Below, piece after piece: positions 1-64,000 of a stretch of DNA of 64,000 nt (its first letter is position 1; every line of letters begins with the position of its first letter). The position numbers were made by a program, and so were the translations under genes. The stretch comes from Candidatus Endomicrobium embiratermitis. Lineage in GTDB: Bacteria; Elusimicrobiota; Endomicrobiia; Endomicrobiales; Endomicrobiaceae. Below the pieces are notes generated by a model. That model was not told the origin of the DNA. It searched no databases and saw only the letters and a list, made by a program, of their open reading frames with translations. The DNA lies in assembly GCA_009781315.1 (NCBI GenBank), contig WQYI01000001.1, positions 248,001 to 312,000 on the forward strand, given 5' to 3'.

Positions 1-822
1 TTTTATTATGGCGCATGCCGGATTTGTAAATTCGTGAACAAGTCTCCACGCAGCTTCCAAATCCAAATAATTGTTATAAGAAAGTTCTTTACCGTGAAGC
101 TGCTTTGCCGCTATTACGACAGGCTTGTTTTGTTCTGTGCCGTTTCCGTATAAAGCCGCTTCCTGATGAGGATTTTCCCCGTAGCGGAGTCCCGAAAGTT
201 TTTTTAGAGGTATCGAAGCTTGGGAAGGAAATTTTTCATAAGTTAAATAATTCGAAATTAAAGAATCATAATAAGCGGTATGCCTGAATGCCTTTGCCGC
301 GAGATTAAGCTTCAATTCGTCATTAACGGATTTATTTTTAAGGCTGTCTATAACGCTTTGATAATCCGAAGAATCGCAAATTACTAAAACGTCCTTAAAA
401 TTTTTCGCGGCGGCTCTGAGCAAAGCCACTCCGCCGATATCTATATTTTCGATTACGTCCTGATTTATTTTTTTGTCTTCGGGTTTAGTAATTTTATTGA
501 TTGTTTCTTCAAATGGGTAAAGGTTGACGGCGACAATATCTATAGCGCCGATTTCGTATTTTTTAAGCTGGCTTTGGTGGTCGGCGTTACCTCTGACAGC
601 TAAAATTCCGCCGTGTATTTTAGGGTTTAAAGTTTTTACTCTTCCGTCAAGGATTTCGGGAAATCCGGTGGCTTCGGATATTTCTCTGCATTCAATTTTA
701 TTGTCTTTTAAAGTTTTTGCAGTCCCTCCGCTTGAAATGATGTCCCAACCCAAAGATTTTAACTCTTTAGCAAATTCCACAACTCCTGTTTTGTCCGATA
801 CGCTAAGTAATGCTGTAGGCAT
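1..822 (-). CDS. purH: Bifunctional IMP cyclohydrolase / AICAR formyltransferase, N-terminal part (cut by window edge)
   Basis: This enzyme does the last two steps of de novo purine synthesis in the cytoplasm: formylation of AICAR and ring closure to IMP. 274 codons lie in the window. The protein opens with MPTALLSVSDKTG, the methylglyoxal-synthase-like cyclohydrolase fold, with the SSGGTAKTL and KTLNPKIHGG motifs. It then enters the formyltransferase domain at the LRYGENPHQ motif. The C-terminal part of the formyltransferase domain lies beyond base 1. The ATG at 822 has a GGGAG Shine-Dalgarno a few bases upstream. recX ends 20 bases upstream, so the two are probably cotranscribed. Identification is secure. 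Confidence 0.95.
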   Translation of the reverse strand, partial: MPTALLSVSDKTGVVEFAKELKSLGWDIISSGGTAKTLKDNKIECREISEATGFPEILDGRVKTLNPKIHGGILAVRGNADHQSQLKKYEIGAIDIVAVNLYPFEETINKITKPEDKKINQDVIENIDIGGVALLRAAAKNFKDVLVICDSSDYQSVIDSLKNKSVNDELKLNLAAKAFRHTAYYDSLISNYLTYEKFPSQASIPLKKLSGLRYGENPHQEAALYGNGTEQNKPVVIAAKQLHGKELSYNNYLDLEAAWRLVHEFTNPACAIIK

Positions 823-841
823 AAATTTTCTCCCATATAAT

Positions 842-1486
842 TTATTCTATTTCTATACTTTTATAATTTCTCAGCGCTTTTGATATATCTTCCGATGCAA
901 AGCCTTTTCTTAAAAAAAACGACGCTATACGACGGACTTCGTTTTTGTCTTTTGCATTGAAATCTTTAAATTTTCGTTTTATTGTTTCTATAATCTGCTC
1001 GTAAGGTTCGGCTTCTGTTTTTAACGAACCCAAAGCTTTATTTGCCAGCTCTTTTGATATTCCTTTTTCTTCCAATTCTTTACGGACGGCATATTCACCT
1101 TTGCCTTTTTTTTCGTACAAATATTTTGCATAAGCTAAAGCATATTTTTCGTCGTTTATATATCCTAATTCGGTAAGCCTTGAAACGGCGGATTTTATGT
1201 TGTCGGGCTCATAACCTTTAAGAAGCAATCTATCCGATAATGTTTTTATGCTGTAAGAACGTTTTGAAACGAGCGTTAAAGCGTCAAAAATTACTCTGTA
1301 GGCTTTATCCGCGGCTAAAACTTCTTTGAACGTAATGTCCGATATTTCCACGCCTTGATTAAGGCCGAATTTTACTATTATATCGGCTGACAATAAAATA
1401 TTTTCGCCGTTATCAAAAAATACTTTAAAACTGTCTTTTTTAGCAGGTATTTTCTCAAGTTTTATTATTTTCATAGAATCAATCAT
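842..1486 (-). CDS. recX: Regulatory protein RecX
   Basis: RecX binds RecA filaments and limits RecA activity. The protein (about 214 residues) shows the tandem three-helix repeats of the family: a block around ALTLVSKRSYS, then LLLKGYEPDNI and LGYINDEKYA, then the basic GKGEYAVRKELEEKGIS repeat. Length is normal. The ATG at 1486 overlaps the TGA of the upstream nitroreductase gene (TGATG), so translation is probably coupled. A second in-frame ATG at 1471 is possible. No recA is in the window. Confidence 0.88.
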   Translation of the reverse strand: MIDSMKIIKLEKIPAKKDSFKVFFDNGENILLSADIIVKFGLNQGVEISDITFKEVLAADKAYRVIFDALTLVSKRSYSIKTLSDRLLLKGYEPDNIKSAVSRLTELGYINDEKYALAYAKYLYEKKGKGEYAVRKELEEKGISKELANKALGSLKTEAEPYEQIIETIKRKFKDFNAKDKNEVRRIASFFLRKGFASEDISKALRNYKSIEIE

Positions 1487-2115
1487 CAAAGCGATTTAAT
1501 AGATTTTGACGTATCAAATTCTTTATTCATATGAAGCGTGTCAGGAATTCCGACCAAACAGCCGTCAAGTTCATATTTGCCGTGTTCTAGCCCCAATAAG
1601 TTAAAAACATCTTTGTTTGAACTCAGTGTGCTTAATGCCGACAGCATTTGAAACCCAAGGCCTAAAGAAACGGCGTAAATCCACATACTTTGCAAAGCAT
1701 GGGCGGCTGCCTGCTTGGCTACGGGAGGAAATCCTTTCTTTTCCGCGACAAGAATCAAATATGTGCCTTTTGACAATCCGGGAATCCCGTTTTTAGAAAA
1801 TCCGTAAATACGCTGGGAGAATGATTTCAGTTTTGGCAAAAAAATGCTTAAAACAGATAATTTTTTTGCGTTTTTCAAAAGCTGTTTTTGTATAATTTCT
1901 TCCAGTTTTTTTCTGTTTTCGGTATTTGGAGGAAATATATAAATCTTGCGGATTTCTTCTCTTGGAATTCCGTTTGCTCCGGCATACGGAGCCAAGATGC
2001 CGGTTTCGGCAATCATGTTTATCATTTCCAAATCAGGAGCTTGTTTTGAAAATTGGCGGGTGGAATGCCTTTTTTTTATAGTATCGTATATTTCATTTTG
2101 TAATTTATTCTTCAT
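1486..2115 (-). CDS. Nitroreductase family protein
   Basis: A flavin-dependent oxidoreductase of the nitroreductase fold, probably using FMN and NAD(P)H; the substrate is unknown. The N-terminus has the IKKRHSTRQFSK motif, where Arg and Ser contact FMN phosphate. The middle has AAAHALQSMWIYAVSLGLGFQML, typical of the dimer-interface and flavin helix, and the end has the LVGIPD segment. At 209 residues the length fits. It lies directly after the DUF362 ferredoxin gene (2-base gap), so the ferredoxin protein could share an electron-transfer role; that is inference. Confidence 0.82.
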   Translation of the reverse strand: MKNKLQNEIYDTIKKRHSTRQFSKQAPDLEMINMIAETGILAPYAGANGIPREEIRKIYIFPPNTENRKKLEEIIQKQLLKNAKKLSVLSIFLPKLKSFSQRIYGFSKNGIPGLSKGTYLILVAEKKGFPPVAKQAAAHALQSMWIYAVSLGLGFQMLSALSTLSSNKDVFNLLGLEHGKYELDGCLVGIPDTLHMNKEFDTSKSIKSL

Positions 2116-2117
2116 AA

Positions 2118-3161
2118 TTAATAATTAACTAACTCATAATCTCTAGTCCCGAGACCGATTTTTTCGGCATACTCCAATTGTATTTCCGGATTTACATCCG
2201 GATGTATTTTTTTGAAAAAGTTTTTGCCATAAATTTTATTTACAAGGTCATAACTTGCCTGGTCAACCGCTACCGGGTCTTCGCCTGCGACTATGCCTAC
2301 GTCTTCCATAAGCGGCGGATTTTTTATTGAAAAGCAGTCGCAGTCTTTGCTTATATGGTTTAAAAAATTTATATAAGACGCTTTTTTGTTTTTTAGAACT
2401 CCTGCCGCGTATTCGACTATTTTTTCCTGAACAATCTTAGGATCTTCGTCCCAGTTAAGCCCGAAAACGCCGAAAGCGCAAGATACAATGCATTGCCCGC
2501 ATCCGACGCATTTGTTTTTGTTCATAACGATTTTTTTATTTTCAAGTTTTAAAGCCTGCTGGTAACAGTTTTTAACGCACATTCCGCAAGCCGTGCATTT
2601 TGAAGCTTTTACGGTAGGTTTGGCGGAATTATGCATTGCGTATTTTCCTTCTTTGCTCGCGCAGCCCATTCCTATATTTTTTATAGCCCCGCCGAATCCT
2701 GAAATTTCGTGCCCTTTAAAATGATTCATAAAAATAAAACTGTCGCTTTGGACTATGTCTCTTCCGATTGAAACGGTTTTAAAATGTTTTAAATTCACTT
2801 CAACGTCTTGTTTATTATTTCCTTTTAAACCGTCGCCTATTATTACGGGACATCCGCAGGCTTCTATTGTAAAACCGTGCTTGTTTGCCAAAAGCACGTG
2901 ATGATAAGCGTCGGAGCGTTTGCCGACATAAATAGTAGAACTGTCGGTTAAAAACGGGAAAGCGGTTTTTTCTCTGGCGATTTTTACTACGGGAGCGACA
3001 TATTCGGGTTTGATATAGCCTTCGTTTCCGTCTTCTCCGAAATGTATTTTAACAGCCAAAAAATTACGCGCTTTTACATGGCTGAAAACTTTTGCGGCTT
3101 TTAGGAATTTAGGCAGTTCTTCCCGTCTTTCCCAAGGCAAAAAATAAACTTTTGAAGACAT
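2118..3161 (-). CDS. DUF362 protein with two 4Fe-4S clusters
   Basis: A 347-residue DUF362 family protein, a cytoplasmic iron-sulfur protein of unknown reaction. The first part has the family motifs KIHFGEDGNEGYI and FKGHEISGFGGAIKNIGMGC. Two ferredoxin-type cluster motifs follow around residues 190-230: CTACGMCVKNC and CVGCGQCIVSC. The C-terminal part returns to the DUF362 fold (GEDPVAVDQASYDLV). The ATG at 3161 has a good AAGGAG Shine-Dalgarno. An extended -10 promoter lies just upstream. The neighbouring nitroreductase suggests a redox pair, but no substrate can be assigned. Confidence 0.85.
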   Translation of the reverse strand: MSSKVYFLPWERREELPKFLKAAKVFSHVKARNFLAVKIHFGEDGNEGYIKPEYVAPVVKIAREKTAFPFLTDSSTIYVGKRSDAYHHVLLANKHGFTIEACGCPVIIGDGLKGNNKQDVEVNLKHFKTVSIGRDIVQSDSFIFMNHFKGHEISGFGGAIKNIGMGCASKEGKYAMHNSAKPTVKASKCTACGMCVKNCYQQALKLENKKIVMNKNKCVGCGQCIVSCAFGVFGLNWDEDPKIVQEKIVEYAAGVLKNKKASYINFLNHISKDCDCFSIKNPPLMEDVGIVAGEDPVAVDQASYDLVNKIYGKNFFKKIHPDVNPEIQLEYAEKIGLGTRDYELVNY

Positions 3162-3198
3162 AAAAAATCTCCTTAATTAAAATGCTTATTAAGTAAAT

Positions 3199-3207
3199 AT
3201 TATATCA
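3199..3207 (-). promoter_or_regulatory. Extended -10 promoter element for the DUF362 gene
   Basis: Read on the minus strand this is TGATATAAT, an extended -10 box, about 38 bases before the DUF362 start. A weak -35 (TTATTA) lies about 16 bases further upstream. Seen by eye only. Confidence 0.45.
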
Positions 3208-3263
3208 AAATAAAAAACGCTAATAATTAATGATTTTTTATGCGGAAGAAATAAATATACTGC

Positions 3264-5063
3264 TCAGTTCAGATATACAGGCTGGAGAGTTTTTTCCGGA
3301 TAGAGAGGATTCTGCGGCTCATCCATGCTGCATTCTGAATCGTATGAGTCGAGGAACGGAGCAATATATCGCTGATATTTCGAAGGTTTGAGTTTTGACA
3401 TATCGACTACTACAAGCCCGTCAATGCAATTGTTAAAATCCGGATCAACTCCGAAATCCGTAAACTCAACGCCGCCGGGCTCGCAAAGCTCCGAGTATTG
3501 TTTATAGAGCGTCGGGACGCCGCAGCCCATATTGGTCAGCATGCTTTTAAGCATGGTAAAATCTTTTTTGTAATCTATGCCGTCAAACTTTTTTGAGATT
3601 TCCTGAAATGAGCTCATATACGGGCGTCTTGAGACGGCTATTTTCTTTTTAGACGAAAAATGAAGTTTATAAAATGAAACCAGCAGCTCTTTGGCGTCAA
3701 CAGGCAGCGCGCCTGAAATAGAAACAGGCCCGAAAAGATAGCGGTATTGAGGGTATTTCGCCAGATACGCGCCGATTCCCTGCCACAAATAATCAAGACC
3801 GCGCCTGCCCCAATAATTCGGCTGGATAAAACTCCTGCCGAGTTCGATCCCCTGCTCTAAAACAGGCTTCATCTCTTCGCTGTAATTAAACAAGCTATGG
3901 CTGTATAAACCTTCCAAACTACCGCTTTTAACATACTCCGCGCTGGGGACAAAACGATACGCGCCTATTATTTCAATACGCTTCGGATCCCACAAGATCA
4001 GGTGGTAGTAATATTTATCATAAATGTCTAAGTCCAGACGCTGTCCGCGCCCTTCGCCGACAGCGCGGAATGAAATTTCACGCAGGCGTCCAAGCTCGTG
4101 CAGAATTACGGAATGCCCATCGTCTTTATACTGATAGAGATATATCTCGCTGCCGTCTTGCATCTCTCCCAGTTTTTCGCATGACTCAACCGACGCTTTA
4201 AGCACAGCCCTGTTTTGCGGCAGGGCTATCGGCGCGTCGCCTTCTATGCAGCCTGCTTTACCCTTGCCAAGCATATAAATATGGCGGTGAAACTGTCTGC
4301 TTAATTCGTCCGCCGCTGCGTCTTTATCTTTGATAACAGAGTGAGGGATACACTTTCCGATGCGTATTTTCAGACGTTTACCGCGTTGTTTGAACATCTC
4401 ATGCACAAGAAGTAAGGTGGACAACGGCTTGCTGATAAACGATGTTATGTAAAAAAACGCCGAATTTCTGCCGTCTATATAGACAGGAACGATCGGAGCT
4501 TTGGCTTTGTCCGCCAAACGCAAAAACCCCCTGCTCCACTTTTTATCGCGCACGCCTTTAAGTCCGAAACGGGACACCTCGCCTGACGGAAACAAAATCA
4601 GCACGCCGCCTTGTTTCAAATGTTCTTGAATCGCTTTAATCTGTTTGCGGCTTGAACCTTTGCCGCTCATATTATCCACCGCGATAAACAGGTCTTTAAT
4701 CGGCTTTAAAACAGACAGAATCTGATTGGCGACAATTTTTACGTCCGGTCTGATATGCGCCACGGTTTTTAAAAGAGCAAGCCCGTCAATCGAGCCGATC
4801 GGGTGATTTGCCACAATTACTACCGCGCCTTTGGAAGGTATATTTTCCAGTTCCGACATATCGGTTTCGCACTTTATTTTAAAATGCGCAAATACCTGTT
4901 CGATCATAGAAATGCCGTGTAAATGCGGAAATTGCTTGTCAAATTCTATGAAAAATTTTTCGTGAAGAAGGGTTTTAAGAAGCGGTTTCATCAATTTAAT
5001 CTTCCAAGACGACAAACCGCGCTCGGCCGCTTGATTCTGTAAGATGCTTTCGACGCTAATCAT
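3264..5063 (-). CDS. olsF: PlsC-like/GNAT fused acyltransferase, probable bifunctional ornithine lipid synthase OlsF
   Basis: 599 residues with two acyltransferase halves. Residues about 80-270 form a lysophospholipid acyltransferase domain with VANHPIGSIDG (the HP-x-G-x-x-D version of the active site) and LFPSGEVSR. Residues about 330-570 form an OlsB-like GNAT domain (REISFRAVGEGRG, IGAYRFV, LGRSFIQPNYWGRRGLDYLW). This order and length match OlsF, which makes ornithine lipids by N-acylating ornithine and then O-acylating the product. That substrate assignment is by family. The gene looks visibly richer in GC and in CGC/GCG-type codons than its neighbours, which suggests horizontal acquisition. 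A strong GGGGGA Shine-Dalgarno precedes the ATG. It is transcribed away from the EndoQ operon. Confidence 0.7.
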   Translation of the reverse strand: MISVESILQNQAAERGLSSWKIKLMKPLLKTLLHEKFFIEFDKQFPHLHGISMIEQVFAHFKIKCETDMSELENIPSKGAVVIVANHPIGSIDGLALLKTVAHIRPDVKIVANQILSVLKPIKDLFIAVDNMSGKGSSRKQIKAIQEHLKQGGVLILFPSGEVSRFGLKGVRDKKWSRGFLRLADKAKAPIVPVYIDGRNSAFFYITSFISKPLSTLLLVHEMFKQRGKRLKIRIGKCIPHSVIKDKDAAADELSRQFHRHIYMLGKGKAGCIEGDAPIALPQNRAVLKASVESCEKLGEMQDGSEIYLYQYKDDGHSVILHELGRLREISFRAVGEGRGQRLDLDIYDKYYYHLILWDPKRIEIIGAYRFVPSAEYVKSGSLEGLYSHSLFNYSEEMKPVLEQGIELGRSFIQPNYWGRRGLDYLWQGIGAYLAKYPQYRYLFGPVSISGALPVDAKELLVSFYKLHFSSKKKIAVSRRPYMSSFQEISKKFDGIDYKKDFTMLKSMLTNMGCGVPTLYKQYSELCEPGGVEFTDFGVDPDFNNCIDGLVVVDMSKLKPSKYQRYIAPFLDSYDSECSMDEPQNPLYPEKTLQPVYLN

Positions 5064-5100
5064 AATTAATCCCCCTTGCTAAACTCAATTAAACCTGATT

Positions 5101-5129
5101 TTGACATTTTTATTGTATAAATATATTAT
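5101..5129 (+). promoter_or_regulatory. Sigma-70-type promoter for the EndoQ-UvrD operon
   Basis: TTGACA at 5101-5106 and TATTAT at 5124-5129 are separated by 17 bases. A Shine-Dalgarno (AAGGGG) lies just before the ATG at 5176. Confidence 0.7.
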
Positions 5130-5175
5130 GTAGAAAAGATTAATAAATTGTTAGTTTTCTATTAAGGGGTTTTTA

Positions 5176-8118
5176 ATGTTTTTCTATGCGGATTTGCATA
5201 TACATTCAAAATATTCGCGCGCGACAAGCAAAAGCTGTAATTTGGAAGAACTTGCCATATGGGCGCAAAAGAAAGGTTTAAGCGTCATTTCAACGGGCGA
5301 TTTTACCCATCCTGCATGGTTTGCCGAAATAAAAGAAAAGCTTGTTCCTGCCGGACCAGGCGTATTCAAACTAAGAGACGATATTGAAAAGAAAATCTTA
5401 AAAGATAACTATATTGTTAGATTTTTGTTGTCGGTTGAAATCTCAACTATATATAAAAAAGGTGAAAAAACAAGGAAAGTTCATCATGTCGTATTTGTTC
5501 CTGATTTTAAAAGCGCGGAAAACTTAAGGCAAAAACTTTCCGCAGTCGGAAATATAGTTTCAGACGGCCGCCCTATATTGGGGCTTGATTCAAGAAATCT
5601 CCTTGAAATCACTTTAGAGTCCGGAGAAGGTTCATATATAGTTCCTGCGCATATTTGGACTCCCTGGTTTTCCGTCTTAGGTTCAAAGTCGGGCTTTGAT
5701 TCGGTAAGCGATTGTTACGCAGACCTTGCGGATCATATATTCGCGGTAGAAACAGGATTATCCTCAGACCCGGAAATGAATTGGAGGGTATCAAGCCTTG
5801 ATAAATACAGGCTGATATCCAATTCCGACGCTCATTCCCCTTCCAAGCTTGCGCGTGAAGCTACGGTTTTTGATACTGAACCTGATTATTTCTCTTTAAT
5901 GAAAGCGCTACAAACCGGCAAAGGCTATGTAGGCACGGTGGAATTTTTCCCCGAAGAAGGAAAATACCACGAAGACGGGCACAGGAAATGCAACGTTTGC
6001 CTTAGCCCCGAAGAAACTGTAAAACTTAAAGGAATTTGTCCCGTATGCAGCAAACCTCTGACAATAGGAGTTCTTAACAGGGTCAATGAATTAGCCGACC
6101 GCAAAGGCAAAGATTTGATAATTCCAAAAACCGCAGGAAAAGTATTCAGTCTTGTGCCTTTACAGGAAATTCTTTCGGAAATTATGCAGGTCGGAGTAGC
6201 AAGCAATTCGCTAAATAATGCTTATGAAAGTTTAATACAGAAATTAGGTCCGGAATTATCTATTTTAAGAGAAATCCCTATAGATGAAATATCAAAAAAA
6301 CATTCTTCGCTGTTAGGCGAAGCAATATCGCGCTTAAGACAAGGCAAAGTTATAAGGCATGCCGGCTTTGACGGCGAATACGGCATAATAAAGTTATTTG
6401 AACAGGAAGAGCTTGAAAATACCGGTATGATGTTTGATATGGGTGTTTCCGCAAAACCGGTGAAAAAAGAGAAAAAGACTGCTTCGCCTGTCATTCCCGA
6501 AGGTAGTAATCGGGAACCTGCCGTGAAATTAAATGGATTACCGCGTCAGGACTTCGTCCTTCCTCGCAATGACAAAGGAATCCTGTCCGGACTTGACGAA
6601 TATCAGTTAAACGCGGTAAAAAACGATAAAAAACAGCTTTTAATAATCGCAGGTCCGGGCTCAGGAAAGACTACAGTATTAACAAAACGTATTGCTTACG
6701 GGATTTTAGAAAATAATATTCCCCCTGAAAGCTGTCTAGCAATAACTTTTACGCGAAGAGCTGCCAGTGAAATGCTCGAGAGACTTCGTCTCCTGATTCC
6801 TAAAAATCAAGCCGATGTTAACATTAATACTTTCCATTCCTTATGCTTTTCCATTTTAAAGGAAAATGCTGCCAAAGCAGGATTAGGCGCCGATTTCAAA
6901 GTGGCAAGCAAAGAAGAAATGAATTTATCCAAACCCGATGATAATACGCTTAGTTTTGACGATTTAATAATTTTTACGTTAAAACTTCTTAATGATAACC
7001 CGGATATCGCCAAATCGTATCAAAACAGGTTTAAATATATTTCCGTGGACGAATATCAGGATATTGACGCGAACCAGTATGAGTTAATCAGATTGTTGGC
7101 TCCTCGTGACGCAAACTTATGCGTAATAGGCGATCCCAATCAGGCAATTTACGGATTCAGAGGCGGAGATTCAAAATTTTTTAACAATTTTGCCAAAGAT
7201 TATCCTGACGCTGATATAATTAATTTAAAAAACAACTATCGTTCCACAGGAACTATCGTCAATGCTTCAAACCAGATAGTTAATTCGGACAACATAATCG
7301 CAAAATACGATAAACCTCACGAAAAAATTACCATACACACGGCTCCTACGGATAAATCGGAAGCGGAATTTGTTGTAAGCTCTATTGAAAAGCTGATTGG
7401 CGGGCACAGCTTTTTTTCAATTGATACAAACAGGTCTAGCGGAGAAGAAACTAATCTTTCATTCTCGGATTTTGCTGTTTTATACCGCAGTTCTTCACAG
7501 TTGGAACCTCTGATTGAAGCATTAAAAAGATCCGGTATGCCTTATGTCCGGTTATCCGACGATTTACTGTGCAACAAGAAACCGGTTATTAAACTTTTAA
7601 GCATGCTAACCGACAATGAACCTGTTATTGAGCAGATGGGTAAGCTTAATAAAGAATTCGCAGATAAAATCGACGAAAGCATATTGCAATATTTTATGGG
7701 ATTAGCACAAACTTATAAAACGAAAGACGAATTTATTCATGAAATATCTATGTTATCCGAAATAGATACTCTTGATAAAAGAGCGGACAGAATTTCATTA
7801 TTAACGTTGCATTCTTCAAAAGGTCTGGAATTCAAATGCGTCTTTATAGTAGGGCTGGAACAAGACATTATTCCTTTTTACCGCGCTAAAGAAAAATCTG
7901 AAATAGAAGAGGAAAGGCGTTTGTTATATGTGGGTATGACAAGAGCGGAACAAAGATTATTTCTGACACGCTCTGTCAAAAGGAAATGGTTTGGAACCTA
8001 TAAAAAATTATCCCCGTCGCCGTTTTTGGAAAAAATAGAAAACGATTTGCTAAAGTTCAGCAAACTCGAAAAAGTTCTTAAAGCCAAAGAACAATCAAAA
8101 CAGCTTGATTTGTTTTAA
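5176..8118 (+). CDS. Endonuclease Q / UvrD-type DNA helicase fusion
   Basis: 980 residues. Residues 1 to about 410 are an endonuclease Q-like PHP enzyme: metal ligands in ADLHIHSKYSRATS, STGDFTHPAW, PAHIWTPWFS and SNSDAHS, then a four-cysteine zinc site (CNVC and CPVC, near residues 272 and 291). EndoQ nicks DNA 5' to deaminated bases and abasic sites. Residues about 470-980 are a superfamily 1 helicase with all main motifs: GPGSGKTT, TFTRRAA, DEYQD (near 624), GDPNQAIYGFRGG, NYRST, TLHSSKGLEF and RLLYVGMTRAE. The linker contains an in-frame chromosomal repeat (residues about 438-467). The fusion suggests nicking of damaged DNA coupled to unwinding. A radical SAM gene follows after 10 bases. 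Confidence 0.88.
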   Translation: MFFYADLHIHSKYSRATSKSCNLEELAIWAQKKGLSVISTGDFTHPAWFAEIKEKLVPAGPGVFKLRDDIEKKILKDNYIVRFLLSVEISTIYKKGEKTRKVHHVVFVPDFKSAENLRQKLSAVGNIVSDGRPILGLDSRNLLEITLESGEGSYIVPAHIWTPWFSVLGSKSGFDSVSDCYADLADHIFAVETGLSSDPEMNWRVSSLDKYRLISNSDAHSPSKLAREATVFDTEPDYFSLMKALQTGKGYVGTVEFFPEEGKYHEDGHRKCNVCLSPEETVKLKGICPVCSKPLTIGVLNRVNELADRKGKDLIIPKTAGKVFSLVPLQEILSEIMQVGVASNSLNNAYESLIQKLGPELSILREIPIDEISKKHSSLLGEAISRLRQGKVIRHAGFDGEYGIIKLFEQEELENTGMMFDMGVSAKPVKKEKKTASPVIPEGSNREPAVKLNGLPRQDFVLPRNDKGILSGLDEYQLNAVKNDKKQLLIIAGPGSGKTTVLTKRIAYGILENNIPPESCLAITFTRRAASEMLERLRLLIPKNQADVNINTFHSLCFSILKENAAKAGLGADFKVASKEEMNLSKPDDNTLSFDDLIIFTLKLLNDNPDIAKSYQNRFKYISVDEYQDIDANQYELIRLLAPRDANLCVIGDPNQAIYGFRGGDSKFFNNFAKDYPDADIINLKNNYRSTGTIVNASNQIVNSDNIIAKYDKPHEKITIHTAPTDKSEAEFVVSSIEKLIGGHSFFSIDTNRSSGEETNLSFSDFAVLYRSSSQLEPLIEALKRSGMPYVRLSDDLLCNKKPVIKLLSMLTDNEPVIEQMGKLNKEFADKIDESILQYFMGLAQTYKTKDEFIHEISMLSEIDTLDKRADRISLLTLHSSKGLEFKCVFIVGLEQDIIPFYRAKEKSEIEEERRLLYVGMTRAEQRLFLTRSVKRKWFGTYKKLSPSPFLEKIENDLLKFSKLEKVLKAKEQSKQLDLF
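6489..6575. repeat. Palindromic repeat inserted in frame in the EndoQ-UvrD linker
   Basis: Two palindromic parts are visible. CATTCCCGA...TCGGGAA forms a hairpin, then GGATTACCGCGTCAGGAC and GTCCTTCCTCGCAATGACA form a second. It has the same style as the intergenic repeats of this window, but here it is translated, as a Pro/Gly/Arg/Asn-rich linker between the nuclease and the helicase. Confidence 0.75.
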
Positions 8119-8128
8119 AAAGGAATAA

Positions 8129-9010
8129 ATGCCTTTAAATTATGAAGGTACTGTGATAAGACCTCCAAGCGAAGCCAACAGCTTAATTTTTCAAATAACA
8201 TTAGGCTGCTCTGATAATTCGTGCATTTTTTGCCCTGCTTATAAAGACAAACCTTTTCGTATCAAACCATTAGACGTAATATTTAAAGAAATTGATTTTG
8301 CCTCAAATAAATATCCTGGAGTAAGAAAGGTATTTCTTGCCGACGGCGACGCTTTGATTATGCCGCAAAATCAGCTTATCGCAGTTTTTGACAGAATACT
8401 TGAGAAATTTAAAGAAGTACGGCGGATATCGCTTTACGCGTCAAATAAAAGCGTTGCTGCCAAAAGCGTTGAAGAACTTAAAGAATTGAAAAAAAGAAAG
8501 ATGTCCGTTGCGTATATAGGTTTTGAAACGGGCGACAGCGTTGTATATAAAATGATTTCAAAATACGGCTGTCCGGAAGACAATGTAAAATCCGTCAATA
8601 AGTTCAAGGAAGCCAGTATTAAATCTAATGTAACCGTGATTTTAGGACTTGGCGGAAAAAAACATACGTATGCTCACGCGGTAAACACGGCAAAAATACT
8701 TAATGAGTCAAAACCTGAGCAAATAGCGGCGCTAACGCTTATGGTAGCTAAAAATACGCCGCTTTTTGAGATGATAAAGAAAGGCGAGTTTGAACCTTTG
8801 GACGATTTTGAATCCTTGGAAGAATTAAAAATAATCTTGGAACACCTTGAAGATTTTCCATGCTTATTCTTCTCAAATCATGCGTCAAATTATGTTCCGA
8901 TTGAAGCAAGGCTGCCCAAAGATAAAGAAAAGACTTTAAAGATTCTAAACGATATTCTTAAAAGAAAAGATAAATCAGATTTAAAACCCGACTTTTTAAG
9001 AGGATTGTAA
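8129..9010 (+). CDS. Radical SAM protein of unknown substrate
   Basis: A 293-residue radical SAM enzyme. The cluster motif is CSDNSCIFC (C-x4-C-x2-C), the variant found in one COG1032-like branch rather than the usual C-x3-C-x2-C. LADGDAL and YIGFETGDSVVYK match the SAM-binding strands. There is no B12-binding domain and no extra cluster domain at the C-terminus. It lies 10 bases behind the EndoQ-UvrD fusion with its own AAGGA Shine-Dalgarno, so it is probably cotranscribed. The reaction cannot be read from the sequence. Confidence 0.8.
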   Translation: MPLNYEGTVIRPPSEANSLIFQITLGCSDNSCIFCPAYKDKPFRIKPLDVIFKEIDFASNKYPGVRKVFLADGDALIMPQNQLIAVFDRILEKFKEVRRISLYASNKSVAAKSVEELKELKKRKMSVAYIGFETGDSVVYKMISKYGCPEDNVKSVNKFKEASIKSNVTVILGLGGKKHTYAHAVNTAKILNESKPEQIAALTLMVAKNTPLFEMIKKGEFEPLDDFESLEELKIILEHLEDFPCLFFSNHASNYVPIEARLPKDKEKTLKILNDILKRKDKSDLKPDFLRGL

Positions 9011-9057
9011 CAAAGTATACGAATTTAAAATTTTAGTAATATTTCGTTAAAATACTA

Positions 9058-9897
9058 TCATTTATAAAACGAGCTGGTATCAACTTGAATTTCCTTTTCT
9101 TTTAAGCTTTTTACTATAGATCGTTCTAAGTCTTTTTTATCCAATGAATATCTTGGTATAGTAATATACGACGCCCCAAGTTCAAATGGATAAGAGGCCT
9201 GGCTAACGCAACCATCCCCTCTTCTTACATCTCCATCTGAGCCATATTGTAATTCAACTTCAACCATTCCATTTATAGTACATTCAATTGTTGAGTAATC
9301 TATATCAATTATCTCAACTTCCAAGTAGGATATACCTTCTATTCTTGTATGCGTAGATAAACAGTCCAGCTCAGATAAAACACTTTCTCTTTCAGTTAAT
9401 ATATCATAAATATTCCGTTCAAGTAGTTGAATAATTCTATTTTTTGTATCTTCAATTCTATCAATAAAAGTATTAATTACCTCTATAAACTCGTATACTT
9501 TGTTATTTATTTCTTCTTTTGAAAGGGTTAGATATTCCTCTTTTCTAATATGAACATATTTTGATAAACCTCTGCTTATATACTGATTTATTTCAGAAAC
9601 ATCTTTAGACAAACTCTCATCAAAAAATTCATCAGGAAGACCACCTGATATAATATATCGTATTCTTTGCCCCCTAACTACATCTCTGTCAATATTATTC
9701 GGTTTCTCATACCATGAACATTTCATTACAAATTCATCAGGGGCTTCCCGCTCCAAAAACACGTCTAGCAACTCTCTTACCGCATATGCAAAATTTGAAA
9801 ATCTGATTTTTGAATCTAAATTTAAATTATTTATTGCCTCTTTAAACAACGCTTTTTCAAAATCAGTTTCTAAAATATTCTCTAATTTTTCAAACAT
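9058..9897 (-). CDS. Hypothetical protein, possible predicted pPIWI-associating nuclease family
   Basis: 279 residues without signal peptide or membrane segments. The N-terminal 120 residues resemble, from memory, the family annotated as predicted pPIWI-associating nuclease: an ALFKEAINNL helix, FSNFAYAVRELLDVFL, a CSWYEKP motif, RGQRIRYIISGGLPDEF and LSKYVHI. The middle is helical and charged. The C-terminus is a beta-rich part with GDGCVSQASYPFELGA. No argonaute or other defence gene is adjacent. Base composition is visibly more AT-rich than the neighbours, which hints at transfer. A profile search against that family would settle the call; otherwise it is a conserved protein of unknown function. 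Confidence 0.5.
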   Translation of the reverse strand: MFEKLENILETDFEKALFKEAINNLNLDSKIRFSNFAYAVRELLDVFLEREAPDEFVMKCSWYEKPNNIDRDVVRGQRIRYIISGGLPDEFFDESLSKDVSEINQYISRGLSKYVHIRKEEYLTLSKEEINNKVYEFIEVINTFIDRIEDTKNRIIQLLERNIYDILTERESVLSELDCLSTHTRIEGISYLEVEIIDIDYSTIECTINGMVEVELQYGSDGDVRRGDGCVSQASYPFELGASYITIPRYSLDKKDLERSIVKSLKEKEIQVDTSSFYK

Positions 9898-9951
9898 ATA
9901 TTATCCTTATCAAAGCATAATTAATATTGAAAATGTTTGTTAATTGCAATA

Positions 9952-10668
9952 TTATTTCCCGTATTTTCTGAGTTGTTTTAATGTGATTTCAAAATCTTTG
10001 GGAAGAGGTACTTCAAAAGTTTTTAACTCGTTTGTGCCTGGAAGCGTTAAGGTAAGTTCCGCGGCGTGCAGGGTAAGCCTGTCTATCAGAGGCTTTTCTT
10101 TTTCATCGTCTTTGGCTTTATAGTTGCGTTTTAGAGATGAAAGTAACAAAGGATCGGCAGAGCCGTATTCGGCGTCTATTGCCAACGGATGTCCTAAACT
10201 CCAAAAATGTATTCTTATTTGGTGACGTCTTCCGGTAAGAGGCTGAGCCTGTGCGAAAGTATAACCTCTAAAATGTTCCAAAACTTTAAAATTTGTAATT
10301 GATTCTTTTCCGTCATCGTCTATGCTTACGTTTCTGTCTTCAATAAGGATTGGTTTGTTTATAGTTCCTTCGTCTTCTTCAAGTACTCCTGAAAGCAAAA
10401 CTAAATATTTTTTACTGACCTGTGAATGTTCAAACTGCATACTCAAATGTCTGTGAGCTTCGGCATTTTTAGCAAATATCAAAACTCCGGTAGTGTCGCG
10501 GTCTATTCTGTGCACAACCCAGATTTTCCGGTTTAATTGCTTTTTTAATATCCCGACAAGAGTTTTATTTTCATAAGTATGCTGGTCGGGAATAACAATC
10601 ATTCCCGAAGGTTTATTTACTACGACTATATTGTCGTCTTGATAGATTATTTCAATTGGCAGTTGCAT
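9952..10668 (-). CDS. RluA-family 23S rRNA/tRNA pseudouridine synthase
   Basis: Converts uridine to pseudouridine in RNA. The catalytic motif HRIDRDTTGVLIFAKN contains the active-site Asp. YQDDNIVVVNKPSGM at the start and PLTGRRHQIRIHF in the middle are family signatures. At 238 residues it lacks an N-terminal S4 domain, so it is nearer to the short RluA/RluC-like forms than to RluD. The target uridine cannot be predicted. Its start overlaps the end of the Fic gene by 17 bases. Confidence 0.9.
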   Translation of the reverse strand: MQLPIEIIYQDDNIVVVNKPSGMIVIPDQHTYENKTLVGILKKQLNRKIWVVHRIDRDTTGVLIFAKNAEAHRHLSMQFEHSQVSKKYLVLLSGVLEEDEGTINKPILIEDRNVSIDDDGKESITNFKVLEHFRGYTFAQAQPLTGRRHQIRIHFWSLGHPLAIDAEYGSADPLLLSSLKRNYKAKDDEKEKPLIDRLTLHAAELTLTLPGTNELKTFEVPLPKDFEITLKQLRKYGK

Positions 10669-11467
10669 TTATATGTAATTCTCTGTTTTTAAGTTCATTT
10701 TGTTCGTTTAATAGCAAGTTTTTTAAAAATTTTATTAACGGAACGTTTGTTTTAAAAATATTCCGTTCCGCATTTTGATAATTTGCTCTTACTAAAGCAT
10801 TTCTAAAGTACCAAGAATGTTTTCCAAATGTTTCATTGCCAATATTGTATCCGAAAGAGCGTAAATATTTTATTACAAACACTGCCGTGGTTCTTGTATT
10901 GCCTTCGGCAAAAGGATATATTTGCCATAAATCGGATATAAATTCCGCAAAATGCTCTATTATTTTTTGTTTGTCCAATGGCTGATAATTAAATTTCTTT
11001 TCTTTCTGAATATTGTGTTCCAACATTTCGGCTATTATTGCGGAATTCCCGTATTCGACGGAAGCGTCTTCTAAAATATATTCTTTTTTCGAGATATTGA
11101 AATTTCTTATTTTTCCGGCAAAATCGTATATGCTTTCAAAAAGGTATTTGTGTATGGCAATAAGCTGTACGGTAGAAAGCGTAAAGGCGTTTAGAGAAAG
11201 AAGTTCGGCAATTCTTTGAGAAACCAGATCCGCTTCTTTTTCCCTTTTTTCGTCGTCAGTTTTAACGGATTTATTGTCGTAATAGTTTTGAATTTTTAAA
11301 CGGACTTCTTCAATAGACAACTCGCCGTTGATGTTTTGATTTGCAAGTTCAACAAGATATTTTGTAGGAACCAAACCGTCAACCTGCTGCAAACCTATAG
11401 CGGTTTTCCAGTTGCAACTGCGTTCTTTATAATCCGGCTCTGATTGTTTATCGTATGTTGTTTCCAT
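10652..11467 (-). CDS. Fic domain protein with catalytic His replaced by Tyr
   Basis: 271 residues, with the Fic core between about 90 and 235. Fic proteins usually AMPylate target proteins using the HPFxxGNGR/HPFxEGNTR loop. Here the loop reads YPFAEGNTR: codon TAT at 10916-10918 puts Tyr at residue 184 where the catalytic His belongs. The rest of the loop (Pro, Phe, Gly-Asn-x-Arg) is intact. The N-terminal GELSIEEVRLKI helix resembles the self-inhibitory region of such proteins. The enzyme may be inactive, or may use another chemistry. The gene overlaps the pseudouridine synthase downstream. No separate antitoxin gene is visible. Confidence 0.85.
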   Translation of the reverse strand: METTYDKQSEPDYKERSCNWKTAIGLQQVDGLVPTKYLVELANQNINGELSIEEVRLKIQNYYDNKSVKTDDEKREKEADLVSQRIAELLSLNAFTLSTVQLIAIHKYLFESIYDFAGKIRNFNISKKEYILEDASVEYGNSAIIAEMLEHNIQKEKKFNYQPLDKQKIIEHFAEFISDLWQIYPFAEGNTRTTAVFVIKYLRSFGYNIGNETFGKHSWYFRNALVRANYQNAERNIFKTNVPLIKFLKNLLLNEQNELKNRELHINATAN

Positions 11468-11480
11468 AGTTTATATTATA

Positions 11481-13481
<2,001 letters not shown>

Positions 13482-13892
13482 TTAATTTGAAGCCCTTACG
13501 GCTTTCAGCTTGTCTAAAATGCCGTTAACAAACTTGCTGGAATCTTTTGTGGAGTATTTTTTTGATATTTCGACTGCTTCGTCTATAATAACGTTTATGG
13601 GAGTAGCGGGCATATCCATAATTTCGTAAGCGGCAAGGCGTATAATGTTGCGGTCAACAGTCGCCATGCGGTCTATTTCCCAGTTTTTAGCGTATTTGGC
13701 GATAAGAGAATCTATTTCGCCGCGTTTTTCGCATACGCCTTTAAAAATTTTAAGAGCGAACTCTTTATAAGCATCGCCTTGCGGGAAATACTCGTCAAAG
13801 CAATCGTAAACCGCTTCGGCAGGCATACCGCAGTTGTCTATCGCGTATAACATTTGTAAAGAACATTCTCTCGCTTGTCTTCTCGAACTCAT
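13482..13892 (-). CDS. nusB: Transcription antitermination factor NusB
   Basis: NusB pairs with S10 (NusE) on boxA RNA in rRNA antitermination. The 136-residue protein starts RRQARECSLQMLYAID and has KNWEIDRMATVDRNIIRLAAYE and PINVIIDEAVEISKKYS, all family hallmarks. Length is normal. It precedes ligA by 3 bases. Confidence 0.96.
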   Translation of the reverse strand: MSSRRQARECSLQMLYAIDNCGMPAEAVYDCFDEYFPQGDAYKEFALKIFKGVCEKRGEIDSLIAKYAKNWEIDRMATVDRNIIRLAAYEIMDMPATPINVIIDEAVEISKKYSTKDSSKFVNGILDKLKAVRASN

Positions 13893-13959
13893 AAATTCAT
13901 AGACCCCGTTAGTATTTATTGAGACAAATTCTACTAAAAAATAAGTTTAAAACGAAAAC

Positions 13960-15093
13960 TCAATCAGTTTTCGTTTCATTTTCCATTTCCATATATGGAA
14001 ATAATATAAAAGGCTTTATGTAATAAAGCATAGGATTTATTACGCATAACGCGCCAAAATAAATAGCAAATATGAATGCATTGCTTATATTTATAAAAAG
14101 CTGCACGAAAGTAAAAACAACTAATCCCACAATAATAAGGAAACATAAGGCAGTGACAATTAGTTGACCTAGCTGGCCTAATTGCATGCGTATAAAATTA
14201 AAGCGGGTAACAATAAAACCGCAAACAGCCATTGTAAGAGAATAAATGATGAAGTAAACGCCGAGAATTATAACAATAAATGTTATGTTGTTTGTAATTA
14301 TGCCCGCGCCTATGTTGTGCGGCGGAAACAAGCGAAATTGATATAAACATAAAAATACTAAAGATGAAATAAGTCCGGCCTTGGAATAAGTACTTTTATC
14401 ATTCTTAAAAGACTCGTCTGCTTTTGGCGAAATTAAATCCGACAGATGAAATCCGACCAATAAAAAAATGAGCGCTAAATAAATCCAAGCCATATTGTTT
14501 ATTGCCAAAAGCCAAATTGTTCTGGTGAACGGTTTAGGATAAGTATTAATAGCAACGTCTTTTTTAAAAGGCAAAGCAAGACCGCCGAATTTATTTTCCG
14601 GAGAATTATTTATAGTCGATTTGTTGAAAGTTATAATGTTGCCTTTGGTATTTTTAGGCAATTTTAAATTTATTAAAGAGGCCGCGTCGGTAATCTTATA
14701 AACAATTTCATAAGTACGGGTTTCCTTTTTAGGGCGCCTCGTGAGAAGCGGGATAGAAAAAGAATCCGGGTATTTTACCGTTAAATAAGACACGTTATCC
14801 TGAATATAAACAAGTTTGTTCGCTCCGTCTCTTCTAAGTGAAATTATATCGTAACGTATCTCTTTGTTAGAACCGTTTTTGCTTTTATAAAACTTCGGGA
14901 GATCTCTGAAAGTACGTGATTTTTGCGGCGTATTTATTGTGATTGTCTCGGTTATTATCGCGTCTGATTTGTTGAGAAATTCAACCTTAACCTTAAAATT
15001 TTCAATAGATTGCAGAGGAACGTTTTTTTTCGCTGCCGCAAATGTCAGCTGCGCCGCAAACATCAAAATTAACAAAATAATCAATCTTTTCAT
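13960..15093 (-). CDS. Predicted membrane protein with DUF2207-like extracytoplasmic domain
   Basis: 377 residues. A signal peptide (residues 1 to about 20) is followed by a beta-rich extracytoplasmic domain with the DUF2207-like start (IENFKVKVEFLNKSDAIITETI). One membrane helix near residue 200 and four or five more from about 245 to 365 follow. The Gly/Cys-rich tail typical of DUF2207 proteins is absent. Function is unknown. rlmN ends 2 bases upstream, so the two are cotranscribed. Confidence 0.6.
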   Translation of the reverse strand: MKRLIILLILMFAAQLTFAAAKKNVPLQSIENFKVKVEFLNKSDAIITETITINTPQKSRTFRDLPKFYKSKNGSNKEIRYDIISLRRDGANKLVYIQDNVSYLTVKYPDSFSIPLLTRRPKKETRTYEIVYKITDAASLINLKLPKNTKGNIITFNKSTINNSPENKFGGLALPFKKDVAINTYPKPFTRTIWLLAINNMAWIYLALIFLLVGFHLSDLISPKADESFKNDKSTYSKAGLISSLVFLCLYQFRLFPPHNIGAGIITNNITFIVIILGVYFIIYSLTMAVCGFIVTRFNFIRMQLGQLGQLIVTALCFLIIVGLVVFTFVQLFINISNAFIFAIYFGALCVINPMLYYIKPFILFPYMEMENETKTD

Positions 15094-15095
15094 GT

Positions 15096-16127
15096 TTAAT
15101 ACCCCAGTTGCCCGCAGGCTGCGGAAATATCCGCGCCTTTTGCCTGCCTGATATTTGAAGTCAAACCGTTAAGTTTCAAAATATTTTTAAACTTTTGTAC
15201 GGATTCTTCTGTCGGAGTTTGGAAAGAAACGCCGTTTATAGGATTAAAAGGAATTAAGTTTGCCTGTACGTCCGGATTTATAAGTTCGTTTTGGCGCAGG
15301 AGCCTTGCAAGTTTGTGCGCGTCTGCCGTTGAATCGTTAATTCCTTTAACCAAAATATATTCTATTGTAAGACGGGAATTTGTTTTTTTAAGATAATATT
15401 TCCCCGCGTTTAAAATTTCGGAAATCGTAAACCCCAAATTGTTCGGAATAAGTTTTTTTCTTTGTTTTTCATCAACGGCGTGGAGCGAAATAGCAAGGCG
15501 GACGCCGTAATTGTCTTCCGCAAGTTTTTTTATAGCGGGAACTATCCCCACGGTTGAAACCGTTATATGCCTTTTGCCTATGCCGAACTCTTTAGTTGAC
15601 AGCAAAACTTTTAAAGCCTGTTCCAGATTATTAAAATTAAGCATTGGTTCGCCCATACCCATAAACAATACGCCGCCGATTTTTTCTTTTGTGTCGTTTT
15701 CTATCTGCAAAATCTGTTCGATTATTTCCCCTCTGCTTAAATTGCGGCAGAATTTTGTTTTTCCAGACGAACAAAACGAGCAGGAAACCGGACATCCTAT
15801 CTGGGACGATATGCAAACCGAGTTTTTTGATTTGGAAGGCAGAAAAACCGCTAAGAATTGCTTTTTGTCTATAGCCTGAAAAGTGTATCTTATTGTTCCG
15901 TCGATTATGGATTTTTCTTTTTTTATTATTTTAAGCGAACGCAAAACGAATTTTTCGTTAAGTTTTTCTCTTAAATCTTTTGCGATATTGGTAAATTGGT
16001 CGAAAGACGAGGCTTTTTTTACGTAAATCCAGTCTAAAATCTGGTTTAATCTGTAATCTTGAGTGATTACTGATTTTGCCGCATCTTTAAATTGCGCATT
16101 GGTAAGGTCAAGCAAATATTTTTTCAT
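15096..16127 (-). CDS. rlmN: 23S rRNA / tRNA adenine C2-methyltransferase RlmN
   Basis: A radical SAM enzyme that methylates A2503 of 23S rRNA and A37 of some tRNAs. The cluster motif CPVSCSFC and the preceding SSQIGC are clear. VLFMGMGEPMLNFNN binds SAM, and the C-terminal ADISAACGQLGY holds the methyl-carrying Cys. I place the start at the ATG at 16127, giving MKKYLLDLT. A longer reading frame begins at 16157, but its first residues are encoded by a dispersed repeat. Length from 16127 is 343 residues, normal. Confidence 0.95.
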   Translation of the reverse strand: MKKYLLDLTNAQFKDAAKSVITQDYRLNQILDWIYVKKASSFDQFTNIAKDLREKLNEKFVLRSLKIIKKEKSIIDGTIRYTFQAIDKKQFLAVFLPSKSKNSVCISSQIGCPVSCSFCSSGKTKFCRNLSRGEIIEQILQIENDTKEKIGGVLFMGMGEPMLNFNNLEQALKVLLSTKEFGIGKRHITVSTVGIVPAIKKLAEDNYGVRLAISLHAVDEKQRKKLIPNNLGFTISEILNAGKYYLKKTNSRLTIEYILVKGINDSTADAHKLARLLRQNELINPDVQANLIPFNPINGVSFQTPTEESVQKFKNILKLNGLTSNIRQAKGADISAACGQLGY

Positions 16128-16151
16128 ATTATAAAACCTAGTTTTTAATGG

Positions 16152-16223
16152 TGTCATTCTGAATGGAGCAACGCAGTTGCGTACAAACTGCAGACCCGTT
16201 CGCTTCGCTCAGGGTGACAGACA
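16152..16223. repeat. Dispersed palindromic repeat between lipoate ligase and rlmN
   Basis: Outer ends are TGTCATTCTGA and TCAGGGTGACA, and the inner part is ACTGCAGACCC followed by TTCGCTTCGCTC. It shares ends and core with the element at 26091-26184. Confidence 0.75.
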
Positions 16224-16240
16224 ACGACTTATGTATTATA

Positions 16241-16894
16241 TCAAAATTTTTCGTTCCATTTGGGATCAGAATATTTTTCTTTTGAGATTTGTGCTGCTTT
16301 TTGGATCTCCAACTCAGTTAGGGCTGATTCTTTTGATGTTGTATTAAGGATTTCAGCGATATTTTGTGAGAATTCCCATGAAAATTCTCTTATTGAGGTT
16401 TTTCCCAAATCCAAATGAAGAGAGCCCTGAACTATTATTTTTTTCCCTCGCCTGCGCATACACGAACCAACGATTTTTTTGTCGCCAAGTATTAAATCGT
16501 CCGAATATAAAGTCCGGACACAATAGGCATTTTTCGGGACTGTTTGTCCTATCTGAGCGAAATCACATTTGATGTCTATAAAAGACAAAGCTTTTTTTAT
16601 AGCCGAATGAATAGCTTTATACGTATCCTGCTGGCTGTAAATATGTTTCCAGTTTTCAGTATCTGCGCAAAAGCAGTAAGATAAATCGTCTTTATGGTTT
16701 ACAAGCAAGCCGCCTGTCATTCTGCGCACGGCGCTACAGTCGTTTTTTTGAAAATAACCTATGGTAGTATATTCCCCGTCCCAAAAATAAACTCTTAAAA
16801 CCGCTGTTCCGTTTTGAAGCCCGTCAAAAATGACTTCGTCTATTGCCATATTCATCGCGGCGTTTCGCGCGGTATCGTTTATGAAACGCAGCAT
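16241..16894 (-). CDS. Lipoate-protein ligase / octanoyltransferase (BPL-LplA-LipB fold)
   Basis: 217 residues that attach lipoate or octanoate to lipoyl domains. The start has NMAIDEVIFDGLQ, then RVYFWDGEYTTIGYFQ, the substrate loop RRMTGGLLVNHKDDLSYCF, and DKKIVGSCMRRRGKKIIVQGSL, with the Lys expected in the ligase active site. Ligase versus octanoyl transferase cannot be decided from this alone. Its ATG overlaps the stop of the alkyltransferase gene (TAATG). Confidence 0.85.
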   Translation of the reverse strand: MLRFINDTARNAAMNMAIDEVIFDGLQNGTAVLRVYFWDGEYTTIGYFQKNDCSAVRRMTGGLLVNHKDDLSYCFCADTENWKHIYSQQDTYKAIHSAIKKALSFIDIKCDFAQIGQTVPKNAYCVRTLYSDDLILGDKKIVGSCMRRRGKKIIVQGSLHLDLGKTSIREFSWEFSQNIAEILNTTSKESALTELEIQKAAQISKEKYSDPKWNEKF

Positions 16895-17250
16895 TATAAA
16901 AACCTTTTTTTAGGATGAATAGAAACAACCTTATTTGTTGCGTCTTTTTTAGTTTTTCTTTCAAATTCGAGCATTTTTTCTTTAAGTTTTATACCGCCTA
17001 CCGCGGAATAGCCGTGCATTTTGCCGCCGGAGCCTACTACTCTGTGACACGGGATTAACGGCGCAAAAGGGTTTGAGCGCATTGCTCCGCCGACTGCTCT
17101 TGCAGCGTTTGGAGAACCTACTTTTTTTGCGAGCTCCCCGTAACTCATAGTTTTTCCCGCAGGAATCTCAAAACAAGCCTTCCATACTTTAACGTAAAAA
17201 GGCGGATAGTTTTTCATTTTTTCAAGAATATCTTTTGGTATTTTTTTCAT
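16894..17250 (-). CDS. ogt: Methylated-DNA-protein cysteine methyltransferase (short form)
   Basis: Removes alkyl groups from O6-alkylguanine in DNA by transfer to its own Cys. The 118 residues are only the C-terminal DNA-binding and active-site domain: FEIPAGKTMSYGELAKKVGSPNAARAVG (recognition helix) and the IPCHRVVGSGG active site. The Cys is present, so it is not an alkyltransferase-like (PWHR) protein. The N-terminal domain of Ogt/Ada is absent, a common short form. Confidence 0.9.
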   Translation of the reverse strand: MKKIPKDILEKMKNYPPFYVKVWKACFEIPAGKTMSYGELAKKVGSPNAARAVGGAMRSNPFAPLIPCHRVVGSGGKMHGYSAVGGIKLKEKMLEFERKTKKDATNKVVSIHPKKRFL

Positions 17251-17261
17251 AAATATTTCCT

Positions 17262-17318
17262 ATTTATCTTTTATCTTTATTTGAACTTTACACTTTTCAC
17301 TTTGAACTTTATATTTAC
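17262..17318. repeat. ACTTT-type repeat downstream of the sensor kinase
   Basis: A low-complexity unit (TGAACTTTACACTTTTCACT and a further TGAACTTT copy) also found at 54051-54174 and 61003-61035. It spans the gap and reaches the stop region of the kinase gene. Confidence 0.55.
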
Positions 17319-19465
17319 TTGAGCGGCAGTTCAAATATAATTTTTGTTCCCTGTCCGTATTTGCTTTCATACGACATCTTGCCTCTGTGATTTTCTTCAA
17401 TCATTCTTTTGACGATATATAAGCCTATGCCCGTGCCGGATTTATATGATGATTTTGTCGTAAAAAACGGAGCAAAAACCTTCGGCTGGTTTTCATCTTT
17501 TATTCCCACTCCGTTATCCTGAATACTGAATATCGCTTTACCGTCCGAATATTCTAAATCCACTTTTATTAGCGGTTTAAACATTTGCTTTTCATCATCG
17601 TTTAAACTTTCCATTTTTTCCGTAACGGCTTCGTAAGCATTGTCTAAAATATTATACACTGATTCCGTTATCTGCGAGCGTATCGCGTATATCTTATCGT
17701 CGTCTTTGAAATCAAATTCTATAGTTAAATCTTTATGCAATTTATGTTTCAGTTTTAAAAGTTCCACCGCCATGTCGAAAATTTCGCGTAATGTAAATTC
17801 CGAAAACATATTGCCCATTTTTTCGGGTTTAGCGTAATTTAAAATACCTTTTATGACTCCGTCCGTGCGTTTGATATTTTCAGATAAAGAATCCGACATA
17901 TTAGATATAAATTCCATCGTTTTTTTCAAGTTTTCGTTTGAATTTATAAGTTCCGGATTCGATTTCATATAATCGTCAACTTCGAGTTTTAATTCCGTAG
18001 AAAGCATTGAAAACTGGTTTAACCTGTTGTTTATCTGATGGGCTACGCCTTCGGCCAGTCCTCCGATAGAAGCGAGCTTTTCTGCGGTAAAAATTTTTTC
18101 CTGCGTAGCTTTAAATTCTTCAAAAAATAAGCAATTTTCAATCGCAAGGGCGGTCTGGCGCGCAAGAGTTTCGAAAATTTTTATATCTTCTCTGTTAAAT
18201 GAGGCTTTGTCTTTTTTCGGTCCGAATATAACAAAACCTTTTGCACCGTTTTTAAAGAAAAAAGGTATTATAAACGACGGCTTAAACTGCAGATTTACGG
18301 AATTTGATATATGCATAGGCAAATCCGCGGTTACAAAAGGCTTGGCTTTGTTTTTCATAAAAACGATGAAAGGATGCGTCGCCGAGTACGGAAAAACCAT
18401 TTCCCCGTGCGTAGAAGGCCTTATGTAGGCGCATTCAAAAAGTTTTTCGGATTCATTTCCTATAAAGATCGCCACATTTTCCACGTGTACGGTTCTAATA
18501 ACAAGAATAGATAGAATTTTTAAGAGTTTATCAAGTTCATGCTCGCTTGCCATTCCGCTTGCCGCTTGTATAAGAGTGTTATGGTATTTTTTTTGATCTG
18601 CCAAAAATAAATCTTTTGTTTTATTCATAGCCGCTCTAAATATGTAAGCTCCGGCAAAAGCGAGAATAAAAGCGGTTATAGTTGAAGCAATCCAGAGATT
18701 AAAACACTTCCATACGAAATATGACGAACCCATAATAAACGCGGTTATCAGTAAAAATATAAAAATTCTCGTGACAATAATTTTTACGTCGGCAAACGAA
18801 TATCTTCCCAAAACATACACGGTTATCGCTACAAATGCAACGGCGCTTAATGAACCTATAAGATAAGCATGAATAAAGAAATAAGATAAAACCTGATCTG
18901 CCGCGACAAGAAAAAATAAAGCCAGCGCGAAACGGATTTTTGATATTTGCCGGAGTTTAAAAGCCGTCAAATCGGACGTTCTTAAATATTGCTTCAAACT
19001 TTTTGAAGCGAGAATCGTAAATATTATTAATTGCAAAGGTATAAGCAAAAACAGAGGGCTTTGTTTATGGTGAAAACCAAAATGAAACAATTTGACGGCT
19101 TCCCGATAAAACAAACCGTTGTAAAAATTTAATAATATTACCGCCGCCGCCAACAGATAAAAGAAAATAAAAAATTTCTCGGTTATTAATGTTTTTGAAT
19201 ACGCGTAAATAAATCTTAAAAGCAAAACCGCGATAAAAGCCATTCCGATAAAACTTATTTTTTCCCAGAACAGTTCATTGCCTGAACTTATGTTTAAAAA
19301 CATTCCGGACAAACCGGAAAACCACAGGCATACCGCAAGACACAAAACAGAAAAACTTATATTTGCCGCTGATTTTGATTTTCTTGTTAAAACCAAAAGA
19401 GGAACTGCCGCGGTAAAAACGGCAAAAACAAAAAACAGCGAAGCATTTAAGTTGATTGGAATCAT
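17315..19465 (-). CDS. Sensor histidine kinase with 7-helix N-terminus and GAF domain
   Basis: 716 residues. About eight membrane helices (residues 1 to 260) resemble the histidine-kinase N-terminal 7TM module. A GAF-like domain (about 295-440) ends in ARQTALAIEN. The phosphoacceptor block is LAEGVAHQINNRLNQFS (His near 478). The ATPase domain has the N box (ESVYNILDNAYEAV), DNGVGIKDE, the F box (APFFTTK) and SGTGIGLYIVKRM. No response regulator is adjacent, so it is an orphan kinase. Signal and partner are unknown. Confidence 0.9.
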   Translation of the reverse strand: MIPINLNASLFFVFAVFTAAVPLLVLTRKSKSAANISFSVLCLAVCLWFSGLSGMFLNISSGNELFWEKISFIGMAFIAVLLLRFIYAYSKTLITEKFFIFFYLLAAAVILLNFYNGLFYREAVKLFHFGFHHKQSPLFLLIPLQLIIFTILASKSLKQYLRTSDLTAFKLRQISKIRFALALFFLVAADQVLSYFFIHAYLIGSLSAVAFVAITVYVLGRYSFADVKIIVTRIFIFLLITAFIMGSSYFVWKCFNLWIASTITAFILAFAGAYIFRAAMNKTKDLFLADQKKYHNTLIQAASGMASEHELDKLLKILSILVIRTVHVENVAIFIGNESEKLFECAYIRPSTHGEMVFPYSATHPFIVFMKNKAKPFVTADLPMHISNSVNLQFKPSFIIPFFFKNGAKGFVIFGPKKDKASFNREDIKIFETLARQTALAIENCLFFEEFKATQEKIFTAEKLASIGGLAEGVAHQINNRLNQFSMLSTELKLEVDDYMKSNPELINSNENLKKTMEFISNMSDSLSENIKRTDGVIKGILNYAKPEKMGNMFSEFTLREIFDMAVELLKLKHKLHKDLTIEFDFKDDDKIYAIRSQITESVYNILDNAYEAVTEKMESLNDDEKQMFKPLIKVDLEYSDGKAIFSIQDNGVGIKDENQPKVFAPFFTTKSSYKSGTGIGLYIVKRMIEENHRGKMSYESKYGQGTKIIFELPLK

Positions 19466-19479
19466 TTGGCCCCTATTTG

Positions 19480-19571
19480 TCCATCCTGAACGAAATGAAA
19501 GATCTGCCTTTTATATTTTACGGCAGATGTTTCGACTACGGGACTTCGTCCCTCCGCTCAACGAGACAGAC
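19480..19571. repeat. Dispersed palindromic repeat directly after uvrC
   Basis: Contains CATCCTGAACGAAATGAAAG, the ATCTGCC...GGCAGAT hairpin and GGGACTTCGTCCC. It begins immediately after the uvrC stop codon (19572) and lies between uvrC and the kinase gene. Confidence 0.75.
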
Positions 19572-20852
19572 TTAATTTATTTTCTCTCTTAATTTTCTGT
19601 GATAATTTACGGCAAATCTGTGCGATTCGTCACGTACAGACTGTAAAAGCCTTAGAGCTGCCGAATTCCTGTTTAATACCAAAGGTTTGTCTTTATGAGG
19701 AAAAAATATTTCCTCATTCTTTTTTGCAAGCGATACAATAGGAATCGTAAGCTGAAGTTCTTCCAAAGCGCTCATCGCCGCGCCCAGCTGCCCTTTGCCG
19801 CCGTCTATAAGTATTAAATCCGGCATATTTTCATTTTTCCTTATAAGTCCCGAGTAACGCCTGAAAACAACCTCTCTCATGCTTGCGAAATCGTCCGCGC
19901 CGGTAACGGTTTTAATTTTAAACCGCCTGTAATTTTTTTTATCGGGAATGCCGTTTAAAAAACGCACCATTGACGCCACGGCGTCTGTTCCCTGAATATT
20001 AGAGTTGTCAAAACCCTCTATAACGGCGGGCGCGCGTTTTAAACCTAAAACGTCTTTTAATTCGTTTATGCTGTCCGCTCTTTGCACAGACTCGTTTATT
20101 TCATTTTGCGTGATTTCGCTTATCATTACCCTTTCAGACATATTCTGAACGGCGTAAAGCCTGTCTCTTATTTCCGAAGCTTCTTCAAATTTTAAATCCG
20201 AGCTTAATTGCTCCATCTGGCTTTGCCATTCGTCTTCGAGTTTTTTGAATTTTCCGTTTAGGAACAGCTCGATTTCTTTTATTTTGGATTTATAATCGGA
20301 CGCCGTAATTTTCCCCAAACACGCTCCGTAACACAATTCCGTATGATAATACAGACACGATTTGACTTTTTTTTCTTCCGGCAGATTGTTTTCCGTAAAC
20401 TCTAATTTGCACGGACGGACTTTAAAAAGTTTTACAAGCCATCTTACAAGCTTTTTAATATAAAACTGCTGCGGATAAGGTCCGAAATATAAAGCCGAAT
20501 CTTTAAGTTTTTTTCTTGTAAGCGTCAGCCTCGGAAAATCTTCGTTGACTGAAAGCTTAATATACGGGTAAGACTTGTCGTCTTTCCACATCGCGTTAAA
20601 ATAAGGTTTGACTTTATTTATAAGCTGCCTTTCCAAAATCAAAGCTTCTCTTTCGGAAGCGCATAAAATATAATCTATTTTACGCATAGCCGTTATTATG
20701 GCTGCTGATTTTGACTCGGTATCTGCGTTAAAATAAGACGCAAGCCTGTCTTTAAGGCTCTTTGCTTTGCCTATATAAATTATGTTTGCTATAGCGTCGC
20801 GCATAATATACACGCCGGGAAGTTTCGGAATATTTTCAATGTGTTTATTCAT
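19572..20852 (-). CDS. uvrC: UvrC-like excinuclease subunit, short form without helix-hairpin-helix end
   Basis: UvrC makes both incisions in nucleotide excision repair. The 426 residues contain the GIY-YIG nuclease (LPGVYIMRDAIANIIYIGKA), four cysteines fitting the 4Fe-4S site (RPCKLEF, then SCLYYHTELCYGAC), the UVR helix pair (about 203-240) and the RNase H-like 5' nuclease (GFDNSNIQG, DGGKGQ, RDESHRFA). Full-length UvrC is about 600 residues. About 90 residues between the UVR helices and the RNase H domain, and the whole C-terminal (HhH)2 domain, are missing. A dispersed repeat begins right after the stop. Both nuclease sites look intact, so activity is possible but DNA binding may differ. 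Confidence 0.85.
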   Translation of the reverse strand: MNKHIENIPKLPGVYIMRDAIANIIYIGKAKSLKDRLASYFNADTESKSAAIITAMRKIDYILCASEREALILERQLINKVKPYFNAMWKDDKSYPYIKLSVNEDFPRLTLTRKKLKDSALYFGPYPQQFYIKKLVRWLVKLFKVRPCKLEFTENNLPEEKKVKSCLYYHTELCYGACLGKITASDYKSKIKEIELFLNGKFKKLEDEWQSQMEQLSSDLKFEEASEIRDRLYAVQNMSERVMISEITQNEINESVQRADSINELKDVLGLKRAPAVIEGFDNSNIQGTDAVASMVRFLNGIPDKKNYRRFKIKTVTGADDFASMREVVFRRYSGLIRKNENMPDLILIDGGKGQLGAAMSALEELQLTIPIVSLAKKNEEIFFPHKDKPLVLNRNSAALRLLQSVRDESHRFAVNYHRKLREKIN

Positions 20853-20890
20853 TGTTTAATCTGTATCCTATAACTTTCTGCTGATTCTTG

Positions 20891-20957
20891 TCTGTCATAC
20901 TGAGCGAAGCGAATGTATCCATCCATTATGGGTCCTTCCCTCCGGTCAGGATGACAA
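20891..20957. repeat. Dispersed palindromic repeat upstream of uvrC
   Basis: Starts TCTGTCATACTGAGCGAAGC and ends GGTCAGGATGACA, with a CCTTCCCTCCGG core. Same end pattern as the other chromosomal repeats. Confidence 0.75.
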
Positions 20958-20966
20958 AAGAGTGGA

Positions 20967-21599
20967 TTAAAGACTGCTTTTGTCAATTCCGTCCCATTCA
21001 AAAACTATCGTATATTCTCCCTTTATACCCGGTAAATTTTCAAGCAGCGCTCCGAACTGCTGCTCGGCAAATTTTCTTGCCTGAACGTACAAACCGCGGT
21101 TCTGCCTGACTTTAAGTTCCATTTCTTTTTTATTTGTAAGCTGTATGGCGTTCGCGTCTTTTAAAGAATATCTGTTGAAAAGGCTGGTTTTTTCATCATA
21201 TAAACTGAAAGTTTCAGGATAAATTTCATGCGAAAGTATTTTTATTTTCGGCATGTGAAGGATTATGTTGTTATAAGAAACCTCTGTTTTTATATCCGCG
21301 CTGTCAAAACCCATTTTTATCGTACCGTCTATCGTGTATAACGCTTTTTTTCCGGTCAAAGGTAGATCCACCATATTAAATAATTTGACCGCCTCGGAAT
21401 GCGTTATTATTGACGTGTAATGGTAAATAAGGCTTACGTATTCCGCAGCCGGCAGAATTTCTTTTACGTTCGCGCTTATTTTTATGGCGGATTCCTTATT
21501 AATTGCTTTCCCGCCGAGTTTATAACCTATAAATATACCCATGCCGACGGTTGAAATAAAAATAATAAGCAAAACGATGTATTTTATGTTTGTGAACAT
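20967..21599 (-). CDS. DUF4230 membrane-anchored protein
   Basis: About 210 residues. One N-terminal membrane helix (YIVLLIIFISTVGMGIFIGY) is followed by an extracytoplasmic domain resembling DUF4230 (EYVSLIYHYTSI, KALYTIDGTIKMGFDSADI). Function of the family is unknown. The ATG at 21599 has a strong GGGGGG Shine-Dalgarno. An upstream in-frame extension would overlap murJ and is rejected. It follows murJ by 13 bases. Confidence 0.7.
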   Translation of the reverse strand: MFTNIKYIVLLIIFISTVGMGIFIGYKLGGKAINKESAIKISANVKEILPAAEYVSLIYHYTSIITHSEAVKLFNMVDLPLTGKKALYTIDGTIKMGFDSADIKTEVSYNNIILHMPKIKILSHEIYPETFSLYDEKTSLFNRYSLKDANAIQLTNKKEMELKVRQNRGLYVQARKFAEQQFGALLENLPGIKGEYTIVFEWDGIDKSSL

Positions 21600-21612
21600 A
21601 ATTCCCCCCTTT

Positions 21613-23274
21613 TTAACTGCAGCCTTCACTCTTTTCAAACACGCGCATAAACGCTCCGAGTTCTTCGGATTTAAGAATTTTTGCGCTTATAAGAAATACC
21701 GCTGTTCCGGAAATTACGGCAAACGGTACCGATATAAACAGGCTTGGCGATATTTTACAGGCATAAAACGCGGCTATACCCGTCAATATTGCCCCGGTAA
21801 AAGATTTTACGGATGAGAATAATATTTTTTTCAGCCCGATTTTGCCCAATCTTTTCTTGAGCCATATTACTAAAAGCAAAAGGTTAAAATAAGAGGCCAC
21901 GGCAGTCGCAAGAGCAAGCCCGCCTACACCCATCGGATACATTAAAATGACGCACAAAATTACGTGCAAAATCATTGCCGCGGCAGCGCTTTTAACTGGG
22001 GTTTTTGTATCCTGAAACGCGTAAAAAGCGTTTGCAAAAATTTTTGCCAAAGCGTATGCCGGAAGGCCCAGCGAGTAGTAAAACAAAGCGTCGTTTGTCA
22101 TCAGCGACGCCGCAAAATCAAACTTACCGTGCTCAAACAAAAGTCTTATAATAGGCAATCCTATAACCATAAGGCCCGCCATTGCGGGAAGCAGCGTAAA
22201 AACGGAAAATCTTATTGAATGATTTAAAGAGTCTTTATATGTTGACATATCTTTTACGGCACAGGCTTTTGACAAAGCAGGTAAAGATACTGTCGCAAAA
22301 GCCAGTCCGAAAATAGCCAAAGGCAGCTGCATAACCCTGTTGGAATAATATAAAGCAGTAATCGAGCCGCTTGCAAGAAACGAAGCGCATATGGTATCGA
22401 CGAAACTGTTTATCTGGTCAACAGACAAGCCTATTATGGCCGGAATCATTAAAATCCAGATCCGTTTAATTCCTGGATGCTTATAGAAAGGCAGGGAGGA
22501 GGGAGGAGGGAGAAGAGATGCATTAACGGTCTCTTCTTTGTCATTCCGGCGAAAGCCGGAATCCATGTTGCCGTTAATTATTAATTGTTCATTATTAATT
22601 TTTAATTGTAGTTTTAAATGCCATCCCAAAGCCTTAAGTTTCGGATACTGCATAATAAAGTGCAATGCTCCGCCGGCTATTACGCTTATGGCAAGGCCTT
22701 TTATCTGATTTCCTCCGCCAAGCATTGGAGCAATCGCAAGCATATAGAAAATTTCCGATATACTTAACGCCGACGGGGCAAAGGCGGGTATAAAAAACGA
22801 TTGCAGCGTGTTTAAAATTCCCATCAAAAACGCGGCAAGGCATATAAACATTATAAAAGGAAACATCAGCCTTGTGAGTTCTATAGTCAGCTGCATTTTT
22901 TCAGGGTCGTTGGTAAATCCCCATGCGATTAGTTTAGCAAGGACAGGCGCGAAAAACATTCCGAGAATTGATACTATGGCAAGGATTACAAAAAGAGAGG
23001 TAAAAACGGCGTTTAAAAATTTTTGTGTTTCGCTTTTATCTTTTGTGTGCAGATATTCGCTGAAAACCGGAATAAAAGCGGCGTTAAAAGACCCTTCCCC
23101 GAAAAGCCTTCTGAAAAGGTTAGGTATTCGGAATGCCGCGTAAAAAGCGTCGGCAAACATTCCCGCTCCGAACAAATTCGCGACCAACATATCTCGGATA
23201 TATCCAAGAATTCTTGATAAAAACGTGCCGAACGCGGTTTTACCGGCGTTTTTAGTTAACGTACGATTTTCCAT
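21613..23274 (-). CDS. murJ: Lipid II flippase MurJ with in-frame repeat insertion
   Basis: MurJ moves lipid II across the inner membrane for peptidoglycan synthesis. The protein (about 553 residues, 14 membrane helices) starts TAFGTFLSRILGYIRDMLVA and contains FRRLFGEGSFNAAFIPVFSE, both family hallmarks. Between two helices, residues about 222-261 (KINNEQLIING, MDSGFRRNDKE, SLLPPPSSLPF) are encoded by a composite chromosomal repeat and are not expected in MurJ. The reading frame stays open. I take the ATG at 23274; the upstream extension would start at a TTG without Shine-Dalgarno. The TetR gene diverges from it. Confidence 0.95.
   Translation of the reverse strand: MENRTLTKNAGKTAFGTFLSRILGYIRDMLVANLFGAGMFADAFYAAFRIPNLFRRLFGEGSFNAAFIPVFSEYLHTKDKSETQKFLNAVFTSLFVILAIVSILGMFFAPVLAKLIAWGFTNDPEKMQLTIELTRLMFPFIMFICLAAFLMGILNTLQSFFIPAFAPSALSISEIFYMLAIAPMLGGGNQIKGLAISVIAGGALHFIMQYPKLKALGWHLKLQLKINNEQLIINGNMDSGFRRNDKEETVNASLLPPPSSLPFYKHPGIKRIWILMIPAIIGLSVDQINSFVDTICASFLASGSITALYYSNRVMQLPLAIFGLAFATVSLPALSKACAVKDMSTYKDSLNHSIRFSVFTLLPAMAGLMVIGLPIIRLLFEHGKFDFAASLMTNDALFYYSLGLPAYALAKIFANAFYAFQDTKTPVKSAAAAMILHVILCVILMYPMGVGGLALATAVASYFNLLLLVIWLKKRLGKIGLKKILFSSVKSFTGAILTGIAAFYACKISPSLFISVPFAVISGTAVFLISAKILKSEELGAFMRVFEKSEGCS
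22492..22609. repeat. Composite repeat inserted in frame in murJ
   Basis: Three repeat types side by side: a GGGAGGAGGGAGGAGGG purine tract, the palindrome CATTCCGGCGAAAGCCGGAA and a TTAATTATTAATTG tract with its TTCATTATTAATTT partner. Each type recurs elsewhere in the window (36880-36972, 27648-27717, 60012-60095). Confidence 0.8.
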
Positions 23275-23331
23275 ATTATCAATAATTTTATCAAATTTTA
23301 CAGTCAATCGCTAATTAACACGTATTAGCTA

Positions 23332-23360
23332 TTGACAAAAAAGTTATACAAGTGTATAAT
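23332..23360 (+). promoter_or_regulatory. Near-consensus promoter of the TetR-exporter operon
   Basis: TTGACA at 23332-23337 and TATAAT at 23355-23360, spaced by exactly 17 bases: a consensus sigma-70 promoter. The -10 box overlaps the first operator palindrome. Confidence 0.85.
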
Positions 23361-23376
23361 TTATACAGACGTATAA
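23344..23376. promoter_or_regulatory. Twin TetR-type operator palindromes
   Basis: Two perfect 16-base palindromes in tandem, TTATAC-AAGT-GTATAA (23344-23359) and TTATAC-AGAC-GTATAA (23361-23376), one base apart. The first covers the spacer and -10 box and the second covers the start-site region. The position fits autorepression by the TetR protein encoded 17 bases downstream. The binding itself is inference. Confidence 0.8.
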
Positions 23377-23392
23377 CTTCATCGGAGGTTTT

Positions 23393-24019
23393 ATGATGAA
23401 AAGAAATGTAAATACCGAACAAAAGATTATTGATACCGGAATCGCTTTGGCGAAACAATACGGCATAAGCGGTTTTACGGTAAGGCAGTTATGCCAAAAA
23501 GCCAAAGTCAATCTGGGACTTTTTAATTATTACTTTGTTTCCAGAGATAATTTTGAAAAGATTATTCTTAAAAATCTTTACGGCAATTTTATGAAAGATT
23601 TTGAAATAAATATCTCCAAAGACATGGATACGATAAAGAAACTTGAAGCCGCAAGAGAAACGTTATCTGATTTTGTCTCAAAAAATGCTTCAATTATAGC
23701 AAGTATTATAATAGAAATATTTTCGGGCAACGGCGCGAAATTCAGTTTTGTAAAAGAAAATTTCTCAAAACATATAGTATTTTTTTATTCCATTATAGAA
23801 CAAGGTAAAAAAGAGAAAATATTTAAAGACGCGGACATTTTTTCTTTGATTATCTCGGCTATTGCTCCGGTTATTGTGCCTATAGCGGCGTCCGGCGTAT
23901 TAAAAAGAACCATACCTAAAAAAGATTTGTCTAAAATTTCAAAATTTCTCGATAAATTATCAAGCGAAAAATTTATAAAAGAGAGAATGGAATTGTCTCT
24001 TAAAGGAATATTAAGATGA
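23393..24019 (+). CDS. TetR/AcrR family repressor, CecR-like position
   Basis: 208 residues. The N-terminal helix-turn-helix domain (TEQKIIDTGIALAKQYGISGFTV, then LCQKAKVNLGLFNYYFVSRDNF) is typical TetR; the rest is a divergent ligand domain. The gene heads the exporter operon and its stop overlaps the ATG of the TolC gene. Two ATGs stand in tandem. The second (23396) has the better distance (7 bases) from the CGGAGG Shine-Dalgarno. It most likely represses its own operon through the twin palindromes upstream. The inducer is unknown. Confidence 0.92.
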   Translation: MMKRNVNTEQKIIDTGIALAKQYGISGFTVRQLCQKAKVNLGLFNYYFVSRDNFEKIILKNLYGNFMKDFEINISKDMDTIKKLEAARETLSDFVSKNASIIASIIIEIFSGNGAKFSFVKENFSKHIVFFYSIIEQGKKEKIFKDADIFSLIISAIAPVIVPIAASGVLKRTIPKKDLSKISKFLDKLSSEKFIKERMELSLKGILR

Positions 24020-25320
24020 TTAAAATGTTTCGGGCATTTTTTGTTTGTTTGATATGTTTATATCCGTTTGCAAGCGTTTTGGGCGTTGGGCAAATAACGC
24101 TTGCGGAATGCGAAAAACGTTCTCTTGAGACTTCCCCCTCGGTTAAATCCGCACAAAATGAGTTTAAAGCTGCGGAAATGGCTGCCGGAGCTTCAAAAAC
24201 AAGCCTGCTTCCGGTTTTATCATTGGAAGGGCAGGCATATTATATTACAGCCGTTCCAGAACTTGATATTAATCTTCCTGTAATCGGACAGCTTAATAAA
24301 AAGCTCGGAGATAACCTGAATTATTCGGCAGGGCTTGCTTTACGCTGGAATCTATTTGACGGAGACGTCCAAAGGAACAATTATGAAGCCGCCAGAAAAT
24401 TTGCCGATTCAAAAAAAGCAATTTATTATTATGAGAAAAAAAAAGCGCTTATGGAAACGAGAATCGCTTATTTCAATCTTATAACCGCGGCGGCGAATTT
24501 AAAACTTATTGACGAACAGCTTGATCTTTCGGTTTCCCAGAATAAAGATATTAAAAGAGGCGTTCAGCTCGGTTCCAAAAGCAAACTTGACGAAATCATG
24601 TCGGATAATGAAGTTTTGGTAAAACAAAAACAAAAAAACGCCGCTAAAATTATGCTGATAGAAGCCGCGGATAATTTAAACTCTCTTACCGGCAACATGA
24701 TAAATAATTATGAAATCGATTTAAACGCTTTTGATTCCCCCGAGACTTTGCTTCAAATTTTTTCAAAGAGTATCGATTCGGATTTTGACGATAAAAATCC
24801 GCAGCTTATGTCTTTTGACATGCTTGAGCGATATTACGATTTGATAGCAAATTCATATGAAAATATGAATTTCCCCCGCATAAATATTTTCGCGTCTTCA
24901 ACTTACGATTATCCTGATGGTCCGAACCTTAAATCAGTCTGGCAAAACAGGGCAGGCGCGGATTTCTATATGCCCGTTTACCAGTTCGGCAGGAATTCGA
25001 AACTTTCAAAACAAAACAAATTTACTTCATTATCAGTGGAAAGCCAAAGACAGGGAATTTATGACGATTTAAAAAGACTTTTTTACCGTTCTAAAGAAAA
25101 GGTCAGGATTTTATATTCCCAGATAGAGTTAAGTAAAAATCTTATATCCCAAAGCCAGACTGCCGCTGATATGACGTATAAATCATATATATCAGGCAAT
25201 TCTAGATATTTGGACGTTCAATTTATGAATTTAAAAGTTCTGGAAGCCAAGTCCAACGAGACTGATTTTTACGCGGGACTTCTTACCGAACTTGTAATTT
25301 TGGAGGCATTAAAAAAATGA
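24016..25320 (+). CDS. TolC family outer membrane efflux protein
   Basis: 434 residues with a signal peptide (residues 1 to about 25) and two copies of the coiled-coil outer membrane efflux domain (LAECEKRSLETSPSVKSAQNEF; NLISQSQTAADMTYKSYISGNSRYLDV). It would form the outer-membrane channel of the tripartite exporter encoded in this operon. It overlaps the TetR gene and the adaptor gene by 4 bases each (ATGA), so translation is coupled. Confidence 0.92.
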   Translation: MIKMFRAFFVCLICLYPFASVLGVGQITLAECEKRSLETSPSVKSAQNEFKAAEMAAGASKTSLLPVLSLEGQAYYITAVPELDINLPVIGQLNKKLGDNLNYSAGLALRWNLFDGDVQRNNYEAARKFADSKKAIYYYEKKKALMETRIAYFNLITAAANLKLIDEQLDLSVSQNKDIKRGVQLGSKSKLDEIMSDNEVLVKQKQKNAAKIMLIEAADNLNSLTGNMINNYEIDLNAFDSPETLLQIFSKSIDSDFDDKNPQLMSFDMLERYYDLIANSYENMNFPRINIFASSTYDYPDGPNLKSVWQNRAGADFYMPVYQFGRNSKLSKQNKFTSLSVESQRQGIYDDLKRLFYRSKEKVRILYSQIELSKNLISQSQTAADMTYKSYISGNSRYLDVQFMNLKVLEAKSNETDFYAGLLTELVILEALKK

Positions 25321-26039
25321 AAAAGAAAATTATCGCAATCGTTTTAGCATCAACAGTTTTGCTGCTTTTATACTTTTATCTTTCCGCGTCCGGAAATTTC
25401 CGTTATAACGGAATAGTGGAAGCAGTCGAAACAAACGTGTCGTCAAGAGTTTCCGGAACAATAAAACAATACCACGTACGTGAAGGCGAAGCAATAAAAG
25501 AAGGCGGTTTAATTGCGGAAATAGACAGCCCCGAAACTTTGCTTTCTTATAATCTCGCGAAAAGCAATTATGAAAGAGGCAGAAAGCTTCTTTCGGATAA
25601 AATAATAAGCGAAGAAACTTATGACGGGTTAAAATATCAATACGAACAGGCAAATCTCAGATTGTCTTGGACAAAGATTGTCTCTCCGGTAAACGGCAAA
25701 GTAATTTATAATTACCATGAAAACGGCGAACTTGTAAATCCCGGTTCAAAAATCGTGAATATAATAGACGACAGCCGGGTAAATCTTTATATTTATGTCC
25801 CTTACAGAAAAATGATAAATCTGAAAACAGGAATGAAAGTTAAAGCGTTTTTGCCGGAACTTAAAGACAAAGAATTTGAAGGAATCATAATTTTTATAAA
25901 CGACAGTTCGGAATTTACTCCGAAAAACGTTTTAACCGAAAGAGAAAGAGACAATCTTGTTTTTCAGGTAAAAATAAGATTCGATAACCCTGACAGGCTG
26001 TTAAAATCAGGAATGACTTTGGAAGCGGAACTGCCTTAA
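25317..26039 (+). CDS. HlyD/YbhG-type periplasmic adaptor
   Basis: 240 residues with an N-terminal membrane anchor (IIAIVLASTVLLLLYFYLSA), a biotinyl-lipoyl split domain (NVSSRVSGTIKQYHVREG and IVSPVNGKVIYNYHENGELV), a short helical hairpin between them and a beta-barrel domain. This short adaptor type links an ABC exporter to TolC. The order TetR-TolC-adaptor-ATPases-permeases matches an ABC-2 drug or lipid exporter. Confidence 0.9.
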   Translation: MKKKIIAIVLASTVLLLLYFYLSASGNFRYNGIVEAVETNVSSRVSGTIKQYHVREGEAIKEGGLIAEIDSPETLLSYNLAKSNYERGRKLLSDKIISEETYDGLKYQYEQANLRLSWTKIVSPVNGKVIYNYHENGELVNPGSKIVNIIDDSRVNLYIYVPYRKMINLKTGMKVKAFLPELKDKEFEGIIIFINDSSEFTPKNVLTERERDNLVFQVKIRFDNPDRLLKSGMTLEAELP

Positions 26040-26042
26040 AGA

Positions 26043-26184
26043 CAAGAGGCATAGATGCAGAGAAGCAAAGTAACGGCAAAGACAATAATTAGCTTGTCAT
26101 GTTGAGCGAAGCAACGTAGTTACGTAGTTGAAACATCTGCCTTTTAACTGCAGACCCTTCGGCTTTGCTCAGGGTGACAAACAA
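26043..26184. repeat. Composite dispersed repeat inside the exporter operon
   Basis: Begins with AGGCATAGATGCAGAG, related to the 57066-57150 repeat. It continues with TTGTCATGTTGAGCGAAGC and ACTGCAGACCC and ends TCAGGGTGACA, as in the 16152-16223 element. It separates the adaptor gene from the first ATPase gene. Confidence 0.75.
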
Positions 26185-26194
26185 GACAAATAAA

Positions 26195-26911
26195 ATGAAT
26201 AAAAACTTAATTTCAGTATCATTAACAAAAGTCGGTAAAAAAATGCTTGAAACTCAGGCGCTTTCTGATGTCAGCCTGAATTTTGAATCAGGAAAAATCC
26301 ACGGGGTTATAGGCCCTGACGGGGCAGGTAAAACAACTTTAATAAGGCTGCTTGCCGGACTTTTAAAGCCAGATAGCGGTAAGATAGAATATTTTAAATC
26401 CGGCAATCAAATTCCTAATACTTTAATACGAAAACGCATAGCCTATTTGCCTCAGGAACAGAGTTTATACGCGGATTTGTCATGTATGGAGCATTTGGAG
26501 TTTTTTTCAAATATTTACAATATGTCAAAAAAAGATTTTAAGCAAAAATCAAAAAAACTGTTGGAAATGGTCGGATTGTCGCAATTCGCGGACAGAAAAG
26601 CCGGAAACTTGTCCGGCGGAATGTATAAAAAGCTCGGCGTTATATGCGTTTTGTTAAATAGCCCGGATTTACTTTTACTTGACGAGCCTACAATAGGAGT
26701 TGATCCTTTAAGCAGGCGCGACCTTTGGAACCTTATTCACGGCATTTCAAACGAAATGACGGTTATATGTTCCACTTCTTACATGGATGAAGCCGAAAAA
26801 TGCGGTAAAGTGCATATATTAAACGAAGGCAAAGTTTTGGCTTCGGATTTACCTGGTAATATAAAGAAACAATTTAAGATCAAAAAAATAGAGGAAGTGT
26901 TTCTTTTATGA
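26195..26911 (+). CDS. ABC transporter ATPase, YbhF N-half type
   Basis: About 238 residues. Walker A is GPDGAGKTT (the PD version typical of the first half of YbhF), the Q-loop is LPQEQSLYADL, the signature is LSGGMYKKLG and Walker B is LLLLDEPTIGVDP. It powers the ABC-2 exporter with the next ATPase. I start it at the ATG at 26195; the frame upstream runs into the dispersed repeat. It overlaps the next gene by 4 bases. Confidence 0.93.
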   Translation: MNKNLISVSLTKVGKKMLETQALSDVSLNFESGKIHGVIGPDGAGKTTLIRLLAGLLKPDSGKIEYFKSGNQIPNTLIRKRIAYLPQEQSLYADLSCMEHLEFFSNIYNMSKKDFKQKSKKLLEMVGLSQFADRKAGNLSGGMYKKLGVICVLLNSPDLLLLDEPTIGVDPLSRRDLWNLIHGISNEMTVICSTSYMDEAEKCGKVHILNEGKVLASDLPGNIKKQFKIKKIEEVFLL

Positions 26912-27633
26912 CAAAGATTTTAGATATACAAAACCTTACGGTAAAATTCGGCGGATTTACGGCCGTGGATAATATAACTTTTTCCGTTGAAAAAGGCGAA
27001 ATTTTCGGTTTTTTGGGAGCAAACGGAGCCGGCAAAACCACTACTATAAGAGCTTTATGCGGACTTGTAAATATTTCAAGCGGTAATATGTTTATTGACG
27101 GCAAAGACGTATCTAAAAACACGAAGAAATTAAAACCGCGCATAGGATATATGTCGCAAAAATTCACTTTGTATCAGGATTTGACGATTAAAGAAAATAT
27201 GCTTTTTTCCGGCGCTTTATATATGATGACCGAAAAAGAAATCCTTAAAAGAATGAAAGAGCTTTTTGAATATGTCAATTTTAAGGAAAGTCCGGACGAA
27301 ATAGTAAAAAGCATGTCGGGCGGTTCAAAGCAGATAATTTCGTTAGCCGCGTCTATTTTGCATAATCCGGAAATAGTATTTCTTGACGAGCCTACGGCCG
27401 GCATTTCCCCCGTTTCAAGAAAACTGTTCTGGAATTTAATTTCAAAACTTTCTTCGGACGGCAAGACGATTTTTGTTACCACACATTATATGGACGAGGC
27501 CGAATACTGCCGCCGCATAGCGTTGATGCAAAACGGAAGAATAATAGCTTTGGACAGTCCTCAAAATTTGAAAACAGCAAGCAATGCTTCAAATTTGGAA
27601 CAGGCTTTTATAAACTTTTTGGATAAAAAATAA
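26908..27633 (+). CDS. ABC transporter ATPase, YbhF C-half type
   Basis: 241 residues. Walker A is GANGAGKTTT, the Q-loop is MSQKFTLYQDLT, the signature is slightly degenerate (MSGGSKQIISLA) and Walker B is VFLDEPTAGISP. With the previous gene it forms the pair that in E. coli YbhF is one fused protein. The signature continues SKQ instead of the more usual QRQ/QKQ. The start overlaps the previous stop (ATGA). Confidence 0.93.
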   Translation: MTKILDIQNLTVKFGGFTAVDNITFSVEKGEIFGFLGANGAGKTTTIRALCGLVNISSGNMFIDGKDVSKNTKKLKPRIGYMSQKFTLYQDLTIKENMLFSGALYMMTEKEILKRMKELFEYVNFKESPDEIVKSMSGGSKQIISLAASILHNPEIVFLDEPTAGISPVSRKLFWNLISKLSSDGKTIFVTTHYMDEAEYCRRIALMQNGRIIALDSPQNLKTASNASNLEQAFINFLDKK

Positions 27634-27647
27634 AGGTGTATCATTGT

Positions 27648-27717
27648 TGTCATCCCGTGCTTGACACGGGATCCAAGTTTAGTGAAAATGGATACCGGCT
27701 TTCGCCGGTATGACAAG
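27648..27717. repeat. Dispersed palindromic repeat ahead of the first permease gene
   Basis: Two hairpins: CCCGTGCTTGACACGGGATCC and ATACCGGCTTTCGCCGGTAT. They are bracketed by TTGTCAT and ATGACAAGAGG. The terminal AAGAGG doubles as the Shine-Dalgarno of the permease gene at 27726. Confidence 0.8.
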
Positions 27718-27725
27718 AGGCGATA

Positions 27726-28829
27726 ATGAAAGAAACTTTAAAAAAAATCAAAGCCATAGCGTTAAAAGAATACAGGCATATAATGAGAGATAAATTTACT
27801 CTCGCGATGGGTTTTGGTTTGCCTTTATTCCTTATTATCTTTTTCGGATTTATCATAGAATTAAATTACGATAAAATTTCCATTTTTGTAAAAGACGCAA
27901 ACCCTTCCGCGCAGTCGCGCGCTTTTGTCCAAAAACTTTCAGCCGGAGATTTATTTAAGCCTCAGTATGTTTTTAGCGACGACCCGGTAAAATATTTCGA
28001 AAGAAATAAAACCGCGGTGTTTATAAACATAGACAGAGATTTCGGAAAGACTATTTCGTATCCGCAAAACGACAAGCGTCCGCAGATCCAAATATTGCTT
28101 GACGGGTCGGACAACTCAAAAGCAGGCCTTGTTTTAAGTTATATTCCGTCTATAATATCCAATACTTACGCGCCGGAACAAACGTATGAAATAAAAATGC
28201 GTTTCATTTATAACGGCGAATTAAACAGCAAATATTTTATAATTCCGGGGCTTATAGTCGTAATCATAGGGCTTATTTCAATTTTACTTTCGTCGCTTAC
28301 TATAGCAAAAGAATGGGAAAGAGGTTCTATGGAGCTGCTTTTATCCACCGGCATAAGCCCCGCGGAGATAATACTGGGCAAAATTTTACCTTATATGGTT
28401 ATGAGCTTAATCGCAACTGTCGTTGTTTTTTTTGCGGCGCAGATTGTTTTTGCCGTTCCTTTTACCGGAAGTTTTATTTTCTTTTTTATATCGTGCTGCG
28501 TGTTTATAGCGGCGTGCCTGGGGCTTGGGATTTTTATTTCGGTAATCGCAAAGCAGCAGCAGCTTGCCATGCTGATTTCCATGCCTGTCGGGCTTTTGCC
28601 GTCAATGCTTTTGTCGGGTTTTGTATTTCCTATAGAAAACATGCCTTTGTTTTTCAGAATACTTACGGCTGTTTTGCCTCAAAGATGGCTGATGGAAATC
28701 TGCCGCGGAACTTTTTTAAGAAGCGCCGGATTTACGGATTTGATAGTTCCGTTTTTGGCGTTAAGCTGTTTTTGTATTTTTATAATAATTTTAGCGTCTA
28801 AAAAGTTTAAAACGGATTTAGAGCCTTAA
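27726..28829 (+). CDS. ABC-2 type permease, YbhS/YbhR-like
   Basis: 367 residues: one N-terminal helix (LAMGFGLPLFLIIFFGFII), a large extracytoplasmic domain (about 45-170) and five more helices, the layout of ABC2_membrane_3. The motifs AKEWERGSMELLLSTGISPAEIILGK and LSGFVFPIENMP are typical. It pairs with the next permease as the membrane part of the exporter. Its Shine-Dalgarno is supplied by the end of the preceding repeat. Confidence 0.92.
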   Translation: MKETLKKIKAIALKEYRHIMRDKFTLAMGFGLPLFLIIFFGFIIELNYDKISIFVKDANPSAQSRAFVQKLSAGDLFKPQYVFSDDPVKYFERNKTAVFINIDRDFGKTISYPQNDKRPQIQILLDGSDNSKAGLVLSYIPSIISNTYAPEQTYEIKMRFIYNGELNSKYFIIPGLIVVIIGLISILLSSLTIAKEWERGSMELLLSTGISPAEIILGKILPYMVMSLIATVVVFFAAQIVFAVPFTGSFIFFFISCCVFIAACLGLGIFISVIAKQQQLAMLISMPVGLLPSMLLSGFVFPIENMPLFFRILTAVLPQRWLMEICRGTFLRSAGFTDLIVPFLALSCFCIFIIILASKKFKTDLEP

Positions 28830-28838
28830 GGAGCGTTT

Positions 28839-29951
28839 ATGCCGAGGTTTTCGATTATTAAAGCTTTTTTTAAAAAAGAAATAGCCCAGACTTTAAGGGA
28901 TAAAAAAATGATAGCCATGATTTTTTTCGCCCCTATACTTCAGATGACTCTTTTCGGTTTCGCGCTGACAAACGAAGTCAAAAATATTTCGATAAGCTGC
29001 ATATATTCCCCTGGCGACGTTTTGGCCCGGACAATAGAAAAAAGGTTTTTGGAGTCCGGGTGGTTTGTTCCGGCTGAAAGTGCCGAAAGAACCGATTATT
29101 CGAAAATTTTATCGAAAAGAAAGGCCGAGGCTGTTTTGGTAATGCCGTCTCAAGGGCTTCTTAAAGAGATTGAAAGAGGTTCGTCCGGAATTCAGCTTTT
29201 AATAGACGCGGTAAATCCGCAAAGAGCGGTGCAGATAGAGAATTATGTTAAAAATATAATGTCCCAGACTGTTTCGCAGGAATTAAAAAATACGCCGGCG
29301 GGCTTAGCGCCGCCGGTAGATTTAAATGTTAAAATACTTTACAACCCGTCGCTAGAGTCCGCGTTTTTTATGATACCGGCTTTGTTCGGGTTTATTTTGT
29401 GTATTTTTACGGTAATGCTTACCGGGATATCTTTATCGAAAGAAAAAGAAAACGGGACTTTTGAAAAACTTATTTCTTCTCCCGTTACGGTTTGGGAAAT
29501 TCTTTTGGGAAAAACTTTTACGTATTCCATTCTTGGTTTTATAGTCGCGTTTTCCATGGTTATCGGAGCCTATTTATTATTCGGGATTACCGTAAAAGGC
29601 GGGATTTTAAAACTGTTTTTAATATGTTCGATATTTATAGTGTCGTCTTGTTCCGTGGCAATTTTTATATCTACGCTTGCCAAAACGCAGCAGCAGGCTA
29701 TGATGGGAAGTCTTATCTTTTTATTCCCTGCCCTTTTGCTTTCAGGTCTGATTTTTCCTGTGGAAAATATTCCGGTTTACGCAAGATGGATTGCTTATAT
29801 CAACCCTCTTTACTACTTGCTTGAAGCGTTAAGAAATATCGTATTAAAAGGCGGCGACTGGATTGTGTTGATTCAGACCGCTGTTCCGCTGGCTTTGATA
29901 GGAACCGCGTTGTTAATCTTCGGGGTTAAGAAATTTAACTCTAAATTGTAG
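28839..29951 (+). CDS. ABC-2 type permease, YbhR/YbhS-like
   Basis: 370 residues with the same layout as its neighbour: an N-terminal helix (MIAMIFFAPILQMTLFGFAL), an extracytoplasmic domain and a C-terminal helix bundle. KEKENGTFEKLISSPVTVWEILLGK and LSGLIFPVENIP correspond to the first permease's motifs, so the two are ancient paralogues. AAGGAG Shine-Dalgarno; 9 bases after the previous gene. Last gene of the operon, convergent with miaA. Confidence 0.92.
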   Translation: MPRFSIIKAFFKKEIAQTLRDKKMIAMIFFAPILQMTLFGFALTNEVKNISISCIYSPGDVLARTIEKRFLESGWFVPAESAERTDYSKILSKRKAEAVLVMPSQGLLKEIERGSSGIQLLIDAVNPQRAVQIENYVKNIMSQTVSQELKNTPAGLAPPVDLNVKILYNPSLESAFFMIPALFGFILCIFTVMLTGISLSKEKENGTFEKLISSPVTVWEILLGKTFTYSILGFIVAFSMVIGAYLLFGITVKGGILKLFLICSIFIVSSCSVAIFISTLAKTQQQAMMGSLIFLFPALLLSGLIFPVENIPVYARWIAYINPLYYLLEALRNIVLKGGDWIVLIQTAVPLALIGTALLIFGVKKFNSKL

Positions 29952-29987
29952 TTTTTTCGTTTTATTTGTAATTCGTCATTTCTCCGA

Positions 29988-30872
29988 TTAAAAACTTCGG
30001 GGACAGGCTCCATTTATAATTGCAGTTATATCCGGCTGGGCTTTAAACCACGTATTTTGGCGTTTGGCGTAATGTCTGGTGTCTTTTGAAAATTCTTCAA
30101 GTAAAATCTCTTTTGAAATTTCATTATCCATATACTTTATTATATGCCTGTAACCTATTCCGCTTAATGCCGGACAGTCTTTAGAATACCCCATATCCAA
30201 AACTTTTTGCGTTTCGTCTATCATGCCGTTTTCAATCATATAGCGGCATCTATCGTTTATCCTTGTATATAAAACTTCATTTTCAACTGAAATTGTATAG
30301 TGAATAAAATCGTAACGCGGATTTTTAGGTTTGTAATGTTCGGATACGGTTTTTCCCGAAAGAATATTTATTTCCAAAGCTCTCAATAATCTTTGAGGGT
30401 TTTGTTTATTTTTATCGGCGGCTTCTTTGTCGCGCTTTGCAAGAATTTCATAAAGTTCATCCGCTGTTTTACCGCTAAACGCTTTTCTTATTTCGGAGTT
30501 TGCGACCGGCATTTCATCAAGGCCGTAAAGCAACGCTTTGATATATAATCCGGTTCCGCCGGTAATTACGGGTATTTTACCTGCTTCGGCTATTTTGTCT
30601 ATTTTTAAATCCGCGTCGCGTATAAAATCAGCAGCGCTGTAAGTCTGGTCCGGATTTATAATATCGGTTAAATATTGCGGTATGCTATCGATTATACGGA
30701 CGTCTGCGGACGAAACGAATTCCCCTTCCTTATTTGTTCCGATATCAAGATATTTATAAATCTGCCGCGAGTCGCACGAAATAATTTCGCCGTTATTTTT
30801 TTTGCAAAATTCAACCGCTTTTTTGGTTTTTCCGCTTGCGGTAGGACCTGAAATGACGATTATCTTTTTCAT
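29988..30872 (-). CDS. miaA: tRNA dimethylallyltransferase MiaA
   Basis: Adds the isopentenyl group to N6 of A37 in tRNAs reading U-starting codons. The P-loop GPTASGKT, then SCDSRQIYKYLDIGT, GGTGLYIKALLYG and KQNPQRLLRALEI are all diagnostic. At 294 residues the length is normal. It overlaps mutL by 4 bases. miaB, the next enzyme of the same modification, sits at the upstream end of the same gene run. Confidence 0.96.
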   Translation of the reverse strand: MKKIIVISGPTASGKTKKAVEFCKKNNGEIISCDSRQIYKYLDIGTNKEGEFVSSADVRIIDSIPQYLTDIINPDQTYSAADFIRDADLKIDKIAEAGKIPVITGGTGLYIKALLYGLDEMPVANSEIRKAFSGKTADELYEILAKRDKEAADKNKQNPQRLLRALEINILSGKTVSEHYKPKNPRYDFIHYTISVENEVLYTRINDRCRYMIENGMIDETQKVLDMGYSKDCPALSGIGYRHIIKYMDNEISKEILLEEFSKDTRHYAKRQNTWFKAQPDITAIINGACPRSF

Positions 30873-32632
30873 TTTCTCTTAAAAAACTTTTCGAGTTCGT
30901 TTTGGGAAATCTTGTAGGCTGTAGGTCTGCCGTGAGGGCAGGTAAAAGGATGTTTGCATTTAAATAAGTCGTTGACCAGCTTTTTTGCTTCAATATGAGC
31001 GACATTATCCCCTGCTTTTATGCTTGCGCGGCATGCGGAACGTATGATTTTATCTCTTTTTTGCCCGATTTCTATGTTTTTTTCGGATTCAATGTCTTCT
31101 AATATTGACTTTACAATGTGTTCCATTGATATATTTCCAAGCAAAGCCGGATAAGCGGTTATTCTGAATGAGTTTTTTCCGAATTCGTCTATAGTTATCC
31201 CAAGTTCGTTAAACAATATTAAATTGGATTGTAAAAGGTCGGAAAGGCTTGGCGAAAGTTCAAAATTTTCAGGTATCAGTATTTGCTGTATTCTTAAATT
31301 CTTATTTTCCGTCTGCGATAAATAAAGTTCATATCTTATCCGTTCTGCAGCGGCATGCTGGTCGAAAATATAAAGCTGTCCGTCATTTTCAGCTATTATA
31401 TATGTGTCAAATGTCTGTCCCAAAACTTTTATGTTATTGTCGAAGTTATCGCTTTTTAGTTCGTCTTGTTTTGCAAAAACATTGGCATATTGGTTTATAT
31501 TGTATGTCTTGGGAGTATAACGGGCTTTTGGTTCTTTCAGGTATATCGGCGTAGAAGTTTTTTGAGAGTGCGACTGAGAAACGGCCGGATTCTTCAAGGC
31601 TTCGCCTTTCAGAATGACAGGCGAATTTACAGGTAAAGACGGATGAGAATGGGTTGTCAAGGCGTTTCTTATAGCTTTATATAGAATATCGTAAATCGCG
31701 TTTTCATCGGAAAATTTAATTTCTCTTTTAGTCGGGTGAATATTAACGTCTATTTCAGACGGTTCTATGGTTATATAAATTAGAATTCCAGGATGTTTAT
31801 CCGAAGGAATTGATTCTCTGTAAGCCTGATAAACGCAATGACTTAACCATTTCGGGAAATTAACAGGTCTTGAATTTACAAAAAAATACTGGTATTTGCG
31901 GTTAGATAAAGAATCGTCTCTGCCGGTAAAGTAAATGTCGAATAAAACCTTGTAATGTTCTCCGCTTATATTTTTGAGAGTTGAAGCAAACTGTTTGCCG
32001 AGAATATCGGAAATTCTTTCGATTTTATCGTTTACTTTTGCCGCCGAAAAAACTGTTTTTTTGTCGGAAGTAAGTTTAAACGCGATATCGTAATTTGCCA
32101 AAGCTGTTTCTTCAAGAGAATCTATTATTTTTGCGCGTTCCGTCGCGTCGCTTTTTAAAAATTTTTTGCGCGCGGGAGTGTTAAAAAATAAATCTTTTAC
32201 TTCGGTAATTGTGCCTTCTGAACCAGCCCACGGGGATATTTCGGATTTTTTTCCGCCTTTTGCCGATATTTGCCATCCGGAACTTTCGCCTTTTTTTCTT
32301 GTTTTGATCTCAAAATCGGAAACCGCGGCTATCGAAGAAAGAGCTTCTCCTCGAAATCCCAAAGATTGTATGTGATATAAGTCGTTGTAATCGGAAATTT
32401 TACTTGTGGTATGCCTTAATACGGAAAGTTCTAAATCTTTTTTGTCCATTCCAAAGCCGTTGTCTGAAATACGTATAAGTTTTTTACCGGCTTCAATGAT
32501 TTCCGCGGTAACTGAGGTTGCGCAGGCGTCCAGAGAATTTTCTACAAGTTCCTTAACGGCATTTAGCGGACGTTCCACGACTTCGCCTGCCGCTATCTTA
32601 TTTATGGTTTCTTGAGACAGTGTATTTATCAT
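30869..32632 (-). CDS. mutL: DNA mismatch repair protein MutL with endonuclease motif and in-frame repeat
   Basis: 587 residues. The N-terminal GHKL ATPase shows AAGEVVERPLNAVKELVENSLDA, DNGFGMDK and GFRGEALSSI. The C-terminal domain carries DQHAAAERIRYE, which fits the DQHAx2Ex4E endonuclease motif, and CPHGRPTAYKIS. MutL of this type nicks DNA itself, as expected in a species without MutH. The linker contains a repeat-encoded stretch (residues about 338-349, around PVILKGEALKNPA). The start overlaps nothing; the PilZ gene ends 1 base upstream. Confidence 0.97.
   Translation of the reverse strand: MINTLSQETINKIAAGEVVERPLNAVKELVENSLDACATSVTAEIIEAGKKLIRISDNGFGMDKKDLELSVLRHTTSKISDYNDLYHIQSLGFRGEALSSIAAVSDFEIKTRKKGESSGWQISAKGGKKSEISPWAGSEGTITEVKDLFFNTPARKKFLKSDATERAKIIDSLEETALANYDIAFKLTSDKKTVFSAAKVNDKIERISDILGKQFASTLKNISGEHYKVLFDIYFTGRDDSLSNRKYQYFFVNSRPVNFPKWLSHCVYQAYRESIPSDKHPGILIYITIEPSEIDVNIHPTKREIKFSDENAIYDILYKAIRNALTTHSHPSLPVNSPVILKGEALKNPAVSQSHSQKTSTPIYLKEPKARYTPKTYNINQYANVFAKQDELKSDNFDNNIKVLGQTFDTYIIAENDGQLYIFDQHAAAERIRYELYLSQTENKNLRIQQILIPENFELSPSLSDLLQSNLILFNELGITIDEFGKNSFRITAYPALLGNISMEHIVKSILEDIESEKNIEIGQKRDKIIRSACRASIKAGDNVAHIEAKKLVNDLFKCKHPFTCPHGRPTAYKISQNELEKFFKRK
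31587..31620. repeat. Palindromic repeat inserted in frame in the mutL linker
   Basis: GGATTCTTCAAGGC-TTC-GCCTTTCAGAATGACAG: an imperfect hairpin with the AAGGC/GCCTT arms and the AGAATGACAG end seen in the intergenic repeat at 61825-61893. Confidence 0.7.
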
Positions 32633-32633
32633 A

Positions 32634-33059
32634 TTAAGGCATTATCTTTTGCGGTTTTTCGCATATGTAGTAATAAGAACATTTTAAGCTGCAGACGTCC
32701 GGAACTCCGAGTATTATTTTATTTTCACAATCGTTATAATCTATAGCCATTCTGTTTATATGTTTGGCGTCTATCGAATCCATATTTATTATACGTATTC
32801 CTATATTGTACATATCGCCTTTAGTTTTAGCCCATACGACTTTTCCCGATATAGTTTCGGTTCTTAAAACAGGAATATTTATTCTAAAATAAAATTCTGT
32901 ATTTAAAGATAAATTTGCGTAAGTGAGAAGCTGCATGCCGTCCGATGATATATCAAGAATAATTCCGGGAACTTTTTTGTCGTCGATTTTTAACATTACG
33001 GGTTCATCAAATTTTTTTATTACCGGCATTCTACGGTTTTTTCTTTTTTCTACGATCAT
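32634..33059 (-). CDS. PilZ domain protein with a cysteine-containing tail
   Basis: 141 residues. The PilZ domain (about 5-105) has the arginine motif EKRKNRRMP and DISSDGMQL (the D/NxSxxG motif), so it probably binds cyclic di-GMP. After the domain come about 35 residues with CSLKCSYYYIC, an unusual C-x3-C-x5-C tail that could bind metal; that is only a suggestion. It lies between mutS and mutL, with 1 base before mutL. A link to the pilus genes at 45952-48321 is possible but unproven. Confidence 0.85.
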   Translation of the reverse strand: MIVEKRKNRRMPVIKKFDEPVMLKIDDKKVPGIILDISSDGMQLLTYANLSLNTEFYFRINIPVLRTETISGKVVWAKTKGDMYNIGIRIINMDSIDAKHINRMAIDYNDCENKIILGVPDVCSLKCSYYYICEKPQKIMP

Positions 33060-33097
33060 TTTTTGTCTCCGTATTTTTTTGATTGTTTTAATAACTT

Positions 33098-35626
33098 CTA
33101 TCCGTATTTATTTTTCCATTCCCTGATAATATTAAAAGCTTCCATAGGGCTTAACGTATCCGGTTCAACGTTCCTTAATTCTACCATAATTTGAGGCTCA
33201 GTTGAAGCAAAAAATTCCATCTGTGGAACTTCCCCGCATTTTGACGGTTCAATCTGGTTTGCCTCAAGATTTTTTAAAATTTTATAAGCTTTTTCTATTA
33301 CCTGGTGAGGAATACCGGCTATTTTTGCCACATGTATCCCGTAAGATTTGTCCGCGCTGCCTTCGACGATTTTATGAAGAAACACCACGTTCCCGTTCCA
33401 TTCTTTTACGCTGACGCTGAAATTTTTTATCCCTTTAAAACTTTGAGCAAGCCCCGTAAGTTCAAAATAATGCGTGGCAAAAAGAATTTTCGCGCCTTTA
33501 TTCGCGGCTCTTCTTTCGTCGGCAAAATATTCTATTATAGACCATGCTATGGACATACCGTCGTAAGTGGAAGTACCCCTGCCGACTTCGTCCAAAATAA
33601 TAAGGCTCTTTTTAGTATATTGGTTTAAAATATTGGCGGTTTCAACCATTTCCACCATAAAAGTGGATTCGCCTCCCGCAAGGTTATCTCCCGCGCCTAT
33701 CCTTGTAAAAATCTTATCTACAACGCCTATGCGGGCGCTTTTCGCGGGCACAAACGAGCCTGTTTGCGCCATAATTACTATTAATGCCGTCTGTCTCAGA
33801 TATGTGGATTTTCCGGACATATTAGGACCGGTTAAAATAGTTATTCTTGAATTCTCATCGAAAGAAACGTCGTTTGCAACAAACTCCCCTTCTTTTAATA
33901 TTCTTTCGATTACCGGGTGGCGGCCTTCTTCTATATAGAGGTCGTTGCCGTCGTTAATTTCCGGACAGGAATAATTATATTCTAAAGCGTTTGACGCGAA
34001 ACCGCAGAAAATATCTATTTCAGAGATAATCTGCGATGTTTTTAATATATCCGATGTAAATAAAGAAAGTTCCTGCCTTAAAGAATTAAAAATATCGCTT
34101 TCAAGCCTTAATATTTTTTCCTGAGCGGACAGTATTTTCTCTTCAAGAGTTTTTAGTTCGTCGGTTATGTATCTTTCGCCGTTTGCGACGGTTTGTTTGC
34201 GTATATAATGCTTTGGGGCCAAATGTATGTTTGATTTTGAAATTTCTATGTAATACCCGAAAACCGAAGTATATCCTATTTTTAAATTGTTTATTTTGGA
34301 TTCCTGCCGTTCTTTAGCTTCCAGGTCTGAGATATAGGTTTTAGCATCCGTGGATATTTTCCTGAGCTCGTCAAGACCGGCATTTACCCCGCTTTTAATC
34401 ACATTGCCGTCTTTAAGCGTTGCCGGAGGCTCGTCCGTTACAAATGACGTTATTTTTTCTATGACAACGGCATTTTGCGGAATTTCAAGAGACAAGCCTT
34501 CTTCTTTTTTAATAATTTCCGATATTTCGTTTATGGTTATAAGAGAATTTTTTAAAGCAACTATGTCTCTAGGGGTCGCGGTCGCGGACGAAATTCTTGC
34601 GATTATCCTTTCAATATCGGATACGGATTTCATTTTTTCGGAAATTTCTTTTCTTGTAAATCCGTTCTCAATAAAATATCTGACCGCGTTATGCCTGTTT
34701 TCTATCTTTTTAACGTCCATTAACGGTTTTACAAGCCATTGCCTTAAGGCTCTTGCGCCCATGGGAGTTTTTGTCGAATCTAAAACGTCAAGAAGCGAAT
34801 TTTCGGTTTTTCCGGTAGTCATGGAATTTAAAAGCTCAAGGGTTCTTACAGCCGTCGCGTCAAGCTGCGCGAAATCCGAATTTTTAATATAGTTGATTGA
34901 AGAAAAAATCCCGAGGCTTAACGGCTGGTTCTCTTTGACGTATGACAAAACCGCGCCGCACGCGGATATGATTTCTTTTTTGTCGAGTCCGAAGGCTTTG
35001 GCTCTTTCTTTAAAAACTTCGGCGATAATATTTTTAGCGTTTTCAAAGTCAAAAAAATCCTCTCCGACTTCCGAAAAAGGAGTTTTTAATTTTGAAACAA
35101 AATCAGACATGCGCAGGTTTTGCATATTTTTTGACGAAAATATTATTTCGCCGGGATTGTATTTTGATATTTCCGCTTCTATGGATTTTATATCGGTTTG
35201 AGCGGTAAAAAAATCTCCCGTGGAAATATCCGCCGCGGCATACGCCGCAGACATGGAAGTCTCGTCAAAAATAACCGACATTAAGAAATTATTTTCTTTG
35301 GAGTCAAGAAGCAAATCTTCCAAAACCGTTCCGGGAGTTATAACTTTTGTAACGCCGCGTTTTACTATTCCTTTTGTCGCTCCGGGTTCTTCAAGCTGTT
35401 CGCATACCGCTACTTTAAAACCTTTGTTTATAAGCTTGCGTATATACGCGCCGACCGAATGATACGGAACCCCGCACATAGGCATGCCCGTTCTTTGCGT
35501 AAGCACTACCTCAAGAACAGGAGCGGCTTTTACCGCGTCGTCGCCGAACATCTCGTAAAAATCGCCCAAACGAAAAAAAAGCACCATTCCTGAATATTTG
35601 GCTTTGATATTCCAGTATTGAGCCAT
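33098..35626 (-). CDS. mutS: DNA mismatch repair protein MutS
   Basis: 842 residues, full length. The N-terminal mismatch-binding motif is FFRLGDFYEMFGDDA (the Phe-x-Glu wedge). The ATPase has GPNMSGKSTYLRQ and LIILDEVGRGTSTYDG and ends in the helix-turn-helix of MutS I proteins. It recognises mismatches and recruits MutL, encoded two genes downstream. The SLT gene ends 8 bases upstream. Confidence 0.98.
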   Translation of the reverse strand: MAQYWNIKAKYSGMVLFFRLGDFYEMFGDDAVKAAPVLEVVLTQRTGMPMCGVPYHSVGAYIRKLINKGFKVAVCEQLEEPGATKGIVKRGVTKVITPGTVLEDLLLDSKENNFLMSVIFDETSMSAAYAAADISTGDFFTAQTDIKSIEAEISKYNPGEIIFSSKNMQNLRMSDFVSKLKTPFSEVGEDFFDFENAKNIIAEVFKERAKAFGLDKKEIISACGAVLSYVKENQPLSLGIFSSINYIKNSDFAQLDATAVRTLELLNSMTTGKTENSLLDVLDSTKTPMGARALRQWLVKPLMDVKKIENRHNAVRYFIENGFTRKEISEKMKSVSDIERIIARISSATATPRDIVALKNSLITINEISEIIKKEEGLSLEIPQNAVVIEKITSFVTDEPPATLKDGNVIKSGVNAGLDELRKISTDAKTYISDLEAKERQESKINNLKIGYTSVFGYYIEISKSNIHLAPKHYIRKQTVANGERYITDELKTLEEKILSAQEKILRLESDIFNSLRQELSLFTSDILKTSQIISEIDIFCGFASNALEYNYSCPEINDGNDLYIEEGRHPVIERILKEGEFVANDVSFDENSRITILTGPNMSGKSTYLRQTALIVIMAQTGSFVPAKSARIGVVDKIFTRIGAGDNLAGGESTFMVEMVETANILNQYTKKSLIILDEVGRGTSTYDGMSIAWSIIEYFADERRAANKGAKILFATHYFELTGLAQSFKGIKNFSVSVKEWNGNVVFLHKIVEGSADKSYGIHVAKIAGIPHQVIEKAYKILKNLEANQIEPSKCGEVPQMEFFASTEPQIMVELRNVEPDTLSPMEAFNIIREWKNKYG

Positions 35627-35634
35627 TAAAGGCG

Positions 35635-36216
35635 TTAAGCCTTCTTTATTATCAGCAGATTTCTTAATTTGTCGGCTCCTTTGTAAAAATTATACGTTAT
35701 GAGTATGGCTTTGGTATGTTTTTGGGTTTCTTTAAAAGGAATTTTTGATATTTTTTTCGCGATATCCGGATTTTGCAAAAGCCAGTTGTCAACATTTCCT
35801 ATTCCCGCGTTATACGCCGCCAAAACAAGTATCAAATTTTTGTTGTAATATGACATAAGCTGTGAAAGATAATAACTGCCGAACATTATATTTAATTCCG
35901 GATTTTTTAACATTTCCGGCGTATAATCCGGCATATCAAATTGTCCGGCAATTTCCTGCGCGGTTTTAGGCATTATCTGCATAAGACCTATTGCGCCTTT
36001 GTTTGACACGGCGTTAGGATTTAAATTAGATTCTCTTTTCATTACGGCGTCAACAAGCAGCGGATCTATGGAATACTTTTGAGAATACAAAGCGATTTGC
36101 TCTTTATACGGATTTTTATGAAAAACGCCGGTTTTATTGTTGATATAAACCAATAAATGGATTATCAGCGAGACTATGATAAGAACATATAATGAATATA
36201 CTATTTTCTTGTTCAT
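35635..36216 (-). CDS. Membrane-anchored lytic transglycosylase (SLT domain)
   Basis: 193 residues. An N-terminal anchor (VLIIVSLIIHLLVYI) is followed by a soluble lytic transglycosylase domain: the catalytic Glu in MKRESNLNP, GAIGLMQIMPKTAQ and LVLAAYNAGIGNV. It cleaves peptidoglycan glycan strands in the periplasm. It is a minimal form without the superhelical part of Slt70. Its ATG overlaps the miaB stop (ATGA). Confidence 0.93.
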   Translation of the reverse strand: MNKKIVYSLYVLIIVSLIIHLLVYINNKTGVFHKNPYKEQIALYSQKYSIDPLLVDAVMKRESNLNPNAVSNKGAIGLMQIMPKTAQEIAGQFDMPDYTPEMLKNPELNIMFGSYYLSQLMSYYNKNLILVLAAYNAGIGNVDNWLLQNPDIAKKISKIPFKETQKHTKAILITYNFYKGADKLRNLLIIKKA

Positions 36217-37328
36217 TTGTATTTTTTGATTTCTTCCAATACTATATTGTGACGCCTTTTCTTTTCCGCAAGAGAAACATCATCTTTCATTTGCGCGGCT
36301 TTTGTTCCGGGTCTTGGCGAATATTTAAAAACGAATAAAGCGTTAAACCGAATGTCTTTCACGGCCTGGAGAGTTTCGTTAAAATCTTTTTCCGTTTCGC
36401 CAGGAAAACCCACTATAATATCGGAAGTTATGTTTATATCCGGAATTTTACCGCGCAATTTTTTAATAAGCCCGAAATAATGAGCGTAAATGTACTTTCT
36501 GTTCATCAAAGACAATATTTTGTCAGACGCGGACTGCATAGGCAGATGAATGTATTTCTTTATTTTAGGCTCGCCTGCCATGGTTTCTATAAGCTCATCG
36601 CTTAAATCTTTGGGATGGCTTGTCATAAAACTTACGCTTTCAAGCCCGTTTATTTGGGCAATTCGTTTTATAAGTTTTGCGAAGTTTATGTCTTCATATT
36701 TATATGAATTTACGTTTTGTCCGAGAAAAACTATTTCTTTTATGCCGTTTTTTGCCAGATTTTCGCATTCGGCTATAATTTTTTGGCTGTCCAAACTTAT
36801 TTCATGACCGCGAACATAAGGAACTACGCAGTAGGAGCAGTAGTTGTCGCACCCGCGCATTATTGTCACATATTGTGACAAGGAGTAAGTAGAAGGGAGG
36901 AGGGAGGAGGTAAAATCAGACAAGTTCGAATTAGCATTTCTATTACATCCTCCCTTCTCCTTCATCCCTACTAATTGCTTTATAAGCTGTGCGGCTTTGT
37001 CTATATTTTTCGCGCCGACAATCAAATCGACGGATTTAAAGCGTTTTTTTATTTTTGTGCCTAGTCTCTCCGCCATGCAGCCGATGACAACGATTTTAAC
37101 GTTCGGTTTTTGAGTTTTATGTTCTTCCGCCCTGCCAAGATAAGAAAAAGCTTTTTGTTCGGCCTGAGCGCGTACGGAACAAGTGTTAAGAATTACAATG
37201 TCGGCATCAGCCAAAACGTCTGCTTTTAGCATTCCGTGAGACGAAAGAGCCAAACTAACTGCGTCAGAGTCGCATACATTCATCTGACAGCCGATTGTTT
37301 CAATTAAATATTTTTGAGTTTTAGACAT
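36213..37328 (-). CDS. miaB: tRNA methylthiotransferase MiaB, lacking TRAM, with in-frame repeat
   Basis: 371 residues. Adds the methylthio group to i6A37 of tRNA. The N-terminal UPF0004 domain keeps three cluster cysteines (ETIGCQMNVCDSD, LNTCSVRAQAEQK, VIGCMAERLG). The radical SAM motif is CDNYCSYC. Typical MiaB is 430-470 residues with a C-terminal TRAM domain. Here the protein stops after KKYK, before TRAM, and the next gene overlaps the stop. A repeat adds residues about 119-150 between the two iron-sulfur domains. N-terminal motifs favour MiaB over RimO or MtaB. Confidence 0.9.
   Translation of the reverse strand: MSKTQKYLIETIGCQMNVCDSDAVSLALSSHGMLKADVLADADIVILNTCSVRAQAEQKAFSYLGRAEEHKTQKPNVKIVVIGCMAERLGTKIKKRFKSVDLIVGAKNIDKAAQLIKQLVGMKEKGGCNRNANSNLSDFTSSLLPSTYSLSQYVTIMRGCDNYCSYCVVPYVRGHEISLDSQKIIAECENLAKNGIKEIVFLGQNVNSYKYEDINFAKLIKRIAQINGLESVSFMTSHPKDLSDELIETMAGEPKIKKYIHLPMQSASDKILSLMNRKYIYAHYFGLIKKLRGKIPDINITSDIIVGFPGETEKDFNETLQAVKDIRFNALFVFKYSPRPGTKAAQMKDDVSLAEKKRRHNIVLEEIKKYK
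36880..36972. repeat. Inverted repeat inserted in frame in miaB
   Basis: Arms GTAGAAGGGAGGAGGGAGG and CCTCCCTTCTCC...CCCTAC face each other across about 45 bases. The purine tract is the same family as in murJ. The insertion encodes a Ser/Asn/Leu-rich linker. Confidence 0.75.
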
Positions 37329-37340
37329 AATTTTTTAATA

Positions 37341-37369
37341 ATTATATCAATTTTGAGAGGGTTTTTGAA
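37341..37369 (-). promoter_or_regulatory. Promoter of miaB operon, start site very near the ATG
   Basis: On the minus strand TTCAAA, 17 bases, then TATAAT with an upstream TG (extended -10). The -10 box ends 13 bases before the miaB ATG, so the transcript would have only a few leader bases. No Shine-Dalgarno is visible. Confidence 0.6.
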
Positions 37370-37447
37370 TATATATACAGGTGTTTTTTAGTTATAAACA
37401 CAAATTAATTTTAGAACAGCAAAGCAATATTTAATAATTTTAATTGT

Positions 37448-39091
37448 TCATTTCTCAATTATTTTTGCATCATTTACTTCTTTTACTACCAAATAGTATT
37501 CATTATAATCTTTGTTTGGAAATAAAAAAACTAAACGCTGCGCGAGAATATATGAATTTTCAATATCCCCGGTAATATAGTATATTCTGCTTAAATTATA
37601 TAAGGATTTTTCGCTTTCCGAATTATATTTTAAAGCGTTTTCGAAAACTTCTTTTGCTTTGTCATAATTTTTTTCCAGCATATAAACATAACCTAAATTT
37701 TCATAATGTACTATAGTCTTCGGACCAAGTTCTAAAGATATTTCTCCGGAATTTTCATAATGATCTTTATCATTTGAAGCAATTGCCAAAGCGAGAAGCG
37801 CCTCTTTTTTCGCTTTGGCAAACTCTCCGCTGTCTATATAGTATGCGGCAACATGCGAACGAACAACGGCCAAATCCGGCGATTCAATTAATGCGCTTGA
37901 AAGAAAATATAATCTATTGGCAAATTTCTTACTTTGCCAATATGAAGATATTGAAAACATACATATTAAAACAGAAAATAGCACGACAAAATATTTCTTT
38001 AAAAATTCATGTTTTTGCAGCAAAAAGGTACAAAACTCCAGAAACATTATTACTATTCCGAATGACGCCAAGTAAAGTCTGTGGGAATAGAAAGTTTTGG
38101 TTTCTACGGGAGAAGCAAAAGAGGGAAGCATAAATATAATAAACCAAAACGCGCCGAAAATTATTACGCGTTTTCTTGCATCCTTAAAAAACAAAACCGA
38201 TATTAAAGGAATTATAAAAATAATAAGCGACGCCAATGTTAAAAAATCAAAAAGCATCGCAACATTAAAAAGATATATTCTGGCGGGTATAATTGCAAAT
38301 TCGATATAACTTAAAAGCAAAGGCAGAGAATTTTTAACATCAATTAAAGCCGTATGCGCGGAGGCTCCTAATCCGGAAAGAACATAAAATCTGGCGGCAA
38401 AGTAAATTCCGGACAAGGCAAGCAAACCTGTCATAACCATAAAATAATCGCGTCTTAAAATATTTTTACAAAACAAAAACATAAAAATCGGAACTATGGC
38501 AACCATAACAAGCATGGTTTCTTTTGTAAAAAAACCGGACAAACACATCAGAAAAAACAAAACTATTTTTATATTTTTTCTGCCGAAATCCAGATAATCC
38601 TGCAAAAAAACCAAAGAAGCAAAAGCAAATATCGCAATAAGAGTATCGTTTCTTCCCGGTATCCACGCCACGGCCTGCACAAACGCGGGATGAACTGCAA
38701 ATAAAAGCGTAAAAAAATAAACGGCGTTTCTGTTAAAATTGAACCTGTTAAGCAAAACAAACATCAAAATAACGGCAATTATGTGCAAAATTACATTTGT
38801 CAAATGATAGAAAAAAGGATTCGCGCCGGAAACAAAAGAATCAACAGCGAATGAAAGATTAAGGGCGGGTCTGTAAAATTTTTCAAAGCCTGTTCCGACA
38901 GATTCAAAAAAATATTTAGGAATATTTTTATAATTTTTTAAAACATCAATTTTTTTCAAAACAAGTTCATTATCGTCAAAATGAACATAATCAAACATAA
39001 CAGTCCGCCCGTACACAGCAAGTATAAGGAGTATTAAAGTAAACAATAAAACAAACGTCCTTCTGTCTTTAATAAAATTTAAAATTTTCAA
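37448..39091 (-). CDS. Membrane GT-C-like protein with C-terminal TPR repeats (TMTC-like)
   Basis: 547 residues. About ten membrane helices (residues 10-390) with the luminal-loop motifs YVHFDDNELVL and FYRPALNLSFAVDSF, as in TMTC-type and related GT-C glycosyltransferases. Two or three TPR units (about 430-530) follow. A polyprenol-linked sugar donor and transfer to protein or glycan outside the membrane are likely by family. The start is TTG at 39091 with an AAGGA Shine-Dalgarno 9 bases upstream. It overlaps the stop of the GT4 gene; no closer ATG would keep the first helix. Confidence 0.75.
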   Translation of the reverse strand: MKILNFIKDRRTFVLLFTLILLILAVYGRTVMFDYVHFDDNELVLKKIDVLKNYKNIPKYFFESVGTGFEKFYRPALNLSFAVDSFVSGANPFFYHLTNVILHIIAVILMFVLLNRFNFNRNAVYFFTLLFAVHPAFVQAVAWIPGRNDTLIAIFAFASLVFLQDYLDFGRKNIKIVLFFLMCLSGFFTKETMLVMVAIVPIFMFLFCKNILRRDYFMVMTGLLALSGIYFAARFYVLSGLGASAHTALIDVKNSLPLLLSYIEFAIIPARIYLFNVAMLFDFLTLASLIIFIIPLISVLFFKDARKRVIIFGAFWFIIFMLPSFASPVETKTFYSHRLYLASFGIVIMFLEFCTFLLQKHEFLKKYFVVLFSVLICMFSISSYWQSKKFANRLYFLSSALIESPDLAVVRSHVAAYYIDSGEFAKAKKEALLALAIASNDKDHYENSGEISLELGPKTIVHYENLGYVYMLEKNYDKAKEVFENALKYNSESEKSLYNLSRIYYITGDIENSYILAQRLVFLFPNKDYNEYYLVVKEVNDAKIIEK

Positions 39092-40236
39092 TTTATATTA
39101 TCCTTCATCTTATTTAAGTTAAAATACAGTTCTTCCTGTTGTTTGACGGCATAGTTTATATCGAATTCCCGGCCTATGGATTTTTTCGCGGATTTTCCCA
39201 TTTCAACCATTACGGACTCGTTTTGTAGTAAATATAATATTTTTTCAGCCGTGTATTGAAAATCGTAAGGATTTACTTTAAAACCGGTTTTATTTTCTTC
39301 TATTATTTCTTTTACGCCGTCAACGGCATTGGCTATTACGGGTTTTGAGCAGCACATGGCTTCAAGAATGGTGCAGGGCAAACCTTCCCAAAGAGAAGTC
39401 ATTACGAATATATCGCTTGCGTATAAAATATCCGCTATATCTTTTCTCCAGCCTAAAAGGACTATCTTGTCTTTGAGGTTTAAAGATAAAATAAGATTTT
39501 CAAGTTCTGTTCTTTGATCGCCGTCACCTGCTATTAAAAAGAACGCATTGTCTGTTTTATCAGCGACTATACGCGCGGCTTTTATGAAATCTTTAAGATT
39601 TTTTTGGGGTTTGAAAGGCCCTATGGTTGTTATTATTTTTGCTTCTTTATTTTGAATTAAAGAATTTCTGAAATCCGTGTTATAAGCATAGTTTTTATAA
39701 AATTCAGTATCTATGCCGGCTCTTATCAGGGTAAATTTCGTATCTTTAGCTATTTTATAACACAGGCCTTTTCTTATGTCTTCTTTGGATACTGCTATAA
39801 GCCTGTCAGTTATAAAAGCGCAAAATTTTTCAATGTAAACGTAAAAATATTTCGCATACCATTTCTGCGTTTCATTAAAACCATATCCGTGTATTGTGTG
39901 TATTACGGTTTTTATTCCGGCAAACTTTGCTGCAATTCTGCCCAGTATCCCAGCTTTTGAAGAATGTGTGTGAACAATATCCGGTTTTTCTTTTTTAAGA
40001 ATAGCGTATATTTCAAAAATAGCTTTCAAATCTTTAAACGGAGATACTTTCCTCACAAGGCTGTTAAGCTGTAAAAGTTTAAATTTCTCCAAGGCTTCTT
40101 TGTCGAGAATCCCGCCTTTTCCCGATATTATAAAACTTTCAAACTTTGTTTTGTCTAAATGTTCCGCAGTATAAAGCGCCAGCTTCTGCGCTCCTCCGAG
40201 TTCAAGTTTTGTGATGATATAACATACTTTTAACAT
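39088..40236 (-). CDS. Glycosyltransferase family 4
   Basis: 382 residues, GT-B fold. The start KLELGGAQKLALYTAEHL, the mid-motif HTHSSKAGILGRIAAK and the nucleotide-sugar-binding E-x7-E motif (EGLPCTILEAM) mark GT4. It transfers a sugar to a lipid-linked or saccharide acceptor at the cytoplasmic face. The donor sugar is not predictable. Part of the glycan block running from 46779 down to 37448. Confidence 0.9.
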   Translation of the reverse strand: MLKVCYIITKLELGGAQKLALYTAEHLDKTKFESFIISGKGGILDKEALEKFKLLQLNSLVRKVSPFKDLKAIFEIYAILKKEKPDIVHTHSSKAGILGRIAAKFAGIKTVIHTIHGYGFNETQKWYAKYFYVYIEKFCAFITDRLIAVSKEDIRKGLCYKIAKDTKFTLIRAGIDTEFYKNYAYNTDFRNSLIQNKEAKIITTIGPFKPQKNLKDFIKAARIVADKTDNAFFLIAGDGDQRTELENLILSLNLKDKIVLLGWRKDIADILYASDIFVMTSLWEGLPCTILEAMCCSKPVIANAVDGVKEIIEENKTGFKVNPYDFQYTAEKILYLLQNESVMVEMGKSAKKSIGREFDINYAVKQQEELYFNLNKMKDNIN

Positions 40237-40240
40237 TGTG

Positions 40241-40320
40241 ATTCCTTCGGAAAACTTGGACCCCGTTCCTTCGACTGCGCTCAGGACAAGCTTTCAACGG
40301 GGCTACGCTACGCTTCGATT
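40241..40320. repeat. Dispersed repeat covering the end of the flavoprotein gene
   Basis: Contains GGACCCCGTTCCTTCGACTG, CGCTCAGGACAAG and GGGGCTACGCTACGCTTCG. It supplies the last codons and the stop (40303-40305) of the upstream flavoprotein gene. Confidence 0.65.
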
Positions 40321-41586
40321 TATTTTTTCAGCGGTATTTTTAGCGTCTTTTATGTTTTTTTCTATAAAAGAATACTCCCATGCGCCGTATCTGCCTATTG
40401 AAAAAATTTCATTTTCATTTAAAAATTTATTTATAATTTCAAGCGAAGCTTGACGGTTTTTGTCGAAAACTACATAGGCGTAAGGCATATCTATTATATT
40501 TACGCAGGCTATTTCGTCGTCTTTACGTATAAAGCCAGCTTTAATTAAATCTTTTATCACATTTTCGCTGTTTTTGTATTTACCGGCCGCGCTTGAAAAT
40601 TCAACATATAAACCGTAAGACTTGTCCGGAGCAGAATTTACGTTTACGTTTGAATAAACTCCTATCCTGTAAAAAGAAAACGAAGTTTCAGGCAAATATA
40701 TCCAATGCCTGTTTTTAAGAATTTCAGGAGCGCCTTTTGAAGATTTTACGCCTATATTTACGCATCTCACCTGCGTACATACAAGTTTTGACGCCGCTTC
40801 TTTTACGCTTAAGGGAACATTTGAAATCTGTTTTATAAGTCCCGGCAGTCCCTGAGTAGATATGATATTATCGTATTTATATCGTTTGTTTTGCGTATAT
40901 ACGGTTTTATTTTTTATATCTATTTTTGACGCTTTTTCGCCCAGCTCAATTTTAACTTTTCTTACGAGTCCGTCGATTAAAGCCTTACAGCCGTTTTGTT
41001 TAGGATAATAAAAAACGCTGTTATATCCGTAGCGGACTTTGTTTTTGGAATACGCGGATTTAACTATGCTTTGGGCGTCTGGTTTGGGAACAAAAGCCCC
41101 GGACCACTCGGCAGTCATTTTTTTGAGGTCATAACTCCAGAGTTTTTGGTTATACGGCTTCATAAAATATTTACTTATGCCTTTGCCGAACATCGCCTCG
41201 CTCCAATCGGCAAAAGGCATAGCCGCAGATACTTCCGTATTTTTTCTTTTTAAAATTCCGTCGACGCATTCTTTTTTTGTTTTCTCGTCAAGATAATACA
41301 GGTTTGCCTGAAAAGGATAAGGGATAAATCTCTTATGCAGATATATGGACGCGTTTCTGCTTATTTCGTCTATACCGCCTGAAAGTTTTGATACGAAATT
41401 TTTAATGTTTTCGTCTTTTATGTGAATAAAATGCCCTGAGCAGTCAAAAGTAAAACCGTTTTCGTAAAAAGACGCGCACAAACCTCCGGCATAAGGTTTT
41501 TGTTCAAGAATAACATAAGGTTTTTTTAAAAAATACGCCGCGCAAAGGCCGCTTATCCCCGCGCCGATTATGACTGTTTTTTTCAT
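40303..41586 (-). CDS. FAD-dependent amine-oxidase-like / UDP-galactopyranose-mutase-like flavoprotein
   Basis: About 427 residues. The N-terminal dinucleotide motif is IGAGISGLCAAYFLKKPY, followed by EQKPYAGGLCAS. FDCSGHFIHIKD and the C-terminal IGRYGAWEYSF resemble flavoproteins placed in polysaccharide loci (protoporphyrinogen-oxidase-like or UDP-galactopyranose mutase-like). The substrate is unknown; the glycan context favours a sugar or lipid-linked substrate. I start at the ATG at 41586, with GGAG upstream. A GTG at 41610 overlapping the previous gene is possible. The last four codons and the stop lie in a repeat. Confidence 0.75.
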   Translation of the reverse strand: MKKTVIIGAGISGLCAAYFLKKPYVILEQKPYAGGLCASFYENGFTFDCSGHFIHIKDENIKNFVSKLSGGIDEISRNASIYLHKRFIPYPFQANLYYLDEKTKKECVDGILKRKNTEVSAAMPFADWSEAMFGKGISKYFMKPYNQKLWSYDLKKMTAEWSGAFVPKPDAQSIVKSAYSKNKVRYGYNSVFYYPKQNGCKALIDGLVRKVKIELGEKASKIDIKNKTVYTQNKRYKYDNIISTQGLPGLIKQISNVPLSVKEAASKLVCTQVRCVNIGVKSSKGAPEILKNRHWIYLPETSFSFYRIGVYSNVNVNSAPDKSYGLYVEFSSAAGKYKNSENVIKDLIKAGFIRKDDEIACVNIIDMPYAYVVFDKNRQASLEIINKFLNENEIFSIGRYGAWEYSFIEKNIKDAKNTAEKINRSVA

Positions 41587-41606
41587 TTTGGCGTTAACTC
41601 CACTCT

Positions 41607-42638
41607 TCACTCTATTTTTACGGAAGCCAGTTTAATGCTTGCTATCCACAAACATAAAAGCACAAATAAAAACAGCAGCGCCGCGTACATTAAAGAAACT
41701 TTAGTGAGCAGGTACGCAAAAATTGCCAAAGCCGCGCAGACGCAGTAAGTTATAACAAGAATTTGTTTACGGGAAAAACCCATTTTTTCCATTCTTAAAG
41801 CGTAATGGTCTTTGCTGCCCATAAGCGGCGACTTTCCTTTGCGTAGTCTGAACCAGCTGACCAAAAAAGTTTCATAAATCGGTATGGCAAGTATAAAAAG
41901 CGGCGCGAATAAGCCTATCTCGTTCATGCGGGTATAAGACGTTCCCATCGCCAGGCTTGAAAGAATAAAACCTATAAAAAGACTTCCCGTGTCTCCCATA
42001 AAAATTTTTTTGGATTTGGACAAATTGTAAGGAATAAATCCGAGTATGGCTCCGGCCAAAGCCGCGGCGCAAAAATTTACGTATATCATTTCCGTAGGCA
42101 GCGATATAAATAAAAAAGCGAAAGCGGCAATTACGGCTATTCCGCTTGAAAGACCGTCCATTATGTCTATAATGTTAAACGCGTTAGTAATACCGACTAT
42201 CCATAAAATGCTTATAACGCACGACAGCCAGTAATACGGTATAAAATTTATTCTTATGCCGAAGCCAAAAATCACAATAGCCGCAGCCGCGACCTGAACC
42301 ACAAGCTTTGATTTAGGCCCCAGACCTTTGTACTTTTTATCGTCTATAAAACCAAGCACCATAACTATAAGCGAACCGTAAATAACTCCTCTCAAATTTC
42401 TGAGAGTGCCGTCCGGAAAATGCGTCATGGCTCTTATTAAAAACAACGAAACAATCCAGCCGCAGGCTATCGCTATTCCTCCCAGATAAGGCGTGCTGAT
42501 TTTATGCGTTTTTATTTCGCTTACGGGTTTGTCCAATATATTAAATTTCCGCGCAAGAGACCTGCAAACGGGCGTAGCTAAAAACGAAATTAAAAGCGCG
42601 ACTGCAAAAGAAATAATATAAAGAATCTGGTCGTTCAT
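41607..42638 (-). CDS. Undecaprenyl-phosphate sugar-1-phosphate transferase (WecA/TagO type)
   Basis: 343 residues and about ten or eleven membrane helices. Motifs are GFIDDKKYKGLGPKSK (Asp-Asp pair), NAFNIIDIMDGLSSG and FMGDTGSLFIGF, typical of the MraY/WecA superfamily. The SWFRLRKGKSPLMGSKDHYALR loop matches the WecA/TagO branch, so it probably starts glycan synthesis by putting GlcNAc-1-phosphate on undecaprenyl phosphate. The GT2 gene ends within its start (4-base overlap). Confidence 0.92.
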   Translation of the reverse strand: MNDQILYIISFAVALLISFLATPVCRSLARKFNILDKPVSEIKTHKISTPYLGGIAIACGWIVSLFLIRAMTHFPDGTLRNLRGVIYGSLIVMVLGFIDDKKYKGLGPKSKLVVQVAAAAIVIFGFGIRINFIPYYWLSCVISILWIVGITNAFNIIDIMDGLSSGIAVIAAFAFLFISLPTEMIYVNFCAAALAGAILGFIPYNLSKSKKIFMGDTGSLFIGFILSSLAMGTSYTRMNEIGLFAPLFILAIPIYETFLVSWFRLRKGKSPLMGSKDHYALRMEKMGFSRKQILVITYCVCAALAIFAYLLTKVSLMYAALLFLFVLLCLWIASIKLASVKIE

Positions 42639-43393
42639 TTTTTTATCTCGGCTTTAGATTTAAAAAACGTTGAAGAAACTAAACGGAGTTTGTAAAGAAT
42701 ATATTTTAAAAGAATCAAAAGCGTTTCAAGCCCGTATTTAACGCTTCTTTTGAAATTTATCGACGAAGCGTCTTTGAAATATTTTGCGGCAACCGGAATT
42801 TCGCCTATTTTCAAATTGTTAGCCGCCGCCTGGACTATTATGTGCTGGTCAAAAACGAAATCGTCGGAAGCCAGTTCGTAATTTACCGTTTCCAAAGCTT
42901 TTTTCGAGAAAGCCCTGTATCCCGTATGGTATTCGCCGAGATTTAAACCTAAAACTATGTTTTCGGTAATTGTCAGGCATCTGTTGAAAAAATATTTATA
43001 TAAAGGCATTCCGCCTTTTAAGGCTTCTTTTCGCGTTCTTATTCTGTTGGCAAGCATAATGTCGCAAATACCCGCGCTTATAAGACCGGTCAAAAAAGGC
43101 ACAAGTTTCGGATCGTACTGATAATCCGGATGAAGCATTACGACGATATCCGCGCCGTCCTTCAACGCCTCGTTATAGCAGGTTTTCTGGTTTCCGCCGT
43201 ATCCTTTATTTTTATCGTGAACTATGACTTTTAAACCGAGTTCTTTGGCGACCTGCGCGGTGCTGTCTTTTGATAAATCATCCACTAGAATTATGTTGTC
43301 GTAACTGCCTAGCGGAATATCGTCAAGCGTCTGTTTGATTGTTTTTGCGGCGTTATAGGCGGGCATAACTATTATTACTTTTTCTTTTCTCAC
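42635..43393 (-). CDS. Glycosyltransferase family 2 (polyprenyl-phosphate hexose synthase-like)
   Basis: 252 residues, GT-A fold: VIIVMPAYNAAKTIKQTL, ILVDDLSKDST, then VVMLHPDYQYDPKLV. The architecture resembles dolichyl-phosphate mannose synthase-like enzymes that make polyprenyl-phosphate sugars, which the GT-C protein at 37448 could use. The start is GTG at 43393 with GAGG upstream, overlapping the previous gene's stop (GTGA). Confidence 0.88.
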   Translation of the reverse strand: MRKEKVIIVMPAYNAAKTIKQTLDDIPLGSYDNIILVDDLSKDSTAQVAKELGLKVIVHDKNKGYGGNQKTCYNEALKDGADIVVMLHPDYQYDPKLVPFLTGLISAGICDIMLANRIRTRKEALKGGMPLYKYFFNRCLTITENIVLGLNLGEYHTGYRAFSKKALETVNYELASDDFVFDQHIIVQAAANNLKIGEIPVAAKYFKDASSINFKRSVKYGLETLLILLKYILYKLRLVSSTFFKSKAEIKK

Positions 43394-44403
43394 GATTGAG
43401 CCTCTTTACCGCTTTTTTCTTCTTCGATTTTTGCAAATTTAAATAAATCGGCAAACGATATTTTTGTTTTAACAATACTTCCGAATCCTAAAATAAAAAT
43501 AACCGTAATCTGCAGGAAATGATATATCGCTATACAGGCAAAAGCCGAATCTTTACTAACTGACAATACAGACATCGCCGTAATTCCCATAAACTCAAAA
43601 GCCCCGATATATCCGGGGGCCGTAGGAATAATTGCGCCTATGCCTATTATTATAACGGTAAATATCCCCCCCAGCAGCGATATCTTGATTCCGCAGGAAT
43701 ATGCGACGATTACAAGAAACATGCTTTCCGTTACCCATATGACTACCGTCATAAGAAAAATTATCGAAAATACGGCGGGATTTTTAAGCGCCCCGAGTCC
43801 GTGAGCAAACTTATTGAAAAGTTCCGTGACAAAATTTTTGATTTTAGACGGCATAGGAAAGCGCGATACGATTTTTAAGGCTTTTCCTTCGTTCCTTGAG
43901 ATTAAAAACAATACAAATAATCCCGTTCCGAAAACAACCGCGCATACATAAAAAGATTTTTTTATAAACTCGGGAAACGGTATTACAAACATAATGAGAA
44001 AAAAGAAAAGAACGAAAATTATTATATCCATCAGCCTTTCTATTAATATCGTCCCTAAAACGCTGCTTCTTGAAATACCCAGGCGTTCTCCAGTAACTTT
44101 AGCCCTTATAAGTTCCCCAAGCCTTAGCGGAATTATATTGTTCATAAAAAAACCGAGCACGGTATAAGGAAAATTTTCTAAAATTTTAGTTTTTTTTATG
44201 GGAAGTATCATAAAATAATATCTGACGCTTCGTAAAACGTATGTAACCGCGTAAATCAAAACGCCGAGCAGTAAAACGTAATAGTCAGCGTTCTTTATAA
44301 GCTCTAAAGAGTTTTTAAAATCTATCTGCTTGAGCGTCAAATATATAAGGACGGCGCTAAAAAGAAAGCCTAAAAGTATTTTAAAAATATGTTTTTTTAA
44401 CAT
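43390..44403 (-). CDS. YbhN/UPF0104 family membrane protein (lysylphosphatidylglycerol-synthase TM region-like)
   Basis: 337 residues with eight or so membrane helices. PYTVLGFFMNNIIPLRLGELIRA and APGYIGAFEFMGI are signatures of this family, whose members move or modify lipids. In glycan loci they are often proposed as lipid flippases, but the role here is unproven. It abuts the ligase-like gene above and overlaps the GT2 gene below. Confidence 0.85.
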   Translation of the reverse strand: MLKKHIFKILLGFLFSAVLIYLTLKQIDFKNSLELIKNADYYVLLLGVLIYAVTYVLRSVRYYFMILPIKKTKILENFPYTVLGFFMNNIIPLRLGELIRAKVTGERLGISRSSVLGTILIERLMDIIIFVLFFFLIMFVIPFPEFIKKSFYVCAVVFGTGLFVLFLISRNEGKALKIVSRFPMPSKIKNFVTELFNKFAHGLGALKNPAVFSIIFLMTVVIWVTESMFLVIVAYSCGIKISLLGGIFTVIIIGIGAIIPTAPGYIGAFEFMGITAMSVLSVSKDSAFACIAIYHFLQITVIFILGFGSIVKTKISFADLFKFAKIEEEKSGKEAQS

Positions 44404-45951
44404 TTACAAAAATTCCCCTAAAGATTCTTGATACTGTCTGTTAAACCTATCCGCTCTTATTGCTTTTTCTATGTTTTCAAGAGCGGCGTCTTTATCGCCT
44501 TTAAACCAGTAAAGCCACGCTATCTGGTAATAATACCTGCCGTTATATCTGTTAAGTTTTGAAGCAAACTCCGCAAAAGCGATAGCGTTATTTAAAAGCA
44601 GTTCATTTTCATTATGCCGGTACATTGCAAAATACACATCGGCAATTCTGCTTGAATATTCGGGATTTAACGCGTCGTTTTGCAAAGCCGTAAAGAAGGA
44701 GTCGAGAGAAACCGGATATTTTTTTGCCACGAAAAAAGAAATGCCGTTTTTATATTCTCTGTAAGCGTATAAAGGTTTTGCCGCTGAAAAAATTAAAATC
44801 AGCAATAGCAGAACGGTTATATACGCGCTTATCTGTTTTGTTCTAAGTTTTAAATCCCGTGAATTTAACGGAAAAGCCAAAAGAATAAAAAAGACGACAG
44901 AATTTGTCAGATAGAACAATGACGATTCAAAAAAGTTTAAAAATAAAACGGAGCAAACCGCGATCAATACGGAAAGCGGGATAATTTTATTTTCGCTGTT
45001 TTTAAGTTTTTTTATAATAAAATAAAAAAACATAATCAAAATGAAAAGAAAAATAATAAAACCGATAATTCCCGTCTCGGCAAAAATATGCAAAAATATA
45101 TTCCCCGCGGATGAAACGTCAAAGCCTTCAACCGAAGAATAATATAAAGAAACATTTTCATAATTGCCAAAGCCTACGCCGAAAATAAAATTGTTTTTTA
45201 TTATAGACGCGGCAACGCGCCATAAGACAAATTTTTCAAAGAAAAAAGAGCTCTGAAATAGCTTATATAAAAAGAAAGCCGCTGCGGCCATAAAAGGCGT
45301 TACGGCAAAAAACGTCTTAATTTTTACGTTTTCTCTTATAAAAAACAAAAATGCCGCGAAAATAAGGCACGCCGTAAACGACGCAAAAACGGATTTTGTC
45401 ATAATAACGGCAAAAAATATCATAAACGACGTAAAATAATATATTTTTCTGTCAGGCTGCCAGAATATAAAAGACAACGCGAGAGCCATAATAAGAAAAC
45501 ATGAAGCAGGATCCATGTATTTGGTAAGAACAGCCGGTTCGGAAACCGACGAAAACGCGAAAGTTGTCGCAAAAAGATAAATGGTAAGCCACAAAGATAT
45601 TAAAACGGGTATCAGCATTAAGCTGCGTTTTTCGTATTCGTTTAAACAAGACGTCAAAAAATACGCCGCGGCCGACGATGACAAGAGCAGAATTCCAAAT
45701 CTTAAATTGTATTTAAAATCGGAAACATAATATAAAAATACCGTAAAAGCCAAAAACAAAAACACAGGAAGGCAAAACTTACAAAGGTCGCATTTATATT
45801 TAAAAAAAACAGCGCAGAAAAATGAAAAAAGCAAAATAAAAACTCCGTAATAAATACCCGGAGAGATTGAAAAATGAGAAAAAACGGATATGATTAATCC
45901 TAACGCCAAAATAAGGACAAGATAATTAAATTTTTCCGATTGGTTTTCCAT
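44404..45951 (-). CDS. O-antigen ligase / O-oligosaccharyltransferase-like protein with TPR tail
   Basis: 515 residues. About twelve membrane helices and the Wzy_C-type periplasmic loop: FIFGVGFGNYENVSLYY, then SAGNIFLHIFAETGIIGF. The loop normally reads HN-x-x-L; here the His position is Gly. The C-terminal 110 residues carry TPR-like units (YYQIAWLYWFKGDKDAALENIEKAI). Such proteins join glycans to lipid A core or to protein such as pilin. The next genes are prepilin peptidase and a pilin-like protein, which favours protein glycosylation; that is inference. Confidence 0.78.
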   Translation of the reverse strand: MENQSEKFNYLVLILALGLIISVFSHFSISPGIYYGVFILLFSFFCAVFFKYKCDLCKFCLPVFLFLAFTVFLYYVSDFKYNLRFGILLLSSSAAAYFLTSCLNEYEKRSLMLIPVLISLWLTIYLFATTFAFSSVSEPAVLTKYMDPASCFLIMALALSFIFWQPDRKIYYFTSFMIFFAVIMTKSVFASFTACLIFAAFLFFIRENVKIKTFFAVTPFMAAAAFFLYKLFQSSFFFEKFVLWRVAASIIKNNFIFGVGFGNYENVSLYYSSVEGFDVSSAGNIFLHIFAETGIIGFIIFLFILIMFFYFIIKKLKNSENKIIPLSVLIAVCSVLFLNFFESSLFYLTNSVVFFILLAFPLNSRDLKLRTKQISAYITVLLLLILIFSAAKPLYAYREYKNGISFFVAKKYPVSLDSFFTALQNDALNPEYSSRIADVYFAMYRHNENELLLNNAIAFAEFASKLNRYNGRYYYQIAWLYWFKGDKDAALENIEKAIRADRFNRQYQESLGEFL

Positions 45952-46779
45952 TTAGAATCCGAAAAGCCTGTTGATAATATCTGTTTCCCAGACAATAAAC
46001 GCGTTGATTATTATTTCAGGCTTAGGCAAAAACAAAACAAGGTATGATGCGGCGGCTAAAAAAGGACCAAACGGCATGTATCCGCGCTTTTCTACTTTTT
46101 TAAAGATTAAAAGAAAAATTCCCGCGATGCTTCCTAAAAACGCGCCTATAAAAATTGCAAAAAGCACTTTGTCCCAGCCTATAAGGGCTCCTACGCCTGC
46201 CATAAGCTTTACGTCCCCTCCGCCCATAGCTTCTTTTTTATAGATAAACTGCCCCAGCAAACCTATGATAAGCAAAGACCCGCCTCCGGCGACTAATCCG
46301 CAGACTGAATTAATAATGCGTTCAAGATAAGCGCTTCCGAGCGTCGGATTAAATGCGGCAAACAAGAGACCGCAGGAAGCTAAAATCAGAGGAAAAATAT
46401 CGGGTATAATCTGGTGATAATAGTCTATTACGGATATAACTACGAGAGAAAAAGCTAAAACACAAAATAAAAAGAAAGGAAACGAAAATTGATATTTATA
46501 AAAAAGCAGGGCAAAAAGCGTGCCTGTTAGTATTTCTACCATAGGGTATATAAACGAAATTTTGGTTTTACAATGACGGCATTTAGCGCCAAGAATTATA
46601 AAGCTTAAAACAGGAATATTATCATGCCAGAGAACGGGATTTTTACATTTCACGCATGATGAACGCGGTCTGACTACGGATAAATCCAAAGGTATTCTGT
46701 ATATGCAGACATTGGCAAAACTTCCGAATAATAATCCTAATACAAAAGCGCAAAATATGCCGTAGATAAACAATGCCAT
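45952..46779 (-). CDS. pilD: Prepilin peptidase / N-methyltransferase
   Basis: 275 residues and eight membrane helices. The N-terminal cytoplasmic loop has the zinc-binding cysteines (CVKCKNP and CRHCKTK). The catalytic aspartates lie in DYYHQIIPD and GGGDVKLMAGVGALIGW. It cuts the leader of type IV pilins and pseudopilins and methylates the new N-terminus. It sits 2 bases behind a pilin-like gene. Confidence 0.95.
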   Translation of the reverse strand: MALFIYGIFCAFVLGLLFGSFANVCIYRIPLDLSVVRPRSSCVKCKNPVLWHDNIPVLSFIILGAKCRHCKTKISFIYPMVEILTGTLFALLFYKYQFSFPFFLFCVLAFSLVVISVIDYYHQIIPDIFPLILASCGLLFAAFNPTLGSAYLERIINSVCGLVAGGGSLLIIGLLGQFIYKKEAMGGGDVKLMAGVGALIGWDKVLFAIFIGAFLGSIAGIFLLIFKKVEKRGYMPFGPFLAAASYLVLFLPKPEIIINAFIVWETDIINRLFGF

Positions 46780-46781
46780 TG

Positions 46782-47225
46782 TTATAACTCGCTCCAGACA
46801 TTGCCTTTCGAATCTTTATGCGAGCAGTTTATCCATATCTGTCCCTGAACTCTGCCGCTATTGTCTTCCGTATCGTCGGCTTTATAAATCCATTCGCCGG
46901 TATCGTTGCTTGCTTCTGTCCCTTTTATTAAGATTTTGTTTGATTTGGCGTGATACGGCGGACATGATGCGAAAGGTATTTCCTTGATATATTTTGCGTC
47001 TTTGGTAAGCTCTTCGGCAATATTTGTACCAGGATAATTTCCTTCGTTGTCTCCGTAATACATAGCTATCGCGCTCCTCAAAGAGGCTAAAGACGCTTTT
47101 GTGGCATTCTCATTGGATTTTCTCAAAGTATTGGCCATTTTAGGAAAAGCAATAACAGCCAAAAGAACTACGACCGCCGCCGCAATGACAATTTCCGTAA
47201 AGCTGAATCTGTTTTTTTTATCCAT
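46782..47225 (-). CDS. Type IV pilin / GspG-like protein with Gly(-1) replaced by Arg
   Basis: 147 residues. A short basic leader (MDKKNR) is followed by FSFTEIVIAAAVVVLLAVIAFP, the hydrophobic assembly helix with the Glu at +5, and a globular domain (RSAIAMYYGDNEGNYPGT) resembling major pseudopilins. The residue before the cleavage site should be Gly but is Arg: codon AGA at 47208-47210 against expected GGA. The peptidase in the next gene needs Gly there in studied systems, so this protein may stay uncut. Confidence 0.85.
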   Translation of the reverse strand: MDKKNRFSFTEIVIAAAVVVLLAVIAFPKMANTLRKSNENATKASLASLRSAIAMYYGDNEGNYPGTNIAEELTKDAKYIKEIPFASCPPYHAKSNKILIKGTEASNDTGEWIYKADDTEDNSGRVQGQIWINCSHKDSKGNVWSEL

Positions 47226-47250
47226 CCGTTTATCCCTGTAAAAAACTTAT

Positions 47251-48321
47251 TTAACTTCTTGATTTTATATTGACCAGAAGTTTTTCAAGTTCGTCTTTTT
47301 TTGTCGAATACTCAAGCGCCGTTTCCTTAGTTATTCTCTTTTCGATAACGTTTTTTGCGAGCGACATGTTCATTGTTTGCATTCCGGCAGACGCTCCCAT
47401 TTGGATCTGGCTGTATATTTGTTCGGTCCGCATTTCTCTGATAAGGCTTCTTATCGCGGAAGTAGCCATCATTATTTCAGCCGAAAGAGTCATTCCGTCT
47501 CCGTTTACATTAGGCAAAAGCTGCTGGCTTATAACGGCTTGCACGGTAACCGAAAGCTGCGCCCTTATTTGCCCCTGCTGGTGAGGAGGAAAAACGTCTA
47601 TCATTCTGTTTATCGACGAAGCCGCGTCCATAGTATGAAGCGTTGCGAAAACAAGATGTCCTGTTTCGGCGATAATAGCGGCTGCTTCTATAGTTTCAAG
47701 ATCTCTCATTTCGCCTATTAAAATGATATCGGGATCTTGTCTTAGAACGTATTTTAAAGCGTTGTTAAAAGAATACGTGTCGGAACCAAGTTCTCTTTGA
47801 TTTACCATGCAATTCTTATTTTTATGTATGTACTCGATAGGATCTTCTACGGTAATAATATGTCCGGAACGGTTTTCGTTTATATAATTAATCATTGCGG
47901 CAAGCGTGGTTGATTTTCCCGAACCGGTTTCTCCGGTAACAAGCACAAGCCCTTTGGGAATATTTACTATTTCGTATATTGAGTTCGGAAGGTGTAATTC
48001 ATCCAGTTGCCACATTCTTGTCGGAATAAGCCTCAATGCCGCGGCTACGGAACCTCTCTGTCTGAAAACGTTCATTCTGAGTCTTCCTACTTTTTCAACG
48101 CCGAAAGCCATATCCAGTTCCAAATCTCTTTCAAAACGGGCTATTTGTTCCTGGCTTAAAACGCTGTAAATCAGGTTTTTGGTCATGTCGGGAGTTAATT
48201 TTTCTTCGCCTCCCGGAAAAAGTCTCGTATTGCGTCTGTACATAGGCGGCAAGCCAGTGGTAATGTGTAAATCGGAAGTCCTTTCTCCCATTTGTTCTAT
48301 CAGAGCTTTTAAATCGTACAT
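47251..48321 (-). CDS. pilT: Type IV pilus retraction ATPase PilT
   Basis: About 356 residues. Walker A is TGETGSGKST, followed by the Asp box (ITVEDPIEY), Walker B (DPDIILIGEMRDLET) and the His box (TGHLVFATLHTMDA). The AIRSLIREMRTEQIYSQIQ C-terminal region matches PilT rather than PilB. It drives pilus retraction from the cytoplasmic face. The ATG at 48321 has a GGGGGAG Shine-Dalgarno; a longer frame would run into coaD. Confidence 0.95.
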   Translation of the reverse strand: MYDLKALIEQMGERTSDLHITTGLPPMYRRNTRLFPGGEEKLTPDMTKNLIYSVLSQEQIARFERDLELDMAFGVEKVGRLRMNVFRQRGSVAAALRLIPTRMWQLDELHLPNSIYEIVNIPKGLVLVTGETGSGKSTTLAAMINYINENRSGHIITVEDPIEYIHKNKNCMVNQRELGSDTYSFNNALKYVLRQDPDIILIGEMRDLETIEAAAIIAETGHLVFATLHTMDAASSINRMIDVFPPHQQGQIRAQLSVTVQAVISQQLLPNVNGDGMTLSAEIMMATSAIRSLIREMRTEQIYSQIQMGASAGMQTMNMSLAKNVIEKRITKETALEYSTKKDELEKLLVNIKSRS

Positions 48322-48334
48322 TACTCCCCCTATT

Positions 48335-48811
48335 CTATTTAGTAAATTCGGCTGCAACGCATTTAGGAACAAATTCTTCGATTCTTCCGCCCAAAGCCGC
48401 GATTTCCTTAACCATACTTGAAGAAAGAAACGTGTAATCCTGATCAGGCATTAAAAAAACTGTCTCTATTTTCTTATTTAATTTTCTGTTCATTAAAGCC
48501 ATCTGAAATTCATATTCAAAATCCGACAATGCCCTTAATCCTCTTATAAGAATGAACGAGTTAATTTTTTTAAGGTAGTTTGCCAAAAGTCCGGAAAAAG
48601 AGACGACTTTTACGTTTTTAAGTTTTAAAACGGATTTTTTCAAAAGTTCCACTCTTTTATCAAGCGAAAACATATGGTTTTTATTTGAATTTTCGGTTAC
48701 CGCGACTATTATTTCCGGAAAAAGATTAGATGCTCTTGTTATTATATCCAAATGACCGTTTGTAGGAGGGTCAAAACTGCCCGGATAAACAGCTGAAATT
48801 TTCTTATTCAT
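48335..48811 (-). CDS. coaD: Phosphopantetheine adenylyltransferase
   Basis: Makes dephospho-CoA from 4'-phosphopantetheine and ATP. The nucleotidyl-transferase motif TNGH is in YPGSFDPPTNGHLDII; EYEFQMALMNRKL and SSSMVKEIAALGG are family signatures. 158 residues, normal length. It precedes pilT by 13 bases. Confidence 0.97.
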   Translation of the reverse strand: MNKKISAVYPGSFDPPTNGHLDIITRASNLFPEIIVAVTENSNKNHMFSLDKRVELLKKSVLKLKNVKVVSFSGLLANYLKKINSFILIRGLRALSDFEYEFQMALMNRKLNKKIETVFLMPDQDYTFLSSSMVKEIAALGGRIEEFVPKCVAAEFTK

Positions 48812-48855
48812 GATTTAGAATGATATAAAATTTCAATGCGTTTTGTCAACGACGA

Positions 48856-48976
48856 AACGACAATTAGGAATGAGGAATGAGGAGTTAGGAGCGCTGGAGC
48901 GGCGTTGCCGCAAATAATTATGTGCGCAAAGCGCACTCCACAATTCCTCATTCCTAACTCCTCACTCCTAACTGTT
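48856..48976. repeat. Long inverted repeat upstream of coaD
   Basis: AGGAATGAGGAATGAGGAGT units on the left and TCCTCATTCCTAACTCCTCA units on the right flank an inner part with TGTGCGCAAAGCGCACT. Together it could form a long hairpin between recG and coaD. Confidence 0.75.
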
Positions 48977-48978
48977 TT

Positions 48979-51081
48979 TTATCCGACTTGTATAAATTTA
49001 GTCTTATTAGAAAACCGCCGGCGGATTAGCTGTTTAAGCACGGCGTTTTCTTTTTTGGAAAGTTTTGGATCGGTCTCAATAAGCGTTCTCGCTTGAGTTT
49101 TCGTGAATTCGATTATATCCGCGTCTTTCATTAAATCACCGGCTTTAAATTCGGGAAATCCGTGTTGAATCGTTCCCATAAGCTCCCCGGGACCTCTCAT
49201 TTTAAGGTCTTCTTCGGCAATTTCAAAACCGTTATTTGTTTTTGTCATTATGTCAAGCCTTCTGCGGGAGTTTTCGCTTTTTGCCGGACCTACAAGAAAA
49301 CAATACGACTGTTTTTTACCGCGTCCGACTCTTCCTCTTAACTGATGCAAAGCGGAAAGCCCGAATCTGTCCGCATGCTGTATTATAATAACCGAAGCGT
49401 TCGGGACATCTATGCCGACTTCTATAACCGTGGTGGATATGAGAACGTCAAAAGCTTTGCTTTTAAATGATTTCATTATCTCGTTTTTTTCCGGCGGTTT
49501 CATTTTTCCGTGCAAAAGGCCGACTCTAAAATCTTTAAAAATAGTTTTAGAAAGTTTTTCCGCTTCCGCGACCGCTGATTTCAGTTCGACTTTGTCCGAC
49601 TCGTCTATCAAAGGATAAACTATATACGCTTGTCCGCTGTTTCTCAATTCGGCAAGAGTTTTATTATATGCTCCGTTTTCGGAAATATAATAAGTTTTTA
49701 CGGGTATTCTGCCAGGCGGAAGCTCGTCTATAACCGTAATATCCATTTCGCCGTAAACCGTCATACTGAGCGCGCGGGGTATCGGAGTAGCGGTCATCAT
49801 TAGAATATCCGGCGTTTGCGCTTTGCCGAGCGTTGCAAACTTTTGATTGACCCCGAACCTATGCTGCTCGTCAACGATTATCAAAGAAAGATTTTTAAAT
49901 TTTATCCTGTCCTCTATTAAAGCATGCGTTCCTATTACGATTTTTGTTTCCCCGCTTTCTATTCCCGAAATAATTTCATTTGCTTCTTTTTTCTTTTTAA
50001 GCGCGGAAGAAGTAACAAGCGCGGTTTTTACGTTAAGTTTGTTCAGCATATTCGATATCGTAAGAAAATGTTGTTCCGCAAGAATTTCCGTAGGCGCGGC
50101 TATCATAGTCTGATAACCGTTTTCAACGGCAAGCAAAATCGCGCTTAAAGCCACGACAGTTTTTCCGGAGCCCACGTCGCCCATTAACATTCTGCTCATA
50201 GGATAAATATTTTGCATATCGGCAAAGATCTCATTTATGGCTTTTTTCTGCGGCATTGTAAAATCAAAGCTGAGATTATTTTTAAAAGGCGTCAAAAGAT
50301 TTTTTATAAGCCCGTATTTTTGTATTTTCGGCGATTTTTTATTTCTATTTCTTGTAAGCGCGAGCGCGGATTCCAAAACAAAAAATTCCTGAAGGGCAAA
50401 AGAACGTCTTGCGTTTTCTCTTTCTTCAAAATTTTGAGGATAATGAATTTTTTGTAAAGCCTGCCAAGACTTTATTTTTTGAACATCGCCGAACTGCGGT
50501 ATTAAAAAAGATATGTCCGGATATAAGTTTGAAGAAGAATCTAAAACGGTTTTTACGATTTCTCTGACAAGTTTCTGGTTCAGACCCTCGGTAAGAGGAT
50601 ACACCGGTATTATTTTGTTAAAAAATAAAGGCGCGTCGTTTTTGTTTTGGACAATTTCATAATCGTCAACCGAAATGTATCTTGCCCCGGGTTCTGCTTT
50701 TGCAACGCCGTAAATATAAGCGTAACAGCCGTGTTTAAAAACGTTTTTAATAGACGAAAAAACGTCTATGTTCGAATAAGGATTCTTCTTTCTGAAAAAA
50801 CGCGCGTATGCCATTCCCGAATCGTCAAAAATTTCGACATCCAAAAGGCAAAGCCCTCCGTGAAAATTCTTCTGGTAAGATTTTCCTATTTTTCCGAAAA
50901 CGCAAGCCTGAGGCTGTTTGTATGATTCGGAAACAAGAACGGTTTTTCTTCTGTCCTGATAATCGACCGGAAAAAGCGTAAGCAAATCTCCGGCGGTTTT
51001 TACGCCGAGTCTTGCAAAACGCTGCGCGCGTTTCGGGCCTATTCCTTTAATATATTGTATTTCACTGTCAAGGGTTATCAT
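48979..51081 (-). CDS. recG: ATP-dependent DNA helicase RecG
   Basis: About 700 residues. Remodels stalled forks and branched DNA. The N-terminal wedge (OB) domain spans about 50-170. The helicase core has MGDVGSGKTVVA, IIVDEQHRFGV, MTATPIPRALSMT and QLRGRVGRGKKQSYC. I start at the ATG at 51081 (MITLDSEIQYIKGIGPKRA); the frame continues upstream to a TTG without a Shine-Dalgarno. It is divergent from rpmB. Confidence 0.95.
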   Translation of the reverse strand: MITLDSEIQYIKGIGPKRAQRFARLGVKTAGDLLTLFPVDYQDRRKTVLVSESYKQPQACVFGKIGKSYQKNFHGGLCLLDVEIFDDSGMAYARFFRKKNPYSNIDVFSSIKNVFKHGCYAYIYGVAKAEPGARYISVDDYEIVQNKNDAPLFFNKIIPVYPLTEGLNQKLVREIVKTVLDSSSNLYPDISFLIPQFGDVQKIKSWQALQKIHYPQNFEERENARRSFALQEFFVLESALALTRNRNKKSPKIQKYGLIKNLLTPFKNNLSFDFTMPQKKAINEIFADMQNIYPMSRMLMGDVGSGKTVVALSAILLAVENGYQTMIAAPTEILAEQHFLTISNMLNKLNVKTALVTSSALKKKKEANEIISGIESGETKIVIGTHALIEDRIKFKNLSLIIVDEQHRFGVNQKFATLGKAQTPDILMMTATPIPRALSMTVYGEMDITVIDELPPGRIPVKTYYISENGAYNKTLAELRNSGQAYIVYPLIDESDKVELKSAVAEAEKLSKTIFKDFRVGLLHGKMKPPEKNEIMKSFKSKAFDVLISTTVIEVGIDVPNASVIIIQHADRFGLSALHQLRGRVGRGKKQSYCFLVGPAKSENSRRRLDIMTKTNNGFEIAEEDLKMRGPGELMGTIQHGFPEFKAGDLMKDADIIEFTKTQARTLIETDPKLSKKENAVLKQLIRRRFSNKTKFIQVG

Positions 51082-51129
51082 TTTTTTATTATACAAAAAG
51101 CTAAATGTTTTTTCCCGCCCGGTTGGCGT

Positions 51130-51158
51130 TTGCAAAAATAAATAAAATATTATATACT
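51130..51158 (+). promoter_or_regulatory. Promoter of rpmB
   Basis: TTGCAA at 51130-51135 and TATACT at 51153-51158, spaced by 17 bases. The same AT-rich block reads TATAAT on the minus strand, so a divergent recG promoter may overlap. A GGAGGT Shine-Dalgarno lies before the ATG at 51193. Confidence 0.6.
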
Positions 51159-51192
51159 TTGCGGGTCATTTACAGATTAGTGGAGGTAGAAA

Positions 51193-51384
51193 ATGTCTTA
51201 CAAATGCGTGGTTTGCGGAAAAGGTTCAACGTCTGGAAATACTATAAGTCATTCAAATAAAGCTTCAAAAAGGCTTTTCAGGCCGAATCTCCAGAGCTTG
51301 AATATAGTTTTAGCGGGAAAAAAAACGCGCGAATATGTTTGTACTTCCTGCATAAAATCCAACAAAGTAAAAAAAGCAATATAA
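51193..51384 (+). CDS. rpmB: 50S ribosomal protein L28
   Basis: 63 residues. The start [15 protein letters not shown], the [13 protein letters not shown] core and the late CTSC pair give the zinc-binding (C+) form of L28. It stands alone on the plus strand between recG and relA/spoT and ends in a repeat followed by a strong terminator. Confidence 0.95.
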
Positions 51385-51400
51385 ATCTCTTTGTATGATT

Positions 51401-51475
51401 ATCATGCTGAACTTGTTTCAGCATCTCGCCGTTAAAGACTAACGGCAGACCCTGAAACAAGTTCAGGGTGACACA
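51401..51475. repeat. Dispersed palindromic repeat after rpmB
   Basis: ATCATGCTGAACTTGTTTCA and CCTGAAACAAGTTCAGGGTG pair as long arms, with an inner CCGTTAAAGACTAACGG hairpin. It lies between the rpmB stop and the terminator. Confidence 0.8.
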
Positions 51476-51481
51476 AAAAAT

Positions 51482-51517
51482 AAAAAAGACGTTTCCTTTT
51501 ATGGGAACGTCTTTTTT
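51482..51517. terminator. Bidirectional rho-independent terminator
   Basis: AAAAAAGACGTTTCC, loop TTTTAT, then GGGAACGTCTTTTTT. The stem is flanked by A and T runs on both sides, so it can stop rpmB from the left and relA/spoT from the right. It overlaps the relA/spoT stop codon. Confidence 0.92.
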
Positions 51518-52991
51518 ATTTTTCCTTATTTCCGGTTCCGTGTTCCCTTAAGTAACGCCGTATTCTTGAACGCGCCTGCGCTGTTATCGCAAACTTCAGC
51601 CAGTTTTGGTTGGGTTTGGCGTTTTTCCTTGTCAGAATTTCGCATATGTCTCCGGTTTTGAGTTTGGTATCTATATTTGCCATTTTTCCGTTGACTATGG
51701 CTCCCATAAACATGTCGCCTATATCGGAATGCACGGCGTAGGCAAAGTCAAGAGCAGTCGCTCCGAGAGGAAGTTTTATTACTTTCTTTTGCGGAGTAAA
51801 AACAAATATCTGCTCAAAATTGCATTCTGTTTTTAACGAGTTTAAAAATTCCGAAGAATCCGTCGTGTCTCTCTGCCATTCCAAAAATTGTTTAAGCCAG
51901 TCGAGCTTGTCTTCCGTTGTTTTATTTACTTTGTCCTCTTTATAAGCCGCATTGTTGCCGGGTTCTACTTTTCTTTTATAGCGCCAATGCGCGGCAACGC
52001 CGTATTCGGCCCTCTGGTGCATTTCTTCGGTTCTTATCTGCGTTTCAACAATAACGTTGTTATCGAAAATTATCGTCAGATGAAGAGACTGATACATATT
52101 TGCTTTTGGTACGTTTATATAGTCCGTAAAAGAACCGTCAACAAGTTTAAATTCCGAATTTATAATGCTGAGTATAGAGTAACAGTGTTCAATGGTATCG
52201 GTTATTATGCGAAGCCCGAACAAATCCTCTATGGCGGAAAAAGGCTTGTTTTGGCGTTCCATCTTTTTGTATATGCCGTAAAGATTCTTAGGCCTTGCGG
52301 AAATTTTGAAATTGATTCCTGCCGGAGCGATTTTTTCTTTAAGACGGTTTTCAATTTCCGTGAGTTTTTCAATATTGCTTTCAGCGCGTTTTTCCCACTG
52401 CGTTCTTATCTGGTTGTATTCGGCCGGCTGAAGCGTTTCAAAAGCCAAATCCTCAAGCTCGCTTTTCCATTTATAAATTCCCAAACGGTGGGCAAAAGGA
52501 GCGTAAAGAGTGAGAGATTCCGCGGCGACGCTTCTTTGTTTTTCCGGAGAAAGGTATTTAAGCGTGCGCATATTGTGAAGCCTGTCCGCAAGTTTTATAA
52601 TTATTATCCTTATGTCTTTTACGACGGCAAGAAGCATCTTGCGCCAGTTTTCCGCCTGCTCAGTGATATTGTCGTCAAACTGGTATTTATTGAGTTTTGT
52701 GACGCCTTTTATCAGAGAAACCACTTCTTCGCCGAATTCTTTTATAAGTTCCTGCTCAACTACAAGAGTATCTTCCAAAACATCGTGTAAAAGAGCCGCC
52801 GCTACGGTAGCGGCGTCCATTTTTATCTCGGCAAGATTTGATGCCACTGAAACGCAATGGGATAAATAAGGTTCGCCGGAAGCTCTGATCTGATAGGAAT
52901 GCGCGCATGAAGCATATTCGTACGCTTTAGATATAAGATCCAAATCGGTTTGTTGGAGATAAGAAAGTAATTTTTGGAGTTTTTCGTCCAA
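51516..52991 (-). CDS. Bifunctional (p)ppGpp synthetase/hydrolase, short RelA/SpoT form
   Basis: 491 residues. The HD hydrolase domain has LLHDVLEDT and LADRLHNMRTLKYLSPEKQ. The synthetase domain has ARPKNLYGIYKKM, IEDLFGLRIITDT and INVPKANMYQSLHLT. The TGS domain follows (VFTPQKKVIKLPLGATALDFAYAVH). Usual Rel proteins run to about 700 residues with helical, zinc-finger and ACT domains; here the protein ends after TGS. Both catalytic sites look intact. The start is TTG at 52991 with an AGGAG Shine-Dalgarno six bases before it; no ATG is near. Confidence 0.93.
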   Translation of the reverse strand: MDEKLQKLLSYLQQTDLDLISKAYEYASCAHSYQIRASGEPYLSHCVSVASNLAEIKMDAATVAAALLHDVLEDTLVVEQELIKEFGEEVVSLIKGVTKLNKYQFDDNITEQAENWRKMLLAVVKDIRIIIIKLADRLHNMRTLKYLSPEKQRSVAAESLTLYAPFAHRLGIYKWKSELEDLAFETLQPAEYNQIRTQWEKRAESNIEKLTEIENRLKEKIAPAGINFKISARPKNLYGIYKKMERQNKPFSAIEDLFGLRIITDTIEHCYSILSIINSEFKLVDGSFTDYINVPKANMYQSLHLTIIFDNNVIVETQIRTEEMHQRAEYGVAAHWRYKRKVEPGNNAAYKEDKVNKTTEDKLDWLKQFLEWQRDTTDSSEFLNSLKTECNFEQIFVFTPQKKVIKLPLGATALDFAYAVHSDIGDMFMGAIVNGKMANIDTKLKTGDICEILTRKNAKPNQNWLKFAITAQARSRIRRYLREHGTGNKEK

Positions 52992-53035
52992 AACTGACTC
53001 CTATGCCGCTTGTATTTTTTGTCATATTGCCGCCG

Positions 53036-54031
53036 TCAATAAACAAAAGCGCTTAGCGACACCATATACTTTAAAAAATTTTCATCGGCTATTTTGGATT
53101 GTTCTCCGGCAAAAGCTATTTCAAAAGTCTTTATTTTTAATCCTAAACCGTAAGTATATTTCATTGTCTTAGGGTCGAAATTTGAATCGGCAGCCGTGCC
53201 CGCCCTTACGCATATCGCTCTGCTCAAATATTGCTCCAACCCCATGTAATAGTGTTCTTCTTCCAAATCTCCGAATCTGTAAAACTTTTTATCCCAATCT
53301 ATAGCCAAAATAGAATTGCCGAGAATATAAGCTGTTCCCATCCTTATCGCAAACGGCAGCTGTTCGGTATTATAATTGTTCCAAAACATAAAACCCGCGA
53401 TATTTTGAAAGTTCACGCTTGTGTAAATATTTCTGCCGACCGGATACAGAAAAGACAAATCCATTGTAAAACCGTTCCCGGAAGCTATGTTAGCGTACGG
53501 CGTTCCGCCGGCGTAAATGCCGGACTCTCCTATTTTACCGTACAAGTACGACATATTTAACCCTATGCTAAGGCCTTTATTGCTCTTTTGTCCGGCTGCA
53601 AAAGACAAGGCGTTTATATAAGTTTGGGTATTATGGCTGCCTCCGCCTGAAGACGTGTAAGATATGCTGTTGTCTGAAAGAGCCTGCCAATAAAAAGCTC
53701 CGCTGTCTTTTATAACATAAGCGCCGGTAAGCCCCTGCCCGGACGGGTCGGCAGCGCCGACTTGGCTTGGGCTCGCGTCGCTCTGTCTTAATATTACTGC
53801 GGCGGCGCCAATATACGAACCCAACATATAAGCCAAATTTGCGGAATTGTAAAAATAAGATTCATGGCTTGAAATAATCGCGGAACCGGCCCCGCCCATA
53901 GCCATAGACCTCGCCATAGGAGGCGCGCCGTCGTAACTATTCGGCTGCGTGGGAGGTTTTCTCGCGAAAACGTTTTGAGTCTGCAATAAAAGCATCACAA
54001 CAAAAATTGCAATAATTTTTTTTAAATTCAT
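53036..54031 (-). CDS. PorV/PorQ-like outer membrane beta-barrel protein
   Basis: About 331 residues. A signal peptide (MNLKKIIAIFVVMLLLQTQ to about residue 24) is followed by SMAMGGAGSAIISSHESYFYNSANLAYM, the start motif of PorV/UPF0164-type barrels, and a series of alternating beta strands ending in aromatic VSLSAFVY. Function is unknown. The ATG at 54031 has AAGGGTG upstream; the longer frame runs into a repeat and is rejected. Confidence 0.78.
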   Translation of the reverse strand: MNLKKIIAIFVVMLLLQTQNVFARKPPTQPNSYDGAPPMARSMAMGGAGSAIISSHESYFYNSANLAYMLGSYIGAAAVILRQSDASPSQVGAADPSGQGLTGAYVIKDSGAFYWQALSDNSISYTSSGGGSHNTQTYINALSFAAGQKSNKGLSIGLNMSYLYGKIGESGIYAGGTPYANIASGNGFTMDLSFLYPVGRNIYTSVNFQNIAGFMFWNNYNTEQLPFAIRMGTAYILGNSILAIDWDKKFYRFGDLEEEHYYMGLEQYLSRAICVRAGTAADSNFDPKTMKYTYGLGLKIKTFEIAFAGEQSKIADENFLKYMVSLSAFVY

Positions 54032-54050
54032 AAAACACCCTTTTACGACA

Positions 54051-54174
54051 AAGTGAAAAGTGTAAAGTTGAAAGTGAAATTGTCGTGTTTTCGCAAAGCG
54101 AAAACCTAAAATAAGTTTTGGCGAAGCCAAAACACAGTATTTCCACTTTGCACTTTTAACTTTGTACTTTGCCG
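54051..54174. repeat. Inverted repeat between msbA and the PorV-like gene
   Basis: Outer arms GACAAAGTGAAAAGTGTAAA and TTTGCACTTTTAACTTTGTA, with two inner hairpins TTTTCGCAAAGCGAAAA and TTTTGGCGAAGCCAAAA. Confidence 0.8.
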
Positions 54175-55938
54175 TTATAGTCCTTGCAGTTGGTTCAACT
54201 TTCTGTAAATCCCGTTTTCTTTACGCATCAAATCGTCGTGGGAACCTGTTTCGGCTATTTCGCCTTTGTCCATAACTATTATTTTATTAGCGTTTCTTAC
54301 TGTAGCCAACCTGTGGGCAATTAAAATTACCGTTCTGTCTTTCATTAAATTGTCAATTGCGGACTGGACAAGTTTTTCGGACTGCGAATCAAGCGCGCTT
54401 GTCGCTTCGTCAAGGACAAGAATAGGAGGATTTTTTAACATTGCCCGCGCTATGGAAACCCTCTGTTTTTCCCCGCCGGAAAGTTTAAGCCCTCTTTCTC
54501 CCACAAGCGTATTATAGCCTTCCGGGAGTTTTGAAATAAAATCATGCGCGTTGGCGTTTTTTGCCGCTCTTACGATATCTTCCATAGACGCGTTAAAACT
54601 TCCGTAAGAAATATTGTATTTGACGGTATCGTCAAAAAGCATTACGTCCTGCGTGACTATGCCCACCTGATTACGCAAAGATTCCAAAGTCACGAATTTT
54701 ACGTCCTGACCGTCTATTAAAATTTGTCCTTTGCGCGGGTCGTAAAATCTTAAAAGAAGATTTGCGATTGTAGTTTTTCCTGAACCCGAATGTCCCACAA
54801 AAGCCGCGGTTTCCCCGTAATTTATAGTCATGTTAAAATTTTTAATAATGTCTTTATCCGGCAAATAACCGAAGTCCACATTTTTATAAACTATGGATTT
54901 GGAAAACGGTTTTAACGCTACGGAATTGCTTTCATTTTTTATAGACGGCTGCTCGTCTAAAACCTCAAACACTCTTTCCGAAGACGCCAAGGCCGCCTGA
55001 ATTTGGGAATTTACGTTGGCAAAATTCTTTATCGGCTGATACATCTGAAATACCGCACCTAAAAAAGTCACAAAAGCGCCGGTAGACCATACTCCGTTAA
55101 TAACGTCCCGTCCGCCGAGATACAATATTACCGCGCCCGCAAACGCGCCCAAAAACTCCATAATAGGGCTTGAACGCGCGTCAACCCGCGCGACTCTTAA
55201 AGCGATATGATAAAATTTATTGTTATCGTTTTTAAATCTGTTATGTTCGTGTTCCTCGGTATTAAACGCTTTTATAACGGAAAAACCGCTGAGCATCTGG
55301 TGAAGAGACGAGTAAATTTCAGCCATTTGAACCTGCCCTTCTTTTGACGCTCTTCTTATTTTCCTTGAAAATATTATCAAAGGTATTGCGGCAATAGGAA
55401 ATCCGACAAACGTTATCAAAGCAAACCGCCAGTTAAGGTAAAAAACCGTTCCTATCATAAAAATAAAAGTTAAACCGTCCATAAGAATACTGGGAGGAAC
55501 CCTTGTAAAAGCGGTTTGCATGGCGCCTAAATCGTTTGTGACTCTGGACATCATTTTTGAGGAAGAATTTCTGACGTAAAAATCATGCGACAGGGAAATA
55601 AGTTTATCGTAAAGCTCAATTCTTAGCGTCCTTATGATATTCTGCCCTATATGGTTCAAAAGATAGCTCCGCCCGTAACTGCCAATACCTTTTAAAGCAA
55701 ATATTATCGGCACCGCTACCGCGGCAAGCGTAAGCATATGAACGCTTGTAAACGTATAACTCATAAAATGCACTTCTTTCTGCATAAAAATTCCGTCTAT
55801 TCCGTTTTTTATAAACCAAAGCGAAACAAGATTCATCAAAGAAAAAAGCCCCATGCAAAGCATAGCGGCGATAAATCTGGGAATATGAGGAATAATGTAT
55901 TTTTTAAAGCGCCTTATGTCTACTTTTTTGTTTTGCAT
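54175..55938 (-). CDS. msbA: Lipid A export ABC transporter MsbA-like
   Basis: 587 residues: six membrane helices (about 15-305) fused to an ABC ATPase with GHSGSGKTT, LSGGEKQRVSIARA, LVLDEATSALD and the His switch LIAHRLATV. A half-transporter that flips lipid A-core across the inner membrane by homology. The location next to lpxB supports MsbA over a drug exporter. Confidence 0.88.
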   Translation of the reverse strand: MQNKKVDIRRFKKYIIPHIPRFIAAMLCMGLFSLMNLVSLWFIKNGIDGIFMQKEVHFMSYTFTSVHMLTLAAVAVPIIFALKGIGSYGRSYLLNHIGQNIIRTLRIELYDKLISLSHDFYVRNSSSKMMSRVTNDLGAMQTAFTRVPPSILMDGLTFIFMIGTVFYLNWRFALITFVGFPIAAIPLIIFSRKIRRASKEGQVQMAEIYSSLHQMLSGFSVIKAFNTEEHEHNRFKNDNNKFYHIALRVARVDARSSPIMEFLGAFAGAVILYLGGRDVINGVWSTGAFVTFLGAVFQMYQPIKNFANVNSQIQAALASSERVFEVLDEQPSIKNESNSVALKPFSKSIVYKNVDFGYLPDKDIIKNFNMTINYGETAAFVGHSGSGKTTIANLLLRFYDPRKGQILIDGQDVKFVTLESLRNQVGIVTQDVMLFDDTVKYNISYGSFNASMEDIVRAAKNANAHDFISKLPEGYNTLVGERGLKLSGGEKQRVSIARAMLKNPPILVLDEATSALDSQSEKLVQSAIDNLMKDRTVILIAHRLATVRNANKIIVMDKGEIAETGSHDDLMRKENGIYRKLNQLQGL

Positions 55939-55955
55939 TGCTATTCCTTTATTTG

Positions 55956-57044
55956 TTAATCATTCAAAATCATTTCGGCTGTTCTTTTGCTTACGCCGGG
56001 AGTTCCGAGCATTTTTCTGAAATCCGCGAGTTCTTTGGTTTTTGGCGCGTAATATTCGGGCTTTAACTGTTCTATTACGGAAGCCGCTATTTTTTCCGGA
56101 TTGGCGCCGCATTGTATAAATTCCGGCACAATTTCTTTACCGGCAAGAATATTCGCGATCGCGATATATTTTACTTTGACGATAAGCCTTGCGAGAAAAT
56201 AATTAAAATATGACAATTTATACATAACAGACATAGGAATACCCATTAAAGCGTTTTCAAGACTTACCGTGCCTGACGGGCAAACGGCGATATCTATAGA
56301 CTTTCTTTTTGAAAAATCATTATCCGTTTCAAGACTTATGTACTCGGGAAGTTTTACTCCCAAATTTTCATTTACGCTAAACATTATAAAATTCGCGTTA
56401 AGTTTTTCTTTTAAAATTTTCGCCGTTTCCAAAATAACCGGTAAATGCCTTTTAATAACGCTTTTGCGGCTTCCAGGGAATAAACCTATAAGCGGCGGAT
56501 TTGAGATTTCAAAGCTTTGTTTGAAATTTTGTTTCACAGGAACCATGTCTATAAGAGGGTTGCCGACAAAAACAGCGTCAACGCCGTATTTTTTATATAA
56601 CTCTTCTTCAAAAGGCAAAATAACAAACATCTTTTTAACGGTTTCGGCAAGTTTTTTTATTCTGCCGCTTCTTGACGCCCACACCTGCGGGCTTATGTAA
56701 TAATAAACCGGAATATTTAACTTTTTGGCAAGCTTTGCGACAAAAATATGAAAACCGTAATAATCAGTAAGTATTATTTTGTCCGGCTTTTCCGTTAAAA
56801 AAAACGTTTCGAGTTTTTTTAAAAGTTTTTTTAAGAAAAAAAATTGCTTGACCGGAAGAAAGCCGAAAGCGTTTATGTTGACTATGTCTTCAATAAAAAC
56901 GTCGGATACTGATTTAAGATTGTTCCCGCCGGCGCAATATACGCGGCAAGACGGATTTATTTTTTTTATTTCGCGCACAAGATTGGCGGCGTGAATTTCG
57001 CCCGATAAATCCCCCGCTGAAATAAAGATTTTATTATTTACCAC
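55956..57044 (-). CDS. lpxB: Lipid A disaccharide synthase
   Basis: Condenses lipid X with the UDP-diacyl sugar to give the lipid A disaccharide. FISAGDLSGEIHAANLV, FVGNPLIDMVP, GLFPGSRKSVIKRHLP and CPSGTVSLENALMGIPM are diagnostic of GT19. About 362 residues. I prefer GTG at 57044, with AGAGGA just upstream. An ATG at 57083 also opens the frame but lies in a dispersed repeat and lacks a Shine-Dalgarno. Confidence 0.93.
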   Translation of the reverse strand: MVNNKIFISAGDLSGEIHAANLVREIKKINPSCRVYCAGGNNLKSVSDVFIEDIVNINAFGFLPVKQFFFLKKLLKKLETFFLTEKPDKIILTDYYGFHIFVAKLAKKLNIPVYYYISPQVWASRSGRIKKLAETVKKMFVILPFEEELYKKYGVDAVFVGNPLIDMVPVKQNFKQSFEISNPPLIGLFPGSRKSVIKRHLPVILETAKILKEKLNANFIMFSVNENLGVKLPEYISLETDNDFSKRKSIDIAVCPSGTVSLENALMGIPMSVMYKLSYFNYFLARLIVKVKYIAIANILAGKEIVPEFIQCGANPEKIAASVIEQLKPEYYAPKTKELADFRKMLGTPGVSKRTAEMILND

Positions 57045-57065
57045 TATTCCTCTTATTTTAGATGC

Positions 57066-57150
57066 ATAGACGCATGGAGGCATAGATGCATGGCAAATAC
57101 AAAGTCGTTACTACGCATCCATGCATCCAAACATCTATGCCTCTGTATTT
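57066..57150. repeat. Dispersed repeat between lpxB and the gnnA-like gene
   Basis: GACGCATGGAGGCATAGATG on the left and TGCATCCAAACATCTATGCC on the right form an inverted repeat around AAATACAAAGTCG. Confidence 0.75.
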
Positions 57151-58094
57151 TAAAACTTCATATTTTTTAATATTTGCAGCGCAAGTTCCACGGCGTCTCT
57201 GCCCTGCTCTCCCGCAACCATAGGCTTCTTGCCTTCAATAATATTGTTCAAAAAATTATCAAGTTCGTAAAAAAGCGGTTCATCGGACGGTATTTTAGGC
57301 TTTTCTATTTTTATGTCAGTCAAAGAAGTCATTTTATCAACATTGTCTTTTTTCTTATAAATTTTTACGCTCTTTCCCGCATAATCCACAGAAATATAAG
57401 CGTCAGGCTGAAAAATTCTTATTTTTCTGTATTTATCGATTGTAATTCTGCTTGCCGAAACGTCCGCGACGCATCCGTTAGCGAATTTCAAACGGACTTT
57501 AGCTATGTCTTCGGTATCGGAAAGAACTTTCGCGCCGTGCGCTTCAAGAGACACAACCTTATCTTTTACAAGATAAAAAAGCATGTCCAGATCGTGGACC
57601 ATTAAATCCAAAACAACTCCTATATGGGCCGTGCGGGGATCATAAGGCCCCAGCCTGTTTATTTCGATAAATTTAGGATTATTTACATAAGGAGCGGCCG
57701 CGATAATAGCGGGATTGAATCTTTCCACGTGTCCGACCTGCAAAATTATATCTTTATTTTTTGAAATTTCTATAAGTTCTTCGGCTTCTTCCACTTTCAA
57801 AGTGAAAGGTTTTTCCACAAGGCAGTGAATGCCGGATTCCAAAAGCGGTTTTGCTATCTGATAATGATATTGCGTCGGAGCCGAAATTACGACAGCGTCG
57901 ACTTTTCCTATAAGCTGAGAATAATCGCTTAAAACAGCGGGATTTGCCTTATTGGCTTTTGCGATTTTATCCGCGCGCTTTTCGTCGGTATCTACGATAA
58001 ATTCAAGTTTTGATTTCGGGTGTCCGCCTAAAATTCTCGCGTGGTGCTGCCCCAGCGAACCCACGCCTATAACGGCAGTTCTTACAATATTCAT
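57150..58094 (-). CDS. gnnA: Gfo/Idh/MocA oxidoreductase, probable GnnA (UDP-GlcNAc 3-dehydrogenase)
   Basis: 314 residues. An NAD-binding Rossmann domain (VIGVGSLGQHHARIL) and the catalytic motif LVEKPFTLKVEEAEELI. GnnA oxidises the 3-OH of UDP-GlcNAc so that GnnB can aminate it, giving UDP-GlcNAc3N for amide-linked lipid A. The call rests on context: it overlaps the aminotransferase gene by 4 bases and sits between lpxI and lpxB. In Acidithiobacillus ferrooxidans gnnA and gnnB lie between lpxA and lpxB. Other sugar-nucleotide dehydrogenases of the family cannot be fully excluded. Confidence 0.75.
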   Translation of the reverse strand: MNIVRTAVIGVGSLGQHHARILGGHPKSKLEFIVDTDEKRADKIAKANKANPAVLSDYSQLIGKVDAVVISAPTQYHYQIAKPLLESGIHCLVEKPFTLKVEEAEELIEISKNKDIILQVGHVERFNPAIIAAAPYVNNPKFIEINRLGPYDPRTAHIGVVLDLMVHDLDMLFYLVKDKVVSLEAHGAKVLSDTEDIAKVRLKFANGCVADVSASRITIDKYRKIRIFQPDAYISVDYAGKSVKIYKKKDNVDKMTSLTDIKIEKPKIPSDEPLFYELDNFLNNIIEGKKPMVAGEQGRDAVELALQILKNMKF

Positions 58095-59185
58095 TTTTTA
58101 TAACCTTTCACGGCATTTATTATATTTTCAACGTCGGTTTTATAAAGGGAAGGATGAACCGGCAGAGAAACGACTTCTTTTGCCGCTTGTTCGGCATTAG
58201 GGCATATCCCTGATTTATAACCGAGCTTTTTATAGTAAGGCTGTTTATACATAACCGTATCGTAATAAATTCCGCAGCCTACGCCGTTATCTTTCAAATA
58301 CTGCATAAATTTTCCGCGCTCCGACGCTTTAACGCGGATTGTATATTGATGAAACACATGCCTGTAATTTAGCGGCACTACGGGCGTTTTTATAAAACCC
58401 AGGCTTTTAAAAGCTTCATTGTACGCGTCGGCGTTTGCAATTCTTTTTGCAGTCCAATCGTCAAGCTGTTTCATCTGGGCTATGCCTATCGCGGCAGCAA
58501 GATTGGTAAGCCTGTAATTGTAGCCTAAAACCGTAAATGTCGAATGACCGTCTCTGCCGTGATTTATAACCTGCCTTGCGTATTTATCGGCTTTGGCATT
58601 ATTAGTTAAAGTAATTCCGCCTTCGCCGGTCATCATATTTTTTGTCGCGTAAAACGAGAAAGCCGAAGCGTCTGAGAAAGAACCGACTCTTTTGTTTTTA
58701 TACTCGGCTCCGTGCGCCTGACAGGAATCTTCTATAAGTTTGAATTTATATTTTTTCTTTAATCTCAAAATAGCGTCCATATCGCAGGGAAGTCCGTAAA
58801 GATGCACGATGATTACGGCTTTGACGTTTTTTTCTCTTTTTAATACTTTTTCAAGCTCAACGGGGTCTATGTTAAAAGTTTCGGGGTCAATATCGGCAAA
58901 TACAGGTTTTGCGCCGCAAAAAAGTATGGAATTCGACGTAGCTATAAATGAAAACGGAGTCGTTACGACTTTGTCTCCGGGTTTCACGCCGCATATTAAA
59001 AGAGCGGTATGCAAAGACGTTGTACCGTTTGCGTTTGCTATTCCGAATTTTGCGCCGCAATATTTCGCAAAAGACTGCTCAAATTCAACGACATATTTTC
59101 CGCTTGCAAGAATTTTCGAATCCAAAACTTCGTTAATAAATTTTCTCTCTTCATTACCTATAACGGGGGCTGCGATGTTAATCAT
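58091..59185 (-). CDS. gnnB: DegT/DnrJ/EryC1 aminotransferase, probable GnnB
   Basis: 364 residues. A PLP-dependent sugar aminotransferase: NANGTTSLHTALL, VIIVHLYGLPCDMD, EDSCQAHGAEYKN and SFYATKNMMTGEGG, with the PLP-binding Lys. GnnB transfers an amino group from glutamate to the 3-keto sugar made by GnnA. The 4-base overlap with gnnA and the lipid A location support this. Function in another amino-sugar pathway remains possible. Confidence 0.75.
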   Translation of the reverse strand: MINIAAPVIGNEERKFINEVLDSKILASGKYVVEFEQSFAKYCGAKFGIANANGTTSLHTALLICGVKPGDKVVTTPFSFIATSNSILFCGAKPVFADIDPETFNIDPVELEKVLKREKNVKAVIIVHLYGLPCDMDAILRLKKKYKFKLIEDSCQAHGAEYKNKRVGSFSDASAFSFYATKNMMTGEGGITLTNNAKADKYARQVINHGRDGHSTFTVLGYNYRLTNLAAAIGIAQMKQLDDWTAKRIANADAYNEAFKSLGFIKTPVVPLNYRHVFHQYTIRVKASERGKFMQYLKDNGVGCGIYYDTVMYKQPYYKKLGYKSGICPNAEQAAKEVVSLPVHPSLYKTDVENIINAVKGYKK

Positions 59186-59207
59186 TTTTTCCTCTGAAAT
59201 ATACTGC

Positions 59208-60008
59208 TTATATGCCGACTATTGTAACGTTTGACTCATTTGCTTTTTTTACTACTTCGTCTTTATCTAAAATCAGAGTGACTCCGGCTTCCACGGCGAT
59301 AGCTCTGACCTTATTTTCTTTTAAAACACCGATTGTTTTAACGCCTATTACCGGTACGTCAAACCTGAAATCCTGATTCGGCTTGGCGACTTTAATTACA
59401 ACGGAATTTTCTCCGCCCAGAGCATACGCCCTTTTTATGCATTCGTCTGTTCCTTCTATTGACTCTACGGCCAAAACAGACCTGTCTTTTACTACTACTG
59501 TTTGGCCTATGTCAAAACCGGCTATGCCTTTTGCTATTTTAAAACCGAATTCAACTTCTTTCTGCTCGTCGGAATTAAGTTTTTTTCCCGAAATAAGTCC
59601 TTTCGGAGCAAGAAGATGAGTTAAATATATGTGAGAAGGGAGAAGTTTCATTCCGTCTTTTTCAAACTCGCCCGCCACCGCGCTTAAAATGGTGTCGGTC
59701 TTTTTGTTTACAAGGCTTCCCATTAGTTTAATCGCGCGCCAGTCCAAATTTAAAGCGGAATAAATACGCGCATGTTTTACTTGTCCTGCCATTATGACGG
59801 TTTTGACGGTTTCGCTCTTTAAAGCGTCTATAATTTTTTGGGCTTTTCCCAGAGGCAGCCAAAAGGTTTTGTCGCAAAATTTTTCAAGATCAGGGTCAGC
59901 CTCTTCTTTTAAAGCTATGCATACGACTCTGTCGCCTCTTTTTTTTATCTCTTCGGCGACAAGAAAAGGAAATCTGTTATTACCCGCGATTAAACCTATG
60001 TTTTCCAT
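59208..60008 (-). CDS. lpxI: UDP-2,3-diacylglucosamine pyrophosphatase LpxI
   Basis: 266 residues, the LpxI (DUF1009) family that replaces LpxH in many Gram-negatives. Motifs are IGLIAGNNRFPFLVAEEIKKRG, VIMAGQVKHARIY, FDIGQTVVVKDRSVLAVE and GTDECIKRAYALGG. It cleaves the UDP-diacyl sugar to lipid X, feeding LpxB in the same cluster. Confidence 0.94.
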   Translation of the reverse strand: MENIGLIAGNNRFPFLVAEEIKKRGDRVVCIALKEEADPDLEKFCDKTFWLPLGKAQKIIDALKSETVKTVIMAGQVKHARIYSALNLDWRAIKLMGSLVNKKTDTILSAVAGEFEKDGMKLLPSHIYLTHLLAPKGLISGKKLNSDEQKEVEFGFKIAKGIAGFDIGQTVVVKDRSVLAVESIEGTDECIKRAYALGGENSVVIKVAKPNQDFRFDVPVIGVKTIGVLKENKVRAIAVEAGVTLILDKDEVVKKANESNVTIVGI

Positions 60009-60011
60009 AAA

Positions 60012-60095
60012 AATCCAATTAATAATTAATAATTAACAATTGAACGATAATTACAGAAAAAACGCTATTATTTGTTAATTGTAAATTGTTAATTG
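60012..60095. repeat. AT-rich inverted repeat upstream of lpxI
   Basis: Left tract CAATTAATAATTAATAATTA and right tract TTGTTAATTGTAAATTGTTA face each other. It is the same family as the AT-rich part of the murJ insertion and a short copy near 2115. Confidence 0.65.
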
Positions 60096-60098
60096 CCT

Positions 60099-60863
60099 TT
60101 ACTCCGGTCTTACTATTCCCCGTTTTGAGGTTTTTATAAAATCTATGATTTCTCTTATATGCTCGGATTTTGAATTTTCAAGTTTTAACAAGGCGTCGTT
60201 TAATAATAACTTCGACATAAACAAAATTTTATACGCTTCTTTTATGTCGTTTATTTCATCATGCGTCATTTTTCGTCTTTTCATTCCGACAAGATTTAAG
60301 CCGCTTAAAACCGCCCTGTCGCCATGGCACATAGCGTGGTGTATAACATCCATTGTTACTATGGCTCCGCCTGCCGCCATTACGCCTTTACCGATTCTGC
60401 AAAACTGGTGAACGCCGACTAAGCCGCTTAAAAACGCGTTATCGCCCACTTGAACATGACCGCCGAGCATACTGCCGTTTCCGATAATTACGTTATCGCC
60501 TACTCTGCAGTCGTGAGCGGCATGCGACGAAGCCATAAAATAACAATTCTGTCCTATTACGGTTTTACCGGTTTTTTTAGTGCCTCGGTTTATATTTACA
60601 AATTCTCTGAGAATCGTATTGTCGCCGATATAAACTTTTGCCGGCTCGTCTTTATAACTTAAATCCTGCGGAGGCGTGCCTACGGAAACCGAATTAGAAA
60701 ATTTACAATTTTTTCCGATTTCAGCGTACTCTATATAAGAATTAGCTCCTATAACGGACCCTGATTTAATGACTGCGTCTTTACCGATAACGACGCCGGG
60801 ACCTATTTCCACATTATCTTCAATAATTGCGCTTTCGTCTATTATTGCCGTCCGATGTATCAT
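60099..60863 (-). CDS. lpxA: LpxA-type UDP-sugar acyltransferase, second copy
   Basis: 254 residues, a left-handed beta-helix acyltransferase. It begins MIHRTAIIDESAIIEDNVEIG. The catalytic His pair is HAAHDCRVGDN, then VGVHQFCRIG and MCHGDRAVLSGLNLVGMKRR. It transfers a hydroxyacyl chain from ACP to the 3 position of a UDP-amino sugar. It clearly shares ancestry with the lpxA gene upstream (same length, same motif order) but has diverged (AMCHGD against AMAQGD). One of the two may prefer UDP-GlcNAc3N; which one is unknown. Confidence 0.9.
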   Translation of the reverse strand: MIHRTAIIDESAIIEDNVEIGPGVVIGKDAVIKSGSVIGANSYIEYAEIGKNCKFSNSVSVGTPPQDLSYKDEPAKVYIGDNTILREFVNINRGTKKTGKTVIGQNCYFMASSHAAHDCRVGDNVIIGNGSMLGGHVQVGDNAFLSGLVGVHQFCRIGKGVMAAGGAIVTMDVIHHAMCHGDRAVLSGLNLVGMKRRKMTHDEINDIKEAYKILFMSKLLLNDALLKLENSKSEHIREIIDFIKTSKRGIVRPE

Positions 60864-60869
60864 AAATAT

Positions 60870-61036
60870 GCTCTTTACCCCTCACCCGTTCTTCACTGCG
60901 TTTGAACCCGGGGCGCTCACATCTCGCGCCCGCGGCAGACTCGTCCTCGTTATTCCTCGGACTGCCGCCCTCTCCCGCAAGGGGCGAGGGAAAAGCTGTT
61001 TATTTTCACTTTACACTTTGAACTTTGCACTTTGTC
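60870..61036. repeat. Composite repeats between the two lpxA genes
   Basis: TACCCCTCACCC and CCCTCTCCCGCAAGGGGCGAG flank a hairpin-prone centre (GCGGCAGACTCGTC with CGGACTGCCGC). It is followed by the ACTTTACACTTTGAACTTTG tract also seen at 17262 and 54051. The gap holds no gene. Confidence 0.75.
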
Positions 61037-61038
61037 GT

Positions 61039-61800
61039 TTACGGACGGGCTATTCCTCTCTGCGAAGCTTTTATAAACATTGTTATTTCTTTAACGTGCA
61101 CAGACTGAGACTCTTCAAGTTTTATCAAAGCGTCGGCAAGAGTAAGTTTAGACATAAACAAAACCCTGTACGCGTTTTTTATTTCCTCGATTTCTGAAAG
61201 TTTCATCTGTTTGCGTTTCATTCCCACAAGGTTTAAACCGGCAAGAACCGCCCTGTCTCCCTGCGCCATAGCAAAAGGAATTATATCCATAGTTACCATC
61301 GCTCCGCCGCTTATCATAGACGAATGTCCTATTTTGCAAAACTGATGAATACCGATGTTTCCGCTGAAAATAGCATTATCGCCGACTTCAACGTGTCCGG
61401 CTATGCCCGTGCCGTAACCGACTATTACGTTATCGCCCAAAACGCAGTCGTGAGCTATGTGCGCGCATGCCATTAAAAGACAGTTTTTTCCTATTATAGT
61501 CTGCCCCGCGGCGGCAGTACCTCTGTTTAAAGTCACGCATTCTCTTACGGTCGTGCCGTCTCCGACTATAACTTTTGTCTTTTCGCCATTATATTTCAAA
61601 TCCTGAGGTCTTTTTCCGATTGACGAAAAATTAAAAATTTCACAGTTCGCGCCGATTTCTGCATATTCGATAACGGATTGCCCGTGAATTTTTGTTCCGC
61701 TTTTGATTATCGTTTCAGGACCTATAACCGCATAAGGGCCTATCTCGACATTATTTTCAATAACAGCGCTTTTATCGATTATTGCCGTTTGATGTATCAT
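61039..61800 (-). CDS. lpxA: LpxA-type UDP-sugar acyltransferase, first copy
   Basis: About 253 residues. MIHQTAIIDKSAVIENNVEIG opens the beta-helix; HIAHDCVLGDN holds the catalytic His, followed by IGIHQFCKIGHSSM and AMAQGDRAVLAGLNLVGMKR. It is the first committed acylation of lipid A. It lies right after lpxC-fabZ, the usual lpxA place, so it is the more likely orthologue of standard LpxA. I start at the ATG at 61800 (AGAGG 10 bases upstream); the extension to 61830 enters a repeat. Confidence 0.93.
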   Translation of the reverse strand: MIHQTAIIDKSAVIENNVEIGPYAVIGPETIIKSGTKIHGQSVIEYAEIGANCEIFNFSSIGKRPQDLKYNGEKTKVIVGDGTTVRECVTLNRGTAAAGQTIIGKNCLLMACAHIAHDCVLGDNVIVGYGTGIAGHVEVGDNAIFSGNIGIHQFCKIGHSSMISGGAMVTMDIIPFAMAQGDRAVLAGLNLVGMKRKQMKLSEIEEIKNAYRVLFMSKLTLADALIKLEESQSVHVKEITMFIKASQRGIARP

Positions 61801-61824
61801 TTTGTAATTTTCCTCTCGAACAAT

Positions 61825-61893
61825 TGTCACCCTGCGCGAAGTCGCAGGGTCTATGAATTTATAGATTCTGCGGCTTCGCGCAGAATGACAAAT
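61825..61893. repeat. Dispersed palindromic repeat between lpxA and lpxC-fabZ
   Basis: TTGTCACCCTGCGCGAAGTC and GATTCTGCGGCTTCGCGC, with hairpins CTGCGCGAAGTCGCAG and TGCGGCTTCGCGCA. It ends AGAATGACA. Confidence 0.8.
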
Positions 61894-61897
61894 ATTT

Positions 61898-63238
61898 TTA
61901 ATTTTGTGCTTTATCTACGATAATAAACATAAATTCCGCTTCGGTTGTAAGTTTTCCTTCGACAAAAGCCTGACCTTTCATTTTTCCGCGTCTTCCGCCG
62001 TCTTTTAAAACTTCGACTTTAAGTTCAAGATAGTCACCGGGTTTTACGGGCCTGCGGAACTTAACATTATCTATGGACATAAAATACGCAAGACAATTTC
62101 TCATTTCGGGTCTTGACAAAAACATAACGCAGGACGTCTGCGCCATTGCTTCGACAATCAAAACGCCGGGCATTATCGGCGCTCCCGGGAAATGCCCCTG
62201 AAAAAACCCTTCGTTTCCGCTCACGCATTTGTATCCTACGGCCTTTGAAGGATCCGCTTCGTTTATCTTCACTTTATCTATCATTATAAAAGGATATCTG
62301 TGGGGAATAATTTGCAGCACTTCTTCGTGGCTTAATATTTTTTCGCCTGCGGCGGTTTGCGCAGCATCCGTCATTTTCGCCTCCGTATCTTTTTGTATAA
62401 ACGCTTTTTTTACAAACTCTTTTACAAAACCTATATTATTTTGATGGCCGGGTTTATCTGCGACTATTTTAGCTTTTATAGGTTTTCCGGCAAGATATAA
62501 ATCCCCTATCAAATCCAGAATTTTATGACGGACGAACTCATCCGTATATCTCAAAGGCTCTTTATTATGTATTCCGTCCAAAGACACAACTATGGCGTTG
62601 TCAAGATTTCCGCCCAGCGCAAGCCCGTTTTTCTGCAGATATTCTATTTCGTAGTCAAAACAAAAAGTCTTAGCCGGAGCAAGTCCGTTTAAATAAATAT
62701 CTTTATCTATATTTTCGAGGCAGAGTTTTTGCTCTTTTATATAAGGATGGTCAAAACCTATTGTACATTCTATTTCAAGTTTGTCCGACGGATAAGCTGA
62801 AATTTTTGTTTTTCCCGCTTCAAAATGCACAGGTTCCTTTATAGTATAATACTCTTTAGGAGCGTCAAGTTCTTTAATGCCGCCTTCCGCAATAGTCTGC
62901 GCAAAAATTTTCGCGCTGCCGTCTAAAATAGGCGGCTCGTTGTTGTTTATTTCAATTGCCAGATTGTCTATTCCCAGAGCAAAACACGCAGACATTATGT
63001 GTTCTATGGTATGGACTCTGGCGTTGTTTTTTTCTATGACGCTTCCCCTTACCGCCATTCCGACCGCGGTATTAGACCAAAGCGCCTCTATTTCTGTTTT
63101 TTCAGGCAAATCAACCCTTATAAACCTTATTCCGTAATTTGCCGCGGCAGGCTTAAATACGACCTTGCTTTTATTTCCGGTATGAAGTCCTATTCCCTCG
63201 ACAAAAACTTCTTTAGCTATCGTAGTCTGTTTCGCCAT
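61898..63238 (-). CDS. lpxC-fabZ: LpxC-FabZ fusion (deacetylase / hydroxyacyl-ACP dehydratase)
   Basis: 446 residues. Residues 1 to about 280 are LpxC, the zinc deacetylase that commits to lipid A: EGIGLHTGNKSKV, VHTIEHIMSACFALGID (zinc His), FDYEIEYL and RHKILDLIGDLYLAG (zinc His and Asp). Residues about 300-446 are FabZ: IPHRYPFIMIDKV, GHFPGAPIMPGVLIVEAMAQ. The fusion is known from Bacteroidetes and some other groups and couples fatty-acid and lipid A synthesis. It lies 1 base after lpxD. Confidence 0.97.
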   Translation of the reverse strand: MAKQTTIAKEVFVEGIGLHTGNKSKVVFKPAAANYGIRFIRVDLPEKTEIEALWSNTAVGMAVRGSVIEKNNARVHTIEHIMSACFALGIDNLAIEINNNEPPILDGSAKIFAQTIAEGGIKELDAPKEYYTIKEPVHFEAGKTKISAYPSDKLEIECTIGFDHPYIKEQKLCLENIDKDIYLNGLAPAKTFCFDYEIEYLQKNGLALGGNLDNAIVVSLDGIHNKEPLRYTDEFVRHKILDLIGDLYLAGKPIKAKIVADKPGHQNNIGFVKEFVKKAFIQKDTEAKMTDAAQTAAGEKILSHEEVLQIIPHRYPFIMIDKVKINEADPSKAVGYKCVSGNEGFFQGHFPGAPIMPGVLIVEAMAQTSCVMFLSRPEMRNCLAYFMSIDNVKFRRPVKPGDYLELKVEVLKDGGRRGKMKGQAFVEGKLTTEAEFMFIIVDKAQN

Positions 63239-63239
63239 T

Positions 63240-64000
63240 TTACTTTTTCCCGTCCTCTATTTCTTTTTTTATTTTTCTTATATCGTTGTACATTTCAGGA
63301 AGTTTTCTTAAAGTCGCTCTTATTTTTATGCTTTGTTTGAGTTCCGTTAAAGGATTCCCGCCAACTATCTCGCCGTCATGCAAATCCCCGCCGACTCCCG
63401 ACTGGCTTGATATTGTCACATTATTTCCTATTTTTATATGTCCTGCTATGCCGACTTGCGCGCCTATAGTCGCGTTATTTCCTATTTTGGCAGAACCCGC
63501 TATGCCGGTAAGCGCCACAATTATGCAGTTTTCGCCTATCTGAACATTATGCGCTATCATAACAAGATTATCTATCTTTGTGCCTTTTCCTATTCTGGTC
63601 GCGTCAACTGTAGCTCTGTCTATTGTAGTGTGTGCGCCTATTTCAACGTCATCGCCGATTTCAACTCTTCCTATCTGCGGAATTTTTTGGTTTACTCCGT
63701 CAACGGTCACAAAACCAAAACCGTCGCCTCCGATTACAACCGACGGCTGCAAAATAACTCTGTCGCCGGCAATTACGTTTTCCCTTATTACGACATTAGG
63801 GTAAAAAATACAATTTTTACCGACTTTTGAATTTTTACCTATATAGACATTCGGAAATATTTTTGTCCCGTCTCCAACCCAGGCGCCGTCTTCAATGACG
63901 ACATTCTGGCCGATATAGACATTCTCGCCTATATGCGCGTTATCCGAAATCGACGCGGAATTATGTATTTTAGGGGCTATTTCCGAAAGCCTTTCTTTGT
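63240..64000 (-). CDS. lpxD: UDP-3-O-acylglucosamine N-acyltransferase LpxD (N-terminus outside window)
   Basis: 253 codons are visible; the start lies beyond base 64000. The beta-helix hexapeptide repeats begin [32 protein letters not shown], then [15 protein letters not shown] and [12 protein letters not shown] (catalytic His) mark LpxD. It adds the second acyl chain, after LpxC. The visible end ([19 protein letters not shown]) is the C-terminal helix. It heads the lipid A gene run in the window. Confidence 0.95.

Follow-up and report, generated by a model that had tools for sequence, protein, structure and literature searches.

How did a stretch of repetitive DNA come to encode about 40 residues of an essential membrane flippase? 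The gene in question lies within the window, the whole 64,000-nucleotide stretch of DNA analysed here, which belongs to a 1.9-Mb genome assembly of 25 contigs from a termite-gut bacterium of the Endomicrobium type, with genome neighbours that include Ca. Endomicrobium labiotermitis, neocapritermitis and macrotermitis at 79% identity. Its open reading frame matches MurJ in Pfam (4.7e-120) and the NCBIfam equivalog TIGR01695 (2e-123), with the family profile spanning both lobes of the protein. The gene is intact and single-copy, being the sole match in a search of the whole genome, and its frame is open throughout on a contig of 412 kb. A start at the ATG at 23274 (codon 12), giving 553 residues, is likelier than the TTG start. 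Relative to the sister species, the linker between TM6 and TM7 contains 32 extra residues; relative to most of the family, it contains 38.

The linker, which we take to lie in the cytoplasm following the general topology of MurJ, connects two lobes that are mobile in the transport cycle. Solved MurJ proteins have about 6 residues between their aligned halves (chain 7waw, 214 to 221), compared with about 44 in this protein (query 230 to 275). An AlphaFold model, built from a six-sequence alignment, is usable only as a guide because its mean pLDDT is 57. In the model, one flanking helix ends at residue 215 and the next begins near 267, while residues 216-262 of the 553-residue form are coil and the region of lowest confidence, with pLDDT of 24-31 over most of the block. 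A sequence-only reading of this DNA had placed the repeats at residues 222-261, which is correct provided that translation begins at codon 12 (ATG), and had proposed a hydrophilic loop between helices, in agreement with the linker lengths and the model. The insert peptide is presumably produced, and a candidate tryptic peptide across it would be INNEQLIINGNMDSGFR.

Table 1. Features of murJ and of related repeats, in window coordinates
Feature	Position	Strand	Remarks
murJ, lipid II flippase ORF	21613-23307	-	564 aa from TTG; Pfam and NCBIfam profiles
Purine heptamer (AGGGAGG) tract	22488-22521		Coding strand CCTCCCT, encodes ASLLPPPSSLP; TRF and period-7 scan
Inverted repeat AGAAGAGA / TCTCTTCT	22511-22537		Adjoins REP; paired in predicted mRNA fold
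Inverted repeat ATTAACGG / CCGTTAAT	22522-22578		Brackets REP
CGTC-type REP palindrome, GTC-ATTCCGGC-GAAA-GCCGGAAT-CCA, 26 bp	22540-22565	+	Coding strand encodes (M)DSGFRRND
AT heptamer (TTAATTA) tract	22573-22609		Coding strand encodes LQLKINNEQLIING
Second REP copy in window, ATACCGGC stem variant	27689-27714	-	Intergenic
MiaB heptamer tract, second genic one in window	36880-36912		Linker before radical-SAM domain, FTSSLLPSTYS

Three tracts make up the insert, located where that reading had put them and with the peptides it gave: a purine tract (SLLPPPSSLPF), a palindrome (NMDSGFRRND(KE)) and an AT tract (LKINNEQLIING). Its claim of three translated repeat families holds, by sequence, as far as translation within the linker is concerned, but not as to number: a single heptamer class takes in the purine tract as well as the AT tract, and the insert therefore contains two repeat classes. 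Across the palindromic unit, five of the six reading frames are open.

Judged by its anatomy, the palindrome appears to be a CGTC-1 REP of the dRS3 or rickettsial RPE-6 type. The repeat comprises a GTC tag, present in nearly all copies, an 8-bp covarying stem that starts with A-T pairs, a 4-nt GAAA loop and an unpaired CCA tail found in most copies; in the MurJ unit the tag reads TGTC, as a T precedes the GTC, and CGTC-1 REPs have CGTC, TGTC or CCTC at one end. Within the stem, 97.5% of cells are paired and 15 cells have changes on both sides, with slid controls far lower, and the variants include ATTCCGGC, ATACCGGC, ATTCCCGC and ATTCCGTT, among others. Allowing up to 2 mismatches, the pattern matches 24 genomic sites and a reversed control only 2, which is above chance; in all, the genome holds about 25 copies, mostly intergenic. 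Of 60 relatives searched, 22 contain the repeat, and G017 holds about 150 copies. Head-to-head dimers occur at L075, L076, L078, L079, L081, L085 and L098, with the partner often a hairpin of another stem and an AT-rich spacer of roughly 35-50 bp between the two. In MurJ, the unit occurs singly.

We infer that the REP has a mover, and we rejected the local RAYT-like gene for this role. No convincing REP copy was found beside this sole Y1_Tnp gene (L096:1981-2733), the one weak match near it having 6 mismatches and lying inside the next gene, and the gene scores 68.6 against an NCBIfam cut-off of 80. The repeats resemble REPIN/RAYT systems (PMC3116915) in their head-to-head hairpin pairs and in the presence of one RAYT-like gene in the genome, but the tag is of the CGTC rather than the GTAG type and the gene has no copy of this repeat at its flanks; we did not assign the repeats to that system. 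The RAYT-like gene is single and lies between housekeeping genes; G017 has a relative that is about as long. G017 also contains, at L122:1495-2160 and close to a contig end, REP copies arrayed in tandem in units of about 66 bp.

The class to which the flanking tracts belong is genome-wide. The window contains seven period-7 tracts, compared with none for periods 5, 6, 8-11 and 13, and ten shuffles of the window yielded no period-7 tract. In 208 kb of sequence from this genome, we counted 49 against 0-8 for other periods; this sample includes stretches picked around REPs and is not random, so that genome-wide heptamer counts are extrapolations. The tracts are arrays of degenerate 7-bp units of many types, and several are paired in inverted orientation at a spacing of about 20-120 bp, in some cases around GC hairpins. 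Intergenic examples of such pairs lie at 48860-48974, 54048-54172 and 60013-60097, the first two enclosing hairpins such as GTGCGCAAAGCGCAC and TTTTGGCGAAGCCAAAA, and the three look like one composite repeat class.

At the linker, most of the family reads KFNFNL-KHPGIK or close to it, and a short TIDGE/TIDNE-PFYKHP stands there in G003 and G027. The loop sequence is not shared by the orthologues compared, and relatives lack the 32-38 residues. In the MurJ tree, this genome (G000) is sister to the insert-free G003, with the insert-free G027 next (support 92/91 and 85/83); most simply, then, the REP and the CT tract were gained in the G000 lineage. The start of the AT tract aligns with AATTAACAATTGA / AATTGATAATGAAC of the insert-free relatives, which suggests that this tract grew from existing sequence. 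Longer linkers, each with a different sequence, are found in G030, G001, G004 and G017, as the proposal of a permissive site had implied; tracts of other species in this linker include KLQITNYK...NSTLHTPNSTL and RSQESGVNGG. Several of the differing inserts that relatives have at the MurJ, FolK and MiaB sites are repeat-derived.

Repeats are also translated in other core genes. In PrmC, a complete head-to-head REP dimer is read in frame as CHSGLDPESIVSKNNSLFLKFLKNANVDSRFCGND (L075:2683-2786) and is absent from 11 relatives. A loop of FolK contains the REP-encoded NVDSRFRGND; the same loop reads GSGFRRNG in G001 and is tract-like in G002 and G003. Where MiaB has its heptamer tract, relatives have tract-like inserts, and G039, from another family of the order, has DSCFRGND. 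TrpF also contains a heptamer tract. Overall, about 3 of about 27 REPs and about 4 of 49 heptamer tracts are truly genic, MurJ accounting for two of these tracts, with ORFs covering about 86% of bases, a scarcity that either purging or an intergenic preference would give. All three genic REPs use the same frame (DSxFRxND), three cases being too few to judge. Several candidates were set aside: a REP at a DUF4130 gene (L066:3472), probably upstream of the true start; ORFs of 80-99 residues over other REP copies, three of which had no family match; a lysine-rich run in FtsK (L082); and the tract at 54048, which precedes the likely start of its ORF. An abundance of genic REPs in the REP-rich G017 was likewise rejected, as the sampled in-ORF copies were mostly arrays in short, probably spurious ORFs. 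MiaB itself (36213-37328) has 371 residues compared with about 420-440 in more distant relatives, and is also short in G002, G003 and G017; its match to TIGR01574 ends at position 366 of 437, so that a C-terminal part (the TRAM region) seems to be missing.

We favor, with a probability of about 0.83, the reading that the extra stretch of MurJ consists of repeat DNA, which inserted into a tolerant linker, in part expanded there, and lies in the reading frame. The process is best read as a near-neutral one, in which REPs and heptamer repeats would build up where a linker tolerates them and selection would weed out insertions that break the frame or the fold. Repeats would arise or land chiefly between genes; here, a singleton CGTC-type REP hairpin forms the core of the insert, and the flanking period-7 tracts, of a kind found throughout the intergenic DNA of this genome, probably vary in length through slippage. 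Within genes, only stop-free additions of a multiple of three at tolerant linkers would persist, others being purged; MurJ requires few residues between its N- and C-lobes, and such additions would thus survive selection there. The same filter may act on PrmC, FolK, MiaB and TrpF.

The strongest competing account is the insertion, in a single event, of a composite element with a GC hairpin core between two heptamer arms. Heptamer tracts are often paired as inverted arms, and hence the MurJ flanks could stem from one event; the successive insertions proposed by the sequence-only reading are accordingly not established, with an AT tract that shares its start with insert-free relatives and may be slippage-grown. 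A composite origin also draws on the intergenic pairs that enclose GC hairpins, on a REP between heptamer arms at L074:2724-2868, on the MurJ of G030, where two tracts flank a core, and on the inverted repeat that brackets the MurJ REP. However, the two flanks in MurJ are of different heptamer types, AT and CT, and are not mutually complementary, and the AT tract overlaps ancestral linker sequence. A heptamer tract lies within 70 bp of only 4 of 26 REPs, compared with 4% of random positions, an excess for which intergenic preference may account; we rejected an association of the two repeats as a rule. Overall, a composite insertion seems rather unlikely.

Targeting of these linkers, rather than tolerance, could also explain why one site holds several distinct repeat pieces and why the same few linkers are hit repeatedly. 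The frame shared by the three genic REPs also speaks against the favored reading, as far as so few cases can be judged. A broader proposal, more doubtful than the composite element, is that across Endomicrobia unrelated repeat classes enter time and again at certain inter-domain linkers (TM6-TM7 of MurJ, the FolK loop and that of MiaB), perhaps through DNA targeting, such that essential proteins would keep gaining new linker peptides from repeat turnover.

Selection for the insert, through a peptide or an mRNA hairpin that tunes the activity or expression of MurJ, is very improbable. The mRNA segment does fold far better than its shuffles (z = -4.7), and the lobes that the linker joins are mobile; however, the strength of the fold arises from the REP and the adjacent AGAAGAGA/TCTCTTCT pair, the hairpin being the REP itself, and the insert has no match in Rfam. 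Each related species differs in length and sequence, and the insert is missing from the sister species, so a regulatory role for the fold is not supported by conservation. Least probable of all is an assembly or binning artefact from repeats collapsed or misjoined in a metagenome, for despite the multi-contig assembly and the REPs near contig ends in G017, where repeats seem to break contigs, the open frame on its long contig, intact murJ sequence on either side and other assemblies with other inserts at the same site all speak against it.

The MurJ insert is a plain instance of a phenomenon already described; what is unusual is that, in different species, the same sites of the proteins are affected again. 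CGTC-1 REPs include dRS3 of Neisseria and RPE-6 of Rickettsia conorii, whose RPE-4/6 are classed as CGTC REPs, and intragenic CGTC REPs have already been described and suggested to be maybe neutral in linkers or loops (PMC3733652). The repeats described here share with them the GTC tag, the 8-bp stem beginning AT, the 4-nt loop, the CCA tail and the occurrence of head-to-head dimers, the predominant form in CGTC-1 REPs and present here at several loci, as well as a mainly intergenic location, some units in frame in genes and no transposase flanked by the repeat. They differ in their host, a member of the Elusimicrobiota, a phylum absent from the main text of that study, to which intragenic CGTC REPs are hereby extended, and in the position of the MurJ unit between heptamer tracts. 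Like Rickettsia palindromic elements, they are translated in frame within core proteins; unlike these, they are shorter than RPE-1-type units, and relatives have different repeat classes at the same site. The insert offers a clean comparison of how non-coding repeats turn into part of an essential membrane protein, with a sister species that lacks it, different inserts at this place in other species and parallels in other core genes, and the Endomicrobia are workable for asking at what rate REP and heptamer repeats feed peptide into tolerated linkers. What most deserves attention is that different repeats occupy the same linkers in different species.

The heptamer tracts, in turn, resemble the TAACTGA heptanucleotide repeats of Beggiatoaceae (PMC4679880), which have a period of 7, are mostly intergenic with few in ORFs, and for which slippage has been proposed. 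The tracts described here differ in being degenerate, with many unit types, and in often forming inverted pairs, some around GC hairpins. A near-perfect array of the heptamer GTATGCT lies at L076:3660-3791 and reaches the contig end.

Follow-up and report, generated by a model that had tools for sequence, protein, structure and literature searches.

The lipid A gene cluster of an Endomicrobium, a bacterium of the termite-gut type, contains a pair of genes of the GnnA/GnnB type and two tandem copies of lpxA, one of which has lost a lysine from a loop of the protein. We consider it probable that this bacterium makes UDP-GlcNAc3N, that its two LpxA proteins divide two sugar nucleotides between them, and that its lipid A is a hybrid of GlcN and GlcN3N. 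All coordinates given below are positions in the window, i.e., the whole 64,000-nucleotide stretch of DNA that was analyzed.

In the pathway that we propose, GnnA would oxidize C3 of UDP-GlcNAc, and GnnB would transaminate the resulting ketone to give UDP-GlcNAc3N. The LpxA paralogs would then divide the work: with a 3-hydroxyacyl chain, the upstream copy would acylate UDP-GlcNAc at O3 and the downstream copy UDP-GlcNAc3N at N3. Both sugars would pass through LpxC, LpxD, LpxI, and LpxB; because these enzymes would process both, the lipid A would contain GlcN3N, most likely in a GlcN/GlcN3N hybrid. We infer the substrates of these four enzymes (GnnA, GnnB, and both LpxA proteins) and the structure of the lipid A from sequence.

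If this is true, a whole bacterial family, associated with insect guts and other hosts, has amide-rich, probably hybrid, lipid A, and the split between tandem LpxA proteins can be read from one loop. For bacteria that are not in culture, such a loop would be a cheap sequence marker that helps to predict which of them have lipid A with GlcN3N. The cultured relative Endomicrobium proavitum has the same cluster, and hybrid lipid A could be tested for in that organism. A literature search for lipid A work on Elusimicrobiota, which included excerpts of PMC11257099, found nothing on point.

The lipid A cluster and its gnnB-gnnA pair

On the minus strand, the order of the genes is lpxD, an lpxC/fabZ fusion, lpxA, lpxA, lpxI, gnnB, gnnA, lpxB, and msbA. 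The lpxD gene (63240 to 63998) is cut by the end of the window; it is an open-ended open reading frame (ORF) with hexapeptide repeats, and its counterpart heads the cluster in relatives. The next ORF, of 446 amino acids (61898 to 63238), we take from our knowledge of the families to be an lpxC-fabZ fusion; its halves match separate stretches in several relatives. Then come the upstream lpxA (61039 to 61800; TIGR01852, 301 bits), the downstream lpxA (60099 to 60863; 288 bits), and lpxI, encoding UDP-2,3-diacylglucosamine hydrolase (59208 to 60008; Pfam LpxI_N, 133 bits, and LpxI_C, 156 bits). Beyond the gnnB-gnnA pair, lpxB (55956 to 57083) matches TIGR00215 at 202.6 bits (cut-off, 190), with the match beginning at residue 18; the GTG at 57044 is likelier to be its start than the ATG at 57083. 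An msbA-like ABC transporter gene of 587 amino acids (54175 to 55938) immediately follows lpxB. LpxK and a Kdo-transferase-type gene were found elsewhere in the genome. Two intergenic elements that we suspected to be dispersed repeats were rejected as such, each being single copy within the window.

The initial annotation had placed a Gfo/Idh/MocA dehydrogenase and a DegT aminotransferase, overlapping by 4 bases, between lpxI and lpxB, and both ORFs are there: gnnB (58091 to 59185; 364 amino acids) and gnnA (57150 to 58094; 314 amino acids) share the ATGA at 58091 to 58094. At 60863, the upper coordinate of that annotation, one lpxA begins; the annotation did not remark on the tandem lpxA pair.

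The GnnA protein, probably a UDP-GlcNAc 3-dehydrogenase, scored 92 bits against Pfam GFO_IDH_MocA. Its best NCBIfam model was the UDP-GlcNAc 3-dehydrogenase NF040723 (by its name, the archaeal form), at 218.6 bits, which is below the curated cut-off of 450. The best solved relative was 7bvj, which we take to be Acidithiobacillus ferrooxidans GnnA; the homology is full length (residues 4 to 303; E 2e-53), and the margin over the next PDB match is wide (185 versus 72 bits). The EKP and DLM-HD motifs are invariant in both paired and solo relatives of gnnA and are also present in 7bvj; the motif residues K95, D163, and H167, common to all of these, are presumably catalytic. Several other residues that are invariant in Elusimicrobiota, e.g., E124, F126, and N127, differ from those of 7bvj.

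GnnB, a DegT/DnrJ/EryC1 pyridoxal phosphate (PLP) aminotransferase and probably a UDP-3-keto-GlcNAc aminotransferase, scored 395 bits against Pfam DegT_DnrJ_EryC1, and its K182 (the PLP lysine), D153, Q156, S177, and N228 are invariant among 10 aligned orthologs. Its best NCBIfam match was PseC, below the cut-off, and its best PDB chain was perosamine synthetase. In a comparison set without a characterized GnnB, the nearest matches outside the phylum were DegT genes of archaea, Heyndrickxia, and Chloroflexi, and a GnnA homolog lies near most of them. WbpB and WbpE were considered as the best relatives of the pair and rejected; gnnA is closest to 7bvj, and the WbpE chains match gnnB at 196 bits versus 253 bits for perosamine synthetase.

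We sampled 60 genomes, 36 in the family and 24 from relatives outside it. In most genera of the family gnnB lies beside gnnA inside the lpx cluster, and 32 of the 36 family genomes have a GnnB ortholog that is either complete or truncated only where a contig ends (hand tally). When compared with those of three congeners, gnnA, gnnB, and both lpxA genes are under purifying selection, with dN/dS values of 0.04 to 0.17. This adjacency and these values argue that the location of the pair is more than chance. Together, the match to 7bvj, the best NCBIfam model, the invariant PLP-site residues, the fixed place in the cluster, and the LpxK and Kdo-transferase-type genes make a GnnA/GnnB-type pair serving lipid A the best reading of these sequences. 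The claim that the lipid A is of the GlcN3N type was only partly borne out: this reading of the pair stands, but two diverged LpxA proteins point to a hybrid rather than to a uniform GlcN3N form, and finding a gnnA-like gene among lpx genes is not enough to diagnose such lipid A.

Duplication of LpxA and loss of the loop lysine

The second lpxA lies directly upstream of the copy that starts at 60863. In a tree of LpxA proteins the upstream and downstream copies formed clades of 21 rows each, both with 100/99 support; as read from this tree, both copies derive from a single duplication inside the Endomicrobiaceae. Two intact LpxA proteins were found in 21 of the 36 family genomes (hand tally), and the catalytic histidines are intact in all 21 upstream and all 21 downstream proteins.

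The QDLK loop, with lysine 76 in Escherichia coli, is presumably what sets the 3-amino selectivity of LpxA. At this position all 21 upstream copies have lysine, and all 21 downstream copies, which are nearer to gnnB and gnnA, have lost it (serine in 16, glycine in 2, asparagine in 2, and cysteine in 1). In the window the upstream codon is Lys (61594 to 61596; motif QDLKY) and the downstream codon is Ser (residue 69; 60657 to 60659; motif QDLSY). To our knowledge, all LpxA proteins have one common fold. Among solved structures, the lysine is present in all five that we took to be ordinary O-type enzymes and absent from the two, of Leptospira and Campylobacter, that we took to use UDP-GlcNAc3N. 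Across the 26 columns that most divide the two copies, the upstream copy agrees with its best PDB match, 4e6u, at 11 and the downstream copy at 2; with 3r0s, the downstream copy agrees at 7 and the upstream copy at 2. The best PDB match of the downstream copy was 3hsq, but narrowly (188.1 bits versus 187.8 for 4eqy). The upstream protein is probably an ordinary UDP-GlcNAc O-acyltransferase and the downstream protein probably a UDP-GlcNAc3N N-acyltransferase.

Loss of lysine 76 as a strict marker of GlcN3N was rejected because several genomes with both gnnB and gnnA keep the lysine. It is kept in all six single-LpxA relatives within the family despite the presence of gnnB and gnnA, in both copies of a genome (G036) with an independent LpxA duplication and both gnn genes, and in "Candidatus Endomicrobiellum mastotermitis" (L171), which has both gnn genes and only the upstream LpxA. 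In another genome (G010) the downstream LpxA alone is intact. Since G010 and L171 each manage with a different copy, neither copy is indispensable.

We also examined a sample of another phylum, Nitrospirota. The lysine is lost in 31 of 53 LpxA proteins whose cluster has gnnA versus 1 of 23 without gnnA in reach. In extra LpxA copies it is absent from all 12 that were read, and their cluster mates keep it in all 9 that were fetched. LpxA without the lysine was no rarer where gnnA had no gnnB in reach (24 of 35) than where a cluster had both genes (7 of 18), which suggests that UDP-GlcNAc3N is made in the former clusters too. When phylogeny was taken into account, the association of gnnA with lysine loss was not significant, the test having 3 independent pairs and no power; the association rests on few independent events. 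This sample also led us to reject the idea that two LpxA proteins occur only with gnnB: of 13 genomes with two LpxA proteins, 8 had no GnnB match at an E value of 1e-70 or lower, and in nine clusters of this kind that were read gnnA has no gnnB beside it.

Alternative readings of the cluster

It is possible, although rather unlikely, that UDP-GlcNAc3N is made but that each LpxA protein accepts both sugars, the main difference between the two being the length of the acyl chain, in which case the duplication would diversify chains rather than sugars. The position that we take to be the acyl-chain ruler (G173 in E. coli and K171 in Leptospira) does differ between the downstream copies (I in 10, V in 4, A in 3, M in 2, S in 1, and L in 1) and the upstream copies (M in 12, K in 6, I in 1, A in 1, and V in 1), and L171, with the upstream copy only, retains gnnB and gnnA. 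In excerpts of a report on Segatella copri, which has two LpxA proteins, the authors suggest these as a possible basis for different glucosamine acyl chains (PMC12643348). However, among the fixed differences between the copies whose functional place is known, the clearest falls in the sugar-selectivity loop rather than at the ruler, and all 22 of the 60 sampled genomes with two intact LpxA proteins have gnnB, although only two duplications lie behind them. Pairs of DegT and Gfo/Idh/MocA proteins of other kinds are common, and the match of gnnB to WbpE chains would fit a pair that acts on another sugar nucleotide, e.g., a UDP-GlcNAc uronic acid as with WbpB/WbpE, its location among lpx genes being incidental. 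We regard this as very improbable, given the wide margin by which 7bvj is the best match of gnnA, the retention of the lpx-cluster position across many genera, and the alteration of the sugar loop in the downstream LpxA.

Many lpx clusters have a gnnA-like gene and lack gnnB, which raises the question of its role there. Outside the family, 23 of the 24 genomes have a gnnA-like gene but only 4 have a GnnB ortholog, and 19 have the former without the latter. Solo copies keep the motif residues, and solo copies also occur within lpx clusters of several other phyla. In two genomes with the gene (G041 and G055) no full-length DegT protein was found, but these are drafts of about 90% and 96% completeness, and another PLP aminotransferase could serve. 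The lpx-linked enzyme might have an older, GnnB-free role, such as a different C3 modification of the lipid A precursor, that it still performs here, with GnnB a later addition. This seems to us improbable, and the frequency of lysine-less LpxA in solo-gnnA clusters of Nitrospirota speaks against it. As a history, it is doubtful but conceivable that the Gfo/Idh/MocA protein encoded between lpxI (or lpxA) and lpxB is linked to lipid A, is both ancient and widespread, and had a GnnB-independent original role. GnnB would then have been acquired by the Endomicrobiaceae and some relatives, and a subsequent duplication of LpxA would have divided O- and N-acylation between the copies; many phyla would in that case make an uncharacterized C3-modified lipid A precursor.

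Likeness to known systems

A. ferrooxidans GnnA and GnnB are reportedly the dehydrogenase and aminotransferase that make UDP-GlcNAc3N. The pair described here is likewise a dehydrogenase and an aminotransferase, the dehydrogenase being homologous over its length, but A. ferrooxidans presumably has one LpxA, whereas there are two here. The downstream copy lacks the QDLK-loop lysine, as does 3hsq, which we take to be the UDP-GlcNAc3N-selective LpxA of Leptospira interrogans, although its consensus is only 41% identical to 3hsq overall. The lysine is also missing from the loop (QDISY) of 3r0s, presumably the LpxA of Campylobacter jejuni, a species that we assume, unlike ours, to have one LpxA. 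Excerpts of PMC7956469 describe a hybrid lipid A backbone in C. jejuni, such as we predict here. The A. ferrooxidans pair is cited in passages of PMC3342949 and PMC5644692. According to the former, Capnocytophaga canimorsus has lpxA, lpxA', gnnA, and gnnB and a GlcN3N'-GlcN hybrid backbone, determined by mass spectrometry and nuclear magnetic resonance; the likeness is in gene content, two LpxA proteins with gnnA and gnnB in one genome. In the same passages lpxA, lpxA', lpxC, and lpxD of C. canimorsus are clustered and the others dispersed, whereas here all lie in one cluster, and the LpxA duplication described here arose inside the Endomicrobiaceae.

Gene order and probable identity of the gnn genes

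The lipid A cluster occupies positions 63998 to 54175 on the minus strand. Its genes are, in order, lpxD (truncated where the window ends), a fusion of lpxC and fabZ, two tandem lpxA genes (the upstream copy at 61039..61800 and the downstream copy at 60099..60863), lpxI, a DegT aminotransferase gene (gnnB, 58091..59185), a Gfo/Idh/MocA dehydrogenase gene (gnnA, 57150..58094), lpxB, and a gene resembling msbA. The aminotransferase and dehydrogenase genes share 4 bases (ATGA, 58091-58094). The initial annotation was correct in describing an overlapping pair of these two types within a lipid A cluster; it made no mention of the second lpxA. The window belongs to the genus Endomicrobium, of the family Endomicrobiaceae in the phylum Elusimicrobiota, and a cultured relative in this genus (L065) has an identical gene order. 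LpxK and a Kdo-transferase-type gene, the rest of the pathway, are both present.

The best solved relative of the dehydrogenase is 7bvj (185 bits; the next structure scored 72 bits), which we take to be GnnA of Acidithiobacillus ferrooxidans, the title of the record giving only an oxidoreductase. The two proteins have EKP and DLM-HD motifs in common. The best NCBIfam model for the dehydrogenase is UDP-GlcNAc 3-dehydrogenase, with 219 bits, which is under the cut-off of 450. The aminotransferase is a full-length DegT protein in which K182, D153, Q156, S177, and N228, presumably the PLP-site residues, are invariant across 10 aligned orthologs. Among the GnnB matches listed from named genomes, the closest were Endomicrobium and Ca. 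Endomicrobiellum records; the nearest listed outside the phylum were archaeal, Heyndrickxia, and Chloroflexi genes (45-49% identity), most of which have a GnnA homolog close by. Because dN/dS values versus congeners were 0.04-0.17 for both lpxA copies, gnnA, and gnnB, all four genes look functional. We infer, with considerable confidence, that the gnn pair makes UDP-GlcNAc3N for lipid A.

Several minor features of these loci were noted. Two tandem msbA-like genes lie 3' of lpxB in several relatives (L065, L081, L091, and L094). G+C-rich stretches between the lpxA genes (60870-61030) and before the first lpxA (61840-61895) resemble inserted elements; two short patterns that were looked for each occurred once within the window. 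An inverted repeat-like stretch (57060-57145) lies between gnnA and lpxB, partly within the longest lpxB open reading frame. One relative (G030) has gnnB-gnnA on two contigs (C8 and C111) with equal gnnA scores, which is either a duplication or assembly redundancy. The lpx, gnnA, and gnnB genes are fragmented in G025 (L103), as is the upstream lpxA in G010 (L076), in which the downstream copy is the only intact one. Lipid A gene loss has been reported for endosymbionts of Endomicrobiaceae, and the fragments in these two genomes are stages of that loss.

Two LpxA copies and a probable division between sugars

In a tree of 73 LpxA rows, the upstream and downstream copies fell into two sister clades of 21 rows each (support 100/99 for each), and the single-copy LpxA proteins of Endomicrobiaceae branched off earlier. 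The copies are divided by 26 columns, functionally the clearest of which, in the QDLK loop, corresponds to Lys76 of the E. coli enzyme. Here the upstream copy has K in 21/21 and the downstream copy has S (16), G (2), N (2), or C (1). Among solved LpxA proteins, the residue is K in 5/5 of those that we take to be O-type, G in 3hsq, presumably the UDP-GlcNAc3N-selective LpxA of Leptospira, and S in 3r0s, presumably that of Campylobacter. The Leptospira structure paper reportedly attributes selectivity to the backbone of a glutamine three residues before this position in the loop. Both catalytic histidines are present in all 21 of each copy. Arguing against a division of the copies by sugar, the lysine is kept in 6/6 of the family's single-copy LpxA proteins and in both copies of G036, a two-LpxA genome outside the family.

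We somewhat favor a division of the two LpxA proteins between the two sugars; lipid A would therefore be a GlcN/GlcN3N hybrid. The division may be a preference instead of a rule. Whereas G010 retains just the downstream LpxA in intact form, Ca. Endomicrobiellum mastotermitis (L171) retains just the upstream one, and its gnnB and gnnA are still present; the latter genome, and the occurrence of lysine-keeping LpxA proteins beside gnnB, indicate that the upstream type probably can coexist with, or use, UDP-GlcNAc3N. Also on the opposing side, the acyl-chain ruler position differs between the upstream and downstream copies, and the two LpxA proteins of Segatella copri were connected by its authors, as a possibility, with acyl chain length (PMC12643348). 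Like the window, Capnocytophaga canimorsus has two LpxA proteins with gnnA and gnnB, and its backbone is a proven GlcN3N'-GlcN hybrid (PMC3342949); that of Campylobacter jejuni is likewise hybrid (PMC7956469). A 2024 study of Endomicrobiaceae describes key LPS genes in most genera (PMC11257099), and our literature search found no report of GlcN3N lipid A or of two LpxA proteins in Elusimicrobiota. Therefore, the window holds a variant of a known system in a phylum for which we found no such report.

Distribution in Elusimicrobiota and gnnA without gnnB

The search set was 60 genomes, including the window's own, 36 within Endomicrobiaceae and 24 outside. A GnnB ortholog (identity of 55% or more, either complete or truncated only at a contig end, rows tallied by hand) was present in 32/36 family genomes and 4/24 others; within the family it was absent from G006, G032, and G034 and broken in G025. 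Since clear GnnA (>270 bits) was found in 23/24 genomes outside the family, 19 of these have GnnA without GnnB. Two intact LpxA proteins were found in 21/36 family genomes and 1/24 others, and GnnB was present in 22/22 of these; according to the tree, they go back to just two duplications, one within the family, the other in G036. In five genomes (G044, G047, G050, G052, and G054) the LpxA match is part of an open reading frame that, at 434-466 residues, greatly exceeds the length of LpxA and is either a fusion or a chance frame.

Genes like gnnA without gnnB also adjoin lpx genes in other Elusimicrobiota and in Hydrogenedentota, Theseobacter, Spartobacteria, Zixibacteria, Opitutaceae, Acidobacteria, and planctomycete records. 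(Loci of this kind in lpx clusters are L102, L106-L112, L114-L117, L121, L122, L257-L262, L267, and L269.) Either these genes are served by another aminotransferase or the enzyme has a separate role. G041 and G055 (genomes ~90% and ~96% complete) yielded no full-length DegT protein at all, and the lysine was kept in 14/17 LpxA proteins of Elusimicrobiota with gnnA alone. In the Nitrospirota sample a distant aminotransferase is favored, because lysine loss with gnnA alone (24/35) was at least as frequent as with the pair (7/18).

Lysine loss in Nitrospirota

The Nitrospirota, the phylum of Ca. Magnetocorallium, were sampled with 100 genomes, 94 of which had an LpxA match. Of the LpxA places listed, we read the 30 best-scoring, those linked to gnnB, 12 of the 14 extra copies (together with any cluster mates fetched), and 20 more; with 15 stretches of other genomes added, 105 stretches yielded 96 LpxA proteins. 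Of these, 89 came from the Nitrospirota sample: 77 lay in clusters and 12 were extra copies. One cluster row was removed, as its stretch stopped too soon. In clusters with gnnA, 31 LpxA proteins had lost the lysine and 22 still had it; where no gnnA was in reach, 1 had lost it and 22 still had it. The stretch of that single exception ends early, and its sister has gnnA. Counted as independent events, gnnA and lysine loss gave 3 independent pairs, a weak result without significance. With gnnB in reach, 11/18 LpxA proteins keep the lysine; gnnB was scored only if the stretch reached it, and L321, L327, and L329 were counted as gnnA alone though gnnB lies just beyond.

The lysine was absent in 12/12 extra LpxA proteins read outside the cluster and kept in 9/9 cluster LpxA proteins fetched from genomes with an extra copy, which lie beside gnnA without gnnB. 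This is the window's split, one copy with the lysine and one without, separately arisen. The second, lysine-less LpxA genes outside the lpx cluster are at L351, L352, L354, L356, L358, L360, L362, L364, L366, L368, L369, and L371; in the two looked at (L364 and L369), the gene lies downstream of one resembling citramalate or isopropylmalate synthase.
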